A stretch of 64,000 nt of DNA from Bacteroidota bacterium (GTDB taxonomy: Bacteria; Bacteroidota; Ignavibacteria; Palsa-1295): assembly GCA_018266755.1 (NCBI GenBank), contig JAFDZW010000006.1, positions 1 through 64,000 on the forward strand. Direction: 5' to 3'. The translations under genes and the position numbers were made by a program. The notes under the pieces are model-generated. The model was given only the letters and a program-made list of their open reading frames with translations, searched no databases and was not told the DNA's origin. Each line of letters starts with the position of its first letter. Position 1 is the stretch's first letter. This document shows, one piece after another, positions 1-64,000 of this stretch.

Positions 1-2
1 CC

Positions 3-131
3 ACCGGACGCGTCTCGGCCGGCGAACACACCGTCTCTATCGACGCGAACGAACTCGCCAGCGGGACATACGTGATCTCGCTCCAGAGCGGCAACATACT
101 ACTCAACAGGCAGATCGTTATCGCAAAGTAA
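3..131 (+). CDS. C-terminal end of a T9SS type-A sorting-domain protein (5' end outside window)
   Basis: The last 42 codons of a gene entering from the left edge. The reading frame gives a typical end of a T9SS type-A sorting domain: a segment with alternating hydrophobic residues, then L-A-S-G-T-Y-V-I-S-L, a short turn, and a final strand ending in I-V-I-A-K before TAA. In this family the domain directs export across the outer membrane by the type IX system and is cleaved on anchoring. The basic last residue matches the other sorting domains in this window. Nothing can be said of the main body of the protein. It is followed by a strong hairpin. Confidence 0.75.
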   Translation, partial: TGRVSAGEHTVSIDANELASGTYVISLQSGNILLNRQIVIAK

Positions 132-152
132 GAGCGGAATACGATTCCTTCG

Positions 153-190
153 ATAGAACCGCCCGTACAGCGATGTGCGGGCGGTTCTAT
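153..190. terminator. Intrinsic terminator, 13-bp perfect stem
   Basis: A perfect 13-bp inverted repeat (153-165 with 178-190) with a 12-nt loop is followed on the plus strand by TTTATAG and preceded by A-rich sequence on the other side. It lies between two convergent genes (T9SS protein ending at 131, csaA ending at 202), so it probably ends both transcripts. Confidence 0.8.
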
Positions 191-201
191 TTTATAGAGC
201 T

Positions 202-549
202 TTAATAAATGGGCGATCCGGGCAGGACGTCTGAATCTGGGGCGAGCAAAACAACCTCCCCCTCGCTGTTTGCAACACCCAGTACCAACACCTCAGAAGA
301 ATACCCAGCGATACGTTTTGGTAGAAAGTTAACTACCGCAACGATTAATCTCCCAAGCAATAACTCTCGTGAGTATCGTGTAGTGATCTGTGCACTTGAA
401 TGCAACACGCCGAGTTGTGGGCCAAAGTCGATCGTTAGTTGATATGCAGGCTTACGAGCTTCGGGGAATGGCGACACATCGATAATACGTCCGACGCGAA
501 TGTCAACTTCTTCGAATGTACTATAATCAATGATAGATTTTCGCTCCAT
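202..549 (-). CDS. csaA: CsaA-type tRNA-binding-domain chaperone
   Basis: 115 residues, the usual length of CsaA. It is a single tRNA-binding (OB-fold) domain, found in CsaA, Trbp111 and the C-terminus of some MetRS. Family signatures are visible in order: D-I-R-V-G-R-I, F-P-E-A-R-K-P-A-Y, L-T-I-D-F-G, S-S-A-Q-I-T and V-V-N-F-x-P-K-x-I-A followed by S-E-V-L-V-L-G. CsaA is a homodimeric, export-related chaperone in Bacillus; the role here is inferred from the family. The open frame extends upstream to 630, but the added 27 residues are not family-like, so the Met at 549 is chosen. It is divergent from the ATP-grasp gene at 643 across a 93-bp gap. Confidence 0.9.
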   Translation of the reverse strand: MERKSIIDYSTFEEVDIRVGRIIDVSPFPEARKPAYQLTIDFGPQLGVLHSSAQITTRYSRELLLGRLIVAVVNFLPKRIAGYSSEVLVLGVANSEGEVVLLAPDSDVLPGSPIY

Positions 550-642
550 TTTTCTTGTATCGTGAAAAGAAATGAAGTATTTTAGTAGTGCCGCAATGCA
601 TCGGCAATATACCACCCAGACGATATCCACTGCACAATTCGT

Positions 643-1707
643 ATGGCGAGACCAACAACCGTAGCATTACTCTATAACGATATTCCTGACGGGACGCCGA
701 AGCAATCGAAGATTGATCTCTCGCCTGAAGCACTTGGCTTCACTCCGTACTTCGACGTCGAAGAAACACCCGCCGAACAGGAATATGCGAGCATCGAAGC
801 GGCACTGACAGATGCCGGCTATAAGGTTGTCGCCTTTAATGTAAAGGATCGTTTCGAGCGACTATTCAATTTCATCACGCGACGTAAATTCGATGTCATC
901 TTCAATCTCATCGAGTTTTTTCATTCGCGGCCGGAGAATGAAATGCTCGTTGCAGGGTTCTTCGATCTGTTGCAAGTCCCCTATACCGGTGCGCCACCGC
1001 TTGCATTGGCAAATTGCCAGAACAAACCGCTTGCGAAAGAATTGCTCCGTGCCAACCGCCTCCCCACCGCAAAGTCTTTCACCGTCAGAACGATGGAGGA
1101 TTTCCCCACGCGTCACAACCTGAAGTATCCCGTGATCGTGAAGCCTGCAAGTGAGGACGGCTCGGGGGGAATCGAGAATGCGAGCATCGTGAGCACCATG
1201 CGGGCTCTCAGAGCCCGCGTCGAGTTTGTCCTCGACGATTTCAAAATGCCTGCACTGGTCGAAGAATATATAGAAGGACGTGAACTCAACGTTGCCGTGC
1301 TGGGAAATGGCGCAAATAAGCGTGTATTGCCGATCTCCGAGATCGTGTTCGATACGATGCCGGAGGGGTTGTATAAGATCGTAAGTTATCAGGCGAAATG
1401 GGACCCTCACCACGCGGCCTATCATACAACCATCCCGAACTGCCCTGCCGATCTTCCGCAGAAGACAATGCTTCTTGCACAACAATATGCCCTAAAGGCG
1501 ACTGAGGTGATGGGCACGCGCGATTATGCGCGCGTGGATATGCGGATGAATAAACGCGGCGAGCTCTTTATTCTGGAAGTCAATCCGAACCCAAATCTTT
1601 CCGAAGGCACAGGCATTGCCCGCAGTGCTGAGGCTGCAAAGATGGCATTTAGTGACCTCTTGCGCGAGATCACCGAAAGTGCCCTGTCACGGGCGATACC
1701 ACAATAA
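643..1707 (+). CDS. D-alanine-D-alanine ligase-like ATP-grasp ligase
   Basis: 354 residues with the ATP-grasp fold of the D-Ala-D-Ala ligase family. Visible landmarks are the P-V-I-V-K-P motif with the ATP-binding lysine (about residues 163-168), the flexible D-G-S-G-G loop (172-176), V-E-E-Y-I-E-G-R-E (206-214) and the Mg-binding region D-Y-A-R-V-D-M (294-300) to E-V-N-P-N-P-N (312-318). Such enzymes join a carboxylate to an amine through an acyl phosphate. The N-terminal domain lacks the clean canonical Ddl pattern and no mur/fts genes are nearby, so this may be a peptide ligase with another substrate. The gene ends 6 nt before the FAD monooxygenase and is probably co-transcribed with it. 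Confidence 0.85.
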   Translation: MARPTTVALLYNDIPDGTPKQSKIDLSPEALGFTPYFDVEETPAEQEYASIEAALTDAGYKVVAFNVKDRFERLFNFITRRKFDVIFNLIEFFHSRPENEMLVAGFFDLLQVPYTGAPPLALANCQNKPLAKELLRANRLPTAKSFTVRTMEDFPTRHNLKYPVIVKPASEDGSGGIENASIVSTMRALRARVEFVLDDFKMPALVEEYIEGRELNVAVLGNGANKRVLPISEIVFDTMPEGLYKIVSYQAKWDPHHAAYHTTIPNCPADLPQKTMLLAQQYALKATEVMGTRDYARVDMRMNKRGELFILEVNPNPNLSEGTGIARSAEAAKMAFSDLLREITESALSRAIPQ

Positions 1708-1713
1708 CCTATT

Positions 1714-2847
1714 ATGCGAATCGAGATCATTGGTGGAGGCCCTGCTGGCCTGTACTTCGCAATACTAACAAAGCAACGCTTTCCTGATTGGAGTATCCGT
1801 GTCAGTGAACGAAACGGCCGTAACGACACATTCGGTTGGGGCGTTGTGTTTAGCGATCGAACATTAGAACATTTTCGCGAACACGATCCCATTTCCTATG
1901 CTACCCTTGCAGACGCGATAATTACATGGGAAGACGTCGATGTGGTCCATCAAGGAGTCCATACCCGTATTCATGGCAACAAGTTTTCCGGTATCTCGCG
2001 ACTAAAGATGCTCAACATCCTCAGTGACCGGGCCAAGTCACTTGGGATCGATGTCGAATTTAATAGTGATATTAAAGAACTCGGTGAACGCCGTTCTGCC
2101 GATCTTGTCGTGATCGCGGATGGCGTCAATAGCATTTTCCGAAAGCAATTCGCCGATTTCTTTCAACCATCCATTAGCGTCAGGCCAAATAAATACATCT
2201 GGTATGGCACACATCATTTGTTCGATGCACTCACACTTACATTTCATAAGAACGAGCACGGGATTTTTGCCTCCCATTCCTACAAGTTCGACGATACGAC
2301 GAGCACATTCGTCGTTGAATGCGATCCTGATTCGTGGAAGGCGGCCGGACTCGATACGATGACTGAGGAAGCATGCAGAACCTATCTCGAAGGTGTATTT
2401 GCGGATGATCTGCAAGGCGCCCGGTTACTTTCTAATCGTTCGCAGTGGATCAATTTCCAACTGATCACGAATCAGCACTGGGTACACGAGAATATGGTAA
2501 TCGTCGGTGACGTTGCGCACACAGCACACTTCTCTATCGGGAGCGGGACTAAGTTAGCCATGGAAAGCTCCATTGCTCTGTACCATGCGTTTGAGCAGAC
2601 TCAGAATGTGTCGGAAGCATTAACGCTGTTCGAGCGAACACGTAAACCGATTGTTGAAGAATACCAACAATATGCATACGATAGCCTGGTTCTCTTTGAA
2701 AATCTACACGATGTGATAGACCTATCCCCTCTTGAAATGGCATATCGGATGATGACACGAAGCAAGCGCCTGGACCACGAGAGGCTTCGCAAGCGAGATC
2801 CACAATTTATTGCAGCAGTTGAGCAACTACGTAAAGAGGAGCGCTAA
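1714..2847 (+). CDS. FAD-dependent monooxygenase, salicylyl-CoA/anthraniloyl-CoA hydroxylase-like
   Basis: 377 residues. A Rossmann FAD-binding start is visible as I-I-G-G-G-P-A-G-L (5-13), and the second FAD motif of class-A flavin monooxygenases, V-G-D-V-A-H-T-A-H-F-S-I-G-S-G, lies near residue 264. The phrase G-W-G-V-V-F-S-D near residue 40 and the overall length resemble the monooxygenase half of salicylyl-CoA 5-hydroxylase and anthraniloyl-CoA monooxygenase. The second, old-yellow-enzyme-like half of those fusions is absent. The gene sits 6 nt after the ATP-grasp ligase, with no aromatic-degradation or CoA-ligase genes beside it, so the substrate is unknown. Its 3' end overlaps by 4 nt the stop of the convergent gene at 2844. 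Confidence 0.8.
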   Translation: MRIEIIGGGPAGLYFAILTKQRFPDWSIRVSERNGRNDTFGWGVVFSDRTLEHFREHDPISYATLADAIITWEDVDVVHQGVHTRIHGNKFSGISRLKMLNILSDRAKSLGIDVEFNSDIKELGERRSADLVVIADGVNSIFRKQFADFFQPSISVRPNKYIWYGTHHLFDALTLTFHKNEHGIFASHSYKFDDTTSTFVVECDPDSWKAAGLDTMTEEACRTYLEGVFADDLQGARLLSNRSQWINFQLITNQHWVHENMVIVGDVAHTAHFSIGSGTKLAMESSIALYHAFEQTQNVSEALTLFERTRKPIVEEYQQYAYDSLVLFENLHDVIDLSPLEMAYRMMTRSKRLDHERLRKRDPQFIAAVEQLRKEER

Positions 2848-5800
2848 TTCAATTTAAGCATCTTCATATAGGAGTCTGCCTTCAGAACCACTGCCGTTCC
2901 GCTTGACGTATTCTGAGCCCATTGCATCGTCACATTTCCTGATGTGCTGGAGTTTTGTACCCATCCCTGGAAATGAATCAGAGTCGCTGCACTTGTAGTT
3001 ATGGAAATAGATTTTCCCACGCCGGAGCTGCTTAAGGTTCGAGATTCTTCCGTGGTTGTCGCGTCTTCCACTCTTCCAGTTAACCATATTCTCAATGTCG
3101 CTCCGGAAGGGACTGTAAATGCAATTTTTATATCTGGTGTTGTGCTCGCGGATGTTGCAATTAATTCACCTGACACTTCCCACGTTTCGTTCGCACCAAT
3201 GGCAAGAGACAGATCATTATCGTTGGTAAGAGTCGCTGAGTTTGCAATGGACTGGTCGGCAGATTTGATTGCATATTCTGGCGCAGTGCCCGTTCCCGAC
3301 GAGGTTGACCAACCGAGTGATACGTTATAGGGCCCGCTCCCCGATACCGAGGATGCTGATAACACTTGACCGGCTGACGGTTGTGATGTCGGAAGTGTAT
3401 AGTTTATGGTTGTCGTTCCCTGTGCACCGGCTTTAATCGAACTCACGCCACTCGATGTGCCTTGTAGCATCAATGAACTTGCCGTTGCATTGTTGTTCGA
3501 GAGCAGTAGATTCCCATTTCGCGCTTCAATAAGTTGGGATGGAGTTGTCAAGCCTATGCCGATATTGTTATTTCCCAATATTCGCATTGCTTCACTTAAC
3601 GTCCCGGAATTTACGGTTGAGAACGTGAGGGCTCCTGTTCGACTCGTATGATTTACACTCGTCCACACACCTGCCACTTGGGCCATTTGTTGATTCAGTG
3701 TTGTCGAGTCCTCAGCTTTGAAATCGATTGCCGAGCCAAATCCGGCAACCGGTCTGCCGGTAGATGCACTTTGTGCATTAATGACCGGTATGATACTATT
3801 TGTCGACGAACTCGTCATACGTACCGTTAACCGAGTATCAGGAGTAGGGACCCCGGTTGCATTATCGTTACCTATACCGACGTTTCCTCCCGCAAAGATG
3901 GACAAATATTCGGAATCGGAAGATCCGGATCGTCGGCGAAACGTCATATGTTCACCGTAACCACCGCCTGTGCCCGTATTCGCTACACCCGGCGTACCGG
4001 TGGACATGACGTCCCACCATTGATTCGCCGAATTCCCTTGATTGTCGTTCGTTCCACCCACCAATTCGATTGCAGGGTCGGTGCCGCCAGCATTGGAATT
4101 GAAGCGCCACACACGAAGGACTGCATTCTGATCGATCATATTAAACACGCGGTTTAGGTATGTCGGTACACTATTAAGTCGTGCCGTCGTCATCATATCT
4201 CCGTATGCAAAGCGCCCCGAACCACTTGAGAATGTAGTGGTGGTCGCGCCAGGTCCCAGCAGTTCATTACCGCTAAAGTCGATCATCATTCGTGTGTTTG
4301 GGCCACCCGAACCGGTGACAAACCGAACATTCGTATTGTCAATCGTACCCAAGAAGTTTGTCACATTATCAACAAGGCCGGAATTACCGGTAGTCAGCCA
4401 TGCGCTCGAACCTACCGATGCGGCATAAGAAATCCATCGGGTATCCGTACCGCTATAAATAAAGTTTGCCGTACCACCTGCCGGGATCACCAACGAGACT
4501 CCGGTACCGGTGATCACACGATTTGCAGCCACACTACTGGTACTCTGGTTTGCAACCGTCATCGTCTGAGACGTTGCATTATAAATTTGCAGATGTTTGC
4601 CATTCGCCCCACCGGCGATACCGGTGATCGTAAATCCTGCTGCTGCATTGGAGATTCTAATGAAGGACGTCTGGTTGTTTGACCCGTCGAAATTGACATC
4701 GTTCATTGTCGACGTTGTCGCTGTGGTATAGCTATATTCTCTGGTTGCCAGATCTTTCGCGATATCCACAGCAGTGTTCGGAGTAGTACCCACGTTGATT
4801 CCTAACCGCTTATTCGTATTATCCCAATAGAGAGCGGCATCATCCATTAACTGCGATGTCACGCCCGGTCCCGGCCCCCAGAACGCAACACGGGTTGCTG
4901 TACCGGTACCAGTCACCGTCCCTCCGCTCGCTACCCAACTAAGTGTACCACCGGTAGTTGAAGACAGCACATAGCCTGACGAAACAGGAAGCGAGGTAGG
5001 TAAAGTATATGTAATATTTGTCGCACCCTGTGCACCTGCCTTGAATGCTGTAATCCCAGTGCTTGTCCCTTGAAATTGTAATTGCGATGCAGTAGCAGTG
5101 CTATTCGAAAGTAAGAGATTTGCATTCTTTACCTCGAGTCCTTGTGTGGGTGTTGTGGTTCCGATCCCGACACTACCGGTAAATAACGCAGCGTAATCTT
5201 TTGAGCCGCCAGTCGCACTCACACTCAAACCGGTTGCAGTACCGGTGCCTGTTGCCGCCGCCGAGATTGTAAGCCCTGTCGCGTTACGGTTCGTGGCTCC
5301 ACCAGTTGCCGTAATCACTGCACCGGCAGCGTCAGCATCGTTCGCCGAAGCGCTATACGCCACGTTGAATAAGTTATCCGTGCGCGTGAGGGACAAATTC
5401 TGCGGAGTCGTCACGTCGTAGTTGACGAAATAGCCGCTCAACGGCGATACCAATGTCGTGTAGGTACGCTTCGTCAAGTCCCCATTCGCATCTGCAATCA
5501 CAAAACCATCCGTGGATGACAACGCGGTGGCGCCATCGGCACCGGAAAGTGCATTAAAACGAATGTTCAGATCTCCCGAATTACCCCCCACCTGCAAGAG
5601 TCGACCGCTCGTTGGCGTCAGGCCAATGCCAAGCTCTCCGGCCGGTGACAGGCGCATCTTTTCTGCATTGTTTGTATAGAATTTAATCGGTTGTGACGAC
5701 ACAGTATTGGTAGTCCCGATCACTAACGGCTGTGCATCGGTCGTCCCCAGGAAATTACCTGTCGTACCGTTATAGGCGGTCGTACCGGAATTACCGCTTA

Positions 5801-7634
5801 ATGACCAGAAGCTTGCGTTGATCGTTGCAAGGTCATTGATCGAATTCACAAACCATCTCGAGTCCGTCGGACTATATGTCAAATTTGCACTACCGTTCGG
5901 AGGAACCGTCAGGTTTCCTCCAGTGCCGGAGACAATCCTGTTCGCCGCAACACTCGATGCACTTTGGTTTGCCAGGATCAAATTCTTTGTTGTCGCATTG
6001 TAGAGTGTAATCAGTTTCCCATTCTGTCCACCCCCGATTCCGGTCAGTGTAAAATCCGCGGTTGCATTCCCCACACGGACATAGCTCGTCAGATTTCCGA
6101 CGCCATCAAAATTTACATCATTGATCGTACCGCTCAACGATGTTGTGTAGTTATATTCGCGGGTTGCAAAATCAGCGGCAACGTCAAGTGACACGTTCGG
6201 CGCTGACGTCCCAAGACCGAGTTTGCCCGAAGACGACAAGCGCATCCGTTCAGAATTGTTAGTAAAAAACTCGATTGGTTGCGGGGTCGCTGTGTTCGTT
6301 GTGGCAATGACGAGCGGCTGGGTGTTCGTCGTACCAAGAAAATTACCTGTTGTACCGTTATATCCTGTAGTGATTGAGTTTCCAGTAAGATTCCAATAAT
6401 TACCACTCAACAGTGTCGAGGCATCTGCCCATGAAAGCGAGCTTGTCGCTCCTCCGCTTGAAATCAGTACTTGGCTTGCAGTTGGAGCGGTTATCGGCAG
6501 TGTATAGGATAGATTTGCCGTCTGTGCACCCGAAACAAACGAGCTTGAGAATGTTCCGGAGGGATTCTGCAGACTAAGTTGACTAGCCGTTCCACCGTTC
6601 GACAATACATTGATATTTCCTATCGCAGCGATTGCTGTATTTGATGCACCGCCGGTAGCACTCACACTCAGTCCGGTCGATGTGCCGCTTCCTGTAGCTG
6701 TCGTGGTTATGGTGAGGCCCGTGGCGCTACGATTCGTCGCTCCGCCGGCAGACGTGATTACTGCTCCAGCAGCATTTGCATCATTTGCACTTGCACCGTA
6801 TGACACGTTAAATAAATTGTCGGTACGTGTAACAGCAACATTCTGAGTTGAAGTCACATCATATTTTACGAAACTGCTTGAAAGCGGGATATTCAGAAGT
6901 GAAATATCTCGCTTCGTTAGATCGCCGTTTACATCGGCAAAGACAAGACCGTCATTCGTACTAATCGCAGTGAATACATTCGAACCGGAAAGCGAGTTCA
7001 GACGAACGTCCGCCGTCCCTGCCGTCCCTGCAACATGAAGAGTGCGTCCTGCGGTTGGAGTGAGGCCGATGCCCAATTCTCCGCCGGAAGTCAGACGCAT
7101 GACTTCCGTATTGTTCGTATAAAATTCGATTGGCTGCGGGGTAGTCGTATTCGTCGTGGCAATAATGAGCGGCTGCGTGTTGGTAGTACCGATGAAACTA
7201 CCGGTCGTCCCATTATAGGCTGTAGTAATGGCATTGCCGGTCAGCGCCCAGTAATTGCCACTCAAGACGCTGGCCGGATCGCTCCAGGTCGGGACAAGGT
7301 TCGAGCCGCTAAGCTGTAGTGTAAGGATGTTCCCTGACGCTACACCGCCTGTATTGGTCCACCCGAGTTGACCGCTGCCAATCCCATAGAGCAACGATGC
7401 AGATGTCGTCGATGGGTTGGAAGTCGGAGGAAGCAGAAGTGTGTAGCTGAGCGGGTTAGTGCCAGTGAGAATCGTAATGATATTTCCATTTGCATTGGAG
7501 ATCCTCACCCCACGCTGCAAACTTGCCTGACCATATACACGAGCTGATCCCACCGCAAGCACGAATAGCACTATGGCCATTCGTAGTGCGGTGCCGACGG
7601 GAGCCGGGGGTGATATGGTTTCGGGGAATCTCAT
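2844..7634 (-). CDS. Very long exported repeat protein, tail-fibre/adhesin-like (1596 aa)
   Basis: An exported, Ser/Thr/Gly/Asn-rich beta protein. The Met at 7634 gives a signal peptide whose core is M-A-I-V-L-F-V-L-A-V-G, cleaved near V-Y-G-Q-A; the upstream extension to 7694 would run into the previous gene and is rejected. The body is built of imperfect repeats. A unit with G-T-T-N-T-Q-P-L-V-I-A-T-T-N-T and T-N-N-x-E-x-M-R-L-S occurs three to four times, and a second block (A-T-R-E-Y-x-Y-T-T ... N-D-V-N-F-D-G ... N-Q-S-x-S-S-V-A-A-N-R) occurs twice. L-S-Y-T-L-P-type motifs recur. The style resembles phage tail fibres and FCB surface fibre proteins. The C-terminus, ending Y-M-K-M-L-K-L-N, differs from its three neighbours. 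No T9SS sorting domain is visible, so its export route is open. Function unknown. Confidence 0.75.
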   Translation of the reverse strand: MRFPETISPPAPVGTALRMAIVLFVLAVGSARVYGQASLQRGVRISNANGNIITILTGTNPLSYTLLLPPTSNPSTTSASLLYGIGSGQLGWTNTGGVASGNILTLQLSGSNLVPTWSDPASVLSGNYWALTGNAITTAYNGTTGSFIGTTNTQPLIIATTNTTTPQPIEFYTNNTEVMRLTSGGELGIGLTPTAGRTLHVAGTAGTADVRLNSLSGSNVFTAISTNDGLVFADVNGDLTKRDISLLNIPLSSSFVKYDVTSTQNVAVTRTDNLFNVSYGASANDANAAGAVITSAGGATNRSATGLTITTTATGSGTSTGLSVSATGGASNTAIAAIGNINVLSNGGTASQLSLQNPSGTFSSSFVSGAQTANLSYTLPITAPTASQVLISSGGATSSLSWADASTLLSGNYWNLTGNSITTGYNGTTGNFLGTTNTQPLVIATTNTATPQPIEFFTNNSERMRLSSSGKLGLGTSAPNVSLDVAADFATREYNYTTSLSGTINDVNFDGVGNLTSYVRVGNATADFTLTGIGGGQNGKLITLYNATTKNLILANQSASSVAANRIVSGTGGNLTVPPNGSANLTYSPTDSRWFVNSINDLATINASFWSLSGNSGTTAYNGTTGNFLGTTDAQPLVIGTTNTVSSQPIKFYTNNAEKMRLSPAGELGIGLTPTSGRLLQVGGNSGDLNIRFNALSGADGATALSSTDGFVIADANGDLTKRTYTTLVSPLSGYFVNYDVTTPQNLSLTRTDNLFNVAYSASANDADAAGAVITATGGATNRNATGLTISAAATGTGTATGLSVSATGGSKDYAALFTGSVGIGTTTPTQGLEVKNANLLLSNSTATASQLQFQGTSTGITAFKAGAQGATNITYTLPTSLPVSSGYVLSSTTGGTLSWVASGGTVTGTGTATRVAFWGPGPGVTSQLMDDAALYWDNTNKRLGINVGTTPNTAVDIAKDLATREYSYTTATTSTMNDVNFDGSNNQTSFIRISNAAAGFTITGIAGGANGKHLQIYNATSQTMTVANQSTSSVAANRVITGTGVSLVIPAGGTANFIYSGTDTRWISYAASVGSSAWLTTGNSGLVDNVTNFLGTIDNTNVRFVTGSGGPNTRMMIDFSGNELLGPGATTTTFSSGSGRFAYGDMMTTARLNSVPTYLNRVFNMIDQNAVLRVWRFNSNAGGTDPAIELVGGTNDNQGNSANQWWDVMSTGTPGVANTGTGGGYGEHMTFRRRSGSSDSEYLSIFAGGNVGIGNDNATGVPTPDTRLTVRMTSSSTNSIIPVINAQSASTGRPVAGFGSAIDFKAEDSTTLNQQMAQVAGVWTSVNHTSRTGALTFSTVNSGTLSEAMRILGNNNIGIGLTTPSQLIEARNGNLLLSNNNATASSLMLQGTSSGVSSIKAGAQGTTTINYTLPTSQPSAGQVLSASSVSGSGPYNVSLGWSTSSGTGTAPEYAIKSADQSIANSATLTNDNDLSLAIGANETWEVSGELIATSASTTPDIKIAFTVPSGATLRIWLTGRVEDATTTEESRTLSSSGVGKSISITTSAATLIHFQGWVQNSSTSGNVTMQWAQNTSSGTAVVLKADSYMKMLKLN

Positions 7635-7669
7635 TCTACCAAATATACGCTCACAACAGACGGCATCCG

Positions 7670-8431
7670 TTACGGAACATTGACGATGATCCAATTAATA
7701 TTTTCGCCGGATGGGATCTCGTTCGACGCTTCCACAAAAAACATATTCTTTTCGTAGTCGATCTTCGTAATTGAGCAGAGCACCGTGCCTATATTGGCCG
7801 AGTGCATCATGTGAACAGAAGCCGAAATCATGGAATTCGGCGTGATCTGAAAATTTCCGGGCACAACGGCGAAGCGATATCGCTTCGATCCGAAGCCCTG
7901 CGCCGGAATGAAGCCAGAGCGAATGACCGTCGAATTTGTCTTCCCCCTCTTCTTCACCGGGTGGATCAAATTCCCTTGGTCGTCGTATTCACGCATGCGC
8001 TGAGATGCATCATGAACGACTGTCGCTGAATCCCCCTGGATGATCTCCTTCCCTGCGTGAATCTGTACTTCATCATAATGCTCACTGGCACTATCGAAGA
8101 GAAAGAGTGTGTCGTTCTCCCTGGGTTTGAACTCCGCGTAGAATCCGGGCGCCATGTTCGCGTTATTCCCACGATCAAGCTCGTAGATCGTGACCTTCGG
8201 TCTCGAATGCTCCGGTGGTGTCAGTTCTTCGCCTGCCGCATAGACAAGAGGCAGAACTCGTCGTTCGGTGTACGCCGCCTTCGCCGCGTCCGGATCAGGA
8301 GCGGTAAAGGTTTTCCTCGGCTGCGGTACACGTGCTGCCGTATCCTGCTGAGCGGAAACCACGCCGGCAGAACACAACAGAATGCATGCTATCGCAACGA
8401 TCACCCATCTTCGGTCAGCAAACTCGAACAC
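7670..8431 (-). CDS. Exported protein with the cluster's shared C-terminal beta-domain
   Basis: About 253 residues from a GTG at 8431, with a hydrophobic segment (W-V-I-V-A-I-A-C-I-L-L-C-S-A-G-V-V) and likely signal cleavage after V-S-A. The longest frame starts with ATG at 8515, but that ATG is the last base pair of a 10-bp hairpin that looks like the terminator of the upstream gene, so an internal start is more likely. The final 70 residues (V-V-P-G-N-F-Q-I-T-P ... F-F-V-E-A-S-N-E-I-P ... I-N-W-I-I-V-N-V-P) align by eye with the ends of the proteins at 8541 and 11364. The middle is unknown. It lies 35 nt before the 1596-residue gene, probably in one transcription unit. Confidence 0.65.
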   Translation of the reverse strand: MFEFADRRWVIVAIACILLCSAGVVSAQQDTAARVPQPRKTFTAPDPDAAKAAYTERRVLPLVYAAGEELTPPEHSRPKVTIYELDRGNNANMAPGFYAEFKPRENDTLFLFDSASEHYDEVQIHAGKEIIQGDSATVVHDASQRMREYDDQGNLIHPVKKRGKTNSTVIRSGFIPAQGFGSKRYRFAVVPGNFQITPNSMISASVHMMHSANIGTVLCSITKIDYEKNMFFVEASNEIPSGENINWIIVNVP

Positions 8432-8482
8432 GATCGCTGGGTTATTCGTGGGGAGACTGTAGAACAACACAGAAACGAACGG

Positions 8483-8515
8483 ATGCGCCGGCCTCTCCCC
8501 AGACTGCCGGCGCAT
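8483..8515 (-). terminator. Hairpin after the repeat-protein gene
   Basis: A perfect 10-bp stem (8483-8492 with 8506-8515), 13-nt loop, about 26 bases past the stop of the minus-strand gene at 8541. Downstream on the minus strand the sequence is T-containing but has no strict T-run, so termination may be partial and allow read-through into the next genes. Confidence 0.55.
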
Positions 8516-8540
8516 TTCCCATTCGTTAATGCACCATCAA

Positions 8541-11303
8541 TTACGGATTGATGATGACATAGTTGATGAACGACGTAGCACCCACCGGGTTATCCGACGC
8601 TTCGATATCGAACGAGTTCGAACCCACGTTCGTCACCTGTACCGCGACGGTACCGGCGCTTGCATGGTTCTCGATCGACACCGTGATCGATGCACCGGAG
8701 GTGATCGTCTGGCCCGCAGGCAGAGTGATCGTCTGAATGTAATTCGTCCACGCGACATGGCCCTTCAGGGTATTGTTGTTACCAATAGACTTGATCACGT
8801 TACCCGCAGCATCCAACGTAAGGTACAACGCCGGATTGTCGTCACGCGACAACTGGTTCGTGCGTGTCATGCGAACGTTACCCGTTGCCGAGTCAGCCCA
8901 CATGAAGTTGTTGATGCCCGTTGCAGCATTGAACGTAGAACCCTGAATATTCAGGTTACCGGTCGTACCGGTGTTGACGTTCGTATTTACGTTGCTGGTG
9001 CTGTTACCGAGATTGACATTACCGCTCGTACCCTCGAAGTTGAGGTTATGACCATTCATGCTCACGAAACGGTCACCGAGAATCGGAGCGCCGCCCGTTG
9101 CGGACGAACCAAGTTCGACCGTGTTGCCATTCGCTACCGTCAAACCGTTATCGGCATTGACGAGTGAGCTAAGAGCACGGACGTGTACATGGTTGGTCGC
9201 GTCGAGGATCAGCATTGTCGTGTCGGTCGTCGTCGTCAGGTTATTGATGACCACCGTTCCTGTTACACCCGGATCGATTTTGACATTCTGCACCGACGTA
9301 CCGTCACCGATATTGAAACTGCCCGCACCGTCAAAGTTCAACGCGTTGCCGTTCAATGTGACGAAACTGTTGCGCAACAAATTTGCGCCACCCGTTGCTG
9401 CAGAACCGAGTTCGACAGTCGGGGTACCTGCGACGTTCGTCAGCAGCAAACCGTTTCGTGCGCCGACCAGATTGTTCATCGAACGAGTATGAACGTTGCC
9501 GTTCTCGTCGGTGATGAGGATGGTCGTGTCGGTCGAAGCGGTCAGGCTCTTGAAGGTCAAGTTGCCACCCGTACCGTGATCGAGCGTGATGTTCTGTACT
9601 GCCGCACCTCCGCCAACATTGAAGCTGCCGGATCCCTCGAAATTGAGGGCATGCGTGCTCAGGTTAACGAAGCGATCGCCCAACAAGAGCGCGCCACCGG
9701 TTGCAGCAGAACCGAGTTCAACGACGTTATTGCTCGTGATCGTCAAACCGTTATCGGCGCTGACAAGTGAGCTCAGTGCACGTGTATGAACATTTCCTGA
9801 TCCGTCAACGATTACAAGCGTGGTATCGGTCGTAGCCGTGAGGCTCTTCAACGTCAACTGGCCTCCTGTGCCATGATCGATCGTAATGTTCTGGACGCCT
9901 GCTGCGCTTCCGATATTGACATTACCACTACCGTCGAAATTGAGGTCATGGCCAGCCAATGTGACGAAGCTGTTACGCGTAAGGTTTGCACCTGCCGTCG
10001 CAGCAGAGCCGAGTTCAACCGTGCTCGTGCCGCTGATGTTGTTTACGATAAGACCGTTATCTGCACTGACGAGCGAGTTCATCGAACGCGTATGTACGTT
10101 TCCGGTACCGTCAGTGATCAGGATAGTCGTGTCGGTGGTTGCGGTAAGGCTCTTGAGTGTAAGCTGTCCGGTCGCACCGTGATCGAGAGTGATGTTCTGC
10201 GAGTTCGTACCATCGCCGATCGAAAAGTTACCTGCACCCTCGAATGTGAGGTCGTGGCCACTGAGTGATACGAAGCGATTGCCGAGCAACGGAGCACCAC
10301 CAGTAGCGCCCGAACCGAGTTCGACGACGTTATTGCTTGTAATCGTCAAACCGTTATCGGCGCTGACAAGTGACGTCAAGGCACGTGTATGCACGTTGCC
10401 GGTACCGTCGATGATCAACAATGTCGTATCGGTCGTCGCGGTGAGGTTCTTGATATTCAAGTTACCGCCAGTTCCGACGTCAACACTGACGTTGAACTGT
10501 GCCGAACCGTTACCGAGGTTGAAGTTGGCATTGCTGCCGCTGGTAAATGCGACATTGAAGCCAGCCTGGTCGATCGACGTATTCTTTATGAGTGTCCCAC
10601 CCCATTGAATGAGCGAATCACCAACACGGGTCAAGCCGTTGTTCACATCGAACATTCCGCCCAACATATCACGCCACACTGGAGCGGTAATTCCCGTCGA
10701 AGTGAGAACCTGACGGTTCGTACCGACAGCAGTGAACTGATAGGCTGTTCCATCGCCATACGCAACAGCGCCTGCCGTAGGCACGGCATTGCTATTCGTA
10801 CCACCACGATCAATATGCAGAAGGCTGACATTGTCATATCCTGTTGCATCGTTGATACCTTGGATCAAGCGATTATTCAAACCGCTGTGCCCAACGTTCA
10901 CCAATGTGGAATCTACAGGCCCCTTGATATCACCATCGAGTGTGGTCAGCACCGAAGGATCAACCCACTGTAGTCCGTTACCGGCTGTGTTCACTTGCAA
11001 GAGGAAGTGAGATTGAGCCGGACCGAAGGCATCAGAACGCACGATCTGGTTCTGGTCATTGAGCCAGAGCGAGTAGTTCTGTCCAGCCGTCGGTGTCGGC
11101 GCCTGGTCGAGTTGGTAGAAGTTTGTCGATGCACCTGCGCCGGTGATCGCGCGCAACTGCACGTAATTCGGAGTCGTCCCTCCGGTCGAGAGCCTGAGCT
11201 GTTGGGTAACCAACGACGGCACTTGAGCGGAAACGACCCCTGCCAGTCCGACAACCGCTACCACGGCTGCCAGCTTGGCACTGAGGAGTGTGATTCGTTT
11301 CAT
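8541..11303 (-). CDS. Exported repeat protein with alternating 100-residue repeats (920 aa)
   Basis: Begins with a clear signal peptide (M-K-R-I-T-L-L-S-A-K-L ... V-V-S-A-Q). After an N-terminal region typical of FCB fibre-like proteins comes an array of five repeats of about 100 residues with a half unit before it. Each carries T-A-T-T-D-T-T, G-N-V-H-T-R, S-A-D-N-G-L, V-E-L-G-S-x-A-T-G-G-A and L-x-F-x-G-x-G. The repeats alternate between a form with R-A-L-S-S-L and G-D-R-F-V and a form with R-S-M-N-S-L and R-N-S-F-V. The last 65 residues (I-T-L-P-A-G-Q-T-I ... Y-V-I-I-N-P) are the C-terminal domain shared with two neighbours. Surface fibre or adhesin is an inference; no enzyme motif is seen. 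Confidence 0.75.
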   Translation of the reverse strand: MKRITLLSAKLAAVVAVVGLAGVVSAQVPSLVTQQLRLSTGGTTPNYVQLRAITGAGASTNFYQLDQAPTPTAGQNYSLWLNDQNQIVRSDAFGPAQSHFLLQVNTAGNGLQWVDPSVLTTLDGDIKGPVDSTLVNVGHSGLNNRLIQGINDATGYDNVSLLHIDRGGTNSNAVPTAGAVAYGDGTAYQFTAVGTNRQVLTSTGITAPVWRDMLGGMFDVNNGLTRVGDSLIQWGGTLIKNTSIDQAGFNVAFTSGSNANFNLGNGSAQFNVSVDVGTGGNLNIKNLTATTDTTLLIIDGTGNVHTRALTSLVSADNGLTITSNNVVELGSGATGGAPLLGNRFVSLSGHDLTFEGAGNFSIGDGTNSQNITLDHGATGQLTLKSLTATTDTTILITDGTGNVHTRSMNSLVSADNGLIVNNISGTSTVELGSAATAGANLTRNSFVTLAGHDLNFDGSGNVNIGSAAGVQNITIDHGTGGQLTLKSLTATTDTTLVIVDGSGNVHTRALSSLVSADNGLTITSNNVVELGSAATGGALLLGDRFVNLSTHALNFEGSGSFNVGGGAAVQNITLDHGTGGNLTFKSLTASTDTTILITDENGNVHTRSMNNLVGARNGLLLTNVAGTPTVELGSAATGGANLLRNSFVTLNGNALNFDGAGSFNIGDGTSVQNVKIDPGVTGTVVINNLTTTTDTTMLILDATNHVHVRALSSLVNADNGLTVANGNTVELGSSATGGAPILGDRFVSMNGHNLNFEGTSGNVNLGNSTSNVNTNVNTGTTGNLNIQGSTFNAATGINNFMWADSATGNVRMTRTNQLSRDDNPALYLTLDAAGNVIKSIGNNNTLKGHVAWTNYIQTITLPAGQTITSGASITVSIENHASAGTVAVQVTNVGSNSFDIEASDNPVGATSFINYVIINP
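9116..10445 (-). repeat. Tandem ~300-bp coding repeats in an A/B alternation (602-bp super-repeat)
   Basis: Equivalent segments start near 9116, 9414, 9717, 10016 and 10319. Copies 1, 3 and 5 resemble each other more than copies 2 and 4 do, at DNA and protein level, so the true duplicated unit appears to be an A+B pair of about 602 bp. The repeats lie inside the 920-residue protein gene. They could change copy number by recombination. Confidence 0.8.
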
Positions 11304-11322
11304 TGTTGTATGGGTTAGTGAT

Positions 11323-11340
11323 TAATTCTAGCTAGAATTA
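11323..11340. promoter_or_regulatory. Perfect 18-bp palindrome upstream of the repeat-protein gene
   Basis: TAATTCTAGCTAGAATTA is its own reverse complement. It lies 20 bp before the ATG at 11303, in the 60-bp gap between two genes of the same strand. It could be an operator for a dimeric regulator or a small mRNA hairpin; neither can be shown from the sequence. Confidence 0.35.
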
Positions 11341-11363
11341 GTGTCGTATCAACACAATCATTG

Positions 11364-12929
11364 TTATGGATTCACGACGAGATACGTCAGGAATCCGGTG
11401 TTTGTAGGATACGATGCGGAAAATTGCACCGTAAACTGATTCGTCGCAACGTTCGTGACCATATAGCCCACGATGTTCTCGAATCCTTGTGCATCGAACT
11501 GGGAAATAGTCACGCTCGAATTTGCACTGCAACCGACCGTCGGCGGCAGCGATACGGTGAACGTCGTGGCTCCCTGCGGGATGGCAATGCGCCCCGCATA
11601 GGAGTTACCCCCCACGGTTGCTCCTCGTAACGAATTCGATTCGATCGTTCCTGTTCCGGTAAGGCGCAGCGACGAACCGTCGCCCACCTTCATATCTTGG
11701 TTCTGATTAATACCACTCGTTACCTGATTCCACGGAATGGTCACCGCCGTGGGGATAACGTTGACCCAGCTCATGACACCGTTCGGATCGGATGTCAGCA
11801 ATGCGTCGGTCACTGCAAGTCGCGGCGGCAATGAATACGTCAGGTCATTCGCTTGATTGACCGCCTTAAAGGCAGAATAATGCAACCCCTGGGGATCGCC
11901 AATGCGCAATTCGCTCGAGTTACTCAGGAAGACGTTGCCTGCAACATCGAGTCGCGCTTGCGGCGACGTCGTACCGATACCGATACGGGTACCGTCGTTA
12001 TACAAAAATGTGTTCGAGACCCACTGCGTACCGTCATGACGCAGAGTCGCACCCTGCGTACCGGCGGGAAGGCCGACGAGTGTCGTCGAAATAACATTAT
12101 TCCCTTGAGCGTCGGTGGTAATCACAATACCGGTCCCCGGCTTGATCGCTGTCGTATCGTCACCGGCCGGGAGCCACTTCGTACCGTTCCACTTGAGAAC
12201 CTGCCCCGTCAAGGCACCCATTTGATTAATCTTCTCACCGGTCACAGCCTGATCGGTGATCTTTTCTGTTGTGACAGCGTTGCGCGCAAGTTTGCGCGTC
12301 GAGATCGACGTATCGGCCACTCCGATCGTCACTGTCGGGCCACGGGGCTGGATGATATCGATCGTTCCGTCAAGATTTTGAATGGTGCGAATACCCTGGG
12401 GGTTGGCGGAGATCGTGATTACTCGCCCGTTCTGCACGACGCTCGTGGTCGAATCGCCGATGATACGGATCGGACCGTCCACCTCGTTAATACTTGTGAC
12501 GACACCTTGGGCATCTGCGGAAACGGAACTTGCACGATCTGCAGTCTGTGCATGCAGCGCATACGGCACAGCCGTGAGCGCCGTTCGTGGCGTCATCTCT
12601 GCCCCGCCATCGACACTTACTCCAAGCCAATATTGATTTCCGAAGTCGATAGAATTAGGAATAGCACCGGTTGCACCAATAATGAGATTGAATAGTCCTT
12701 TGAGGGTATTGGTCGGTTGTGTTTCGGCGAAGAGCTCCGTGCCACCAGTCGGCGCATCGTATAGGGCGATCTTAATCACGTGTTGCCCGTCCGAGATGGG
12801 ATTCCCATTCGGCGACACAATCAGACCCTGGTAGCTGATCTGTCGGGGAATCTGGGCAAATACAGAATTCGAGCAGAATGCTGCCAATACTATCACGCTG
12901 CCAACAATGCACCACAATCCTTTTAGCAT
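11364..12929 (-). CDS. Exported fibre-like protein with shared C-terminal beta-domain (521 aa)
   Basis: The Met at 12929 gives a normal signal peptide (M-L-K-G-L-W ... V-F-A-Q). It is followed by the Q-I-S-Y-Q-G-L-I ... G-N-P-I-S-D-G module common at the start of secreted FCB fibre-like proteins, with A-L-Y-D-A-P-T-G-G and P-Y-A-L-H-A-Q further on. The central region contains a collagen-free stalk-like stretch and an R-L-D-V-A-G-N-V-F-L-S-N-S segment like those preceding tail-fibre repeats. The last 70 residues end T-Y-L-V-V-N-P and match the C-terminal domain of the proteins at 8541 and 7670. The frame runs upstream to 13112, but the extra residues do not look coding. First gene of the four-gene minus-strand block. 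Function unknown. Confidence 0.75.
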   Translation of the reverse strand: MLKGLWCIVGSVIVLAAFCSNSVFAQIPRQISYQGLIVSPNGNPISDGQHVIKIALYDAPTGGTELFAETQPTNTLKGLFNLIIGATGAIPNSIDFGNQYWLGVSVDGGAEMTPRTALTAVPYALHAQTADRASSVSADAQGVVTSINEVDGPIRIIGDSTTSVVQNGRVITISANPQGIRTIQNLDGTIDIIQPRGPTVTIGVADTSISTRKLARNAVTTEKITDQAVTGEKINQMGALTGQVLKWNGTKWLPAGDDTTAIKPGTGIVITTDAQGNNVISTTLVGLPAGTQGATLRHDGTQWVSNTFLYNDGTRIGIGTTSPQARLDVAGNVFLSNSSELRIGDPQGLHYSAFKAVNQANDLTYSLPPRLAVTDALLTSDPNGVMSWVNVIPTAVTIPWNQVTSGINQNQDMKVGDGSSLRLTGTGTIESNSLRGATVGGNSYAGRIAIPQGATTFTVSLPPTVGCSANSSVTISQFDAQGFENIVGYMVTNVATNQFTVQFSASYPTNTGFLTYLVVNP

Positions 12930-13321
12930 GAGAGAAATGCGGTCTCTCGAAAGAAAAACCCCACAATGTCCCCTGTTTTGACAGGAAACACCACAGGGGC
13001 TCTTCAATAACTCAGGTGACGGCTGTTTGTTACAGCCCGACTGGTCGTTGGGCGATATTCCATACTGCAACAGCAGCATATCATTGCAGAGACTCTCAAC
13101 GGAGAGCCTCATTCAAAGGGGGCTTTTATCAGCTTGGTCAGGAAAGACAGCAAAACTATCTCATCTTTCCCTGATCGAAGCACCACTTGGCATACTACTT
13201 AGCGGTGCAAAAACAACAACTTATCAACCTTGAACGGCTATTACCGTTTTCTAATATACGATAGATTTTGTTCCAATACAAGTTGATACTTATATTTTGC
13301 ACAAAATATATTTCAACCACA
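12930..13321. other. 392-bp intergenic region
   Basis: No gene is supported here. It holds the expected promoter region of the fibre-like gene block (transcribed leftward) and the end of the OmpA-like transcript. The right part is AT-rich and has an 8-4-8 inverted repeat at 13291-13310 (TATATTTT, spacer GCAC, AAAATATA) just past the stop at 13322. The short plus-strand frame at 13027-13233 has no recognisable features. Confidence 0.5.
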
Positions 13322-15403
13322 CTATTGTATCTGGGGACTTGCGACAAAGATTGTCACCGTTCGACAGTAAAAACGCCCCTCTGGAACATCGTTATCGTAT
13401 AAAAGTTCTGAACTGCCAATCCCTTGGATCGTCGCATTCGGCGTGCCGATCGCAGCAGAAGTCGCTTTCGCGCGTGATCCAGCGAGGTTACGGTTATACT
13501 CCATCGTGCCGATACGGTCGGCGTATCCTTTGATCGTAATTAGATCGGTGGGCTGGATTCGCGACTTCACGAAATCTGCAATACGCTGGTTTGCGCCGCT
13601 GAGCGCAGACTTGCCGAAATCGAACAGGATCAAGTTGTACGTCGAAAACACCGTGTCGGCAATATGCTGCTCACGTTTCTTCGCGAGCGTAAGCTGATAC
13701 ACCGGCACGGAATCGGTTGGGGTTGTCACCGTCTGACCGACCTGATCGGTGGCGGTCATTCCGTACTTAAAGGCACGGAGGTTTGCAAGCGTGCGCTGCT
13801 TTTCCTTCTCCATCTTCCAGTCAATGTGATCGGGCACCGTATTCGTGCCATCGTACTTCTTTAGTTCATGGATTTGATCACCAGCCGTCACCTTCCAACT
13901 TGCAACACCCGCTTGCGCCTGTACGAGCGGCTTGAAGCGAACAATCGGCGGACGAGGTACACGCAAGGTGTCCACGGTCAACACCGGCGCGAGCACTTCC
14001 CAATCGTTACTGGTGATCTCCACACGACGATTTTCTGCAATACCATCCTCTGTCGTTTCGCCTGATGCTTTCTCGGGCAGATTGCGATATTCGATTGCAA
14101 CACGAGATGGATCGAGCTTCCAGACATTGAGGAAGTAATCGCGAACCGTTTCTGCACGACGCTTCGACAAGCCGGTATTCCCCTTCTCGTCACGCATATC
14201 CTGATTACAGCCAATGAGCGTGAGCTTTGCCTTCGGATGCTCGAGCATACGCCTACCGACGATGTTCATGATCTGGTAGTAGAGCTGCAGCGTCTCATAG
14301 TTAAAGAGCTTATCCACGAAGAAGTTATTCGTTTCTTCGGGTGTCAGCGTAGTATACTCCGGACGCATGTCGCTACTATTCTCCGCAAAGAATACATAGT
14401 TCAATAGCGGACGAAGCTGTGTCGAAATGAACTCCTCGATCGTAAACTTCAACGGGATTTCATTGCCATCTTTATCCACGCCAAAGACCTGCAAATTTGC
14501 TGCAATCTTCGGCTTCTTGTCCTCCGGCGGCGGCGGTGGGGGTGGCGGTGGCGGAGGAGGAGGCGGAGGAGGAGGCGGAATCACACGTACAGGGATCGGC
14601 GTATATCCTACGCCGACACCTAAGCGATACGATGTCGCATTCCAATTATACCCTTGCACAAGAGGCGTAAAGCGCAGAGCAAATGATGCTTCGGGATATG
14701 CATTGAGCGACCCAGATGAATCGAGTGGAAGCCGGTAGCGCAACAACGCTTGAGCACCGAAAATGAACGATGCCGCAGAGGGTATTTTCCCACCAACGAC
14801 ATTCCGTTGACGCGTATGATTTCCCGAATCATTGAATGTCGCACTCGAAGGATCGATTAAATCCTCGTGCTGGTCAAAGCTTTTTTGAATTAATGGACCA
14901 CCGAACACCCCAACACCGAAGTTGATCTTTGGTGTGATTCGAAACATCAATGACGGCTCCAGATTGATCGATGCGAGATGCGAGACGAGCGTATTACGTA
15001 CCGTCGCGAGTGAACCTTGGGTGGTGTGTCCGTTGCCGAGATCGAGATTCACCGGTATCTGTGCGTCTTCGTTATCGGTCGCGCTGAAGTTGTCGTAGCG
15101 GAGTTTGATGTCGACTGACATGAACTGCGTCAGGGGCAACACATAGAACCCGCCGATGTTCAGTCCAAGACCGCTGCCTCCGCGGAATTCCCAACAGCAA
15201 TTTGGGATGCCTGGAAGGGATGGGAAAGACGAAACATGCTTCGCAAATCCCGCGCCGAGCATACCGCCGTAGATCGGAAGCACCGCGCGCTCGCTATCGG
15301 AAAGCGGCTGCGAATAGACGGCTGTGCATGCAAGTGCCGTCAACACGAACGACACAAGAATGCCCCTCACCGCACGAACGAGAGTATTATGATGAAACGT
15401 CAC
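13322..15403 (-). CDS. OmpA-family outer-membrane protein with PNCC barrel and two OmpA domains (693 aa)
   Basis: Signal peptide at residues 1-32, then a barrel-like region of about 240 residues opening with P-G-I-P-N-C-C (64-70), a run of 18 prolines near residue 275, and two OmpA-like peptidoglycan-binding segments. The first (about 340-460) contains N-S-S-D-M-R-P and R-R-A-E-T-V-R-D-Y-F. The second (about 575-690) contains L-F-D-F-G-K-S-A-L, G-Y-A-D-R-I-G-T and N-R-N-L-A-G-S-R-A. OmpA domains anchor the outer membrane to peptidoglycan. The start lies 24 nt after the T9SS cargo gene at 15428, implying co-transcription. The barrel region aligns by eye with the partial protein at 63494. The proline tract is encoded by a GGC/GGA-type repeat at 14525-14579 that may vary in length. 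Confidence 0.88.
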   Translation of the reverse strand: MTFHHNTLVRAVRGILVSFVLTALACTAVYSQPLSDSERAVLPIYGGMLGAGFAKHVSSFPSLPGIPNCCWEFRGGSGLGLNIGGFYVLPLTQFMSVDIKLRYDNFSATDNEDAQIPVNLDLGNGHTTQGSLATVRNTLVSHLASINLEPSLMFRITPKINFGVGVFGGPLIQKSFDQHEDLIDPSSATFNDSGNHTRQRNVVGGKIPSAASFIFGAQALLRYRLPLDSSGSLNAYPEASFALRFTPLVQGYNWNATSYRLGVGVGYTPIPVRVIPPPPPPPPPPPPPPPPPPEDKKPKIAANLQVFGVDKDGNEIPLKFTIEEFISTQLRPLLNYVFFAENSSDMRPEYTTLTPEETNNFFVDKLFNYETLQLYYQIMNIVGRRMLEHPKAKLTLIGCNQDMRDEKGNTGLSKRRAETVRDYFLNVWKLDPSRVAIEYRNLPEKASGETTEDGIAENRRVEITSNDWEVLAPVLTVDTLRVPRPPIVRFKPLVQAQAGVASWKVTAGDQIHELKKYDGTNTVPDHIDWKMEKEKQRTLANLRAFKYGMTATDQVGQTVTTPTDSVPVYQLTLAKKREQHIADTVFSTYNLILFDFGKSALSGANQRIADFVKSRIQPTDLITIKGYADRIGTMEYNRNLAGSRAKATSAAIGTPNATIQGIGSSELLYDNDVPEGRFYCRTVTIFVASPQIQ

Positions 15404-15427
15404 TGGATCGTCCGGGTGTGTATGTTC

Positions 15428-18346
15428 TTACCGTTCAATGGTCAGAATGCGTGAGAAGAGCTGTGAGGGGGTCTGCAGCACGTACAAATAATTACCGCGG
15501 GGCAATTCGCGAAGATCGAGATCAAACGAATAATGGCCGTGCTTATAATCGCCGCTCATTACATCTCGGATCTTTCGTCCCACAAGATCTGTGAGGAAGA
15601 GATTGGTATGTCCATCCTCAATAAGATCGACGTCGATTTGGGCGTATGAGGCGGTTGGGTTCGGCCTGCTCTGCGTAATACCGACATTGCCACTTTGGCT
15701 GAAGAGCCGCTGGCCACCTGCCGTGCAGACGTTAACCTTCAGTAAGCCGCTGTAGCGCAGGATAACCGCCTTCTTCCCGGAAGTGAAATCGAATGCGTCG
15801 ATCGACACGACCGTCTCCGCCGAATCGCCCCAGTACACATTACATGGGATCGGTAGGAGTGTACCAACGTCCAACGTTTGAGGTCGGAAGCCGGATAATG
15901 TTAACGTTCGTATATCCCCTGTTATCGTCGATGGTATCGATTGGTCTTCCGGCGCGAGCAATGTCTTATTGAACGACATGGTAGCAACCCATGACGTGTC
16001 TCCACTTGGTAATAGATTTCGAGATGACACGATCTTTAGAGGAAAGACGACACGATCTCCGGGCGATGCCGTAATCGTATCCGTCGCAACATATACGAGC
16101 GGTGTCGCAAGGTCACGAATAATATGAATCGTTGTCGTCGAACTGCATCCATTCGAATCGACGACGGCAACGCTAAAGTAGCCAGAGTCAAATACCGTTA
16201 ATGTATCTCCGATCTTTCCCGTGTTCCATAGATAACTATTGAGGTTACCGCCAACGACGAGGGTGTCCACACCACCGGAGTCCGGCAGGTTCGGCGGGGA
16301 TGCTGTAATATTAATATTCGGGAGCGGATTCACCAACACACTGACGGTGTCAGAGCTCATCGCACAGCCGCCGGGAATGGTGACCATGCAATTGTACTTG
16401 CCTGTCGTAAATACTTTCGTCGTCGCTGTGGTATCGCCATTATTCCATTTATAGGCAAGGAAAGTATTTGGGACCGAGAGCGTCATGCTATCTCCTTGGC
16501 ACAACTGTCCACCTCCTTGCACAAGCGGCTTCTTTGCCCAATGAATAATGACATGCTCGGTCGTAGTCCCAATACACGGTGCGCCGATCGTTGTTGCGTC
16601 AATTTGGATCACACCATCGGTCGTGTCGTTCCATTGGACATACACCGTATCGCTCCCCTGACCAGCGGTGACACTACCCCCGATGATACTCCATTGATAG
16701 GTCGAATTCGGAGCATTCGTCAGGTAATACTTCTCAATATCGTCACCACAAACTTCGAAGGATCCGTTGATGACAGGGGTCGGGCGGAAGTTCACTTTTA
16801 CATCGACCGTATCGGTAAACGTACAGCCACGCATATCTTGGTACGTAGCGATATATTGGATTGATGTATCGGGTCGCGCCTTCGGCATCTGGACGGTTGG
16901 ATTAGACAGGAAATATGTCGGTGCCCAACTGAAGTTTTGTCCACCATTGATACCGATAACAATGGTATCCCCGAGGCAAATTGTATCGTATCTGCTAATC
17001 GCTCTGGGATATGTAAAGAGTGTCTTGCTTTCTGCTAAGACAAGTCCGGTCTGCGAGATGCCGGGCTGGCCATCCGTGGCGCCATAACTTGTTCCGTAGC
17101 AAGATACTAAGGATGAGACTTCAACTCCTGATTTACCGGCTGTAACTGTAGCAGCAAGCGGGGTTGCGGCACTGGTAATCACGCGTCCGCCTCCGCCACC
17201 CCCGCCAGGTGCGAAACAGTAGTCTTTAAGTTTGAATGCATCGTTATCGCCGCCTTTACCGCCACGAGCATAGATAGTAAGATTACCGACGATCTTCTGT
17301 GCGTCGATCGCTACAGTACCACCACCACCGCCGCCGCCTGCTCCATCGACACCTGCAAGGAGTGCGCTGTCTCCGTCCACTTGGATCGTCCCTTTGTTTT
17401 TCACGACGATTGCCCCTGCGCGGATAATCACCAAGCCGCCGCCAGCAGCTCCGTTCGATCCGGTTCCGTCATTCTGGTGTCCGCCGCCGCCGCCGCCGCC
17501 GAGCGTCAATAATCCTTTATGTCCGACATAGTCAAGCGGAATAGCACCCAACCCGCCATTATCCAAAATACCTACCTGTGACGTTTGTTTACCGCCTTGC
17601 CCACCGGCGCCACCATTGCCACCGCCACCGCCGCCGCCATTTTGGTCGTTTCCACCACCGCCGCCATGAGCAAGTGGGCCACGACCGGCCTCGAAGCCAT
17701 AGATATACGCAGCGATTGACTCGCCCTTTTTACCGCCGTCGTAGGAAGCTTCTGAATAATAATATCCAAGACGGCCAGGGGTTGCTCGGCGCCCCGAGTA
17801 ATCGCCGCCCTTAAATCCACGGCCCGTCGCATCGATTGTCCCCCCGTCGAAGGTCAACGTATCGGCAACTTCCATGACCGTAATACCACCTTCAGTGCCG
17901 CTCCAGGCTTTGGGCCGGACCGTATCCTGGATTGTCGCATTTGTATAGACCGCCACACGGACAAGCTGAATACTTCCCGTTGCATCGTAGGATTGCATCA
18001 ACTTGTTTTTTAATGCTACCGTCAGACCGTCGACACCCGAGACATTACAAAATTCGTAGTGAGCAGCATTTCCATAGTCAAGGACTTTCCCAAAATTCGC
18101 AGTATTGGTCGTATCGACTTTAGCTCCCTTCATTTCGATGAGCAACACACGATCCCCAACATTAAAGATTGAGCTGTTGGTAACGAGTACGGTATTATGG
18201 CAGGTATCGATACTCAGTACCTGTGAAAAGTCATTGATGTCTCCGGAGATCGTCTGCGCATGGCTAACTGGGGTAACGCATAGCAACATGCTTGCGACAA
18301 GCGCAAGGAAATACAGACCATCGATCGATCGCTTCATAGGCTTCAT
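15428..18346 (-). CDS. T9SS-exported glycine-rich protein with PKD-like and cohesin-like regions (972 aa)
   Basis: The Met at 18346 gives a signal peptide (K-P-M-K-R-S ... V-S-H-A-Q); Mets at 18400, 18358 and 18337 are alternatives. In order: an N-terminal beta region, a long glycine-rich segment with many G-G-G-G-G runs (about residues 200-400), Ig/PKD-like stretches rich in D-T-V and V-Q-W-N-D, a cohesin-like domain (G-D-R-V-V-F-P-L ... F-N-K-T-L-L-A-P-E), a C-T-A-G-G-Q-R-L motif, R-P-N-P, and a type-A sorting domain with L-I-E-D-G, H-G-H, V-L-Q-T-P and final T-I-E-R. It should be delivered to the cell surface by T9SS. The OmpA-like PNCC protein follows after 24 nt. The actual ligand or activity is unknown. 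Confidence 0.82.
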   Translation of the reverse strand: MKPMKRSIDGLYFLALVASMLLCVTPVSHAQTISGDINDFSQVLSIDTCHNTVLVTNSSIFNVGDRVLLIEMKGAKVDTTNTANFGKVLDYGNAAHYEFCNVSGVDGLTVALKNKLMQSYDATGSIQLVRVAVYTNATIQDTVRPKAWSGTEGGITVMEVADTLTFDGGTIDATGRGFKGGDYSGRRATPGRLGYYYSEASYDGGKKGESIAAYIYGFEAGRGPLAHGGGGGNDQNGGGGGGGNGGAGGQGGKQTSQVGILDNGGLGAIPLDYVGHKGLLTLGGGGGGGHQNDGTGSNGAAGGGLVIIRAGAIVVKNKGTIQVDGDSALLAGVDGAGGGGGGGTVAIDAQKIVGNLTIYARGGKGGDNDAFKLKDYCFAPGGGGGGGRVITSAATPLAATVTAGKSGVEVSSLVSCYGTSYGATDGQPGISQTGLVLAESKTLFTYPRAISRYDTICLGDTIVIGINGGQNFSWAPTYFLSNPTVQMPKARPDTSIQYIATYQDMRGCTFTDTVDVKVNFRPTPVINGSFEVCGDDIEKYYLTNAPNSTYQWSIIGGSVTAGQGSDTVYVQWNDTTDGVIQIDATTIGAPCIGTTTEHVIIHWAKKPLVQGGGQLCQGDSMTLSVPNTFLAYKWNNGDTTATTKVFTTGKYNCMVTIPGGCAMSSDTVSVLVNPLPNINITASPPNLPDSGGVDTLVVGGNLNSYLWNTGKIGDTLTVFDSGYFSVAVVDSNGCSSTTTIHIIRDLATPLVYVATDTITASPGDRVVFPLKIVSSRNLLPSGDTSWVATMSFNKTLLAPEDQSIPSTITGDIRTLTLSGFRPQTLDVGTLLPIPCNVYWGDSAETVVSIDAFDFTSGKKAVILRYSGLLKVNVCTAGGQRLFSQSGNVGITQSRPNPTASYAQIDVDLIEDGHTNLFLTDLVGRKIRDVMSGDYKHGHYSFDLDLRELPRGNYLYVLQTPSQLFSRILTIER

Positions 18347-18530
18347 TGCAAACTGCATTTCGCCCGCTCTTTTTTCGATTCGCTTGTCCAAACTACGCAA
18401 GCGTGAGGGGGCTACAACTCACTAGGCTTGGCTTCTGCCATTAAATTCGAGCTTAAATATACGAACAAAATGCGCGATTCCAAACAGAAATCGCGCCGAG
18501 CTAAGATAGATTAGAAAATATTACCGGTAA

Positions 18531-19589
18531 TCAGTTCGTGATCGTGTACTTCAGCGTTAGGAATGTGGCACCATACATTACCTGGGAATGGAAACTCACG
18601 AGGCCTGTAAGATCTAGCCCAAGGCCACCTGTAACTGTTGCACCAAAAGAGGCTTGTGCCGAGAATCCGATACCCTGCCATTGATGAATGGATACCGCCG
18701 GCTGCATGCCACCGACGATCGTCTGTTCCATGGAACGGGTATAGGTAGGGCCACCGGCTATCACCGCGTTGAAATTTCCCTGCCGGATAGAAGCCCCGAT
18801 CAAGATGCCATACTCCGTTACCTTCTGCAAGTACTCCCCGTTCGCATCTGAAAGTTTTCCGAAGAGCTGGTCAGAGTTCGTCTTGGTGCCGAATGTACTG
18901 GTATAGCGCATACCAATATATTGCCAGTCGTGCTCAAGACCGAACATAATCCCCCCCCCGAGAGTGTTGAGTGATCCGTAAATAACTCCAGCTTGCACTC
19001 CTGCACTAAAGCGATATACGTCCCCAGCATCCTCGGCTTGGAGTTCGCGCCGACTCTTGATTTCACTCATATTACTGTGTACGCCATGAATATCGTCATT
19101 GGAATGGGGCGCATTCACTATTTGAGCAACTGGCGTGAGTGGAATCTGTTCGTCCATGCTCGACGAATGAACAGGAATTGGTTGCAGTGCGGCATTGGCG
19201 TCTTCGCTTCGCCTGCTTACTGAATAGTCTGCGCCGTTATTCGAGGTCGTGACGGCGGTAGCCGGCTGTAGGACAGTATTGGCGGTTACATTCTGAAATT
19301 GTTCGTGGGCAGGCGCATCGTTCGTCAGATTCTGCACCGTGTGCTTGAATGCTGCAAACTCTGCCGTCGATCCGATCGGTCCACGACTGTGGAAGAGATA
19401 CACTGCACCGGCGCTGAGTGCTACGGCGGCAAGCATCGACAGGGTATACGACATTCGCCACGACGTTGGCGCTGCAGAAGCCGCAGCCGTAGCGCGCTGT
19501 AACTGCGCGAGTGTCACATCCGACGTTGCTGACCGCAAGGGGTCGAATAGTGATCGTGTGGAAGCGTCGTTATTGGTCGGGTTACTCAT
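18531..19589 (-). CDS. Putative anti-sigma-like membrane protein with barrel-like C-terminus (352 aa)
   Basis: Its start overlaps the stop of the ECF sigma gene by 4 nt, the usual arrangement for a sigma/anti-sigma pair. An N-terminal region of about 45 residues lacks a signal peptide and is probably cytoplasmic. A single membrane helix lies at 46-66. A low-complexity Ser/Thr/Asn-rich linker follows, and from about 191 to the end comes an alternating aromatic/hydrophobic, Gly-rich region (Y-R-F-S-A-G-V-Q-A-G ... F-L-T-L-K-Y-T-I-T-N) that looks like an outer-membrane beta-barrel of about eight strands. No zinc-binding anti-sigma motif (HxxxCxxC) is present. Anti-sigma function is inferred from position only. 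Similar TM-plus-barrel proteins beside ECF genes occur in Bacteroidota, to my knowledge uncharacterised. Confidence 0.7.
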   Translation of the reverse strand: MSNPTNNDASTRSLFDPLRSATSDVTLAQLQRATAAASAAPTSWRMSYTLSMLAAVALSAGAVYLFHSRGPIGSTAEFAAFKHTVQNLTNDAPAHEQFQNVTANTVLQPATAVTTSNNGADYSVSRRSEDANAALQPIPVHSSSMDEQIPLTPVAQIVNAPHSNDDIHGVHSNMSEIKSRRELQAEDAGDVYRFSAGVQAGVIYGSLNTLGGGIMFGLEHDWQYIGMRYTSTFGTKTNSDQLFGKLSDANGEYLQKVTEYGILIGASIRQGNFNAVIAGGPTYTRSMEQTIVGGMQPAVSIHQWQGIGFSAQASFGATVTGGLGLDLTGLVSFHSQVMYGATFLTLKYTITN

Positions 19590-20137
19590 AACCGTTGCAT
19601 TTCAAATACGAATGGGACAAGCTGATCGTTATATTCATCGACTGTCGATTCTACAGGACGATCGACAATCATATCGCGTAGTGCTTCGCGTCCGCGTTTC
19701 AGGCGCGACTTCACGCCTGACAGAGTCCCGCCCTGTAATTGGCGGATCTCTTCGAGCGAAAAGCCCGATATCTCAAAGAGCAGGAGCGCCTCGCGCATCT
19801 TCAGCGGCAGACGGTCCAAGGCAGTAAGCAATAACTCAAGGTCGTGCGTAGATTCGCGCTGTTCCTCTGCTGGGATGTGCTCTATCCCGTCATTGCCCAT
19901 GAAGAGGCGTCGGCGCCACAGTTTGCGCGTATGCAGACGCCGTGCAATCGTGTAGAGTGTTTTCTTAAAGCCCCCGAGATCGCGCTGGTTCGGAAAGCTC
20001 TGGAATGCGGCTACGACGGTGTCGCTGACCAAGTCATTCGCATCGTCACGTGAGCGCGTCAATCCGTAAGCATATCGCCACAATGCAGGGCGGTAGTCCT
20101 CGATGAGTTGCCAAAATATGTCAGGGGAATTCTGCAT
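19586..20137 (-). CDS. ECF-type RNA polymerase sigma factor
   Basis: 183 residues with the two-domain ECF layout. Region 2 is seen as L-W-R-Y-A-Y-G-L-T-R-S-R-D-D-A-N-D-L-V-S-D-T (about 17-40) and region 4 as L-P-L-K-M-R-E-A-L-L-L-F-E-I-S-G-F-S-L-E-E-I followed by G-V-K-S-R-L-K-R-G-R. Region 3 is missing, as is normal for ECF factors. It should direct RNA polymerase to a small stress- or envelope-related regulon. The partner gene downstream overlaps by 4 nt. A likely ECF-type promoter lies just upstream, suggesting autoregulation. Confidence 0.92.
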   Translation of the reverse strand: MQNSPDIFWQLIEDYRPALWRYAYGLTRSRDDANDLVSDTVVAAFQSFPNQRDLGGFKKTLYTIARRLHTRKLWRRRLFMGNDGIEHIPAEEQRESTHDLELLLTALDRLPLKMREALLLFEISGFSLEEIRQLQGGTLSGVKSRLKRGREALRDMIVDRPVESTVDEYNDQLVPFVFEMQRL

Positions 20138-20144
20138 TTCGTGT

Positions 20145-20176
20145 ATTAGTGTCGCCAGCCTTCAAAAGGTTGCGAC
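20145..20176 (-). promoter_or_regulatory. Candidate autoregulatory ECF promoter
   Basis: Read on the minus strand, GCAACC (20173-20168) and CGAC followed by ACTAATA (from 20154) are separated by 13 nt. An AACC-type -35 and a CGAC/CGTC-type -10 fit the general pattern of ECF promoters. The -10 lies only about 14 nt before the ATG at 20137, so the mRNA would have a very short or no leader, in line with the missing Shine-Dalgarno. The assignment rests on pattern recognition alone. Confidence 0.45.
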
Positions 20177-20471
20177 CCTACGCAAACTTTTTTCCAGCTC
20201 ATATCCCTCGAATGAGATGCGAATATGACACCGATCTACCCCCGTTTGTGAAATCCCTCAAGGAGAAATTCTATATATAATTACAGAGCGGTCATTGTCT
20301 TAGTAAAGATCAATATGGATGCAACCCAGGAAGAGTATCATGCGAAGCTTGATAGCAGTGCTGAAGCTTCAACCGTTGGATGCCTGGATGGAACCGTATC
20401 GAGGCAGAAAATGAGTATCAATGTCGATTCTTCGACAGTAAGATACTGGACTGTCACAAGTAACCAATTTG
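20177..20471. other. Intergenic region between sigma-factor promoter and tRNA-Glu
   Basis: Nothing coding is supported. The stretch is AT-rich (for example TATATATAATTACAG near 20275) and carries no clear hairpin with a T-run. A 64-codon plus-strand frame starting at 20315 runs into the antisense of the tRNA and is considered spurious. Confidence 0.5.
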
Positions 20472-20543
20472 TGACCCGTACGAGATTCGAACTCGTGCAA
20501 CCACCGTGAAAGGGTGGTGACCTAACCACTAGTCGAACGGGCC
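20472..20543 (-). tRNA. tRNA-Glu (anticodon TTC)
   Basis: A full cloverleaf can be folded on the minus strand. The acceptor stem is GGCCCGT with ACGGGTC (one G-U pair), the D arm is GAC/GTC, the anticodon stem CCACC/GGTGG has loop CTTTCAC and anticodon TTC, and the T arm contains TTCGAAT. The discriminator base is A. CCA is not encoded (the next bases are CAA). Confidence 0.93.
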
Positions 20544-20587
20544 GTGGACGCGCGAGGCGGTTTCCCGAGCGCGCGGCAATAAAACAG

Positions 20588-21187
20588 TTAGGATTTCATT
20601 CGGTTCCGCATCCACTCAGAGAATGCCAAAACAGCCCGTGCACGGTGACTGATCCGGTTTTTTTCCTCAGAAGTGAGTTCGGCAAAAGTCTTACCCCCCC
20701 CCTCTTCGGGCTCGAAGACGGGGTCGTAGCCGAAGCCGTTTGAACCGCGCTCGGTGTTGCTGATCACTCCGTCTACACGCCCTTCAACGAGGTGCCGATT
20801 GCCTGCGGCATCAATATAGCAGAGCACTGTTTTGAACGTTGCGACACGGTCGGTCGCGCCTTCAAGCTCATCGAGCAATTTGCGACAATTATCGGCATAC
20901 GTCGCATGTTCGCCGGCATACCGCGCGGTGTACACTCCGGGTGCGCCGTCGAGCGCTTCGACCACGAGACCGGTATCATCGGCAATCGTTGGCAGCTTTA
21001 GTCTCGCGAAGACGGCCTCTGCCTTGATGATGGCATTCTCTTCAAGCGTCGTGCCTGTCTCTTCGATATCGGGGAAATTATCGGGCAGCACCTGCACGTC
21101 AAACTCTCCGCCATCACCGAGCATCGCCGCAAGCTCGTCGCGTTTGTGTTTGTTGTGAGTTGCCAGTATGATCGTATGCCTACTCAT
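20588..21187 (-). CDS. rdgB: RdgB/HAM1 non-canonical purine NTP pyrophosphatase
   Basis: 199 residues, typical for the family. It hydrolyses dITP, XTP and ITP to monophosphates, keeping deaminated purines out of DNA and RNA. Family motifs are T-H-N-K-H-K-R-D-E at the start, E-E-T-G-T-T-L-E-E-N-A, I-A-D-D-T-G-L-V-V-E-A-L with P-G-V-Y-T-A-R-Y, G-S-N-G-F-G-Y-D-P-V-F and K-N-R-I-S-H-R-A-R-A. The start overlaps the radA stop by 4 nt, so the two genome-integrity genes form one transcript. Confidence 0.96.
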   Translation of the reverse strand: MSRHTIILATHNKHKRDELAAMLGDGGEFDVQVLPDNFPDIEETGTTLEENAIIKAEAVFARLKLPTIADDTGLVVEALDGAPGVYTARYAGEHATYADNCRKLLDELEGATDRVATFKTVLCYIDAAGNRHLVEGRVDGVISNTERGSNGFGYDPVFEPEEGGGKTFAELTSEEKNRISHRARAVLAFSEWMRNRMKS

Positions 21188-22548
21188 AGTATCTGTTCGA
21201 TGGCTTGCTGTACTTTGTCAACGCCGATGACCTGTTTCTTGAAATCGCCGAGCGACTTAAGGTTTGGCCTCGGGACGATTACTCGCTCGAAGCCAAGGCG
21301 CAATGCCTCCTGCACGCGCTGCTCAGGTTGCGGCACGGCACGCACTTCCCCGCCGAGACCAATCTCGCCAATGAGACAGGATGTTGAGTCGATCGGCACA
21401 TCCCGCAGACTTGAAAGCACCGCCAGCGCGATTGCCAGATCGATGGCCGGCTCTTCGATTGTCAGTCCGCCTGCAATATTGATAAACACATCGTTTTCAC
21501 GCAACCGAGCGCCGATCCGTTTTTCAAGCACTGCTAAAAGCATTGCAACACGTCGGTAATCATAGCCCGTCGTGGTTCGTTGCGGGGTATTGTAATGCGT
21601 CGCAGATACGAGGGCCTGCACTTCAAGCAACACCGGACGTGAGCCTTCCAATACTGCGCTCACGCACGAACCGCTCGTGCCATATTGACGCTCGCTCAAG
21701 AACACTTCGCTTGGGTTCGGAACTTCGACAAGGCCCTCGCTTGCCATTGCGAAAACGCCGATCTCGTTGGTCGAACCGTAGCGGTTCTTCGCTGCACGAA
21801 GGATGCGGTATGCATGCGTACGTTCGCCTTCGAACTGCAACACTGCATCGACAATATGCTCGAGAACTTTCGGACCTGCGATCGAGCCTTCTTTCGTGAC
21901 GTGCCCGACGATAAACACCGGCGTGTTCGATGACTTTGCGAACTGCAGTAGCAGCGCTGCGCATTCACGAATCTGTGCCACACTTCCCGGTGCCGAGTCG
22001 AGTATAGGACGATACGTAGTCTGGATCGAATCGACAATGAGTACATCGGGCTGCATCTGTTGTGCATGCTCGATGACCTGCTCGATATTGGTCTCGGCAA
22101 GGAAATACACTTCCTCGTTTTTCATCCCGAGCCGCTCTGCTCGAGAACGGAGTTGGCGCGGCGATTCTTCTCCGCTGACATAGAGTGTCTTGGCCGTCAT
22201 AAATGCTCGCGACATTTGCAGCAGCAACGTGGATTTCCCGATCCCCGGATCGCCCCCGATCAGTACGAGCGAGCCTCGCATGATGCCGCCGCCGAGAACG
22301 CGGTCGAGCTCGGCGATACCGGTTTGCAGACGGTCCTCGGTCTCGGTACTGATCTCAGAAAGCCGAAGCGGTCGCGTCGCGGTACCGGAAGCGCGTGCAC
22401 CTTTTGCTTTTGCAGAATCTGTCGATGCTGTAGAAGTAACTTCTTCCTCAAATGTATTCCACGCCGAACATTCGGGACACTTCCCGATCCAACGCGGAGA
22501 TACATAGCCGCAACTGGAGCAGACGAATTGAGTTTTGGATTTGGCCAT
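21184..22548 (-). CDS. radA: DNA repair protein RadA (Sms)
   Basis: 454 residues, full length. An N-terminal C4 zinc finger (C10, C13, C24, C27) is followed by the RecA-like core with Walker A G-G-D-P-G-I-G-K-S-T (98-107), V-D-S-I-Q-T near the Walker B position (about 172-177), the RadA signature K-N-R-Y-G (254-258; Y replaces the common F), and a C-terminal Lon-protease-like domain (from about 280, with I-E-E-P-A-I-D-L-A). RadA is a branch-migration helicase that assists RecA in recombination. rdgB follows with a 4-nt overlap. Confidence 0.97.
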   Translation of the reverse strand: MAKSKTQFVCSSCGYVSPRWIGKCPECSAWNTFEEEVTSTASTDSAKAKGARASGTATRPLRLSEISTETEDRLQTGIAELDRVLGGGIMRGSLVLIGGDPGIGKSTLLLQMSRAFMTAKTLYVSGEESPRQLRSRAERLGMKNEEVYFLAETNIEQVIEHAQQMQPDVLIVDSIQTTYRPILDSAPGSVAQIRECAALLLQFAKSSNTPVFIVGHVTKEGSIAGPKVLEHIVDAVLQFEGERTHAYRILRAAKNRYGSTNEIGVFAMASEGLVEVPNPSEVFLSERQYGTSGSCVSAVLEGSRPVLLEVQALVSATHYNTPQRTTTGYDYRRVAMLLAVLEKRIGARLRENDVFINIAGGLTIEEPAIDLAIALAVLSSLRDVPIDSTSCLIGEIGLGGEVRAVPQPEQRVQEALRLGFERVIVPRPNLKSLGDFKKQVIGVDKVQQAIEQIL

Positions 22549-22584
22549 AGTTGAACCGCAAACTTACGCAGGCCCGGACACCGG

Positions 22585-25500
22585 TTACCGCAAGATCACG
22601 AGCGGGATAGAACCGCAGTTCGAACCGGCGGCATTCAGTGCGAGAATATAGTTGCCGGATGGAAGGTCCGAAACTTCGATCGCGACTGCATTCGTCCCTT
22701 TTGCGAGATGCACCGGAATTCGACGAACGAAATTGCCGAGCCCGTCGATGACACTCACCGTCGCATCGATATTTGCCTGTGAAGCAACGATCGAAACCGT
22801 CGCGCTGTGCGAAGCGGGGTTCGGGACGATCCCTCCAATCGCAGCAAGCAATCGATCGTTTAGATATGCGCGAAGTGTCGGGTCGCCACACAGATCGCCG
22901 ATCGAGACAAATCCGTTTGCTACCGATGGATCCGTCAACGGACTTGAAACTCCGACGACCGAAACAACGGATGAATTATTACGCGCAACAAATGTCGTGA
23001 ACGGCAGGTCGATCGTCGCCGCCGTATCCTCAAATGCCGAAAGGATATTACGATCCTGACGGATCAGAGTAACATTCATCGTGCCGTCGGTGGGATTCGA
23101 GAACTGTACATTGTAATTGCACAGTGGGTTGTTTCCGGAACAATCGAATGTGGGCGCACTGGTCTGGATAAAATCTCCATCGTAGGTCAGACCGAAGGAC
23201 AACGTATCAATATTGATCGGGATCGGTTGCGCAGTAATCGTAATATGCAGCATCCCCGGCATCTGTGAATGCGCTGTGAACGCAGTATCGACATGAACAT
23301 TTACCATACCCGTGGTCGTCCCGGCAACATTGATCTTAACCAGTGGCATGGTATCGTTCGCAAGCGAGAATGTACTTTGCCAATGACCGATGAGCCCGGT
23401 ATTCAGGCGGATATGGACCGGTACTTGCTCAAGCCCCTGAAACACAATCGGATTCTTCAAATCGCTCGTGATCGTACCTTGGTCTCCCGTCTGGATCAAT
23501 TTCGTCACGATCACCGGTACTTCATTCGGATTCGTGATTACAATGGTTGCGGTAGAATCAAACGGCGCTATATGACTGAGAAAATCAACATCCCCGCTTG
23601 ACGCAAATGAGTACAGCGGAATTATGGACGGGCTGATCGTGATCGTGTTCACACATTCATGTCCGACACTGTCTGTTGCCTTAACGACGAGACTTGCCGT
23701 CTGTGTAGGGTCGATCGCAGTAAAGGTTTGTTCGGCCTCCAGCACGGAAACAAACGTCACCGGGCCAACAGACATATTCGTTGGTGTGCCGAGCACAGTA
23801 ATTGATGCGACCCCGCGGTCCCACGGGGCAAACTCGGTAACACGGAGTTTGCTCGACGTCGGGGACAATACCGAGATCTGACAGTTCGGACCATTAGTAT
23901 CCGCCTGTGGATCGTATCGTAATGTATCGAGCGCCGCGTTTCCAAGGCTATCTGACGATGTGATTTGGGCGCGAACGGGTTGCAAGGAATCGATGATGGA
24001 GACTGAGAAATTCGCCTGATAGGGCGATATAAAAGCATACGTCGGCGACCCAATGTTCGGTACCGACTCGATCACGATGTCGCGAATTCCCTTATCGCGC
24101 GGTCGCAATTCCGTCACTTGTCCGGTGATCGTCTTGATGGGCGATACAACAGGATACTGTGCAATCACCGGCGGTAACGTATCCTGTGCACCACCGGAAC
24201 GATCAATACAATACTGTCCCATGTTACCCGCTGAATCGATCGCCTCGATGCATCCATACACCGGCAAGGTTGGATCGATGATATGAACCCAGGCATTGCC
24301 CAATCGTTTGGAAAATATCTGTGTCTGGTCAAGAACGATATTGCTTGCTCCAGCCGCGAGTCGGATCTGCTTAATGCCACGATCCCACGGACGTATTTCA
24401 GAGATATTGAGCACATACTTCCCCGCGCTCGACTGCGAAACCGTTACGACCGGCGGCAGAGTATCGGGTGCCGGTGAGTATAGCACTTCCACTCCGCTCT
24501 TATTCCCTGCTGAATCGCGAGCGACATAGATCACGCGAGCATTCGACATCGAATCTGCAACGATCAGGCTGTCCGTCATCGACATATAGCTGCTATCCGG
24601 ATAGACTCCGTTGATCTTCGGGAAAAAGTGAACGAACGTTTGACGACGCTTAAGCAAGATGAAATTCGAGACCGCAGAATCGGAGGCATACATCAAGCCT
24701 CGTCCACATGGGAAATTTTCGTAGACCGTTACAAGCCGAGAGGTATAGAGCGGCTGCCCGACGATGATTTCCGGCCCATCCGTATCATTACGGCAGACAC
24801 CCATTTGAAAGTACTCGGTCGAGGTGCGCGTGAGGCCTTTATAGGTCAGCGACATATCGACGATATGGTTTGCATACCACGGACACGGGTTGTTCGAGTG
24901 GTAGCGGAGCGTGCAATGCTCCGAGGTAACGAGTTCGCCGAGTTGCTTCATGACCGGGGACCAGTCGTTCGAGTCCTGCGCCTGGTAATACACTCCTCCG
25001 GTCGAATGGGCAAGCGCAACGTTATGCGGCGAATTATCGGAGCCCACCTCCATCACATAGAGCGTGATATGGTTTGCTTCGAATAGACTGTCGTACTTCG
25101 CAAAATCGAGAATAGCGTCGTCGGTGACCAATACGATTGCCTTGTGCTGAAAGGGTTGATATTCAAGCATCGACATTGCTTTATCGATTGCATGGTCAAC
25201 ATACGTCCCCCCGAAATACGGTTGGAGCGCTAACGCATCGCCGAACGCTTGCGAATCGGCCGCATTCCCTCCGAGGAAAAAACCGGTCGGGTGCGACGGA
25301 CTCGGATAGACGCCGTTGATGGAGTCGTTGAATGTAATGAGTGCGTAGCGAGACGGTGCTTGTAACTGCGAAATACACGGTCCGAATGCCTGGAAGAATT
25401 TATAGGATAGATCGAATCCGTCACCCACACTCGAACGCATCGACGTACTGACATCGACGCAGAAGGCAACCGCTGCGGTGTTCGATTCATCGCAGTCAAG

Positions 25501-25740
25501 CAATTCCGGCGTCATTGGGACGCCATCTTCATTGATCGTAATATCGGATGGAAGTACGCCGGGAGTAGGGACGGAGCCGTTATAGCTGGCCGTCATGTGG
25601 AAGCGAACGATCGGATACGCCTCCACCTTCGGGGTGGAAGTAATAAAGTTCAAACGCTGAGCGCGGGTCGGAAGCACAAATAGTGCAAACGATCCGAGAA
25701 TAAAGAGTAACCTACTGAGAATGTTAGGGTTGCGTTTCAC
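22585..25740 (-). CDS. Large VWA-domain T9SS protein (1051 aa)
   Basis: A GTG at 25740 gives a signal peptide (V-K-R-N-P-N-I-L-S-R-L-L-F-I-L-G, cleaved near P-T-R-A-Q). The frame continues up to 25995, but that would overlap the metallophosphoesterase gene by 143 nt and add residues with no signal-like character. A von Willebrand A domain (about 88-280) has an intact MIDAS start D-V-S-T-S (96-100). Several beta-sandwich repeats follow, each opening with T-L-P-P-V and containing R-P-W-D-R-G or R-P-R-D-K-G and A-x-D-S-x-G-N. Then come an ASH-like domain, a cohesin-like domain, a C-G-D-P-T-L-R-A-Y-L motif and a type-A sorting domain ending V-I-L-R. It is probably a surface or secreted binding protein; its ligand is unknown. 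Confidence 0.85.
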   Translation of the reverse strand: MKRNPNILSRLLFILGSFALFVLPTRAQRLNFITSTPKVEAYPIVRFHMTASYNGSVPTPGVLPSDITINEDGVPMTPELLDCDESNTAAVAFCVDVSTSMRSSVGDGFDLSYKFFQAFGPCISQLQAPSRYALITFNDSINGVYPSPSHPTGFFLGGNAADSQAFGDALALQPYFGGTYVDHAIDKAMSMLEYQPFQHKAIVLVTDDAILDFAKYDSLFEANHITLYVMEVGSDNSPHNVALAHSTGGVYYQAQDSNDWSPVMKQLGELVTSEHCTLRYHSNNPCPWYANHIVDMSLTYKGLTRTSTEYFQMGVCRNDTDGPEIIVGQPLYTSRLVTVYENFPCGRGLMYASDSAVSNFILLKRRQTFVHFFPKINGVYPDSSYMSMTDSLIVADSMSNARVIYVARDSAGNKSGVEVLYSPAPDTLPPVVTVSQSSAGKYVLNISEIRPWDRGIKQIRLAAGASNIVLDQTQIFSKRLGNAWVHIIDPTLPVYGCIEAIDSAGNMGQYCIDRSGGAQDTLPPVIAQYPVVSPIKTITGQVTELRPRDKGIRDIVIESVPNIGSPTYAFISPYQANFSVSIIDSLQPVRAQITSSDSLGNAALDTLRYDPQADTNGPNCQISVLSPTSSKLRVTEFAPWDRGVASITVLGTPTNMSVGPVTFVSVLEAEQTFTAIDPTQTASLVVKATDSVGHECVNTITISPSIIPLYSFASSGDVDFLSHIAPFDSTATIVITNPNEVPVIVTKLIQTGDQGTITSDLKNPIVFQGLEQVPVHIRLNTGLIGHWQSTFSLANDTMPLVKINVAGTTTGMVNVHVDTAFTAHSQMPGMLHITITAQPIPINIDTLSFGLTYDGDFIQTSAPTFDCSGNNPLCNYNVQFSNPTDGTMNVTLIRQDRNILSAFEDTAATIDLPFTTFVARNNSSVVSVVGVSSPLTDPSVANGFVSIGDLCGDPTLRAYLNDRLLAAIGGIVPNPASHSATVSIVASQANIDATVSVIDGLGNFVRRIPVHLAKGTNAVAIEVSDLPSGNYILALNAAGSNCGSIPLVILR

Positions 25741-25852
25741 GGTCACACTCACACACAAAACATGCTTCTTTCCCGGGGGTGGGCACACACACAATTGACA
25801 ACAGAAAAAGGGGGTGTGAGTTTCAACAAACTTCACCCCAAAATCCGACAGA

Positions 25853-26995
25853 TCAGCCGACAAAACGGAGTCGCAGTTGCACGATCTCCGCATCGTTACC
25901 AACCTTGGTCGGCGGTCCCCATGTGCCAACCCCGCTTGATACATAGAGATGCGTCTTCCCTTTTCGCTTGTATCCCCAATCAAGTTCGTACACACGTCGA
26001 GTAATAAAATTCAACGGCCATAACTGACCACGATGCGTATGTCCCGATACTTGCAGATCGACACCGTTCTCGACCGGTTCGTGCAGTTTCGCGGGTTGGT
26101 GATCCATCAGGAGGATCGGTTTCGATCGATCGACGGCTTCGAGCAGTTCACGAAGCGGCTTGCGATGTTTGCCCGCCGAACGATCCTCGCGACCGACGAT
26201 CACAACACCTGCGATTTCACGAATTTCATCCCGGAGCAGATCAACGTCGTGTGCACGAATGTAATCGACCGCTTCCTCGACACCGCCGATGTATTCGTGA
26301 TTCCCCGTTACACCGTATACACCATACTTCGCACGTAACTCTTTGAGTACTTTACCCAGATCCTGCTTGACGACGGGTTCGACCTCACTATCAATGATAT
26401 CGCCGGGTAGTAGGATAACATCCGGCTTGAGCGAGTTGATGGCCTCAACGATCCTTCTCGTCGGCTTGCGGCCGATAAGTGTGCCGAGATGGATGTCACT
26501 CGCCATCACAATATTCAGCGTTGGCGCGACCGCATTGGGCTTCTCTATTTCCAAATCGAATGACTTGATCTTGATGCGCTTCGCGTTCCAGTACCCATAT
26601 CCGATGACCGCAAATACAATCAGGTTTACCGCAGCGAAGACCCATAGTTTGAGCATCGGGTACATCATTGCATCTGTGCCAAACATTCCGATCAACCGCC
26701 CACCTCCTCGAACGACATCGAGGAGCACGATCGAGAGGAAATAATACAATATGAACGCAAACCAGAAGGATCCGACCCAGATGAGAATATCCGTAAACAG
26801 TGACACTTTTCGCCGCTCGACAAACTTCCCAACGATGTAGCTTAACGAGATCGGCAGAAACAGTGCGAGATAGTATGGCCGAGCGGTAGATACTACTTCT
26901 AATGCTTGCCAACCACGTATGAAGATATAATAATTGATAAGCCCGTAGAGGCTGAAAAACACTGAAAAAAAGATCGCAATCGCTCGTTTATTCAT
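25853..26995 (-). CDS. Membrane-anchored metallophosphoesterase
   Basis: 380 residues. Four hydrophobic helices occupy roughly residues 5-25, 40-60, 68-92 and 112-133. A calcineurin-like phosphoesterase domain follows with all metal motifs: S-D-I-H-L-G (D167, H169), G-D-I-I-D (198-202), G-N-H-E (231-234), D-H-Q-P (298-301) and S-G-H-T-H-R-G-Q (H319, H321). The layout matches the YkuE/YaeI-like group, some of which act on lipid-linked substrates such as UDP-2,3-diacylglucosamine. The substrate here is not known. It has its own start 437 bp from the next gene upstream. Confidence 0.88.
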   Translation of the reverse strand: MNKRAIAIFFSVFFSLYGLINYYIFIRGWQALEVVSTARPYYLALFLPISLSYIVGKFVERRKVSLFTDILIWVGSFWFAFILYYFLSIVLLDVVRGGGRLIGMFGTDAMMYPMLKLWVFAAVNLIVFAVIGYGYWNAKRIKIKSFDLEIEKPNAVAPTLNIVMASDIHLGTLIGRKPTRRIVEAINSLKPDVILLPGDIIDSEVEPVVKQDLGKVLKELRAKYGVYGVTGNHEYIGGVEEAVDYIRAHDVDLLRDEIREIAGVVIVGREDRSAGKHRKPLRELLEAVDRSKPILLMDHQPAKLHEPVENGVDLQVSGHTHRGQLWPLNFITRRVYELDWGYKRKGKTHLYVSSGVGTWGPPTKVGNDAEIVQLRLRFVG

Positions 26996-27130
26996 CGCAA
27001 TAATTACTTCCTTCCGATACCAGCTTGAACTGCCCGATACATACCTATTAACTACATTACGAATTCTGCCCGAAAATGTTTTGAATCACTATACGTTACA
27101 GCGAGCCTTGGTATAGATACGACATGGACG

Positions 27131-27424
27131 ATGACTGACATCTTCGTCTCATACTCGGGCCACGACCCCAATCGAACGAGGGAAATTGCCGATCGACTTC
27201 GCACGTATGGCGCAGGCTTTTGGACGCGCACACAGCTTCTAACATCACACCTCGACATGCCCGTAGCGAAGCACGAGTTTCGAGTTACCGAAAGCGTGAC
27301 TCAATGCAGAGTATGTACGGAAACGTTAGTTGCTGCGGTGACGAAGCGGCGTCTTCAAGCGTCGTGTATCTCTTCATCTTACATTTTACATCTTACATTT
27401 TACATTCTCGATAGATCGTCGTGA
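27131..27424 (+). pseudogene. Short ORF opening like a TIR domain, probable relic
   Basis: The first 31 residues of this 97-codon frame read like the start of a TIR domain: M-T-D-I-F-V-S-Y-S, then G-H-D, R-T-R-E-I-A-D-R-L-R, then Y-G-A-G-F-W. The rest does not continue as TIR: the usual D-R-x-x-L-x-P-G and the catalytic glutamate are not visible, and the frame ends in the low-complexity TTACATTT repeat. If real, it is a truncated remnant of a TIR gene. A chance match cannot be excluded, since the stretch is short. Confidence 0.25.
27386..27409 (-). repeat. Dispersed ATGTAAAATGTAAG-type repeat, copy 1
   Basis: 24 bases identical to positions 55574-55597 (opposite orientation), within a longer run of TTACATTT units (27374-27409). 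Both copies are intergenic and next to gene ends. Confidence 0.7.
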
Positions 27425-27433
27425 AGTGAAGCG

Positions 27434-28330
27434 TCACGCCGCGACACCAAGCGTCACCCCCTGCTCAACTGCGTTGTCCGCAACAACATCGTCCACCACA
27501 CGCGCAGGCCGCTCGATCTCTTTGAGGAACGACGTAAGCGTTTTGCCACGGATCGGATTCTCGCGCGTCGGCCACGGGACGGGCAGCTCATGGCTCTCCT
27601 CCGTGATGAAGTTAATCATTTGTGAGCCGGGATTGACGGCATCCTCTTCGACGATTGCGATACTGCGTCCGAAGTTGCATTCATCGTCTACATAAATGAC
27701 CTTCTCTTTTTGAGGCTTGGTAGTTGTTTCAATACGAGTAATCGGCTTCGGCTCTACTGCAGGTTCATCCTGTTCTGCATCAAGCGGCCTCTCACGAATG
27801 TCGAAGACACCATCGGCGAGGCCGGCGAGCTTTCCGATCCCGCCGATCTGCACTTTCATCACCGTCGGCACCGCGCTGCGAAACTGCGCGAAGACGACCA
27901 CCTGCACGCCGTCTTCGACCACCCATCGCCGAAGCATTGAGACAACCCGATTTCGCGTGCGGTAGTCCTCGGCCGAGAACTCCCAGGAGTTGATCACCAC
28001 GGTGCGGACCGCATGTTTCCCAAAGAACATGGCTCGGACTTCCTCATCGACAGCGGACAGGCTCCCGCGAGTAAGTGTACGGCAATCCATCCCTTGCTCA
28101 TCGCGATAGCGAAACTCCGGACCGATCACCTCTTTCCCGCGCTGACCGAGTACTTGAGCCGACTGCACCGTATTGATATACAGCACACGCCGCCCGTACG
28201 TCTGCTCGGACTGCAAACGCCGAGCCAGTACCAGGCTCGAATCTATGTTCTCGCCGATAGAATCGCCGATGATGAGCACCAAGTTCTTTTGGTTGAGAGC
28301 TAATGAGTTAATGACAGATGATGTATTCAT
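27434..28330 (-). CDS. Uncharacterised protein with a RecA/DnaB-like fold and degenerate P-loop (298 aa)
   Basis: I do not recognise a named family. Residues 15-32 (N-L-V-L-I-I-G-D-S-I-G-E-N-I-D-S-S) sit where a Walker A motif would be but lack the G-K-T/S. Residues 110-118 (T-V-V-I-N-S-W-E-F) resemble a Walker B strand with Ser for Asp. Residues 144-153 (V-V-V-F-A-Q-F-R-S-A), followed by G-G-I-G-K-L-A-G-L-A-D-G-V, look like the strand after loop L1 and the L2 region of RecA-like ATPases. A charged, proline-rich tail (from about 190) follows. It could be a non-catalytic RecA-fold regulator. Single gene between two intergenic regions. Confidence 0.6.
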   Translation of the reverse strand: MNTSSVINSLALNQKNLVLIIGDSIGENIDSSLVLARRLQSEQTYGRRVLYINTVQSAQVLGQRGKEVIGPEFRYRDEQGMDCRTLTRGSLSAVDEEVRAMFFGKHAVRTVVINSWEFSAEDYRTRNRVVSMLRRWVVEDGVQVVVFAQFRSAVPTVMKVQIGGIGKLAGLADGVFDIRERPLDAEQDEPAVEPKPITRIETTTKPQKEKVIYVDDECNFGRSIAIVEEDAVNPGSQMINFITEESHELPVPWPTRENPIRGKTLTSFLKEIERPARVVDDVVADNAVEQGVTLGVAA

Positions 28331-28648
28331 AGTTGTTAATTAGGACATATTAAAGCAAACTAATCAACACTAATAGCGGATAATTATTCATATAAAATGC
28401 CAACGAACGCAAAATTTAATATTGCGAGCACCTGTGTAATGACTTTCCATTCCATTTTCGGCGTACTGGGAGGCACGTTCAACATTCGAGCGACGCACGA
28501 CTGAAAGCCCCTCCCCGACCCTCCCGTAACGGAAGGGGTTGGAGGAACGCGCATTCGAAGCACCACCCTTGCCAAATGATCTCACCACGAAGTAGCTCCG
28601 ACTTCAGTCGGAGCAAGTCGGGGTGTGCGAACACTCAAGGTCGAGCCG
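28331..28648. other. 318-bp intergenic region with palindromes
   Basis: No gene is supported; two overlapping short minus-strand frames (28384-28588) look spurious. The middle has a C-rich/G-rich near-palindrome around 28500-28545. At 28595-28614 there is a compact palindrome, GCTCCGACT-TC-AGTCGGAGC, similar in style to the dispersed palindromic repeats elsewhere in the window. Confidence 0.5.
28595..28614. repeat. Palindrome GCTCCGACTTCAGTCGGAGC
   Basis: Two 9-bp arms separated by two bases. Located 35 bp past the end of the lipoprotein gene at 28649, so it could serve as a transcript-end hairpin or be a REP-like unit. No T-run follows. Confidence 0.5.
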
Positions 28649-29098
28649 TTACTTCCAAAAGTAACTCACTCGCATGACACCATCCGGCGTGACACCGCCG
28701 GTATCGACGTTGAAATAGATCGAGAGTGAATCTTTGGGGTTCGTGGTATAGAGCACAAATCCGGCACTCCAATGCGTATTCTGGAAGGCATACATATATG
28801 GGTTGCCTGAGGTGGACTCATGTCCCCATACCGAATCGCGGGTAATCGTTGTTTGGCCGTTACGAACCATCGTATCGTATTGCACGGCGCTGAAGAGTTC
28901 GTCCGAACGATACACATAGAGCACGTCATGTCCTTTGCCAAGCGAGGTGACGACAGAGTCGAACGCCTCGAATTGAGTAATGCCGTGATAGACGATTGGG
29001 ACAGAGTTGGTACCGCTACCGGGTGCATTGCTGCTGGAACATCCATAGAGAATGACACCGAGCACGAGGAACAGTGCGAGTCTTGAAGCGAGGTTCAT
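28649..29098 (-). CDS. Small lipoprotein of unknown function (149 aa)
   Basis: A lipoprotein signal peptide is visible: M-N-L-A-S-R, a hydrophobic core, and lipobox L-Y-G-C with Cys20, followed by S-S-S-N-A-P-G-S-G. The mature part (about 130 residues) is rich in aromatic and polar residues and looks like a small beta protein. No known motif is seen. It is expected on the periplasmic side or outer membrane. It stands alone between repeat-bearing intergenic regions. Confidence 0.7.
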   Translation of the reverse strand: MNLASRLALFLVLGVILYGCSSSNAPGSGTNSVPIVYHGITQFEAFDSVVTSLGKGHDVLYVYRSDELFSAVQYDTMVRNGQTTITRDSVWGHESTSGNPYMYAFQNTHWSAGFVLYTTNPKDSLSIYFNVDTGGVTPDGVMRVSYFWK

Positions 29099-29216
29099 AG
29101 ACGTACGATGATGATGGTTGAAGGAGCGGACGTTTTGGGGAATGCCGTCGTCTTTACCCCAACGGATATAGTTGCTTTTGGTTTCGGTCGGGTTCAGTTT
29201 GAACGGTTCAAGAAAA

Positions 29217-29395
29217 CGTCATTCTGAGCGAAGCGAAGAATCCCTTGATGAAACACAGTAGCCCCCCCATTGAACCACTCAACCATCCGTCATTCTGAGC
29301 AACGCGAAGAATCCCTTGATGAAACCCTGCAAGGCTCCGCCGAAGTGATTCTTCGCGGAGTTTACACTGAGCGAAGCGAACGTGCTCAGAATGAC
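29217..29395. repeat. Dispersed palindromic repeats (CGTCATTCTGAGC family), three copies
   Basis: Copies at 29217-29253 and 29288-29325 are in the same orientation; a third at 29345-29395 is inverted. Each contains CATTCTGAGC-AAGCGAAGAATC or its complement. The inverted copy has an internal extension that is almost identical, in reverse, to 34647-34695. The block lies in the 386-bp gap between the lipoprotein gene and the TldD-like gene, and no gene is seen in it. Confidence 0.85.
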
Positions 29396-29484
29396 CGTTG
29401 GTACGGAGCACTCCCCTGCAAAACAAATCGGAACCCTCTTCGTATGAAATCCTTTGTACCACTTCTACGCCAACCAGACTATAG

Positions 29485-31203
29485 ATGAAACGACTCTTTT
29501 CGATGCTTGCAGTGCTCGCAAGCCTGTTCCTTGCAACAACTTCCTTCGCACAAGCCGGCAAGGACAACCTACTTCAGATCTTACGTCAGGAACTCGACCG
29601 CGAGAACGCAGTACTCTCAAAACAACCGGTCGCGCCATACTTCATCAGTTATAATCTCGGCGAGGATCAGCAGGTCTCGATGACGGCAAGTTTCGGCTCG
29701 CTGCTGAGCTCGACCGAAAACAAGAACCGCACCATCCTCATCGATCTGCGCGTCGGCGACTATGCGCTCGACAATACCCACCAGATTCGTGGCGGTGGCG
29801 GCATCTTCGGCGGCGGCGGATTTGCTGCAGCCAATTCGCGTCAGGCTCCGATCGAGAACGATCCGGAAGCCATGAAAGTAAGCCTCTGGCGCGAGACCGA
29901 TGCGGCATACAAAGCAGCCAAAGAGCGTCTTGAACAAGTCAAGACGAATAAGACCGTGAAAGTCGAGGAAGAAGATACGTCCGCCGATTTCTCGCGTCCC
30001 GTCGGCGATCCGGCAAAGCTCTACGAGCCGCCGGTGGATATGTCGGACTATTTCAAGAACCGTGCAGAGTGGGAGCAGCGCCTCCGTCAATTCTCCGGGG
30101 TCTTCAAAGGGCAGCCGAATATCTACGAAGCAAAAGCTGTGCTGACGGCGAGCATCGTCCGCAAGTACTTCGTCTCGACCGAAGGCGCCGAGATGGCTTC
30201 GAACCAGATCTATTGCCGCCTGATGATCCTTGCGATGACCAAGGCCGACGACGGCATGGAACTGCCGCTCTACAAGAGCTACTTCGCACTCAAGCCGGAA
30301 GATCTGCCCTCACCCGAGACGGTGCTGGCCGATACGAAGGAAATGCTCTCGACGCTTGAGAAGATGCGCACTGCGCCGATCGTGGATCCGTACACGGGTC
30401 CGGCAATCTTAAGCGGCGGGGCTTCGGGCGTGTTCTTTCATGAGATCTTCGGCCACCGCATCGAGGGCCATCGTCAAAAGAATGTCAACGAGGGCCAGAC
30501 GTTCAAGAAGAAAGTCGGCCAGGAGATTCTGCCGAAGTTCTTGTCGGTCTATTTCGATCCGCTGCAACAGACATACGCCGGTTCGCAGCTCATGGGCTGC
30601 TACAAGTTCGACGACGAAGGCACGAAGGCTCGCCGCGTGGATGTCGTCGATGACGGTATCTTCAAGAACTTTCTGATGGGCCGCTCGCCCATCGACGGCT
30701 TCCCCGAATCGAACGGTCACGGCCGCGCTTCCCCGGGCAAGCGTCCGGTCGCACGACAATCGAATCTGATCGTGACCGCCAAGAATACGGTCTCGGAAGA
30801 TTCGCTCCGACAGATGCTCATCGCCGAGTGTAAAAAACAAGGCAAGCCATACGGCTTGTACTTCCAACAGGTCGAAGGCGGCTTTACGCTCACGGGCCGC
30901 ACGATTCCGAACTCGTTCAACGTCCTGCCGATTCTAGTCTATCGCGTCTATGCCGACGGCAGACCCGACGAACTCGTGCGCGGCGTCGATCTGATCGGCA
31001 CGCCGCTTGCGACGTTCGAGCGGATCATCGCCGCCAGCAACAAGCCCGAGACGTTCAACGGCGTCTGCGGAGCGGAATCCGGCTGGGTGCCGGTTAGCGC
31101 CAGCGCACCGAGTCTGCTTGTGCGCGAGATCGAAGTCCAGAAAAAGGATAAGTCGCAGGAGCGCCTGCCGATCCTTTCCGCCCCCGATGTACATACCAAC
31201 TAA
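29485..31203 (+). CDS. Exported TldD-like metalloprotease
   Basis: 572 residues. A Sec signal peptide (M-K-R-L-F-S ... S-F-A-Q-A, 1-24) precedes a TldD/PmbA-family core. The TldD zinc motif is intact: H-E-I-F-G-H (319-324) within F-F-H-E-I-F-G-H-R-I-E-G-H. G-H-G-R-A and the C-terminal G-R-T-I-P-N-S region are also present. Canonical TldD/TldE is a cytoplasmic heterodimer that degrades unfolded peptides and matures microcin B17/CcdA. This copy is longer and carries an export signal, so it should act in the periplasm. The next gene encodes the HExxxH-less partner 28 nt downstream. Confidence 0.88.
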   Translation: MKRLFSMLAVLASLFLATTSFAQAGKDNLLQILRQELDRENAVLSKQPVAPYFISYNLGEDQQVSMTASFGSLLSSTENKNRTILIDLRVGDYALDNTHQIRGGGGIFGGGGFAAANSRQAPIENDPEAMKVSLWRETDAAYKAAKERLEQVKTNKTVKVEEEDTSADFSRPVGDPAKLYEPPVDMSDYFKNRAEWEQRLRQFSGVFKGQPNIYEAKAVLTASIVRKYFVSTEGAEMASNQIYCRLMILAMTKADDGMELPLYKSYFALKPEDLPSPETVLADTKEMLSTLEKMRTAPIVDPYTGPAILSGGASGVFFHEIFGHRIEGHRQKNVNEGQTFKKKVGQEILPKFLSVYFDPLQQTYAGSQLMGCYKFDDEGTKARRVDVVDDGIFKNFLMGRSPIDGFPESNGHGRASPGKRPVARQSNLIVTAKNTVSEDSLRQMLIAECKKQGKPYGLYFQQVEGGFTLTGRTIPNSFNVLPILVYRVYADGRPDELVRGVDLIGTPLATFERIIAASNKPETFNGVCGAESGWVPVSASAPSLLVREIEVQKKDKSQERLPILSAPDVHTN

Positions 31204-31231
31204 GCAACCGATCAGCGATTTTCAACGCACG

Positions 31232-33058
31232 ATGACCACGATCACCATGCATACTACCCGCCGCACGTTCGCCTTCGCACTCGTTGCAGCGACACTCCTG
31301 GCTCCGCTCGCGTCGATGGCGCAGCGCATGAAGCCTGAAGCGATTTCCGTCATCGAGCGCGCCATGACCGACGAGCTCAAACGCTCGCAGGAGAAGCTCC
31401 ATCTTTCGGGACTTGTCGATCCGTTCTTTATCTCGTATACCGCAGACGATAACGAGCAAGTGAATATTGCCGCGTCGTTCGGAGCGCTCACTCGTTCGAA
31501 CCAGAATCATAACCGCGCACTCGGACTTCGGTTGCTCGTCAATAATTATCAGTTCAACGACGAGAACTTCAACGATGCGTCGAGCATGTTCGGCGGCGGC
31601 GGTGCGTCGAGCGATATGAATCTGCCGCTCGACGATGACTATAATCTTGTCCGCCGCGGTTTCTGGCTTGCGACCGATAACCTCTTCAAAGACGCCAACG
31701 AGACGTTCACCAAAAAGAAAGCCGCGCTCGAACGCAAGCAGCTTTCCGATGAAGACCGCAATCTGCCGGACTTTTCCAAAGCCCCGAAGGTGGAAGTACT
31801 CGAAGAGCCAATCCCCTTCAATGCGAACGTCCCCGCGCTCGAAGCGTTGGTGAAGAAGCTCTCGGCCGTCTTCCTCCAATATAAGGCGATACAAAATTGC
31901 AGTGTCACGCTCTCGTACTCGAACAGTTATTCGATCATGATGAACTCGGAAGGCTCGCATACGCGTACGCCGCAGTCCGAGTGCGATCTCAACGTTCAGG
32001 CGACGGCTCAGGCCGAGGACGACGGCGAACCGCTTTCGTTAGCGTTCACCGTCAGCGAACTCTCACCGGCAACAATGCCGTCCGAAGCCGCGCTCCTGGA
32101 TCGGACGGAAAAGCTCGCGAAGAACCTCGCCGCACTTGCAGCGTCGAAGAAGTTCGACGGCAAAGAATATAGCGGCCCCGTTCTGTTCGAAGACGGCGCC
32201 GGCACCGATTTTATTTCCGAGCAAATCATCTCGAAGTTTTCTGCCAAGCGTGAGGATGTCCTCGGCGGCGGCGATGTGTTTTTCATGACCGGTGCAAAAG
32301 GACCGACCTTTCAGAAGAAGCTCGACACCAGAGTACTGCCCGCATCGGTCTCTGTCATCGACGATCCGAATCCAAACGCCAAGAAAGCGCCCGAGTGGCT
32401 GCTCTCCGCTCTTGGCCGCTATTCGGTCGATGAAGAAGGGATCGTCCCGGGCCGACTCGAACTCGTCAAGGACGGAATACTCAAAACCCTCTACATGACC
32501 CGCACGCCCACGAAGGAAGTGAAAGAACCGAACGGTCATGCTCGCCCCGGCGCTGGAGGTGGCGGCGGTACGCTGGCAGGCGCCGGTATCGTCGAGCTGA
32601 CCGACTCGAAGGCAAAGAAAACGTCGGAGCTTCGCAGCGAAATGTTCAAGATCGCAAAAGAGGACGGATACAATTTCGGCATCGTCGTTCGCTCGACGCA
32701 GTCCGGACTGTTGAACTTCACCGAAGGCCTTAGCAACGTCAGCGACTTGATGGAAGGTGCAAAGTCGATTCGTCCGTCGCTCGTGTACAAAGTCTATCCC
32801 GACGGCAAAGAAGAACTGCTGCGAGGTGTCGAAATCGGCTTCCCGACGATCCGCGACCTCAAAGAGTTGAAGTTCTCGTCTGAGCGCAGCATCCGTAACG
32901 TTCAGCTGCCTGCCGGCTCGGGCGCAGGGCTCTTCGGCTTTGCGAGCAAAGTCCCGGCCACGCTCATCGCGCCGAATGCAATTCTCGCGACCGAACTCGA
33001 AGTCCACAAAAAGCAGTCGCAAGCCTTCCCGATCAAACCGATCGTGACGAAGCCGTAA
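31232..33058 (+). CDS. Exported PmbA/TldE-like partner of the TldD-like protease
   Basis: 608 residues from the Met at 31232; a Met at 31247 is an alternative. The long frame from 31007 overlaps the previous gene and is not used. The signal peptide M-H-T-T-R-R-T-F-A-F-A-L-V ... S-M-A-Q has a pair of arginines reminiscent of Tat signals. The mature protein parallels its neighbour (F-F-I-S-Y, N-E-Q-V, A-S-F-G-A-L, then L-V-Y-K-V-Y near the end) but has F-E-D-G-A-G-T-D-F-I where the HExxxH would be, as in PmbA/TldE. A likely non-catalytic subunit of a periplasmic TldD/E-type complex. Confidence 0.83.
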   Translation: MTTITMHTTRRTFAFALVAATLLAPLASMAQRMKPEAISVIERAMTDELKRSQEKLHLSGLVDPFFISYTADDNEQVNIAASFGALTRSNQNHNRALGLRLLVNNYQFNDENFNDASSMFGGGGASSDMNLPLDDDYNLVRRGFWLATDNLFKDANETFTKKKAALERKQLSDEDRNLPDFSKAPKVEVLEEPIPFNANVPALEALVKKLSAVFLQYKAIQNCSVTLSYSNSYSIMMNSEGSHTRTPQSECDLNVQATAQAEDDGEPLSLAFTVSELSPATMPSEAALLDRTEKLAKNLAALAASKKFDGKEYSGPVLFEDGAGTDFISEQIISKFSAKREDVLGGGDVFFMTGAKGPTFQKKLDTRVLPASVSVIDDPNPNAKKAPEWLLSALGRYSVDEEGIVPGRLELVKDGILKTLYMTRTPTKEVKEPNGHARPGAGGGGGTLAGAGIVELTDSKAKKTSELRSEMFKIAKEDGYNFGIVVRSTQSGLLNFTEGLSNVSDLMEGAKSIRPSLVYKVYPDGKEELLRGVEIGFPTIRDLKELKFSSERSIRNVQLPAGSGAGLFGFASKVPATLIAPNAILATELEVHKKQSQAFPIKPIVTKP

Positions 33059-33066
33059 GGACTTGC

Positions 33067-33140
33067 CGTCATTCCGAGTGAAATGAGGAATCCCCTGAAA
33101 TGTGCCGCAAGCTTCGGGCAGACTTCAGGGGATTTCTCGT
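33067..33140. terminator. Hairpin between convergent genes, formed by a CATTCCGAG repeat
   Basis: The arms 33088-33099 and 33124-33135 (GAATCCCCTGAA with TTCAGGGGATTT, one G-U pair) form a stem of 12 bp. It lies 30 bp after the PmbA-like stop and about 30 bp after the pgeF stop on the other strand. The left end (CGTCATTCCGAG) is a divergent member of the dispersed repeat family, here apparently serving as a bidirectional terminator. Confidence 0.55.
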
Positions 33141-33167
33141 ATTGATCGCTATGACATACGGCGGGCT

Positions 33168-33914
33168 TCACACTCTTCCGATCACGGCAAACATCCTTCC
33201 CGAACGTTTGCCGTCGCGGCGATAGGAGTGGAGCGCATCGTCGCCGATCGTGCAGCGCGGAGAAATCTCGATATGCTCCTGAAGCAACCCGGCAATGAGC
33301 AGTTGATCGCGATTGGCTTTCTTCACATCGAGCATACACTTCCCGTTCGGCATCTCGGTATAATAGCTCTTTTCGAAGAGTGTCGCAACTTCCGAACCGA
33401 CTTCATATCGCTCGCCCGACGCCGACGCGCCGATGAACGCACGGATATGCTCCGCCTCGGCGCCGAGCTCGATCATTCTGCGAACCGTTGCTAATGCGAT
33501 AAGCTGCTCCGTCCCGCGCCAACCGGCATGCACGGCTGCTATGATATTCGTGACGGGATCGTGTAAGAGTACCGGCGTACAATCGGCAATGCTTACGGCA
33601 AGAAAGACCCCTTGCTCGCTCGTAACCAGCGCATCGGAGTTGGGCACAATGCCTTCGCTGCCACTGACCATTGTGACGTTCGCACTATGTATTTGATTCT
33701 GATATACTATCCGCGAATCCGAGGGAATGCCGATATGCAAGTAGAAGCGCCGACGATTCTCCAGCACATTCTCCAACTCGTCGCCGACATGGCTCGACAG
33801 GTTCAGGCCGTACGGTAATGGCGACACGCCGCCCTCGCGGGTACTTTGTGCAGCGACGATGCCGTCTGCAAAGATAGTAGGGATGATCGGCCGGAGCTCG
33901 TTACTCAGTGACAT
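33168..33914 (-). CDS. pgeF: PgeF/YfiH-family peptidoglycan editing factor (laccase-domain protein)
   Basis: 248 residues. The three metal-binding positions of the Cu-oxidase_4/DUF152 family are visible: H76 in Q-I-H-S-A-N, C112 in A-D-C-T-P-V and H129 in H-A-G-W-R-G-T. In E. coli the homologue removes wrongly incorporated L-Ser from UDP-MurNAc precursors; purine nucleoside phosphorylase activity is also reported in the family. The C-terminal S-Y-R-R-D-G-K-R-S-G-R-M is present. The start overlaps the stop of the MtnX-like gene by 14 nt, so both are co-transcribed. Confidence 0.92.
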   Translation of the reverse strand: MSLSNELRPIIPTIFADGIVAAQSTREGGVSPLPYGLNLSSHVGDELENVLENRRRFYLHIGIPSDSRIVYQNQIHSANVTMVSGSEGIVPNSDALVTSEQGVFLAVSIADCTPVLLHDPVTNIIAAVHAGWRGTEQLIALATVRRMIELGAEAEHIRAFIGASASGERYEVGSEVATLFEKSYYTEMPNGKCMLDVKKANRDQLLIAGLLQEHIEISPRCTIGDDALHSYRRDGKRSGRMFAVIGRV

Positions 33915-34605
33915 ATAATTTGCGTCGGTTCTTTTCTGCTTCTTTCCGTTTGTACTTCGGCCGTTCGACGAGATAGGTTTTTAAAATCTCTGTCACCGTA
34001 TGAAAATCTTCGAACGGATGATACGGGATGCCTTTGCGTCCGCAAAAACCTCGAAGCATATCGCGGGCAAAGACGACGTCCGCAATGTCGATCGGACAAA
34101 CATCCGAGTACCCATCGCCGATATACACGATCGTATCCTCATCCGCACTGGTCGTCGCAATGGCCCCGCACTTGCACGCGCCGCAGCGCCAGCACGACTC
34201 GCGTCCGTTATCGAACGCGACCGAGAGCGTACCTGAATCCGTAAGCTCGACCGTATTTGCATAGAACGGGATGTCGAGCCCGTTGCGCTCCAGGATCGGT
34301 CGAATGTACATACTAAACCCATCGCTGACAATTCGGATCTCGATGCCCTGCTGTCGGCAGAAGTGCACAAATTCTAAAAACCCCTCACGCAACGGCTGCG
34401 CGCCGAACATCTCGGCGAATATAGCGGGATCGCCATTCTCGACGGTCGCACAGGCCTCGGCAATACACTGTGCGGCTGTGTACTCGCCTGTATTGAGCTT
34501 CTGCCAAACCGTAAATGCATTCGGCTTCCCGAACGTACGGAAAAGAGAATCCCAGACGTCGTTCACCGTTACGGTCGCGTCGAAGTCGCAATAGATACGG
34601 TACAT
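33901..34605 (-). CDS. MtnX-like HAD-IB phosphatase
   Basis: 234 residues from the Met at 34605. The frame extends to 34734, but that part is translated from the dispersed repeat. HAD motif I is D7-F-D9-A-T-V-T, then R-I-V-S-D-G-F-S (motif II region), a C-W-R-C-G-A-C-K-C cluster, and motif III/IV Y-I-G-D-G-Y-S-D. The Cys cluster and length fit the MtnX/phosphoserine-phosphatase-like branch. MtnX dephosphorylates 2-hydroxy-3-keto-5-methylthiopentenyl-1-phosphate in methionine salvage. No other salvage genes are nearby, so the substrate is uncertain. The tail is highly basic. Confidence 0.85.
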   Translation of the reverse strand: MYRIYCDFDATVTVNDVWDSLFRTFGKPNAFTVWQKLNTGEYTAAQCIAEACATVENGDPAIFAEMFGAQPLREGFLEFVHFCRQQGIEIRIVSDGFSMYIRPILERNGLDIPFYANTVELTDSGTLSVAFDNGRESCWRCGACKCGAIATTSADEDTIVYIGDGYSDVCPIDIADVVFARDMLRGFCGRKGIPYHPFEDFHTVTEILKTYLVERPKYKRKEAEKNRRKLYVTE

Positions 34606-34646
34606 TCGGTAGTCGTAATCAGTCGTTCGTAATTCGTAATCAGTAA

Positions 34647-34706
34647 CGTCATTCTGAGCACGTTCGCTTCGCTCAGTGTAAACTCCGCGAAGAATCCCTT
34701 CAGCGC
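34647..34706. repeat. CGTCATTCTGAGC repeat with internal extension
   Basis: Shares more than 40 bases with the inverted copy at 29345-29395, including the extra internal segment between CATTCTGAGC and GCGAAGAATC. It is translated as spurious N-terminal residues in the extended frame of the HAD phosphatase. Confidence 0.8.
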
Positions 34707-34726
34707 AGCCACAGCATCCCAAGAAT

Positions 34727-35008
34727 GGTGGCACGGACTCTTAGTCCGTGCTCTTTCGGCGGCCACGAACTTTCGATCTTGCCCCGAAGCCCGCCCACGA
34801 ATACATTCGTGGGCTACGTCTGTGGCCGTCCTGCCGGACTCTATGCGGCGAAGCCGCAGCATGCCCAAGGCCGGTGGCACGGACTCTTAGTCCGTGCTCT
34901 TTCGGCAGCCACGAACAGTGGGTTCGCCCCGAACCCCGCCCACGAATGAATTCGTGGGCTACGAACGTGGCCGTCCTGCCGGACTCAATGCGCAAAGACG
35001 CAATGCCC
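34727..35008. repeat. Two tandem 146-bp palindrome-rich units
   Basis: Units start at 34727 and 34873. Each contains the palindrome CACGGACTCTTAGTCCGTG, then a CCCACGAAT-x4-ATTCGTGGG-type palindrome (GCCCACGAAT ... ATTCGTGGGCT), then GTGGCCGTCCTGCCGGACTC. The units are about 80% identical by eye and lie head to tail. Confidence 0.85.
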
Positions 35009-35018
35009 TTTCTCCACC

Positions 35019-35165
35019 CGTCATTCTGAGCGAAGCGAAGAATCCCTTCAGCGGAGCCGCAGCATACCGACGCCAGCAGGACGGACTCTCAGTCCGTCCC
35101 CGTTTCGGTCTGCACGAACCGTTGAGGCAACCCCGAAGGGATTCTTCGCTTCGCTCAGAATGACG
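35019..35165. mobile_element. 147-bp MITE-like element with perfect 31-bp terminal inverted repeats
   Basis: Positions 35019-35049 are the exact reverse complement of 35135-35165 (ends CGTCATTCTGAGCGAAGCG). The 85-bp interior contains another palindrome (GGACTCTCAGTCC) and no coding frame. The same end sequence recurs at 29217, 29288, 34647 and 50838. Such small non-coding elements can be moved by a transposase acting in trans; none is present in this window. Confidence 0.7.
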
Positions 35166-35263
35166 TCGTAGTAAAGCGTGCATACGGAGCTTCCTCCCCC
35201 TGCGGTCTGCTCGCACTCCGCGTGCAGTATCTTTGTTCGATAATCTTCACGCTCAAACTTCGT

Positions 35264-38131
35264 ATGGCCGAACGCGAAAAACCGTTGTTGCTGCTTATTG
35301 ACGGCATGGCACTTGCCTACCGCTCCTATTTTGCCTTTATCTCTCGTCCGTTGACGAATTCCAAAGGCCAGAACACCAGTGCCGTGTTCGGCTTCATGAC
35401 CGGCCTGCATCAGGCGCTCGAAATGCATAAGCCGGATTACGCGGCCGTTTGTTTCGACACGCCGCAGCCGACATTCCGCCACGAGATGTACAAAGAGTAC
35501 AAAGCGACACGCGAGGCAATGCCGGAAGATATGCGTCCGCAGATTAAAGAGATCAAAGAGCTCACGCAGGCATACAAAATTCCGTTACTCGAACTCAGCG
35601 GCTACGAAGCCGACGATCTCATCGGTACGCTCTCGCTCATGGCCGATAAGAACAAGATCGAAACGGTTATCATCACCCCCGACAAAGACTTTTGCCAGCT
35701 CGTTTCCAAGCATGTAAAGTTACTGCGCCCGAAGGACGCCAATACGCTCGACCTCATGGACGAAAAAGCCGTCGAAGAGAAGTACGGCTTGAAACCCGAA
35801 CAGTTCATCGACTATCTCGCGCTTGTCGGCGATACGAGCGATAATATTCCGGGCGTCAAAGGCGTGGGCGAAAAGACCGCCACTCCGCTGATCCAAGAAT
35901 ACGGCGATCTCGACGGCGTGTATACACACCTCGACAAGATCACGAAGAAAGCGCTCAAGGAAAAGCTGACGAACGACAAAGAGAACGCGTACCTTTCGCG
36001 CACACTCGCGACGATCAAGCGCGACGTGCCGGTGGATGTTACGCTCGATGACCTGAAGTACACCAAACTGCCCGACTTCCGAAAGGTCGAAGCGATGCTG
36101 ATGGATCTCGGATTCAAGTCGCTTCTGGCAAAGCTTCATGCCGAAGAGAAGATATTCCTCGGCAACGAAGCGCCAAGTGCGCTTGCCCCGCATTCCGAAC
36201 CCGCCGCCGAAACGCCCCAAGTACAGGACCGAGGCGCCGTGAAGACGATCCGATCCGTCAAGCACGAATACCAGACCATTCTCGGGCTCAAGGAGTTGCG
36301 AAGTTTGGTATCAAAATTAAAAACAGCCAAGGAGTTGTGCTTCGATCTCGAGACCACCTCGTCGAACGCCATGCGCGCCATACCAATCGGCATCTCCTTC
36401 TCGGTCACACCGCACGAAGCATATTACATCCCGCTCAAACTCGAAACGCCGCCGAGCGATCTGTCGTCGCTCTTCGGCGAGAACACGAAGGGCGAACCGG
36501 CCGAAGCGAATGCAACAAACACGGGGTTGGCGGCAACCGACGTATTCGCACTGCTGAAACCGATCCTCGAAAGCCAGCGGATAAACAAAGTCGGTCAGAA
36601 CATTAAATACGATGCGCTCGTACTTCGCAAGTACGACATCAAGGTTACGCCGATCACGTTCGATACGATGATCGCATCGAGCCTCTTGCAATCCGACGGC
36701 TTACTCTCGATGGACGATCTGTCGCTGCACTATCTGAATTATCAGCCCGTCCCGCTGAGCGATATTGCAGGCAAGCTCAAGAAAGAGACGTCGGCCGAAG
36801 TCATGGCGGCCGTCGATACGCATCAGCTTGCAGAATATGGCGCGGAAGATTCGGATATTACGCTGCAACTCAAGCATGCGATCCGTAAGGAAATCGAATC
36901 GAAACAGCTCACGAAGATTGCGAACTTCATCGAGTTTCCTCTCATCGAAGTGCTGACCGCCGTCGAATATAACGGCGTAAAGATCGATACGAAACTGCTG
37001 GCGGAAGTGAGCAAAGAAATGGAGCGTGAGGCACACGCTGTCTGCAATAGTATCTATAAGCATGCCGGCGAGCAGTTTAATATCGACTCGACCAAGCAAC
37101 TCGGGGAGATCCTGTTCAAGAAAATGGGTTTGCCGCCCGTGAAGAAGACGAAGACAGGCTATTCGACCGATGCGTCGGTGCTCGAACAACTCAAAGCGCA
37201 TCACCCGATCGCCGAGGATATTCTCAACTATCGTCAGTACCAGAAGTTGCGCGGGACCTACGTCGATGCGCTGCCGACGATGGTTAATCCCGACACCGGA
37301 CTTGTCCATACGAGTTACAACCAGGCGGTCGCAGCAACGGGACGCCTGTCGTCGAACGATCCGAACCTGCAGAACATCCCGGTGCGCACCGAAATGGGCC
37401 GCGGACTCCGAAAGGCATTCGTCTCTCGCTTCAAAGGCGGACAGATCTTTTCGGCGGACTATTCGCAGATCGAGCTTCGCATCATGGCGCACATGGCCAA
37501 AGACGACGGCCTTATCCGCGCGTTTGCCAACAGCGAGGATATTCATACACAAACGTCAGCACGTGTGTTCGGTGTCAAGCTCGAAGACGTGACTCGTGAC
37601 ATGCGCCGCAAAGCGAAGGAAGTGAACTACGGCATCATGTACGGCATCGGCGCCTTTGGTCTTTCTACTCGTCTCGGCATCTCGCAGAAAGAAGGCAGCG
37701 AGATCATCCGAAGTTACTTCGCCGCATTTCCATCGATCAAGGATTTCATCGATTCGACAATCGCATTCGCAAAGCATACGGGGTATGTCCAGACGCTCCT
37801 CGGTCGCCGTCGATATATGTCGAACATCAACGCCTCTAACCAGACCGTGCGCGCTGCCGACGAACGCGCGGCAATCAACATGCCTATTCAGGGTACCGCG
37901 GCGGAGATGATGAAGCTGGCGATGATCACGATCCAGCGCGAGCTCGAACGCAGGAAGATGAAATCGCTGATGATCATGCAGGTGCATGACGAACTCGTCT
38001 TCGATGTCTACCCCGGCGAAAAAGACGATGTCAAAGAGATCGTCGAGTATCGCATGCAACATGCGTTGCCGATGGCAGTGCCGCTCGAAGTAGATTCAGG
38101 GTTCGGAGCAACCTGGTTCGACGCCCACTAA
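35264..38131 (+). CDS. polA: DNA polymerase I
   Basis: 955 residues from the Met at 35264; the frame from 35222 adds 14 unlikely residues. All three activities appear intact. The 5' nuclease domain has L-L-L-I-D-G-M and Y-E-A-D-D-L-I-G, with a G-D-T-S-D-N-I-P-G-V-K-G-V-G-E-K-T helix-hairpin-helix segment. The 3'-5' exonuclease has F-D-L-E-T-T, Q-N-I-K-Y-D and Y-G-A-E-D-S-D. The polymerase domain has R-L-S-S-N-D-P-N-L-Q-N-I-P, D-Y-S-Q-I-E-L-R, the O-helix R-x-x-A-K-x-V-N-Y-G-x-M-Y-G and Q-V-H-D-E-L-V. It fills Okazaki gaps and repair patches. The last 4 nt overlap the convergent folate gene. Confidence 0.97.
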   Translation: MAEREKPLLLLIDGMALAYRSYFAFISRPLTNSKGQNTSAVFGFMTGLHQALEMHKPDYAAVCFDTPQPTFRHEMYKEYKATREAMPEDMRPQIKEIKELTQAYKIPLLELSGYEADDLIGTLSLMADKNKIETVIITPDKDFCQLVSKHVKLLRPKDANTLDLMDEKAVEEKYGLKPEQFIDYLALVGDTSDNIPGVKGVGEKTATPLIQEYGDLDGVYTHLDKITKKALKEKLTNDKENAYLSRTLATIKRDVPVDVTLDDLKYTKLPDFRKVEAMLMDLGFKSLLAKLHAEEKIFLGNEAPSALAPHSEPAAETPQVQDRGAVKTIRSVKHEYQTILGLKELRSLVSKLKTAKELCFDLETTSSNAMRAIPIGISFSVTPHEAYYIPLKLETPPSDLSSLFGENTKGEPAEANATNTGLAATDVFALLKPILESQRINKVGQNIKYDALVLRKYDIKVTPITFDTMIASSLLQSDGLLSMDDLSLHYLNYQPVPLSDIAGKLKKETSAEVMAAVDTHQLAEYGAEDSDITLQLKHAIRKEIESKQLTKIANFIEFPLIEVLTAVEYNGVKIDTKLLAEVSKEMEREAHAVCNSIYKHAGEQFNIDSTKQLGEILFKKMGLPPVKKTKTGYSTDASVLEQLKAHHPIAEDILNYRQYQKLRGTYVDALPTMVNPDTGLVHTSYNQAVAATGRLSSNDPNLQNIPVRTEMGRGLRKAFVSRFKGGQIFSADYSQIELRIMAHMAKDDGLIRAFANSEDIHTQTSARVFGVKLEDVTRDMRRKAKEVNYGIMYGIGAFGLSTRLGISQKEGSEIIRSYFAAFPSIKDFIDSTIAFAKHTGYVQTLLGRRRYMSNINASNQTVRAADERAAINMPIQGTAAEMMKLAMITIQRELERRKMKSLMIMQVHDELVFDVYPGEKDDVKEIVEYRMQHALPMAVPLEVDSGFGATWFDAH

Positions 38132-38712
38132 ATAACATGATCGGGGCGGACGAGCCCCTGCTCGGTGATAATAATATCCAACGGGATATCGTGCGCTTCG
38201 CGTGGGATCGCATCCGATTCCTGTGCGCAAAATGCAAGACCGATCTTCGGTACACTTGCAGCAAGCTCGGCAAGAAACCGGTCGTAGAATCCTTTGCCAT
38301 AGCCGAGTCGTGTCCCCGCTCCGTCATACGATACGACGGGGAGAATCACCACATCGATCTCGCTCGGACTCACACGATGCACTCGCTCCGGCTCCGGCAC
38401 GGCGAACGAACCTACAGTGCGCTTCTCGGTAAGTTCGTACGATTCCATTCGTCCGTCGTCAAGTGTTACCGGCGAGACGATCCGGATGCCGTCGGCCCGC
38501 AAGGCATGGATGAGTTCGCTCGTATCGACTTCGCTTCGAAAACTCAGATAGCAATGAACCGTTCGTGCGCCAAGTTCTTCGATAATCTCCTGTGCGCTCT
38601 TCTTGATCATGTGCGAGAATGCGGAGCGAAGATGTTCGGGGATGTCGTTGCGCCGCTGCAAGGCCTGACGGCGTAAGGTCTCGCGGAGTTCTTTGGTAGG
38701 TTCCATCCGCAA
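38128..38712 (-). CDS. 5-formyltetrahydrofolate cyclo-ligase
   Basis: 194 residues, normal for the family. The signature V-V-S-Y-D-G-A-G-T-R-L-G-Y-G-K-G-F-Y-D-R (about 124-143) binds substrate and nucleotide. R-S-E-V-D-T and L-D-I-I-I-T-E at the C-terminus also fit. It converts 5-formyl-THF to 5,10-methenyl-THF using ATP. A second Met at 38706 is an equally good start. The gene begins immediately after the stop of the T9SS gene at 38713, with no gap. Confidence 0.93.
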   Translation of the reverse strand: MRMEPTKELRETLRRQALQRRNDIPEHLRSAFSHMIKKSAQEIIEELGARTVHCYLSFRSEVDTSELIHALRADGIRIVSPVTLDDGRMESYELTEKRTVGSFAVPEPERVHRVSPSEIDVVILPVVSYDGAGTRLGYGKGFYDRFLAELAASVPKIGLAFCAQESDAIPREAHDIPLDIIITEQGLVRPDHVI

Positions 38713-40845
38713 CTATTTCACGAGAGTAAATCGGTCTGTAATCGTCGTACGACGGCCAGCATCATCTACAAAATTCAGTACGATCCCATACGCACCGGAG
38801 CGTAAACGACGCGTGTCAAATGTGAGCGTCCGTGCTCCGGCAGAGAGTGTCGAAGGATCTGTTGCACCGACAACGGTGCCGTTCTCGAGTGATTCGACGG
38901 ATGCCGTCACGGTCGATGCGACCGGAAGCGAGCAATCCACAACGACACGATCGCTCATAACCGGATTTTCGCGAACGATCGCCGTGTAACCTGCTCGCAC
39001 AGATCGAAGATACCATCGCATTTCCGGATCGCCGCAGAGGTTCGGTGCCGTCACGGTGATCGAATCGTCGGCAAACGACAAACAACCGTCGAATTCCGGA
39101 CTGGTCGTCTTCATGACGATGGTCGCGACGCTATCACGCAGAACGACAAAGCGTAGGGTGAGTCGAATAATCGAGTCGATCGACGCCGGAAGCGGGCCGG
39201 ATGTGCTCGTAAGTGTGATCCGGTATTCCCCACTGCCGATCGTCGCAGTATCGACCGTCACTGCAGGCGCAAGCGACGCGATCAGCGACGCAATATCCGG
39301 CTGCGCGAGCGTTGTAGGGGTGATACGAACATCGAAGACGAGCGTTGTCATCGCATACCGCACAATCTGCGGATCGAGCTGGGGCATCACCGTCACAGCG
39401 CGCTCGGTCGGCGACGACTCGGCACTAAGTATAACCGTCGTTTCAAGCGGATGCACATGGATCGCTATACTATCGAGCAGCACGAGCGTGTTCTTCCACA
39501 ACAACCGAACGAAGATCGTCGTATCGTGCACAAGCGGCTGCGAGGGACGATACGTAAAGTCAATTGTCTGGACGTCGCTCGGTGCGAACGTCGTCGGCGC
39601 CGAGAATCCGCTAATTGTCAGGTTCGGATCGCTTACACGGAGTGCGTCCACCGTCACCGGATATTTTCCCGTATCGCGAATGGTGAATGTGCCGTGGAAT
39701 GTCGAGTCGATCCCGCAGGTCACATCCAGCGGCGCGAGGGACGACGAATGCAGCGCGCCGGCGACGACGGTCGCTTCGACGAGCGATAGCCGATCGAACG
39801 TCGGATAGGGCGGCGAGACTTGCGCAATGTCGATCCCGTTACTGAACTGTCCTGCCTTCGATGCATCGAGATGAATTCTCAGAACGAGCGTATCGCCAGC
39901 GGAGATATCGAATGCGCCTGTCGGTGCATTCACGTATGAGAAGGGTGGATTCAGGGCCGTCAACGCTGCGAAATGATCGGTAATGCGTGACGTGTTGACG
40001 AGAAATATCGTGGTGTCGTGGTTCTCTCCTTGCGGTACGATCCCGAAACTAACGAGGCCGGGATGCAACTCGAATTCCGGCACCTCGACCGCTCCCTTGC
40101 ATACGCAGAACGGCGAACCCGTTACGGTCCCGACTGCTGTCAGGCCGCCGGTGTATGTTCCGGCCGGAAGGATCGGCGAGAAGCGCAGCCGAAACCTGAG
40201 CGTATCACCCGCATGCAGCACGGCCGGGAAGCTCTGTGTTTGGTCGAGCGGCGCTGCATCGAAGACGAGCACGGCATTATTGTTTGTAACGACGAAGGTA
40301 TTCACCGTCGCGCTGTCCGGGCCTTGTGCAATCATGAGCACAGTTGTGTCCACAATCTCCCCCGGCAGCCTCGTACCAAAGTCGATGCTATCGGGCACCG
40401 TAATGACATCCGGCGCCGTCATCGCCCCTTCGCCGACCAGTTGGATCAGTACCGTATCGTTCGCGCTAATACAGCGGATGAATGCCGTGCGTGTGCCGGA
40501 AAGTTGCGGTTGAAAGTGGATCAGGATTCGATCGTTCTGCCCGGCCCCAAGCACGAGCGGCGTCTGCGCGCCGGTAAGAATCTGAAATTCTCCGCTTCCG
40601 GAGAATAACGGGAAGAGACGGATATCGGTCAGCGTCTCGTCGCCCGGGCCAGTGTTTGTGATCACCCCATAAGCATCGCGCGAGAAACCGAGCTTGACCG
40701 GTTGGAATTTGACGGTGTCGGTAAGAACCTTGATCGTCGCTCTCGCATCGACGTGGGCACAAATAATTGCAAGCAACAACACGACCCAGCGTATCGAACG
40801 ATACGGATTCCGAGGACGTGGTGTTCTAAGCCGAGGGTACTTCAC
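38713..40845 (-). CDS. T9SS protein with ASH-like repeats (710 aa)
   Basis: The N-terminal membrane segment W-V-V-L-L-L-A-I-I-C-A-H-V-D-A-R-A acts as a signal peptide after a basic n-region. The body has several Ig-like repeats in the style of ASH/HYDIN (choice-of-anchor) domains: V-K-F-Q-P-V-K-L-G-F, then V-P-D-S-I-D-F-G-T-R-L-P-G-E, then L-V-S-F-G-I-V-P-Q-G-E, each ending in a G-D-T-L-x-x-R-x-x-F-type strand. A cohesin-like segment, N-L-C-G-D-P-E-M-R-W-Y-L, and a type-A sorting domain ending R-F-T-L-V-K follow. No catalytic motif. A surface structural or binding protein by inference. Confidence 0.8.
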   Translation of the reverse strand: MKYPRLRTPRPRNPYRSIRWVVLLLAIICAHVDARATIKVLTDTVKFQPVKLGFSRDAYGVITNTGPGDETLTDIRLFPLFSGSGEFQILTGAQTPLVLGAGQNDRILIHFQPQLSGTRTAFIRCISANDTVLIQLVGEGAMTAPDVITVPDSIDFGTRLPGEIVDTTVLMIAQGPDSATVNTFVVTNNNAVLVFDAAPLDQTQSFPAVLHAGDTLRFRLRFSPILPAGTYTGGLTAVGTVTGSPFCVCKGAVEVPEFELHPGLVSFGIVPQGENHDTTIFLVNTSRITDHFAALTALNPPFSYVNAPTGAFDISAGDTLVLRIHLDASKAGQFSNGIDIAQVSPPYPTFDRLSLVEATVVAGALHSSSLAPLDVTCGIDSTFHGTFTIRDTGKYPVTVDALRVSDPNLTISGFSAPTTFAPSDVQTIDFTYRPSQPLVHDTTIFVRLLWKNTLVLLDSIAIHVHPLETTVILSAESSPTERAVTVMPQLDPQIVRYAMTTLVFDVRITPTTLAQPDIASLIASLAPAVTVDTATIGSGEYRITLTSTSGPLPASIDSIIRLTLRFVVLRDSVATIVMKTTSPEFDGCLSFADDSITVTAPNLCGDPEMRWYLRSVRAGYTAIVRENPVMSDRVVVDCSLPVASTVTASVESLENGTVVGATDPSTLSAGARTLTFDTRRLRSGAYGIVLNFVDDAGRRTTITDRFTLVK

Positions 40846-40875
40846 ATCATTTCAAACACACGAATGCGCTGAAAG

Positions 40876-41715
40876 TTACGGTAACATCGCGCGCACTCGC
40901 TGGTACTCGCTTGCCCGAAGCTGGCTTGCCGGCGGTTCGGACGGAAGATGCGCATCGATGGCTTGCTTGACGACCGCATCGAGGCGCTCTTTGGAAGGCG
41001 GATGCGTGGCGAGGTTCTTTTCGAGCGACGCCGTCGCGCCCTTCGGGTCCCACGAGAGCGTCTTGAGCATAAAGTATTTGATCGCCGCAGGATAGTACGG
41101 CTGCCCTGGGATCGTACGAAGATCCTCGAACGACGTTGCATCGGCATCGCGTTCGTCGTCGCGCGAGAACCGAAGCATCGCGAGCGAACCACCGACACCG
41201 GTCACGTACTGCACCAACTCCGCCGTAGTCGTCGAACCACCGGCCTGACCGACGGCAAGACCCGCCACGATCTGCAAGCCGTACTGCTTCGACATCTGTG
41301 CCGTCGAATGGCGATGATCGGCATGCGTGATCTCATGCGCGAGAATCCCCGCCAGCGTCGCCTCGTTGTCGATGAACTTCATCAGCCCCGTGTAGACATA
41401 AATGCCGCCGCCCGGAATCGAGAACGCGTTAATCGTCTTGTCGTCGTGGATGATCGTGACCTTGTACTGAAAATCGCGGTTCTTGATGTTCGGCGAGCGA
41501 AGCACCGTATTCACAATCCCCTGGACATATCCTGTGACGGTTGGATTATTGAGCACCGGATAATCCTTCGGGTCCGATGCAATCTGCGAGGTCATCTGCT
41601 GCCCCAGCTTCACATCCTCCGACTTCGAGAACAAATTAATGCTCGAACCGCACCCCACCGCAAACACCGAATACATCACCGCCGCAACGGTTACAACAAG
41701 TCGTTTCATTACCAC
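40876..41715 (-). CDS. M48-family metalloprotease lipoprotein
   Basis: 279 residues. A lipoprotein signal ends in V-G-C with Cys22 (Met3 at 41709 is an alternative start). The peptidase M48 zinc site is A-H-E-I-T-H (H127, E128, H131) with the third ligand in D-E-R-D-A-D (E188). The F-S-I-P-G-G-G-I-Y-V-Y-T-G-L segment is typical of the periplasmic BepA/LoiP-like M48C group, which degrades misassembled outer-membrane proteins. The BepA TPR tail is absent, so it is closer to LoiP/YcaL in size. It starts upstream of, and in the same direction as, the T9SS gene at 38713. Confidence 0.92.
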   Translation of the reverse strand: MVMKRLVVTVAAVMYSVFAVGCGSSINLFSKSEDVKLGQQMTSQIASDPKDYPVLNNPTVTGYVQGIVNTVLRSPNIKNRDFQYKVTIIHDDKTINAFSIPGGGIYVYTGLMKFIDNEATLAGILAHEITHADHRHSTAQMSKQYGLQIVAGLAVGQAGGSTTTAELVQYVTGVGGSLAMLRFSRDDERDADATSFEDLRTIPGQPYYPAAIKYFMLKTLSWDPKGATASLEKNLATHPPSKERLDAVVKQAIDAHLPSEPPASQLRASEYQRVRAMLP

Positions 41716-41798
41716 AAGCGCAGATTGAATGATATAGAGTCACAACAACCTCCCTCTCGCAATGTTCCTTTGCTCGGGCGAAGCGAGTTTCAAACGTT

Positions 41799-41840
41799 GT
41801 CATTCCGAGCCATTGGCGAGGAATCTGGGCCGCAGAGATC
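41799..41840. repeat. Degenerate CATTCCGAG repeat
   Basis: GTTGTCATTCCGAGCCATTGGCGAGGAATC is a diverged single arm of the dispersed repeat family, in the 148-bp gap between the M48 gene and the T9SS gene that ends at 41864. Confidence 0.5.
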
Positions 41841-41863
41841 GTTGAGACTATCCTACCCAATGA

Positions 41864-43705
41864 TTATCGCTCGATCACCACACTTGCGCCGACGGTGTCG
41901 CCGTGCGAACGCAGGCGGACGTAATATACTCCGTTCGGCAGCGTCGATGTTGGCAGTTCGATCTCATTCATGCCGGAAGTCAGTCCCCGTTCGTGCGATG
42001 CCACCACTTCCCCAAGCGCATTGACCACCTCGATCGCGGCCACGCCATCTGCCGCCGAGCGTACCGAAAGCCGAACCGCACCCGACGATGGATTCGGACG
42101 AATGGCATCGATCTGCAGCATCCCATCATGCCGCAAGTATTCCCGGATAAGGCTATCGCCGCAGGCATCCGTGAGATCAATAAACAGCGTGTCATTCTTC
42201 GTCAGCGATGCAACCATGCATTCGCGGAAGGTCGTGTCTTGGTTGAAGTTTATTTCGTCGAGGGCAACGGTTGCGCTACGTTCTGTGGTGACGAGAGTAT
42301 GGAAAAATAGTGTCGCGATCAGCGAATCGGGCGTTGCAGGTGCGGGATCGGTTCTGCCGAGAATGATCTTCACACTCGATTGACCAACCTCGCGCCGAAT
42401 CACATCCCACCCAGCCGATGCGGAATCATGATCGAAGACTAATGCATCGGAATAATTGAGTATGAAGCTGAGTGAATCGACCGGTTCGTAGTATGCAGTA
42501 TGTGTATAATGGATCGGCACGCTGACAGTCTTCCCGGTCGGTACAACGAGCTGCCCCGACCCATCCGTCACGAACTGTAGCCGGTCCGCATTCGCTTTCT
42601 TCGTGCGGTTGTACCACAGGCTCCCGTCGTAATTACCAGCCCAAATTCCATAGTTGGATACGAAGAAGCGTGATTCACCATAGTTCTCCGGACCACAGAT
42701 GGGCATCCATGACCTACCTGAATCTAATGAGTGTAGAAAGCCAGGAAACGGATTTGGAGAAACGCCTTGTACTGTCTGGACAAAGAGTGAGAAATCGTCT
42801 GCGCCTACGGTTCCAACTAAGTTAAATGGTGGGTCGAATGCATAGATAAATTGCCATGTACTGCCCAAGTCAGTCGATCGAAATAGTGTATCCAGGTTAT
42901 CTGAATCGCCCCGACGCGGATAACCTGAAAGCATAAATATGCTCCCACGAAACGATGCCGGTTGAATCGACTCCGTTGTTGTAGACATCATGTTCCAAGT
43001 TACCCCAGCATCACTGCTCGAGTAATTAGGAAAGAAGGTAGGTCCCGCAGTCAATCCGCTGTTTACGATGAACACATCAGCCTCATTTAACACTATGCCG
43101 CCGCTTAAGTCAAATGCAAGCGATGGGATGCCGAATGTATTCCACGAAGCTCCTTCATCCGAAGACACCAGAGCATAATCACCCCACCTCGATAATATTA
43201 ACCGGGCTGATGACGGTATGTAAGTGACTGCATTCGAGGATTGTGACGTGGAGGCGGGTAACAGAGATTTCCAAGTGATGCCACCATCCGTTGTTGAGAA
43301 ACATCCACCACTCCCACCCGATACAGATCCATCTCCAGCACTAAACCAGGCATGATGTTCATCTCTTACTGCAAACTCGGTAATGCTGCAGTTGATGCAG
43401 CCGTTTAGGAAATAGGTTTCAAGCCAGGTCTTGCCACCATCATTGGTTCTCCATACTCCAGCCCATTCCTTCTGTATCCCGTCCCTCATCGAGGTCCCCA
43501 CAAGAATCGTGGGTGGTGAAACGTTGCCGGAATCAACGACTATCACTGTCGAGACTGGAAGTTGGAAGGTGCCGATTTTCCTCCATTGGGCATGCAACGA
43601 CTGAGTGGGTAGCAGGCCCACCAAAAGTTGAAGAACCATGTACCATATTAGCCTTCGCTGAGGCACCCGATCTAACAGTCCGTAATATTGATTGATCCAG
43701 TACAC
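41864..43705 (-). CDS. T9SS protein with BNR/YCF48-like repeats (613 aa)
   Basis: The N-terminal helix Y-M-V-L-Q-L-L-V-G-L-L-P ends in S-L-H-A-Q, a signal peptide; the Met at 43639 is a possible alternative start. About six BNR-type Asp-box repeats follow: T-N-D-G-G-K-T-W, T-T-D-G-G-I-T-W, S-S-D-E-G-A-S-W, S-S-D-A-G-V-T-W, S-T-D-L-G-S-T-W and S-L-D-S-G-R-S-W. They indicate a beta-propeller of the sialidase/YCF48 type, without a sialidase active site that I can see. Next are a cohesin-like domain (G-K-T-V-S-V-P-I ... L-S-F-I-L-N-Y), the motif D-A-C-G-D-S-L-I-R-E-Y-L, R-P-N-P and a type-A sorting domain ending V-V-I-E-R. Confidence 0.84.
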   Translation of the reverse strand: MYWINQYYGLLDRVPQRRLIWYMVLQLLVGLLPTQSLHAQWRKIGTFQLPVSTVIVVDSGNVSPPTILVGTSMRDGIQKEWAGVWRTNDGGKTWLETYFLNGCINCSITEFAVRDEHHAWFSAGDGSVSGGSGGCFSTTDGGITWKSLLPASTSQSSNAVTYIPSSARLILSRWGDYALVSSDEGASWNTFGIPSLAFDLSGGIVLNEADVFIVNSGLTAGPTFFPNYSSSDAGVTWNMMSTTTESIQPASFRGSIFMLSGYPRRGDSDNLDTLFRSTDLGSTWQFIYAFDPPFNLVGTVGADDFSLFVQTVQGVSPNPFPGFLHSLDSGRSWMPICGPENYGESRFFVSNYGIWAGNYDGSLWYNRTKKANADRLQFVTDGSGQLVVPTGKTVSVPIHYTHTAYYEPVDSLSFILNYSDALVFDHDSASAGWDVIRREVGQSSVKIILGRTDPAPATPDSLIATLFFHTLVTTERSATVALDEINFNQDTTFRECMVASLTKNDTLFIDLTDACGDSLIREYLRHDGMLQIDAIRPNPSSGAVRLSVRSAADGVAAIEVVNALGEVVASHERGLTSGMNEIELPTSTLPNGVYYVRLRSHGDTVGASVVIER

Positions 43706-44115
43706 TTGTACTGAGGTAGATATACTCTATTCTTCCGCAGACGTTAACATGACACTTATTTACAACCTGTCAGAAAATAACGCTACGGCAAAACAACGGT
43801 AACCGCACAGTGGCAAATTATCCTTTGTTTCCATCTGACCATGATAACAAACGTTGTACACGATATTGGTTGCTTGTGCACTACATCGCCACTCAGCTAA
43901 GATACGAATGAAACATATACCGAAGACGTGACAGCCATAAAGACCGGCACGAGGCACATTGTTGCGCTGTCTATCTTTATATCTTATGTTGAACTCCACC
44001 ACAACACGCAAACGGGCGGCATTGCTGCCGCCCGTGACTTCATGGAGTGAATACATTCACCACCGGAGGATGGCTCCCACCGAACGCGAAGCGCTGGGGA
44101 GAGATGCAAGTAGGA
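43706..44115. other. 410-bp intergenic region
   Basis: No gene is supported. It should hold the promoter of the BNR-repeat gene on its left and the terminator of the M36-like protease gene on its right (44012-44035). A 98-codon minus-strand frame at 43760-44056 crosses the terminator and is rejected. Confidence 0.55.
44012..44035 (-). terminator. Hairpin with 10-bp GC-rich stem and TTGC loop
   Basis: ACGGGCGGCA pairs perfectly with TGCCGCCCGT around a 4-nt loop. It is 80 nt past the stop of the protease gene at 44116. The following minus-strand bases (TTGCGTGTTG) are only moderately T-rich. Confidence 0.6.
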
Positions 44116-47097
44116 CTACCGAACAATAACTTTCACCGGTCGATCAAATCCAGACACAATCAATTGATAGACTCCGGGTTCGGCAGCGCCTGGAATTACA
44201 AAAGAGCATCCTCCTGGGCGTGAACGCAGTGACACCGAAATGGAAGTACCCAGGATGTCAACAAGTGTTGCGGTTTGCGCATGTATTTGCTGGCCCGATA
44301 GGGTCACCTCCGCACCATGATCAACCGGATTAGGCCAAACGTGAATGTCATTCTGAACAGACGCCTCATTGACACCCAGCGGAGCAACATCAAGGATCTC
44401 AATATCGTCAATTCCGGCTTCGGAAATTGTGCCTGGTGGCGGATTCATCTGAGGGTATTGCGAGGGTGCGACATAGTCACTGACAGCGAAGCGTAATGTG
44501 AACGATGAGTTGAGCGTGCTCGTCACATCCTTGACTCGGAATGCATAGGGTTTCCATCCATTGGATGAAAGACTGGTTGTTTGGAGCGTCTTATACGAAG
44601 ATCCATTCGTCGAAAATGAAGATTTGAATACCGGAGCCCCACCGTTGGTCCCCTTGTCGTTGCTAAAATAGAACCAGAATCGAACAACAGGATCGGACAT
44701 CCCGGCGAGGTCAAGCTTGTATGTTGTGGCAGTCGTTGCACCACCTGAGACCGGGCTACTCGTCAGGACGCAATTTGATCCGTCGACCGAATGGTCATCG
44801 TAGACATCCACTGAGCCGTCAGGTGTGCCGAACGTCCAGAGTCCGTTTGTCGCGGCATCGGAAGAAAGTCCAAACGTCCAGCCCTTGTCCGTCTCGCAAT
44901 TGTCGACGAATTTCGAATCGTAACTCACGACAAACTCGAACGGCTGTGTCGTGTACATCGGGAATGTCGCTCTCCCTGCATCGACATAATTGGTAGACGC
45001 AGAGACATAATATCGAACCAGAGAATGCTGGGGCAGCCTTGGGATGCTACCTGTAAATGTACCATTGCCTGCTGCTGCCAACGCAACGGAGGAATACGTC
45101 TTCGCATCGGTCGAGTAGTACAACTTCACCGAGTCTGAATTGAGCGTTCCTACCGGTCCTTCAAACGAAGCCCTGACGGTAACAGGGTAAAACCAATCAT
45201 CGGCCTTTCCATCTGCGATCGGGTCGACCTCAATGTTGCCATAATTCTGGATACCGAGATTATGGAGCTGAAATGCCTTGAGCAACTCCGCCGCATGTGG
45301 TGTCCCATCATTGAGATTGTTGTTGTCGTCATCGACGAGAAACATCGCCGTCAACACCTCGAGAAATACATCCCGAATTGATGCGGGGTCGTTAAAACCG
45401 GTTCCGTCCGGTGTATGATAGCCACAAAGATTGAATTCACGCTCGGCGATATCGTGACCTACAAGTTTACGATAATCCCAAATTGCGCCCGCAATGATTG
45501 TGCCTGTCATGTGCGCATCGGGCGAGATATCTTTTGGCCATTGCTTCTTGTTGTCGCTCGTTCTAAGTGTAGAATTCTTCCCGGTAAAGCCTTTGCCGAT
45601 CACGGGGTCGTCTCGCAGGAAATTACTCGAGAGATCCGCAAAGCCCTCGTTGAGGGAGAGATCAGTCATATACTGGGCGCCGGCAACCAAATATCGGGCG
45701 TGATTAACCCGGTGGCCGAATTCGTGGGCGACAACATCTGCAATTTGTGCGGTATTCACACATCCCGATCCTGCAGCAAAAAAGTTGAGTGAAACCGACG
45801 TTGGATCATAAAATGCATTGCAGGTATTGCTCTCGTTCACTTTAACCAGTAAGCGTTGCTTGAGACGCTGGACTATCCCTGTATCAACCGATGCCACATG
45901 CGCGCGTGCCTCACCAACGGCGTATGCTGCATCTCGCTCTGCAGGATCCGCATTCGAATCGTCCCAACGAATATCACACGACCCGGAGGCGAACGTAGAG
46001 TTGATGATACCGTTGGGCTTACCATCCTGTCTCGACACCGAATAGTATGGACCGCTTAGTGTGCTCACCACTTTCACAGGGTATGTTGCGTCCGTAGACC
46101 AATATCCGAGTGAATCGGTAGTCAGTGATTTGTTATTCACCGTGACAGTAACGTATCCGAGACCGACAATTGTTAACGTATCCGTCGGTGTATGAAGATG
46201 GACGGCCGCCGTCACACGGCCTTGAACCGTTTCAGTCGATTGCTGGATTGCTACACCAGTGCTATCCGAGCTCTGCTCCTCCGCGAGACCGCGATTGGAG
46301 TTAGCCCTGTTGATGTCCGGAGCAATCTCGCCTGGATCCGAAGTGTAATTACACTCGACCATATCTCGCTTCTCGAGTAAGTCTGCTGTCCTCGCGTCAA
46401 TCGTATATCGCAACTGGTGGAAGCCGTCACTGATAATCGTTTCGTAGGCAAGACGGAGGTCCGTTGGGGTCGGGAGATTGACATAAACGAGTGTCGGTTC
46501 CTGTGTGATCGTATATGGCTTGGGCCGACCACCGGAGTAATCGGTCTCTGCAACATCGAAGGCTTGCTCAGGGGTAATCGTCTCCCCTCCCAGGACGGGG
46601 CTTGCAGACGGGATAGACGACCGCAGAACCATCACCGAACCATTGAGTGCCCCAATATGAACATGTACATGACGGTCGCGTAATGGAATGCCACCGTAAG
46701 TGACGTCAAACAGTACATGCCATGAATTCCCGACGAGAACCGTCCCTTTGGTAATAAGTATCGCTTCTGTTGGAAGCAACAGCGCATTCGTTGCAATGCT
46801 CCTCACGTACCGTTCGGCTGCGGTCGAAACTTGCTGCTCATCTTGGCGTGCATCCTCGTCGAGCAACGGCGTTGATTTGGTTGGATCGGCAATAATCAAT
46901 CGAGGACTCCCATCGTCGGCACAGGATACCAGTCGTAATACCCCACCCGAGGTGGTTGAGATTCGTTCGGCGGTTCGATTGTAGACAGCTCGTTCGGGTG
47001 TTGGTTCGGATCGCTTCGGCACTTGCGATCTAGACTGTCCAGCACACATAAGAAGCAATAGCGCAACAAGAAGCCAAGAACGACGAAATACGAGCAT
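44116..47097 (-). CDS. T9SS-exported M36/fungalysin-like metalloprotease (993 aa)
   Basis: Signal peptide 1-25 (ending S-R-S-Q). An FTP-like propeptide region (about 90-250) contains G-N-S-W-H-V-L-F-D-V-T-Y-G-G-I-P-L-R-D. An inserted carboxypeptidase-regulatory-like beta domain (V-Q-G-R-V-T-A-A-V-H ... S-L-G-Y-W-S-T) comes next, then the catalytic region with zinc motif H-E-F-G-H (458-462) and third ligand E484 in N-E-G-F-A-D. A downstream H-M-T-G-T-I-I-A-G-A-I-W-D-Y segment fits the M36/gluzincin fold. A jelly-roll-like region and a type-A sorting domain ending V-K-V-I-V-R close the protein. Secreted proteolysis is the likely role; the propeptide should be removed on activation. Confidence 0.87.
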   Translation of the reverse strand: MLVFRRSWLLVALLLLMCAGQSRSQVPKRSEPTPERAVYNRTAERISTTSGGVLRLVSCADDGSPRLIIADPTKSTPLLDEDARQDEQQVSTAAERYVRSIATNALLLPTEAILITKGTVLVGNSWHVLFDVTYGGIPLRDRHVHVHIGALNGSVMVLRSSIPSASPVLGGETITPEQAFDVAETDYSGGRPKPYTITQEPTLVYVNLPTPTDLRLAYETIISDGFHQLRYTIDARTADLLEKRDMVECNYTSDPGEIAPDINRANSNRGLAEEQSSDSTGVAIQQSTETVQGRVTAAVHLHTPTDTLTIVGLGYVTVTVNNKSLTTDSLGYWSTDATYPVKVVSTLSGPYYSVSRQDGKPNGIINSTFASGSCDIRWDDSNADPAERDAAYAVGEARAHVASVDTGIVQRLKQRLLVKVNESNTCNAFYDPTSVSLNFFAAGSGCVNTAQIADVVAHEFGHRVNHARYLVAGAQYMTDLSLNEGFADLSSNFLRDDPVIGKGFTGKNSTLRTSDNKKQWPKDISPDAHMTGTIIAGAIWDYRKLVGHDIAEREFNLCGYHTPDGTGFNDPASIRDVFLEVLTAMFLVDDDNNNLNDGTPHAAELLKAFQLHNLGIQNYGNIEVDPIADGKADDWFYPVTVRASFEGPVGTLNSDSVKLYYSTDAKTYSSVALAAAGNGTFTGSIPRLPQHSLVRYYVSASTNYVDAGRATFPMYTTQPFEFVVSYDSKFVDNCETDKGWTFGLSSDAATNGLWTFGTPDGSVDVYDDHSVDGSNCVLTSSPVSGGATTATTYKLDLAGMSDPVVRFWFYFSNDKGTNGGAPVFKSSFSTNGSSYKTLQTTSLSSNGWKPYAFRVKDVTSTLNSSFTLRFAVSDYVAPSQYPQMNPPPGTISEAGIDDIEILDVAPLGVNEASVQNDIHVWPNPVDHGAEVTLSGQQIHAQTATLVDILGTSISVSLRSRPGGCSFVIPGAAEPGVYQLIVSGFDRPVKVIVR

Positions 47098-47198
47098 AGT
47101 TGTTTATTATTAAATAGTTCGCCATAATGAAAGACACTGTAGAAGGCAAAATGTTTTACTGAAAGGGACATTATGAGTAAGTTCTCATCCGCATAAAA

Positions 47199-47226
47199 AA
47201 AGAGACGGTTGTAACGCCGTCTCTTT
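47199..47226 (-). terminator. Strong intrinsic terminator of the M16 protease operon
   Basis: AAAGAGACGG (47199-47208) pairs with CCGTCTCTTT (47217-47226), loop of 8 nt, followed on the minus strand by a run of seven T. It is 34 bp past the stop at 47261. Confidence 0.9.
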
Positions 47227-47260
47227 CCGTCAACTCAGTAATTCGTAGGGGCAACCGGTG

Positions 47261-49363
47261 TTATTTCTTCATAAACATTTTATCGTCCACCGTGACGTTG
47301 TGCGTGATCGAGGTGAGCTCGACCGTCTGGTCGCCGCCGCCGTGGATGGCGATCTTGAATGCGTACGGGATGCCATCGACCGGACGGAAATCGCTGAAGT
47401 CCTGCGTCGAGACGTTGTCGCCTTCGATCTGTTCGAGACGCGTGCGGTAGCCCGTCTTGACGTCGATGTACCATTTCTCGTGGTACTTGCCCGGCTTCTG
47501 CACGTCGAGTACGTACGCATCGCCGGCCGGCACTGCCTGAATGCCGAGCACTTTGAGTTCGTAGCCCGGGTCCTTCAGATGAAGCTCTTCGTTAAACACC
47601 GCACCGCCGAGTTCGGAGTGCGCCGTTTCCGGATCGACCTCGCCACCCTGCCCCGGAGCGTAGCCATAGACATGCTCGCCGTCGACGCGGGTCTCGATGA
47701 CGATCGGCGCGCCGAAGTCGATCTTCTTCCACACGCGCTTCGGTGCGGCATCGATCTCCTCGAACTTCGCTTTGCGCGTCATGCCGCCGATGTCGGCGCT
47801 GAGCGTGCCTTCGATCTTGCGATTCTTCAGCGCAGCATACGCCGGCTTGTTGAGACCCTGATACAGTTTCTCGAGCACTTCATCGACCGTGACGTTCGTC
47901 GAGTGCATCTTCACTTCGACGTTCTTCTTCGGCTTGAGGTCGAGATCATACACATCGACCTTCCCGAAACGCTGCAACTTCGGCAGCACCTGCGATGCAT
48001 CGCCGACGACGATGATGCTGAGGTCTTCCGGCGGATAGACCTTCTTTGCAACATCCATCAACTCCGCCGACGTGAACTTCGAGATGCGCTCGGGGTAGGT
48101 CGAATAGTAATCTTTCGGCAGATTGTATTCGAGCGTCGAGAGCACGAGGCCTGCGGTGTTCTGCGGCTCTGCGAGATCCATCATGAACTTACCGGCGATG
48201 AGTCCCTTCGCAAAATTGAGTTCGGACTCGCTGATCGGCTCGGTCGAAAGGCGCTTGTACTCCATGAGCATTTGGTCGAGAGCGGAATCCGTCACCGAGT
48301 TGCGAACTTCGGCAACGGCAACCATCACACCCGGATCGATCGAGCGTGTGAGCGAACCACCCGGCGTGTAGGTGTAGCCATGCTTCTCGCGGATGTTCTG
48401 GAAGAGGCGGTTCTGGAAACCGATCACGCCATTGCCGGCGAAGATCGACATCACCAAGCTCGCCCGGTCGTAGTCCGGGTTGGAGCTTGCAAGGCCGAGG
48501 TGCTGCAGACGAACGGTCGACTGGGCCGAGCCCGGACGATCGACGAGGCTGATCGTGGTGCCCTTTGTCGGCTGCACGATCGGGAACGACGGCGGGAAAT
48601 ACGTGCCTTTGTTCCAATCGCCGAACTGCTTTTCGAGCACCGGCTTGATTTCTTTCTCAGTAATATCGCCGACGACAGCGATGATCGCGTTCGATCCGCA
48701 GAAATGCATCTGGTGCCACTGCTTGATCGCATCGACGGTAAGTGCTTTCACCGTGGAATCAGTCTGGAACATGCCGTACGGATGCAAACCGTAGGTGAGC
48801 AAGCGGCCCATCTTGCGGCCAAGTTCCACGGGGCTCTGGCGCGACGCCTTCAGGCCCGAGAGCGTCTCGGACTTGTACTTCTCGAGTTCGTCCGCCGGGA
48901 ACGTCGGGTTCTTAATGACGTCGGCGTAGATCGAGAGCACGTTGTCCATATCGCGCTTCATACAGCCGATCGAGACGTTGATGTCATCGACCGACGATCC
49001 GGCGCCGAGTGACGCGCCGTAGAAGTCGAGCTTCTTGGCGATCTCGTCAGCCGACATCTTCTTCGTGCCCTTTTCGAGCAATGCCGACACCGCTGCGGCT
49101 GCGCCGTTATTCGCGCCGTCCTGCGCGTTGCCGCTGAGGATGAGCGTGCGGAAGTAGACGAGCGGCTGCTTATGATCTTCGACGATCACAACGCGAAGAC
49201 CGTTCTTGAGCGTGAACTCCTTGAACGGCGGCACGGCTGATTTCGGGAGCGGTCCCGGAGCCGGCTTCTGCGAGCGATCGACCTGCGCATACGAAAGAGT
49301 CGCGCCAAGCATGAGCACTGCGGCGACGAACGTGGTGATTGTTTTCATATTCTTGAAAGTCAT
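47261..49363 (-). CDS. M16 peptidase-like inactive subunit with C-terminal LolA-like extension (700 aa)
   Basis: The signal peptide ends L-S-Y-A-Q (Met6 at 49348 is an alternative start). Two M16 half-domains follow, but the catalytic HxxEH is missing: the corresponding stretch reads G-N-A-Q-D-G-A-N-N-G-A-A-A-A-V-S-A-L-L-E-K-G-T. This is typical of the non-catalytic partner in two-subunit M16B proteases. The last 200 residues (from about 500) form a separate beta-rich domain with Y-I-D-V-K-T-G-Y-R-T-R and D-G-I-P-Y-A-F-K, resembling LolA-like lipid-binding folds. It lies 20 nt downstream of the catalytic subunit gene in one operon. Confidence 0.88.
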   Translation of the reverse strand: MTFKNMKTITTFVAAVLMLGATLSYAQVDRSQKPAPGPLPKSAVPPFKEFTLKNGLRVVIVEDHKQPLVYFRTLILSGNAQDGANNGAAAAVSALLEKGTKKMSADEIAKKLDFYGASLGAGSSVDDINVSIGCMKRDMDNVLSIYADVIKNPTFPADELEKYKSETLSGLKASRQSPVELGRKMGRLLTYGLHPYGMFQTDSTVKALTVDAIKQWHQMHFCGSNAIIAVVGDITEKEIKPVLEKQFGDWNKGTYFPPSFPIVQPTKGTTISLVDRPGSAQSTVRLQHLGLASSNPDYDRASLVMSIFAGNGVIGFQNRLFQNIREKHGYTYTPGGSLTRSIDPGVMVAVAEVRNSVTDSALDQMLMEYKRLSTEPISESELNFAKGLIAGKFMMDLAEPQNTAGLVLSTLEYNLPKDYYSTYPERISKFTSAELMDVAKKVYPPEDLSIIVVGDASQVLPKLQRFGKVDVYDLDLKPKKNVEVKMHSTNVTVDEVLEKLYQGLNKPAYAALKNRKIEGTLSADIGGMTRKAKFEEIDAAPKRVWKKIDFGAPIVIETRVDGEHVYGYAPGQGGEVDPETAHSELGGAVFNEELHLKDPGYELKVLGIQAVPAGDAYVLDVQKPGKYHEKWYIDVKTGYRTRLEQIEGDNVSTQDFSDFRPVDGIPYAFKIAIHGGGDQTVELTSITHNVTVDDKMFMKK

Positions 49364-49383
49364 GGTCTGGAGTCTGCTGCAGA

Positions 49384-50724
49384 TTATTGGTTCGACGGAA
49401 CAGTGTAGGTAATGACCGAGCGTCCTTGCGTGGTCAAATACTTCTTCGCGACGCGCTGGATATCGGCTTTCGAGACCGCCATGTAGCGATCGATCTCCGA
49501 ATTGAAGCGCTTGGTGTCGTGGAAGAGTGTGTACTGGTGCGACAACCCGAAGGCGATGCTGCCGAGGCTCGATGCCTGCTGGACGATATCCTTCGTCGTC
49601 TGGTTACGTACCTTCTGGAATTCTTCGTCGGAGATGCCGCTGTTCTGGATCTTTGCGACTTCCTCGTCAAGCTCTTTGCGAATCTTCGAAAGTTCGACGC
49701 CCTGCTTCGCGACGGCAAGCACACCAAAGACGCCATCCTTCTCGAGCGTCATGGCGATCGGGCTGACTTCGACGACCAACTGGTCCTGGTCCTTCAAGCG
49801 CTTGACCATACGCGAGCTGTTACCCTGCATGAGCACGGCGGCAAGCATATCGAGCGCGTACGCATCCTTCTGTCCTTCTGCGCAGGTCTTCCAACCGTAC
49901 GCAACGGCCGGCAGCGGCGTGATCTTTTCGCTCACTTCTTCGCTGCGCTCCGCCGTCTGCGGTGCTTCTTCGGTGAACGTGCGGACGATGTCGGCGCCCT
50001 TCGGGATGTCGCCGAAATAATCCTTCGCTGCCTTTACTGCTTCGTCATGCTTGAAGTCACCCGCGATCACGAGCGTGGCATTGTTCGGCACATAATAGGT
50101 GTGATAGAAATCCTGAAACTCCTTGATCGTGGCCTGGTCGATATACTGCGCGGCGCCGATTGGCGTCCAGCTATACTGCGACGTCTTGAAGACCGACGAC
50201 ATCAGGTGCAAGAAGAACGAGCCGTACGGTTGGTTCTCATAGCGGTTGCGGCGCTCTTCTTTGACGACTTTTCGCTGGGTTTCGACACCGACAGAATCCA
50301 CGTGGAGCCAGTGCATCCGCTCCGACTCCTGCCAGAGTGCCTGGCGCAGGTAGTTCGACGGGACGTCGTCATTATAGAAGGTGCGATCGAACGAGGTATG
50401 GGCGTTGAGTTCGCCGCCGACCGACTCGATCAGCTTGGCATACTCGCCGCGGTGAATGTGGTCGGTCGCCTCGAACATCAAATGCTCGAAGAAGTGCGCG
50501 AAGCCCGTGCGATCCGGACGCTCGTTATGCGAACCGACATGATAATAGACGCGGACCGCCACTCGCGGCGCGCTATGATCTTCATAGAGAATGACATGCA
50601 GGCCGTTCGGCATGTCGTATTCCTCAAACTTTACCGGATGGAACAGCTCCTTGGTCGACCCCTGCGCCCACAACGACGACGCCAGGCCCGTAACCAGAGC
50701 AATAGATAGGATTAGCTTCTTCAT
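49384..50724 (-). CDS. M16 family zinc protease, catalytic subunit
   Basis: 446 residues. The signal peptide ends S-L-W-A-Q-G. The inverted zinc motif is intact: H77-F-F-E80-H81 followed by L-M-F-E, and the third ligand lies in V-V-K-E-E-R-R-N-R (E156 or E157). S-I-A-F-G-L-S-H near residue 390 and the C-terminal V-A-K-K-Y-L-T complete the two M16 halves. It should act in the periplasm on peptides or unfolded proteins, in complex with the inactive subunit encoded next. Confidence 0.94.
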   Translation of the reverse strand: MKKLILSIALVTGLASSLWAQGSTKELFHPVKFEEYDMPNGLHVILYEDHSAPRVAVRVYYHVGSHNERPDRTGFAHFFEHLMFEATDHIHRGEYAKLIESVGGELNAHTSFDRTFYNDDVPSNYLRQALWQESERMHWLHVDSVGVETQRKVVKEERRNRYENQPYGSFFLHLMSSVFKTSQYSWTPIGAAQYIDQATIKEFQDFYHTYYVPNNATLVIAGDFKHDEAVKAAKDYFGDIPKGADIVRTFTEEAPQTAERSEEVSEKITPLPAVAYGWKTCAEGQKDAYALDMLAAVLMQGNSSRMVKRLKDQDQLVVEVSPIAMTLEKDGVFGVLAVAKQGVELSKIRKELDEEVAKIQNSGISDEEFQKVRNQTTKDIVQQASSLGSIAFGLSHQYTLFHDTKRFNSEIDRYMAVSKADIQRVAKKYLTTQGRSVITYTVPSNQ

Positions 50725-51092
50725 ACTCGAGAGATTGGTAAGAATTCGATACGAATTGGTTTGTAACGCCGTCGCGGTAGGAAGGTTTCACCTCCGCCGG
50801 CCGGGTAGTGACTCAGGTTTGGCTCAATTGGTATACAGTCATTCTGAGCGAAGCGAAGAATCCCTCCGGCGGAGCCTCACTGCGTTTCATCAAGGGATTC
50901 TTCGCATTGCTCAGAATGACTTCTTCTAAGAGTGTTACCCTGCCCCACTCCACCTGCCGCTACAATGTCCGCGTTTGGCTGGGGCAACTTCATCCTGTGA
51001 TCGGTGTTTCACTGATAACTCACGGCAACGACTCATGTTCGCATGGGTACGTAGGTGTGCGTATCTTTAGATATCGCAGAATAGTCATCATC
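50725..51092. other. 368-bp intergenic region
   Basis: Divergent spacer between the M16 operon and the propeller-like T9SS gene, so both promoters should lie here. It contains one copy of the dispersed palindromic element (50838-50920). No gene is seen; the frame starting at 50808 is an upstream extension across the repeat. Confidence 0.6.
50838..50920. mobile_element. 83-bp MITE-like element, short version
   Basis: The ends (GTCATTCTGAGCGAAGCGAA at the left, its complement with a few mismatches at the right) match the 147-bp element at 35019-35165. The interior is much shorter (about 28 bp). Confidence 0.65.
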
Positions 51093-52619
51093 ATGAAACA
51101 GGTCACATACACCATCTTCGCATTTCTGTCGGTAGCATTTGTTACCGCCTGCTTCGCTCAGTCCCAGGGCAGGAAGGAACTACCGATTATTGCGAATCCC
51201 ACCATCAACTTCGCCAATGACGCGCGCGCTGTTCCGGTGACGCCACATTCACCGGTGATACTCGATAATTTCAGTCCGTGGAGCAGCGATTACCGCGACT
51301 ATGGCGTGAACGGCGCAGTGTTCGCGATCGCTTCAATGTCACATACCTACTGGGGCGCCGTCCTGCTTGGAGGTCAGTTCGATAGCGTCGGGGCGGTTGC
51401 GGCAACATCCATTGCGAAATACGACCCGAATCGAGATACGGTAGTGGCGTATGCCCCGGGTATCAGTGCTGGTGTGGTAAATACATTGATCTTCGAATCA
51501 GACAGCGGGGTGTATGCGGGTGGTAACTTCACATTGGAGGGGATGGCCGAGGCTTCCTCTGTTGCGAAGTGGGACGGACACACCTGGACGTCGATGGCTT
51601 CTGCCGCAGGCGGCTCCGTACTCGCTCTTGCACGGTACCACGGACGACTCTATGCCGGTGGTAACTTCACTACAATTGGCGGTGTCACTGCGAACCACAT
51701 CGCCGTGTGGGATTCGTCGGCTGCATCGTGGAAACCAATACTCGACTCCGGCGTGAACGGCGTGGACGGAGGTGTTGCTGCACTGCTTGCGACGGATGAA
51801 GGCCTATATGTCGGAGGCGGATTCGAACATGCGGGCACCGTCGGCGCGAATAAGATCGCGTTACTCTCGCAGAGCAGCAGCACGTCATGGCTCGCACTCG
51901 GCTCGGGTCTTAAAGGCACGAACTCGTTCGTGACTGCCATCCAACCATACTACTCCTCCTCCACGTATAGTGTCTGTGGCAACTTCTCCGACGCCGGGGG
52001 TGAACCCGCCGGGAATTTCGCGCTGTGGCGCAGTACCGGTAGTTCGTGGGATCCGAATCATCCTCACTTCAATGGGACCACGCACTTTGCCAAAGGAGAC
52101 GCACAGCTCGGCTATGTCGTAGGTGAATTTACCATGATCGACACGTTCATTTCCCCATATTTTGCCTCGGTTGCCCCACTCTATCCTGTAACGTTGCCAA
52201 CGCTTGACGGCCCCGCATATGTACTCGCAGGTGATTGGATCTGGCTTTTGTTGCAAGGTTATGGCAATCCTGTGTACATTGGGGGAACATTCACCAACGC
52301 AGGCGGCAAACCAAGCCCGAACTTTGTGATCTATTACGGCCCGATGGGAGGTGGCGTTGCGAAATCCGATGCGAGCCGCCAAGAGCTCCGCCTTTTCCCC
52401 AATCCCGCATCGACTTCGACACGTGTCTCTCTGCCGCAAGAATGCAAAGAACTCGTCGTTGCCGACGAGTTGGGAAGGATTCGAATGCGGCTCGCAGGTT
52501 CTGACGTGCTCCAGACGACCGCGTCGCTCGACGTTCACACTCTCGAACGCGGAAGCTACATCATCGCATGTACAACACCGAACGGGATCTTCCGCTCTAC
52601 TCTTCTGATTCAACGGTGA
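51093..52619 (+). CDS. T9SS protein with six Kelch/delta-60-like repeats (508 aa)
   Basis: The Met at 51093 starts a signal peptide (M-K-Q-V-T-Y-T-I-F-A-F ... A-C-F-A-Q). Six repeats of about 45 residues share G-G-x-F-x-x-x-G and a following A-x-W or A-x-Y strand: G-G-Q-F-D-S-V-G, G-G-N-F-T-L-E-G, G-G-N-F-T-T-I-G, G-G-G-F-E-H-A-G, C-G-N-F-S-D-A-G and G-G-T-F-T-N-A-G. They suggest a six-bladed beta-propeller. A type-A sorting domain (F-P-N-P-A-S-T ... R-G-S-Y-I-I-A) ends L-L-I-Q-R. The next gene starts inside its stop codon (GTGA overlap). Confidence 0.82.
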   Translation: MKQVTYTIFAFLSVAFVTACFAQSQGRKELPIIANPTINFANDARAVPVTPHSPVILDNFSPWSSDYRDYGVNGAVFAIASMSHTYWGAVLLGGQFDSVGAVAATSIAKYDPNRDTVVAYAPGISAGVVNTLIFESDSGVYAGGNFTLEGMAEASSVAKWDGHTWTSMASAAGGSVLALARYHGRLYAGGNFTTIGGVTANHIAVWDSSAASWKPILDSGVNGVDGGVAALLATDEGLYVGGGFEHAGTVGANKIALLSQSSSTSWLALGSGLKGTNSFVTAIQPYYSSSTYSVCGNFSDAGGEPAGNFALWRSTGSSWDPNHPHFNGTTHFAKGDAQLGYVVGEFTMIDTFISPYFASVAPLYPVTLPTLDGPAYVLAGDWIWLLLQGYGNPVYIGGTFTNAGGKPSPNFVIYYGPMGGGVAKSDASRQELRLFPNPASTSTRVSLPQECKELVVADELGRIRMRLAGSDVLQTTASLDVHTLERGSYIIACTTPNGIFRSTLLIQR

Positions 52620-53074
52620 GATATATTTCGATCGTTCTGGTTCTCTCAATACTCGCCATCGGCTGCGCTTCGAGCAACACGACGCCGACCGAAGGACGCA
52701 TTCCGACGAAATGGGAAGGCGAATGGAAATGGATTCGCACCTACGGCGGCATTGCAGGCATGACCTATACGCCCGAAAGGGTTGGGTATACCTGCACACT
52801 AAGGATCGATGCAGACGACGCGTTCTCCTCTATTCTTCGTAACGACTCGGTTGTGTGCAACATGCCCTACCCGATCGTCGGAGCTACCGACAGCACGACG
52901 AATCTATCCGTCAGACCGGATACTCTGGCCAGAGTCGTGCAACTGGTGCTGCCGAATGTCGTGTTGGCAAACACCTCCTTCGAGATCGGCGTCGGCCGTT
53001 CGAACGATACGCTCTTCACCTGGGACCGCAACGTTGCCGACGGTTTCGAATCGTGGTTTGTCAAGCAGCCATGA
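52616..53074 (+). CDS. Small lipoprotein of unknown function (152 aa)
   Basis: A GTG at 52616 overlaps the stop of the T9SS gene by 4 nt and gives a lipoprotein signal (V-R-Y-I-S-I-V-L-V-L-S-I-L-A-I-G-C, Cys17). The frame continues upstream to 52568 in competition with the previous gene, which is less likely. The mature part has W-E-G-E-W-K-W-I-R-T-Y-G-G-I, reminiscent of lipocalin-like or META-like small lipoproteins, but I cannot assign a family. The 3' end overlaps the convergent hydrolase gene by 14 nt. Confidence 0.68.
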   Translation: MRYISIVLVLSILAIGCASSNTTPTEGRIPTKWEGEWKWIRTYGGIAGMTYTPERVGYTCTLRIDADDAFSSILRNDSVVCNMPYPIVGATDSTTNLSVRPDTLARVVQLVLPNVVLANTSFEIGVGRSNDTLFTWDRNVADGFESWFVKQP

Positions 53075-53933
53075 TGCCGAGCGAATGCTGCATAAACGCG
53101 ATCGTCTCGTCGATCGCTTGTTCGAGTTGAAGTGTCGAACCTCGGTAGGGCTGTTCGGCGCCGAATGTGTGGCCGGTGCGTTCGATGATCGTGAGCTTCA
53201 CGCTTGGTCCGTATGCTGCAGCGATCTCCTGCGATTCTTTTACCGGCGCCGTGAGGTCCTCACTGCCTGCGATCACGAGTAGCGGTTTCCCCAGTTCGCC
53301 GAGATGTGTTGCATGGGCCGGAATATCCAGCCGTTCGGCATGCTGTTCGATGTCATCGAGCAGCGAGACGTTCAAGCGCATGATCTGCCCGGTGCGGGCA
53401 TTCTCGATTTCGAAGTATCCTTGCTCGCGCCAGATTTGTTTTTGCCGCTCGCTATAGCGGTGGAATGTCGCGACCGGAGCCCAGGCAACGACGGCACGAA
53501 TATCGCTGGTATCTGCGCCGGAGAGGATCGCTTCCGATGCGCCGCGAGAATGGCCGAAGAGGATGATTCGGTTGCTATCGATCTCGCATGCCTCGATCGG
53601 AAGTTCGTCTTTTGCACTGACGATCTCCAGTATGTCTTCGATCTCGTGCAGATCGCGGGTGAACGTATTGCGTGCAAACCGGTCCAGCTCGGAGAATGTG
53701 TGCAAATCCTCGCCGACGCCGTTATGCGAGAAGTTGAATCCGACGGCAACGAAGCCTGCCTCGGCAAGGCGTTCGCGCACATACGGAAACGGTCCCCAAT
53801 CCTTAAACCCTTTGAAGCCGTGCACGAAGAGCACCACCGGTTTGGCTTTGCCTGTCGGACGGTAGCGGATGTCGCAGCGCAACGGCTCGCCGTCGCGACT
53901 GCGTAAAATGATTTCTGTGTGGGTCACGCTCAT
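53061..53933 (-). CDS. Alpha/beta hydrolase
   Basis: 290 residues, no signal peptide. The oxyanion-hole region is H-G-F-K-G-F-K-D-W-G (38-47). The nucleophile elbow G-H-S-R-G has S129, the acid is likely D226 in A-G-S-E-D-L-T-A-P-V, and the catalytic His is H255 in R-T-G-H-T-F-G. The fold and motifs resemble the dienelactone-hydrolase/BAAT-like and FrsA-like cytosolic esterases and peptidases (H-G-F-K-G-F-K is common in this group). The substrate is unknown. A Met-rich divergent spacer of 125 bp separates it from pepA. Confidence 0.85.
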   Translation of the reverse strand: MSVTHTEIILRSRDGEPLRCDIRYRPTGKAKPVVLFVHGFKGFKDWGPFPYVRERLAEAGFVAVGFNFSHNGVGEDLHTFSELDRFARNTFTRDLHEIEDILEIVSAKDELPIEACEIDSNRIILFGHSRGASEAILSGADTSDIRAVVAWAPVATFHRYSERQKQIWREQGYFEIENARTGQIMRLNVSLLDDIEQHAERLDIPAHATHLGELGKPLLVIAGSEDLTAPVKESQEIAAAYGPSVKLTIIERTGHTFGAEQPYRGSTLQLEQAIDETIAFMQHSLGIMAA

Positions 53934-54058
53934 TTTCCGTAATTTTGCATACTAATTTAACCGAAATCAGCGCGTAGTTCCGATGCGGTGTATTCGAGGA
54001 GTGTAACATTCCTCAGCCACGAAAGAATACGTTGCACTATCACAAATCCACTCCAACG

Positions 54059-55576
54059 ATGAACATCAATGTTGTAAAGGGTAATTGGGAGACCTTTCAA
54101 TGCGACGCGGTCGCATTTTTTCAGCCGGAAGATAAGAAATGGCTGGACCAGAGTATGCGCTGGTATCCGAAAGGATCGCAGATGGGACAGACCGCTGCGA
54201 ATTTGCTTGCCACCGGCGATATGACCGGCAAGAAAGACGAGTTGATCGTGATCTACCCTGCGAAGGGTGAAGCTCGCCCGAAGCGCATGCTCCTCGTCGG
54301 CTTGGGTAAGCCCGAGAGCACGACGCTCGAAACCGTACGCCGCTCCGCAGCAAAGGCCGCGAAGAAGACGGTCGCGCTCAAAGGCCGTTCGCTTGCGATG
54401 TATCTTCCGAGCGTCAAAGGTGCCAAAGGCGCCGATGTTGCCGCTGCGATGGTCGAAGGTGTGATGCTCGGACTCTACAAGTGGGACAAGTATAAGAAGA
54501 AGGACGACAACGGCGTTTCGCTCGATACGCTCACGATCCTTTCGGACGAGACCGAGATCGGCGGATCGAAGCATCCGGAGATCCGCAAGGCCGTCGAGCA
54601 GACCGAGACCATCTGCGAGAACGTGATCTTCGCTCGCAACATGGAGAACGAGCCGTCGAACAACAAGTACCCCGAGGTCATGGTCAAGTGGGCGCAAGGT
54701 GCGGCCAAGGGCAATGGCATCAAGGTCACCGCATTCGCCGGTGCAGAGCTGAAGAAGCACAAGATGGTCGGCATTCAGGCGGTCGGACAAGGTTCGGCGC
54801 GCGACGGACGCTTCATCATCATGGAGTACAAGGGCGCAAAGAACAAGAGCGCAAAGCCGATCGTGTTGGTCGGTAAGGGCATCACGTTCGACACGGGCGG
54901 TATCTCGCTCAAGCCGGGTGCCGGCATGGGCGATATGATCAGCGATATGTCGGGCGCCGCAACGGTGATCGCCGTGCTCAAGACGGTCGCCGATCTGAAG
55001 CTTCCGGTCAATGTCATCGGTCTCTGCTCCTGCGCCGAGAACATGCCGTCCGGCACGGCAACGCGTCCGGGCGATATCATTACCTACCCGAACGGCGTAT
55101 CGGCCGAGATCGACAATACCGACGCCGAAGGCCGCCTCGTGCTTGCCGACGCTCTCATCTGGGCGCAGCAGTACGATCCGAAGCACGTCATCGATCTCGC
55201 AACGCTCACCGGAGCATGCGTCGTCGCGCTTGGTCACGTCACGACCGGCATGATGGGCAACGACGAGAAGATGAAGTCAACGCTCAAGCGCATCGGCGAC
55301 AAGGTCTACGAGCGCGTGTGCGAACTGCCGATCTACGACGAGTACGACGAGCTCATCAAGAGCGACGTTGCCGACATCAAGAACGTCGGCGGACGCTGGG
55401 GCGGCGCCATCACGGCGGCGATGTTCCTCAAGCGTTTCACGAACTACCCGTGGATCCACCTCGACATCGCCGGCACCGCGCGCGGCGAAGCACAGCTCGA
55501 CTACATCAACAAAGGCGGCACCGGCGTTTGCGTCCGACTGCTGACCCACATGTTGATGGAAGAAGCCGGGAAGTGA
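54059..55576 (+). CDS. pepA: Leucyl aminopeptidase (M17)
   Basis: 505 residues from the Met at 54059. The catalytic C-terminal domain carries K-G-I-T-F-D-T-G-G-I-S-L-K (about 273-285), M-S-G-A-A-T-V-I and N-T-D-A-E-G-R-L-V-L-A-D (about 350-361), which supply the two-metal ligands and catalytic Lys/Arg of the hexameric M17 enzymes. The N-terminal macro-like domain is more divergent. It removes N-terminal residues from cytosolic peptides; some homologues also bind DNA, which cannot be judged here. It ends at a clear terminator. Confidence 0.95.
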   Translation: MNINVVKGNWETFQCDAVAFFQPEDKKWLDQSMRWYPKGSQMGQTAANLLATGDMTGKKDELIVIYPAKGEARPKRMLLVGLGKPESTTLETVRRSAAKAAKKTVALKGRSLAMYLPSVKGAKGADVAAAMVEGVMLGLYKWDKYKKKDDNGVSLDTLTILSDETEIGGSKHPEIRKAVEQTETICENVIFARNMENEPSNNKYPEVMVKWAQGAAKGNGIKVTAFAGAELKKHKMVGIQAVGQGSARDGRFIIMEYKGAKNKSAKPIVLVGKGITFDTGGISLKPGAGMGDMISDMSGAATVIAVLKTVADLKLPVNVIGLCSCAENMPSGTATRPGDIITYPNGVSAEIDNTDAEGRLVLADALIWAQQYDPKHVIDLATLTGACVVALGHVTTGMMGNDEKMKSTLKRIGDKVYERVCELPIYDEYDELIKSDVADIKNVGGRWGGAITAAMFLKRFTNYPWIHLDIAGTARGEAQLDYINKGGTGVCVRLLTHMLMEEAGK

Positions 55577-55597
55577 GAATGTAAAATGTAAGATGTA
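55574..55597 (+). repeat. Dispersed ATGTAAAATGTAAG-type repeat, copy 2
   Basis: 24 bases identical (in opposite orientation) to 27386-27409. The first three bases are the pepA stop codon, and the repeat lies between the gene end and its terminator. Confidence 0.7.
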
Positions 55598-55602
55598 ACA
55601 TG

Positions 55603-55631
55603 TAAAAGGGCGGCCGAGAGGCTGCCCTTTT
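55603..55631. terminator. Terminator between pepA and the WG-repeat genes
   Basis: AAAAGGGCGGCC pairs with GGCTGCCCTTTT (12 positions, one G-U) around a 4-nt GAGA loop, followed by T. The A-run on the other side makes it usable for the convergent minus-strand gene as well. Confidence 0.85.
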
Positions 55632-55635
55632 TGAT

Positions 55636-57108
55636 TTAGTCGTCGTCCCCTGCTATAAATTCTTCAAACCTATCTCTCCAGAACTGCGCCGGGTTTACAG
55701 ATCCACCGAATTCATTGCTGTAAATGCAGGTGGGATGACACTCACGGTAGGGATAGCTTGCATCTTCTTTTCCATTGGAAATCGTATAGATATCGCAGCG
55801 CACTCGCAGTGTCGTGTTGAAGTAGCCATGCATCACCGGACAGGCAGTGAGATGCATTCTATTCGGAGCGATACGTATTGCGTCGGAAACATCTCCTTCG
55901 ATGATCTGCTCTATATCTTTCCACTCCCCCGAACTGTCTCTCGCTTGGAGGATAAACAACTCGTCCTTAGAAGGACCCGAGAGTAGTATCGTATCCTTGC
56001 TGCGATTCTCTAACGTAACACGTAGTCCCATAAACGACTCTGTGACAGAAGGTCGATAAGCATCCGGTACCGCACCACGAATGGTATCGGAGGCATCAAC
56101 AATAATTCTTATGCCCGAGAAAGAGCTGCCGGAGCCAGGGTCAATGGGAAACGAGTCTCCGTAGCTCTCTTCGCCAATTCGTCTCAATATCGGGTTAATT
56201 GGTTGAGCGTCGACAGTAATCGGTTTATAGTCCGCGATCTCCTTGTATGTAATATCGCGTCCGTTCGCTTGCGCACTTGCAGACTCGTCCCCTCCTTTCA
56301 AGTTTACGCTCCCATTTGGATGTGCGTATGCACGTGGATCATCTACCACATGCACATCATGCAGAGCGATATACCTATCAATTTGATCATCGGGGATCGG
56401 AAACATGTGCCCGTCTGGGTCAACGTCTGCGGCCGATACTGTAGACTTGACTCTCCCCTTTGCATCGCGTGCCACTTTTATAAAAATGCAAGAAAAGAAT
56501 CCTTCTTTAAATGGCCCTAATTCCTCGACGCTATCCAAATAGAAACGGATGCGGCCATTTCGATCTACTACTCCTTTTCTCGTAAATTGAGTACGAAAGT
56601 CATCACGACCAACAACGGCATACCCGTTGTGAAACTCGTGGATATATTCTACATTCGAGTCTATGAGTGTTTTCCCGCCGCTATCTATCAGATTCCATCT
56701 ATCCTTCTCAAGTTCAACCCTGCTCCTTCCGAACTCGAAGCTGGAAGCCCGTACGAACGTAAAGCCGAATGCATCGGAGCCATCGCGACGGATGAAATGC
56801 CCCCTGCCGTGCTGATAGCCAATTGCGAACCCCTCACTAAATGGCAATGCAAATTCGAATGTAGGTCTGACAACAAACCTCCCGCTCATATCGATATACC
56901 CATAGAGCCCTCGCGGCTCGCGGGCGACAGCCAGCCCCTCATGCAACTTCCCCACATTCGCAAATCTCGGCTCGATCACCACCTTCCCTGTCGTGTCGAT
57001 AAAGCCGATCTTGCCGTGGAGTTTGATGCGAAGCAGGGGCGACTCTTGCGCGAGTGTGGCCCGCGCAAACAGTAGAGCGAGGATAATCAGATACCGCTTC
57101 ATCATCAA
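55636..57108 (-). CDS. Exported WG-repeat protein, second of a tandem pair (490 aa)
   Basis: Signal peptide (M-M-M-K-R-Y-L-I-I-L-A-L-L ... A-T-L-A-Q-E). The N-terminal 200 residues are WG (KWG) beta-repeats: G-K-I-G-F-I-D-T-T-G-K-V-V-I-E-P-R-F, then L-Y-G-Y-I-D-M-S-G-R-F-V-V-R-P, then R-W-N-L-I-D-S-G-G-K-T. A second region follows (about 300-490) with V-D-A-S-D-T-I-R-G-A-V, S-N-E-F-G-G-S and V-N-P-A-Q-F-W-R near the end. The upstream gene has the same architecture and near-identical DNA over the first WG repeat. WG repeats are usually protein-binding; no enzyme site is seen. Its start overlaps the upstream stop by 4 nt. Confidence 0.83.
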   Translation of the reverse strand: MMMKRYLIILALLFARATLAQESPLLRIKLHGKIGFIDTTGKVVIEPRFANVGKLHEGLAVAREPRGLYGYIDMSGRFVVRPTFEFALPFSEGFAIGYQHGRGHFIRRDGSDAFGFTFVRASSFEFGRSRVELEKDRWNLIDSGGKTLIDSNVEYIHEFHNGYAVVGRDDFRTQFTRKGVVDRNGRIRFYLDSVEELGPFKEGFFSCIFIKVARDAKGRVKSTVSAADVDPDGHMFPIPDDQIDRYIALHDVHVVDDPRAYAHPNGSVNLKGGDESASAQANGRDITYKEIADYKPITVDAQPINPILRRIGEESYGDSFPIDPGSGSSFSGIRIIVDASDTIRGAVPDAYRPSVTESFMGLRVTLENRSKDTILLSGPSKDELFILQARDSSGEWKDIEQIIEGDVSDAIRIAPNRMHLTACPVMHGYFNTTLRVRCDIYTISNGKEDASYPYRECHPTCIYSNEFGGSVNPAQFWRDRFEEFIAGDDD

Positions 57109-59213
57109 TAGACCCCGGGCTCCCGCGGTTCGGTTTCCAGCATTGGATACTCATATACTCCCCAGTTCTTCCTCCGCCAGAATTGTGCGGGATTGATCGA
57201 GCCACTGAATTCATTGCTGTGGAGAACGTGAGAACTGCCGTCGCGGTCGTCTATCTGCACGCAGATTCGAAGCTTCGTAGCAAACGATCCGCGATACAAT
57301 GGCCCCATCAATTCAAACTTCGTGAACGGATGCATTCGAAGATCCAGGTTCTTTTGATAATCGTACCCAGGGCCACCCCCGTCGATCGGCCGCCACACTC
57401 CATGTCTGTCGAGCGCCTCCATCCACGGCCGAGGTATCCCTTGGGGTGTGCGTCCCCAGAGGGAAGATAGCCGAAGAGTATCGGCCGTACAATTCGAGAG
57501 GGTGATCCGAAGGCGTTTGTCGTCGATGCGGATCGACGAATCCGATCCGTCTGCGGAGGGGAACGCGGAGCGGCAAACTACGGTGTCGCTCGGATCAACG
57601 ACCAACGCAACGCCCTGACACGACCTGTCAGCGACCGGTTCGGTCTCCGCTTCCGCCGCCTCGTCGTGAAACACGCCAGCGTCGGTGATACTGACCTCCG
57701 AGATCGGCAGCGGCTTCACTGCGCTCTGGATCAGTGTGTTTTTCGATGTATCTCGGATTGTGGCGACTATGCGAGCAGGTTCTCGAGCGCATACATGTTC
57801 ATAATGGGCGTTCTCGACGTAGTCAATATCCGCGGTCTCGTCAGGACGCGTTCGCGGTGCTTCCCCGCTCCAAATAATCGTGCCGTCGTATCGAGCGTAA
57901 TGTACCCGGCTGCCGAGTTCAACGTAAAGCGCATCCGGAGTACTCAGCTCATCGTCAGGGTCTTGGTCCATGAACGGTTGAGTCTCCTTTCCCGTGGCTA
58001 AGTCGAGAATACTTCCGTGGAGTATGCTCTTTGAGGGAAAGACGCTCTCAACGGTTGGATTGTGTGAAACGCACAGGTAGCGCGGATTCGGAGTCCTCCT
58101 CAAATAGTCATCGGAGAGTGGTATGACGAACTTGCCGGTCGTATCCAACAACCCGCACCTGCTTGCGCCCCGCCAAGTCGCCACCCCATCAAACACGATC
58201 AACGTGCCGTGGTCGAATGCCAACAATGAGACATCGGGCTTCCACAACCTTACCGGGCTTGGCAACTCAGCAACGATTCTCCCTTTGCGATCGATGATCT
58301 CATTCACACCATCCGGTCTCATTGCGATGGCATGCCCTTCATGAAATGGCGAGATCACTACATAGCGCTCTTCGCTGAGGACAATGTGCCCTTCCGTATC
58401 GATTAGTCCTTTGTAGTCCTCATAACCGTTGTACGGGGAGAGAGGGATGTTCGAGAGTCCTTGAGTAAAGTGCAGAGGCGGGTAGTTCGATCCGCGATCC
58501 GCGAGCCTGCGCTTACAGTTGCCCTTGAGATCATAGATTCCTACGTACCCCGAATCCGTATCATTCTTGGCTGGCTCTGCGATTACCATCCAGTTCGGGC
58601 CCACATCCTCGAAGTACTGTGTTATCGGGAGTGCGCGAATCACGCGACCATTGCGGTCGATCAGCGACTGCTGCTCATCCTCGGGTGTCGGACCGTTAAC
58701 GATCGCGATCGTTAGCCCATTTTCAAACGGATGAATCGTATTGTAGATGGTATCCGCAACCAGGCGGCCGGTTCGGTCGATGACACCTTCATGCTTGCCG
58801 GTAGTTCTTACAATAGCGCGTCCGTGTTCGAAGGGATTTAGCCATTCGAAAGAACACTCGAAGGGCCTCTGCCCGTCATGCGCGATATATGAGGGCTTGC
58901 CATCAACATAGGTGATCCCAAACCCTTCGTGAAACTCCGTCGCAAAATCATAGATCGGTGCGATGACAAATTTCCCCGTCTGGTCGATATAGCCAAACAA
59001 CCCACCTTCTCGCGCCGGCGCAAGCCCCTCATGAAAGGCCCCCACATTCGCGAACCTCGGCTCGATCACCACCTTCCCCGTCGTGTCGATGAAGCCGATC
59101 TTGCCGTGGACCTGGATGCGAAGTAGATCGTTTCCACCATTCGTCCGGGCAGCCGATACCGAAACGAGTAACGTTAGAAACAGAAGCAATGCTATGTTGG
59201 GGTACACCTTCAT
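57105..59213 (-). CDS. Exported WG-repeat protein, first of a tandem pair (702 aa)
   Basis: The Met at 59213 begins a signal peptide (M-K-V-Y-P-N-I-A-L-L-L-F-L ... V-S-A-A-R); the frame to 59312 would run across the divergent promoter. At least six WG-type repeats fill the first 350 residues (for example G-K-I-G-F-I-D-T-T-G-K-V, L-F-G-Y-I-D-Q-T-G-K-F-V, H-E-G-V-I-D-R-T-G-R and Y-K-G-L-I-D-T-E-G-H-I). The C-terminal part has V-V-D-P-S-D-T-V-V-C and ends after S-N-E-F-S-G-S-I-N-P-A-Q-F-W-R, matching the downstream paralogue. The two genes arose by tandem duplication and form one operon. Confidence 0.83.
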   Translation of the reverse strand: MKVYPNIALLLFLTLLVSVSAARTNGGNDLLRIQVHGKIGFIDTTGKVVIEPRFANVGAFHEGLAPAREGGLFGYIDQTGKFVIAPIYDFATEFHEGFGITYVDGKPSYIAHDGQRPFECSFEWLNPFEHGRAIVRTTGKHEGVIDRTGRLVADTIYNTIHPFENGLTIAIVNGPTPEDEQQSLIDRNGRVIRALPITQYFEDVGPNWMVIAEPAKNDTDSGYVGIYDLKGNCKRRLADRGSNYPPLHFTQGLSNIPLSPYNGYEDYKGLIDTEGHIVLSEERYVVISPFHEGHAIAMRPDGVNEIIDRKGRIVAELPSPVRLWKPDVSLLAFDHGTLIVFDGVATWRGASRCGLLDTTGKFVIPLSDDYLRRTPNPRYLCVSHNPTVESVFPSKSILHGSILDLATGKETQPFMDQDPDDELSTPDALYVELGSRVHYARYDGTIIWSGEAPRTRPDETADIDYVENAHYEHVCAREPARIVATIRDTSKNTLIQSAVKPLPISEVSITDAGVFHDEAAEAETEPVADRSCQGVALVVDPSDTVVCRSAFPSADGSDSSIRIDDKRLRITLSNCTADTLRLSSLWGRTPQGIPRPWMEALDRHGVWRPIDGGGPGYDYQKNLDLRMHPFTKFELMGPLYRGSFATKLRICVQIDDRDGSSHVLHSNEFSGSINPAQFWRRKNWGVYEYPMLETEPREPGVY

Positions 59214-59279
59214 AGTAGAGTCAACACCACAACAACGAACTTGTTTTTCGGCGAATCCAACCGGGGGGTGGTTACGTAT

Positions 59280-59999
59280 ATGAGTACAGAACGAAAATAC
59301 GTCCATATGCAACGCCTATCGAACCAAAGCCTCCTGCTGATCGCAGTGGTCGCCGCAGTGTTTGCCGGAGCATACACCCTTGTCGGTCACAATACCACTT
59401 CAATCAAGAACGGTGCCACCCACGCGGGTGTCGTCGAAATTGCCGAGCCTACGCAGCCTTCGGGTCTGCAACACGCCACCTTTGCCATGGGCTGCTTCTG
59501 GCACAGCGAAGAGATGTTCCTTGAGCTAAAGGGTGTAACTGACGTAATTCCAGGTTATTGTGGCGGCTCGGAACCGTCGCCTGACTACGAAACCGTTAGC
59601 AGCGGGACGACGGGATACGCGGAGTCGGTAAACGTCACGTTCGACCCGACCATCATCACCTACCGCCAACTATTGGAAGTGTTCTTCGCCGAGCACGACC
59701 CCACCTCACTGAATCGTCAGGGACCCGACTCCGGTCCGCAATATCGCTCCGCTGTCTTTTATCGTAACGCCGAGCAGAAGAAGCAGATCGATGAATACAT
59801 TGCTACCCTTACATCCTCACATAAATACAGTTCGCCTATCGTCACGCAAGTGGCGCCGTTTAGAAAATTCTATCGCGCGGAGGAGTATCATCTGCGGTAT
59901 TTCCGTAATCATCCGGACCACTCGTACATCAGGCATGTTACGTTGCCCGAAATATTATCGTTCCGAAACAGGTTTGCGAACCTGTTACGAAAGGATTAA
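59280..59999 (+). CDS. msrA: Peptide methionine sulfoxide reductase A, membrane-anchored or exported
   Basis: 239 residues from the ATG at 59280, which has a G-rich stretch (GGGGGG) about 15 nt upstream; Met at 59307 is an alternative. An N-terminal hydrophobic helix (S-L-L-L-I-A-V-V-A-A-V-F-A-G-A-Y) precedes the MsrA domain. The catalytic motif is G-C-F-W with C72. G-Y-C-G-G, H-D-P-T-S and Q-Y-R-S-A-V-F are all present. It reduces the S-form of methionine sulfoxide in proteins. The anchor places it outside the cytoplasm, where it would repair secreted or envelope proteins. No MsrB domain is fused. Divergent from the WG-repeat operon (66-bp gap). Confidence 0.93.
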   Translation: MSTERKYVHMQRLSNQSLLLIAVVAAVFAGAYTLVGHNTTSIKNGATHAGVVEIAEPTQPSGLQHATFAMGCFWHSEEMFLELKGVTDVIPGYCGGSEPSPDYETVSSGTTGYAESVNVTFDPTIITYRQLLEVFFAEHDPTSLNRQGPDSGPQYRSAVFYRNAEQKKQIDEYIATLTSSHKYSSPIVTQVAPFRKFYRAEEYHLRYFRNHPDHSYIRHVTLPEILSFRNRFANLLRKD

Positions 60000-60070
60000 T
60001 CTGCTTACGCCGGCCACGTGACAAATGTCTCTGCTGAAACATGTGCATGTGCGGCGCGTACCGAGTTTAT

Positions 60071-60583
60071 ATGAATTTCCAGCCTATCTCACCAAGCTCG
60101 CTCACTCTCAAGAAATGGATCACGACTCTGATCGTTCTTGGAAGCCTTGTCTGCTTGTTCGGTTCAACACCTGCTTCTGCTCTTGCACACAAGACGCCCG
60201 ATAGTGTTCGCACCCGAATCAACGACTACACGAATACCCATTACGCAGGCTGGCGCATCAAACGAATTTCTCCGGACCCGATGTGTGACGGCACACCCGC
60301 GCTCGAGGTAGTACTTTCACGACACAAGCACGAACCACTTGCACTGATCTTCACACCGCAAGGTATGTTTGTCCAGCTCGAAGAGGATATCCCCTTCCCT
60401 TCCGCACCGTCGGTAGTGCAAACTGCCGCCACGTCCAAATACCACAACTACCACATCGCTCGAACTGTTGAGCGGATCACACTGGCCTCGGGCAGCATCC
60501 AGTATCTTTTCGACCTTTCCAAGGGCAAACAAACGAAGGAAGCCACGTTTGCTCAGGATGGCTCGATGGTCTGCGAACATTGA
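60071..60583 (+). CDS. Exported PepSY-like protein (170 aa)
   Basis: The Met at 60071 starts a signal peptide (L-K-K-W-I-T-T-L-I-V-L-G-S-L-V ... A-S-A-L-A). The mature region of about 130 residues has two similar strands-and-helix units: I-N-D-Y-T-N-T-H-Y-A-G-W-R-I-K-R-I, then Y-H-N-Y-H-I-A-R-T-V-E-R-I-T-L. This resembles the PepSY-like (BLIP-like) fold of small periplasmic proteins in this phylum. Family assignment is tentative. It precedes the membrane protein gene by 47 nt and follows msrA by 71 nt in the same direction. Confidence 0.6.
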   Translation: MNFQPISPSSLTLKKWITTLIVLGSLVCLFGSTPASALAHKTPDSVRTRINDYTNTHYAGWRIKRISPDPMCDGTPALEVVLSRHKHEPLALIFTPQGMFVQLEEDIPFPSAPSVVQTAATSKYHNYHIARTVERITLASGSIQYLFDLSKGKQTKEATFAQDGSMVCEH

Positions 60584-60630
60584 CCGATCGAACTCTCACA
60601 CGCTCATTCGATCACCAACCAACGAAGCCT

Positions 60631-61404
60631 ATGTCTGCCAAGCGTAGTCCTTACATACTCTACTGGGCGGCCATCATCGGCGCATGTACGATGGGCGAGA
60701 CTGCCGGAGACTACTTCTCGTTCGGACTGAACTGGGGCTACGGCTGGACTTCGCTGATCCTCGGCGGCACACTGGCTATTTCGCTGGTAATCGACTCCCG
60801 TCTGAGCAAGAGAAGCGAGGTTCGGTACTGGTCGAAGATCGTCATCATGAGCACAGCGGGTACCGCATTCGCCGACTACATCACCCGCACGATGGGCCTT
60901 GGGTACGGGTATGGCTCGCTTTTCCTGACGGGGCTGTTTGGCGTTGTCTATGTCGTGCGGCATTTCTATCACGGGAGGCTGCGGCGCGCCGGGGTGGAAA
61001 TCTTGAACTACACCAAAAGCGATACAGCGACAGGTAGTGTACCCAACACCGACATCTTCTATTGGGCGACGATCATGATCACCAGCACGTTCGGCACTAC
61101 CATGGGTGATTTCGTAGCTGATGCCCTTGGTCTCGGGTTCGCAGGCGGGTCGATCTTCCTTCTGAGTCTTTTTACCGTGTTGGTGCTGCTCGATTACCGC
61201 CGCAGCGCAGCCGGCATGGTCTTTTACTGGCTTGCGCTCGTGGCCGCCAGCACCATCGGCGCGACGAGCGGGGACTTCCTGACTAAACCGGACGGGCTGG
61301 ACCTTGGGTACACCATCGGCTCGATCATAGTGCTCGGTTTTGCAGTGGTGGTCTTTCTCTTGCGAAAACGCAGCCTGGACTCCTTGCCGGCTACCCCGGT
61401 GTGA
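60631..61404 (+). CDS. COG4705-like membrane protein with fourfold internal repeat
   Basis: 257 residues from the ATG at 60631; a TTG at 60580 overlapping the previous stop is a weaker start. Seven to eight membrane helices are expected. The same motif occurs four times: helix with A-x-x-x-x-x-T-x-G-x-T-x-G-D-(Y/F), then a Gly-rich turn such as L-G-L-G-F-A-G-G-S, then a second helix (near residues 15, 78, 150 and 205). This matches the COG4705 family of uncharacterised integral membrane proteins. The role is unknown; the conserved Thr/Asp in the helices could line a pore or transport path. Confidence 0.72.
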   Translation: MSAKRSPYILYWAAIIGACTMGETAGDYFSFGLNWGYGWTSLILGGTLAISLVIDSRLSKRSEVRYWSKIVIMSTAGTAFADYITRTMGLGYGYGSLFLTGLFGVVYVVRHFYHGRLRRAGVEILNYTKSDTATGSVPNTDIFYWATIMITSTFGTTMGDFVADALGLGFAGGSIFLLSLFTVLVLLDYRRSAAGMVFYWLALVAASTIGATSGDFLTKPDGLDLGYTIGSIIVLGFAVVVFLLRKRSLDSLPATPV

Positions 61405-61469
61405 CACCTCTCGGCACTTTCTTGAAGTGCGATTCGGTTACTTGTTGATTCATTCCGAGCCGAATCGCT

Positions 61470-63497
61470 ATGAAGCCACGGATCATTCTGCTGCTACTAT
61501 GTGCCTGCGTTGCTGGGCGTGCGGATGCACAATTGCGAGTCACCTACCCAAACGGCGGCGAATCGTTCAAAGCCGGTTCAAAGATCACGATCCAGTGGGC
61601 AGGCGTGGCCGCCGCCGATGTCGTCACACTCGAATTCTCCAGTGACAACGGAAGCACATGGTCTACCATCACGACTGCTGCCACCGGACTCACGTACACG
61701 TGGGTCGGCATTCCCAACTCGCCGAGCACGACCTGTCTGATCCGCGCCAGCCGATCGGTCACAGTCACGCCTGGGACGCTGCTGCTGTTCGGCGGGAACG
61801 GCATCATGAATGCGAGCTTCAGTTCGGATGGCAACCAGGTGATCAGCGCCGGCTCCGACGGAAACGTGTATGTGTGGGACTCGCATAGCGCAACATTGAC
61901 GAGGACCTATCCGACAGAATCCGGAGTCGGCGTGCCGGGTTCTCAGGCGCTGAACTGGTGGGCCGAGTTCAGTCCCGACATGAAGACGTTCGTCACCGCA
62001 TCGCCGTCAACCGATGTTAAGCCGTTCGGCAACATGATCCGCATCTGGGATGTATCATCAGGATCCAAGCTCAAGGAGTGGCATCTGACCAGCTTGCCAG
62101 ACAGCTCTCACACGAACGCGATGAGCCGTTTCAGTCCGGATGGCACGCGCATCGCGACCACCGGTCAGGATTCGATTTACGTCTTCGATATCGCTTCCGG
62201 TTCGCTTGTCACCCGACTTTCAGGCTTTGCGAGATCGTATGCGTTTGGCTCAGTCTACGGGATCCCGACTTCGCTCGATTGGAAATTCGATGGCACGCAG
62301 ATCATCGGCGCCGAGGGTATTCGCCAGGATTCGCTGCCAAGCTATGTGATCGCGAACGCTGCGCTCGGCGATACCATTAAGACATTCAAACTCGATACGA
62401 AACTGCCGTTCTTCAGCGAGAACAGAATGATCCACTACTCCCCCGATGGGTCGAAGTTCGTTGTTTCGAGCGACGATACTGCGGTGCGTGTCTGGGATAT
62501 TGCTTCTGGCGCCATCCTCTGGCGTATTCAGCCCGGGCTGCGTGGCTCTGTGGATGCAGTGTTCTCACACGATGGAAAAACCGTCGTCACTGTCGGGTAC
62601 GATTCCCTCGGTTCGAATTCCTACAACGTCAAACTCTGGGATGCTGCTACAGGCGCGTTCATCCGCTGGGTTGGTTCGGTCGGTTTTGCCAGTAAGACAA
62701 TCGAATTCAGTCCCGACGACGCCCGGATCCTGGTCTCGGGCAATGCAGCGAATACTATCTTTCAGAACCCGGTCGGCGGCATCGAAAGCGATGTGTCCGA
62801 TGCACCGTTCACCATCAACCCGAATACCGGTGGCAACGTCGTCGTCTATACTCCTGATCGGGGCGGCCGTGTCAACGATCTCATCGACGTCCCTGTGCTC
62901 ATCGACGATCCCGGCAGCGCAATTGCAGGCGGGGCGACCCACGTTTCCTTTTCTCTCGCGTTCAATGCCACCATGCTGGGGCCGGTCGGTTCTACACCGG
63001 CAGGAAGCGTTGCTGCCGGGACGCGGGTTATGAACTTCAACTTGCCGATCGTCGCGACCGATACGGTATTGACGACACTTCACTTCAAAGTCGCTCTTGG
63101 GAATGATTCGCAAACAACAATGGCCGTGATCTCGCCGGCGACAGACGCACCTGCGGTGACAGCGACCAACGCAGACGGAGTCTTCAAGCTGCTCGATCTC
63201 TGCTATGCCGCAGGTACCCGACTGCTCAATCCTAATGGGACGGTATCGATGAACGTCGTACAGAACCCGGCGACAGACGATATTGTCGCAGATCTGTCGC
63301 TGATCGAAGACGGACGAACAACGCTCACCCTATGCGATCCACTCGGCCGAACTGTTGCAGTCCTGCTCAATGCCGACGTTCGACATGGGACGAGGCGCCT
63401 GCGGCTGTCCGGGTCGTCGCTCTCAAGCGGACGTTACTACCTGGTCCTCCAGACTCCGAATAATCAGATCGTAACGCAAGTGGAGGTCCAGCGATGA
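61470..63497 (+). CDS. T9SS protein with WD40-like propeller and cohesin-like domain (675 aa)
   Basis: Signal peptide (M-K-P-R-I-I-L-L-L-L-C-A-C ... R-A-D-A-Q). A Kre9/KNH-like beta-sandwich (22-105, with Y-P-N-G-G-E-S-F and D-N-G-S-T-W-S) comes first. A propeller of about seven WD40-style blades (110-440) follows, with F-S-S-D-G, F-S-P-D-G, Y-S-P-D-G and F-S-H-D-G, plus V-W-D, I-W-D, V-W-D and L-W-D. Then a cohesin-like domain (455-590), the motif L-C-Y-A-A-G-T-R-L-L, N-P, and a type-A sorting domain with L-I-E-D-G, R-H-G-T, V-L-Q-T-P and final V-E-V-Q-R. The cassette after the cohesin-like domain is the subtype also seen at 15428. The next gene overlaps by 4 nt. Confidence 0.83.
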   Translation: MKPRIILLLLCACVAGRADAQLRVTYPNGGESFKAGSKITIQWAGVAAADVVTLEFSSDNGSTWSTITTAATGLTYTWVGIPNSPSTTCLIRASRSVTVTPGTLLLFGGNGIMNASFSSDGNQVISAGSDGNVYVWDSHSATLTRTYPTESGVGVPGSQALNWWAEFSPDMKTFVTASPSTDVKPFGNMIRIWDVSSGSKLKEWHLTSLPDSSHTNAMSRFSPDGTRIATTGQDSIYVFDIASGSLVTRLSGFARSYAFGSVYGIPTSLDWKFDGTQIIGAEGIRQDSLPSYVIANAALGDTIKTFKLDTKLPFFSENRMIHYSPDGSKFVVSSDDTAVRVWDIASGAILWRIQPGLRGSVDAVFSHDGKTVVTVGYDSLGSNSYNVKLWDAATGAFIRWVGSVGFASKTIEFSPDDARILVSGNAANTIFQNPVGGIESDVSDAPFTINPNTGGNVVVYTPDRGGRVNDLIDVPVLIDDPGSAIAGGATHVSFSLAFNATMLGPVGSTPAGSVAAGTRVMNFNLPIVATDTVLTTLHFKVALGNDSQTTMAVISPATDAPAVTATNADGVFKLLDLCYAAGTRLLNPNGTVSMNVVQNPATDDIVADLSLIEDGRTTLTLCDPLGRTVAVLLNADVRHGTRRLRLSGSSLSSGRYYLVLQTPNNQIVTQVEVQR

Positions 63498-64000
63498 AGC
63501 AACTCCTTCTTCTGTGCATGTTGCTTCTGGCCACATCCTCGTTTGCGCAGGATTCGCTCAGGATGCGCTATGGCTTCGAAGCCGGGTGGGGGGCTAATCT
63601 GCATACCGCCGATTTTCGGGCATTGCCCGGAGTACCGAACTGTTGCCCGCAATTCACCAACGGATCGGGTGGCGGGATCCAGGGAGGCGTGTTCGCGGCC
63701 TGGCCGTTGTCGAATTCACTTCTCTTCGGAGTCGCAGCATCGTACTGGGATCAGAGTGCAACGCTGACCAATGACCAACCGCTCTATATCATCTCGGACG
63801 GTGTCGGGCAGGACGGCGTTGATCGCCATACGGTGAGCGCGACCATCGGTACCGTCGGGCTCGAACCAACACTGTCATGGAATGCAATCGGAAGTCTGAT
63901 GCTCTCGGTCGGAGTGCGGGCCGGATTTGCTATATCGAAAAACTATTCGCAAGATGAACGTATCGTCCAGCCCGCAGGCACGGGGACGTTCCTTGATTCG
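63494..64000 (+). CDS. PNCC-motif outer-membrane barrel protein, 3' end outside window
   Basis: 169 residues are visible and the frame is open at the window edge. The signal peptide is M-K-Q-L-L-L-L-C-M-L ... S-S-F-A-Q-D. A barrel-like region follows: P-G-V-P-N-C-C (45-51), then G-S-G-G-G-I-Q-G-G-V-F, L-E-P-T-L-S-W and the segment A-I-S-K-N-Y-S-Q-D-E-R-I. The order matches P-G-I-P-N-C-C, G-S-G-L-G-L-N-I-G-G-F, L-E-P-S-L-M-F and L-I-Q-K-S-F-D-Q-H-E-D-L-I of the OmpA-like protein at 13322. OmpA domains may therefore follow beyond the edge. It starts inside the stop codon of a T9SS cargo gene (ATGA). Confidence 0.8.
   Translation, partial: MKQLLLLCMLLLATSSFAQDSLRMRYGFEAGWGANLHTADFRALPGVPNCCPQFTNGSGGGIQGGVFAAWPLSNSLLFGVAASYWDQSATLTNDQPLYIISDGVGQDGVDRHTVSATIGTVGLEPTLSWNAIGSLMLSVGVRAGFAISKNYSQDERIVQPAGTGTFLDS

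Follow-up and report, generated by a model that had tools for sequence, protein, structure and literature searches.

What does a bacterium gain from four adjacent genes for exported, fibre-like proteins of very different length, three of which end in the same domain? This question is raised by a block in a 64,000-nucleotide stretch of contig JAFDZW010000006.1 (hereafter the window) from a Bacteroidota bacterium of the class Ignavibacteria (assembly GCA_018266755.1). The block runs on the minus strand from 12929 to 2844, gene 1 being read first and gene 4 last, and its ORFs encode 582, 920, 281 and 1616 aa in this order (Table 1). The genes are separated by gaps of 60 and 25 nt, the ORFs of genes 3 and 4 overlap, and about 390 nt lie between gene 1 and an OmpA-like gene upstream. 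By inspection, each of the four proteins starts with a hydrophobic, signal-like segment whose last two residues are AQ or GQ, in agreement with a preliminary description of this DNA, which had assigned signal peptides to all four. The same description had seen no T9SS domain, and searches with Pfam and NCBIfam likewise found neither Por_Secre_tail nor CHU_C in the four proteins, so that T9SS cargo was rejected as an explanation. An S74 domain is also absent from the four genes. Trimeric autotransporter adhesins were rejected as well, since Pfam found no YadA-type C-terminal membrane anchor in the four proteins and their C-termini are formed by the shared domain or by a phage-like tip.

Table 1. 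Coordinates of the block, its domains and upstream neighbours in the window, and of small T9SS-sorted proteins at other loci (L numbers).
Feature	Position	Strand	Description
Gene 1	11364..12929	-	582-aa ORF from 13112, probably starting at the ATG at 12929 (521 aa); signal peptide, MAT_N-like N-terminal domain, beta-prism-type stalk, shared C-terminal knob
MAT_N-like domain of gene 1	12660..12878	-	About residues 81-150 of the 582-aa ORF; placed at 12663-12875 in a second search
Knob of gene 1	11367..11636	-	90 aa, beta-sandwich, pLDDT 86, tailspike-like
Gene 2	8541..11303	-	920 aa; signal peptide, conserved N-terminal region, repeat stalk, shared C-terminal knob
Knob of gene 2	8544..8792	-	C-terminal
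Gene 3	7670..8515	-	281 aa; signal peptide, small beta domain, shared C-terminal knob; without stalk repeats
Knob of gene 3	7673..7939	-	C-terminal
Gene 4	2844..7634	-	About 1596 aa from ATG; 1616-aa ORF from TTG at 7694; long mosaic fibre, conserved N-terminal module, capping-loop motifs, different tip
Gene 4 tip	2847..3278	-	144 aa; related to phrog_24062
OmpA-like protein	13322..15403	-	693 aa, with two stretches of OmpA domain; immediately upstream of the block
AgmC-like protein	15428..18400	-	990 aa; low-score T9SS sorting domain (Pfam/NCBIfam)
Small T9SS-sorted protein	L077:5050-5787		
Small T9SS-sorted protein	L079:5776-6456		
Small T9SS-sorted protein	L081:8387-9085		
Small T9SS-sorted protein	L083:5410-6246		

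The 582-, 920- and 281-residue ORFs have one C-terminal beta-sandwich of about 85 residues in common, referred to here as the knob. Local alignments of the C-termini were scored against 500 shuffled sequences. The 582 and 920 ends matched with a Z of 10.5 and the 920 and 281 ends with a Z of 7.9 (0/500 shuffles in both cases), whereas the 582 and 281 ends showed no significant similarity (Z 0.7). Profile comparison gave the same picture, with probabilities of 96% for the 582-type against the 920-type, 79% for the 920-type against the 281-type and 1% for the 582-type against the 281-type. Since sequence did not connect the 582 and 281 proteins directly, their relationship was deduced from the 920 protein, which links to both, and from structure. 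Thus, the C-terminus that had been proposed to be common to all three proteins is supported by sequence for the two pairs that include the 920 protein, but for the pair 582 and 281 by structure only. The 1616-residue protein matched none of the other three C-termini significantly in the same shuffle test, confirming that its end is different. A tblastn search of the knob against phages gave no match, and a PDB sequence search returned nothing convincing.

Structure prediction for the gene 1 knob, based on 11 sequences, yielded a seven-strand beta-sandwich (pLDDT 86). The whole-protein model of gene 3 reached a mean pLDDT of 63 and was weak outside the C-terminal half; the strand order of this C-terminal part is the same as in the gene 1 knob, the two models having been predicted independently. 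The best structural match of the gene 1 knob was the end of the tailspike of cyanophage Pam1 (70 aligned residues, 1.9 A), with a Z of 8.1 that lies at the edge of the range reached by unrelated beta-sandwiches. For the gene 3 knob the same tailspike gave a Z of 5.0 at 2.4 A. Both models align to a single segment of it, residues 688-758 of 7eea, as well as to the ends of other tailspikes and of R-pyocin fibres, and the structural likeness of the 582 and 281 C-termini implied by the preliminary description was hence recovered. Next in rank for the gene 1 knob were the R-pyocin fibre, the AP22 fibre and the Sf6, phi297 and LKA1 tailspikes, and in a viral structure library nearly all named matches were phage proteins, many of them tail-fibre proteins. 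In its predicted fold and its terminal position the knob is therefore like the ends of phage tailspikes and fibres (Pam1, Sf6, phi297, LKA1, R-pyocin); unlike them, the proteins of the block are chromosomally encoded with signal peptides and are not virion parts, and identity is about 20% or less. The match between the predicted knob and the tailspikes is a resemblance of fold at modest score and is not proof of descent.

The bodies that carry these ends differ from gene to gene. The N-terminus of gene 1 matched NF053851, the NCBIfam model of the mosaic adhesive trimer (MAT) fibres of Bdellovibrio, over 70 residues with 33.3 bits (E 3.9e-8), below the cut-off of 60, and its orthologues likewise match this model under the cut-off; genes 2-4 gave no NF053851 match. 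About a dozen proteins of the same genome (loci L029-L039) have a MAT_N-like N-terminus with differing C-termini. The gene 1 stalk contains one IGIGTTSPQARL capping-loop motif, and the capping-loop motifs of genes 1 and 4 exceed those of shuffled sequences. In gene 2, the stalk has a super-period of 201 residues made of two units of about 100 aa. At the DNA level these repeats have a period of 603 nt and are 66-71% identical, indicating that they are old. Tandem Repeats Finder reported no repeats in the block because the best period, 603 nt, exceeds its limit. One weak PDB match of the stalk, to 9eg4 orf16, was not reproduced with a single sequence. Altogether, the earlier view of exported, fibre-like proteins with phage-tail-fibre character and stalks of differing length is supported.

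Linkage of the four genes, which the preliminary description had named as a test, holds in relatives, where the genes are not scattered. Their order is kept in relatives G001 and G002, and two contig fragments of a third relative, G006, are consistent with it. In one of the first two, a second species of the genus, the four proteins measure 576, 519, 252 and at least 527 aa; the other belongs to a different genus, and there the lengths are 530, 655, 243 and at least 275 aa. Conservation extends over the whole of gene 1 (62-64% identity in the relatives). The gene 2 orthologues, of 519 and 655 aa, are conserved at both ends, and the repeat stalk between them varies in length and sequence among relatives. 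Orthologues of gene 3 are 45-57% identical overall, the knob being the most conserved part (70-74%) and the remainder far less conserved; in a scan of species genomes, relatives of gene 3 were found only in the three relatives carrying the block. The AgmC-like and OmpA-like genes upstream are also kept in place, in the same and in another genus, at 44-65% identity. In G006, a fibre protein with an S74 chaperone (L072:3-1631) precedes the gene 1 orthologue, in place of the OmpA-like gene.

Gene 4 behaves differently from its companions. Across operons the N-termini of its family are related, while the tips belong to four groups without relationship to each other. The second genes of operons L027 and L074, for example, are 68% identical, and the tips of the two operons differ. 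The tip of the long fourth protein is thus exchanged between related operons; the exchange was seen among these and not in this exact operon, since in G001 and G002 gene 4 is cut off by the end of the contig. The tip of gene 4 itself is related, at 27-33% identity, to Streptomyces-phage proteins annotated as hypothetical or, in one case, as a minor tail protein, and the gene of the Streptomyces-phage relative lies between those for the major capsid and the head-to-tail adaptor. Interchange, which had been suggested for a set of adhesins, is therefore found for the gene 4 tip but not for the knob proteins, each of which has its own orthologue at the corresponding place in another genus.

Two further three-gene operons are present in the same genome, encoding proteins of 266, 393 and 740 aa and of 256, 393 and 1346 aa, and more paralogous operons occur in relatives. 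In a paralogous set, a short protein with the knob is joined by a second one that carries the knob or a diverged form of it, and a long fibre is encoded nearby. The knob domain was detected in 14 of 61 relatives and in 14 of 395 genomes across the phylum, 13 of the latter 14 belonging to the same class (own genome included). In the loci read, it forms the C-terminal end of the protein, barring a few short or contig-edge matches. All 16 knob-bearing proteins whose bodies were read have fibre-like bodies, most of them enriched in G, S, T, N and A, and these bodies contain repeats or motifs of the capping-loop or YTLP type. In one other family, a small protein of 226-278 aa whose T9SS sorting domain scores weakly lies inside or beside the related operons (Table 1). 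The genome, of 3.5 Mb, contains about 140 T9SS sorting domains above cut-off. Near one paralogous operon, inspection revealed a tyrosine-recombinase-like gene (L026:448-1674). The paralogous operons, the MAT_N-like domain of gene 1 and the conserved OmpA-like and AgmC-like neighbours had escaped the preliminary description.

In the MAT superfamily, a beta-rich N-terminal domain of about 130 aa follows the signal peptide, and the tip is an S74 chaperone or an alternative adhesive tip. Prey recognition by Bdellovibrio has been shown to use chimeric phage-like fibres. The MAT fibres of Bdellovibrio bacteriovorus combine a conserved N-terminal domain and trimeric beta-prism shafts with tips that are exchanged, and for one tip binding of prey glycans was shown (PMC10769870). 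The block shares with them the signal peptides, an N-terminal domain in gene 1 that is related below the family cut-off, capping-loop-like shaft motifs, phage-like tips, a conserved base with exchanged C-terminal tips and many copies per genome. Exchange of tips on a conserved base, which marks the MAT fibres, is seen both in the gene 4 family and among the MAT_N-like proteins of this genome. Unlike in Bdellovibrio, however, the genes form conserved multi-gene operons, the companions share one terminal cap, OmpA-like and AgmC-like genes adjoin, and the lineage has no known predatory lifestyle; moreover, the N-terminal match is confined to gene 1. The block is hence MAT-like by anatomy and is not filed as a MAT member, the domain model scoring below its cut-off. 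A literature search found no similar loci in Bacteroidota.

We consider it probable that the block is a MAT-like adhesion locus in which three constant, capped companions go with one long fibre whose tip is exchangeable. The proteins would be exported by Sec, would then pass through the outer membrane and would fold as intertwined trimers whose N-terminal ends keep them on the cell. Gene 1 would be held by its MAT_N-like base, gene 2 would provide a repeat stalk, and gene 3 would be nearly stalkless. The shared tailspike-type cap would lock and protect the ends of these three companions. In gene 4, the conserved N-terminus would hold the exchangeable tip, presenting it at the surface for adhesion to a surface glycan or a neighbouring cell. 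By analogy, the OmpA-like neighbour is a candidate anchor. TpgA is the OmpA-like partner of AtaA, the trimeric autotransporter adhesin of Acinetobacter, and as in that pair a long fibre here adjoins an OmpA-domain gene whose product may tie it to peptidoglycan. Unlike AtaA, the four proteins gave no Pfam match to an autotransporter anchor, and the OmpA-like protein, scoring 31 of 350 bits against the TpgA model, is not a TpgA.

The shared domain could instead be a sorting or docking signal that, like the C-terminal domains of T9SS, directs proteins across the outer membrane or onto a partner. With about 80 residues it forms a beta-sandwich, it is nearly always strictly C-terminal, and in gene 3 it is strongly conserved; the genome is rich in T9SS cargo. 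Yet its best structural matches are the ends of phage tailspikes and fibres, and gene 4 of the same operon has neither this domain nor a T9SS domain. The restriction of the domain to fibre-like bodies in the 16 cases read, together with its C-terminal position, speaks for the end of a fibre and against a general sorting signal, a role that we regard as improbable. The phage-like tip and knob could also point to part of a prophage or to a phage-derived particle such as a tail-like bacteriocin. All four proteins have signal peptides, however, the place of the block is conserved between genera, and no relatives of genes 1 and 3 were found in viral contigs. As its neighbours are ordinary chromosomal genes that are themselves conserved, this very remote prospect was rejected.

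How the four proteins relate to each other within a MAT-like locus is a separate matter. They could be independent adhesins that build separate fibres, each with its own ligand, a sub-case that is compatible with the MAT-like reading. Their stalks and lengths differ, about a dozen other MAT_N-like fibres are encoded in the genome, and the Bdellovibrio MAT fibres are described as single-protein trimers (PMC10769870). On the other hand, the fixed order and one-to-one orthology of the four genes across genera and the recurrence of analogous three-gene sets suggest a shared job, and we hold full independence to be a serious possibility that falls somewhat short of an even chance. More tentatively, and rather doubtfully, the proteins might assemble jointly into a hetero-complex in which the cap is an assembly interface and the three constant proteins form a base and shaft carrying the gene 4 fibre. 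If so, the cell would re-target one surface apparatus by swapping the end of a single gene, with a tip that is phage-derived.

For the lineage, the MAT_N-like repertoire and the capped-fibre operons suggest that this kind of adhesin design extends beyond predators, into a Bacteroidota/Ignavibacteriae lineage. The conserved companion genes are concrete candidates for the surface elements that hold such fibres. With its constant companions and changing tip, the block resembles a bacterial version of a phage trick, the swapping of tips to grip different surfaces.
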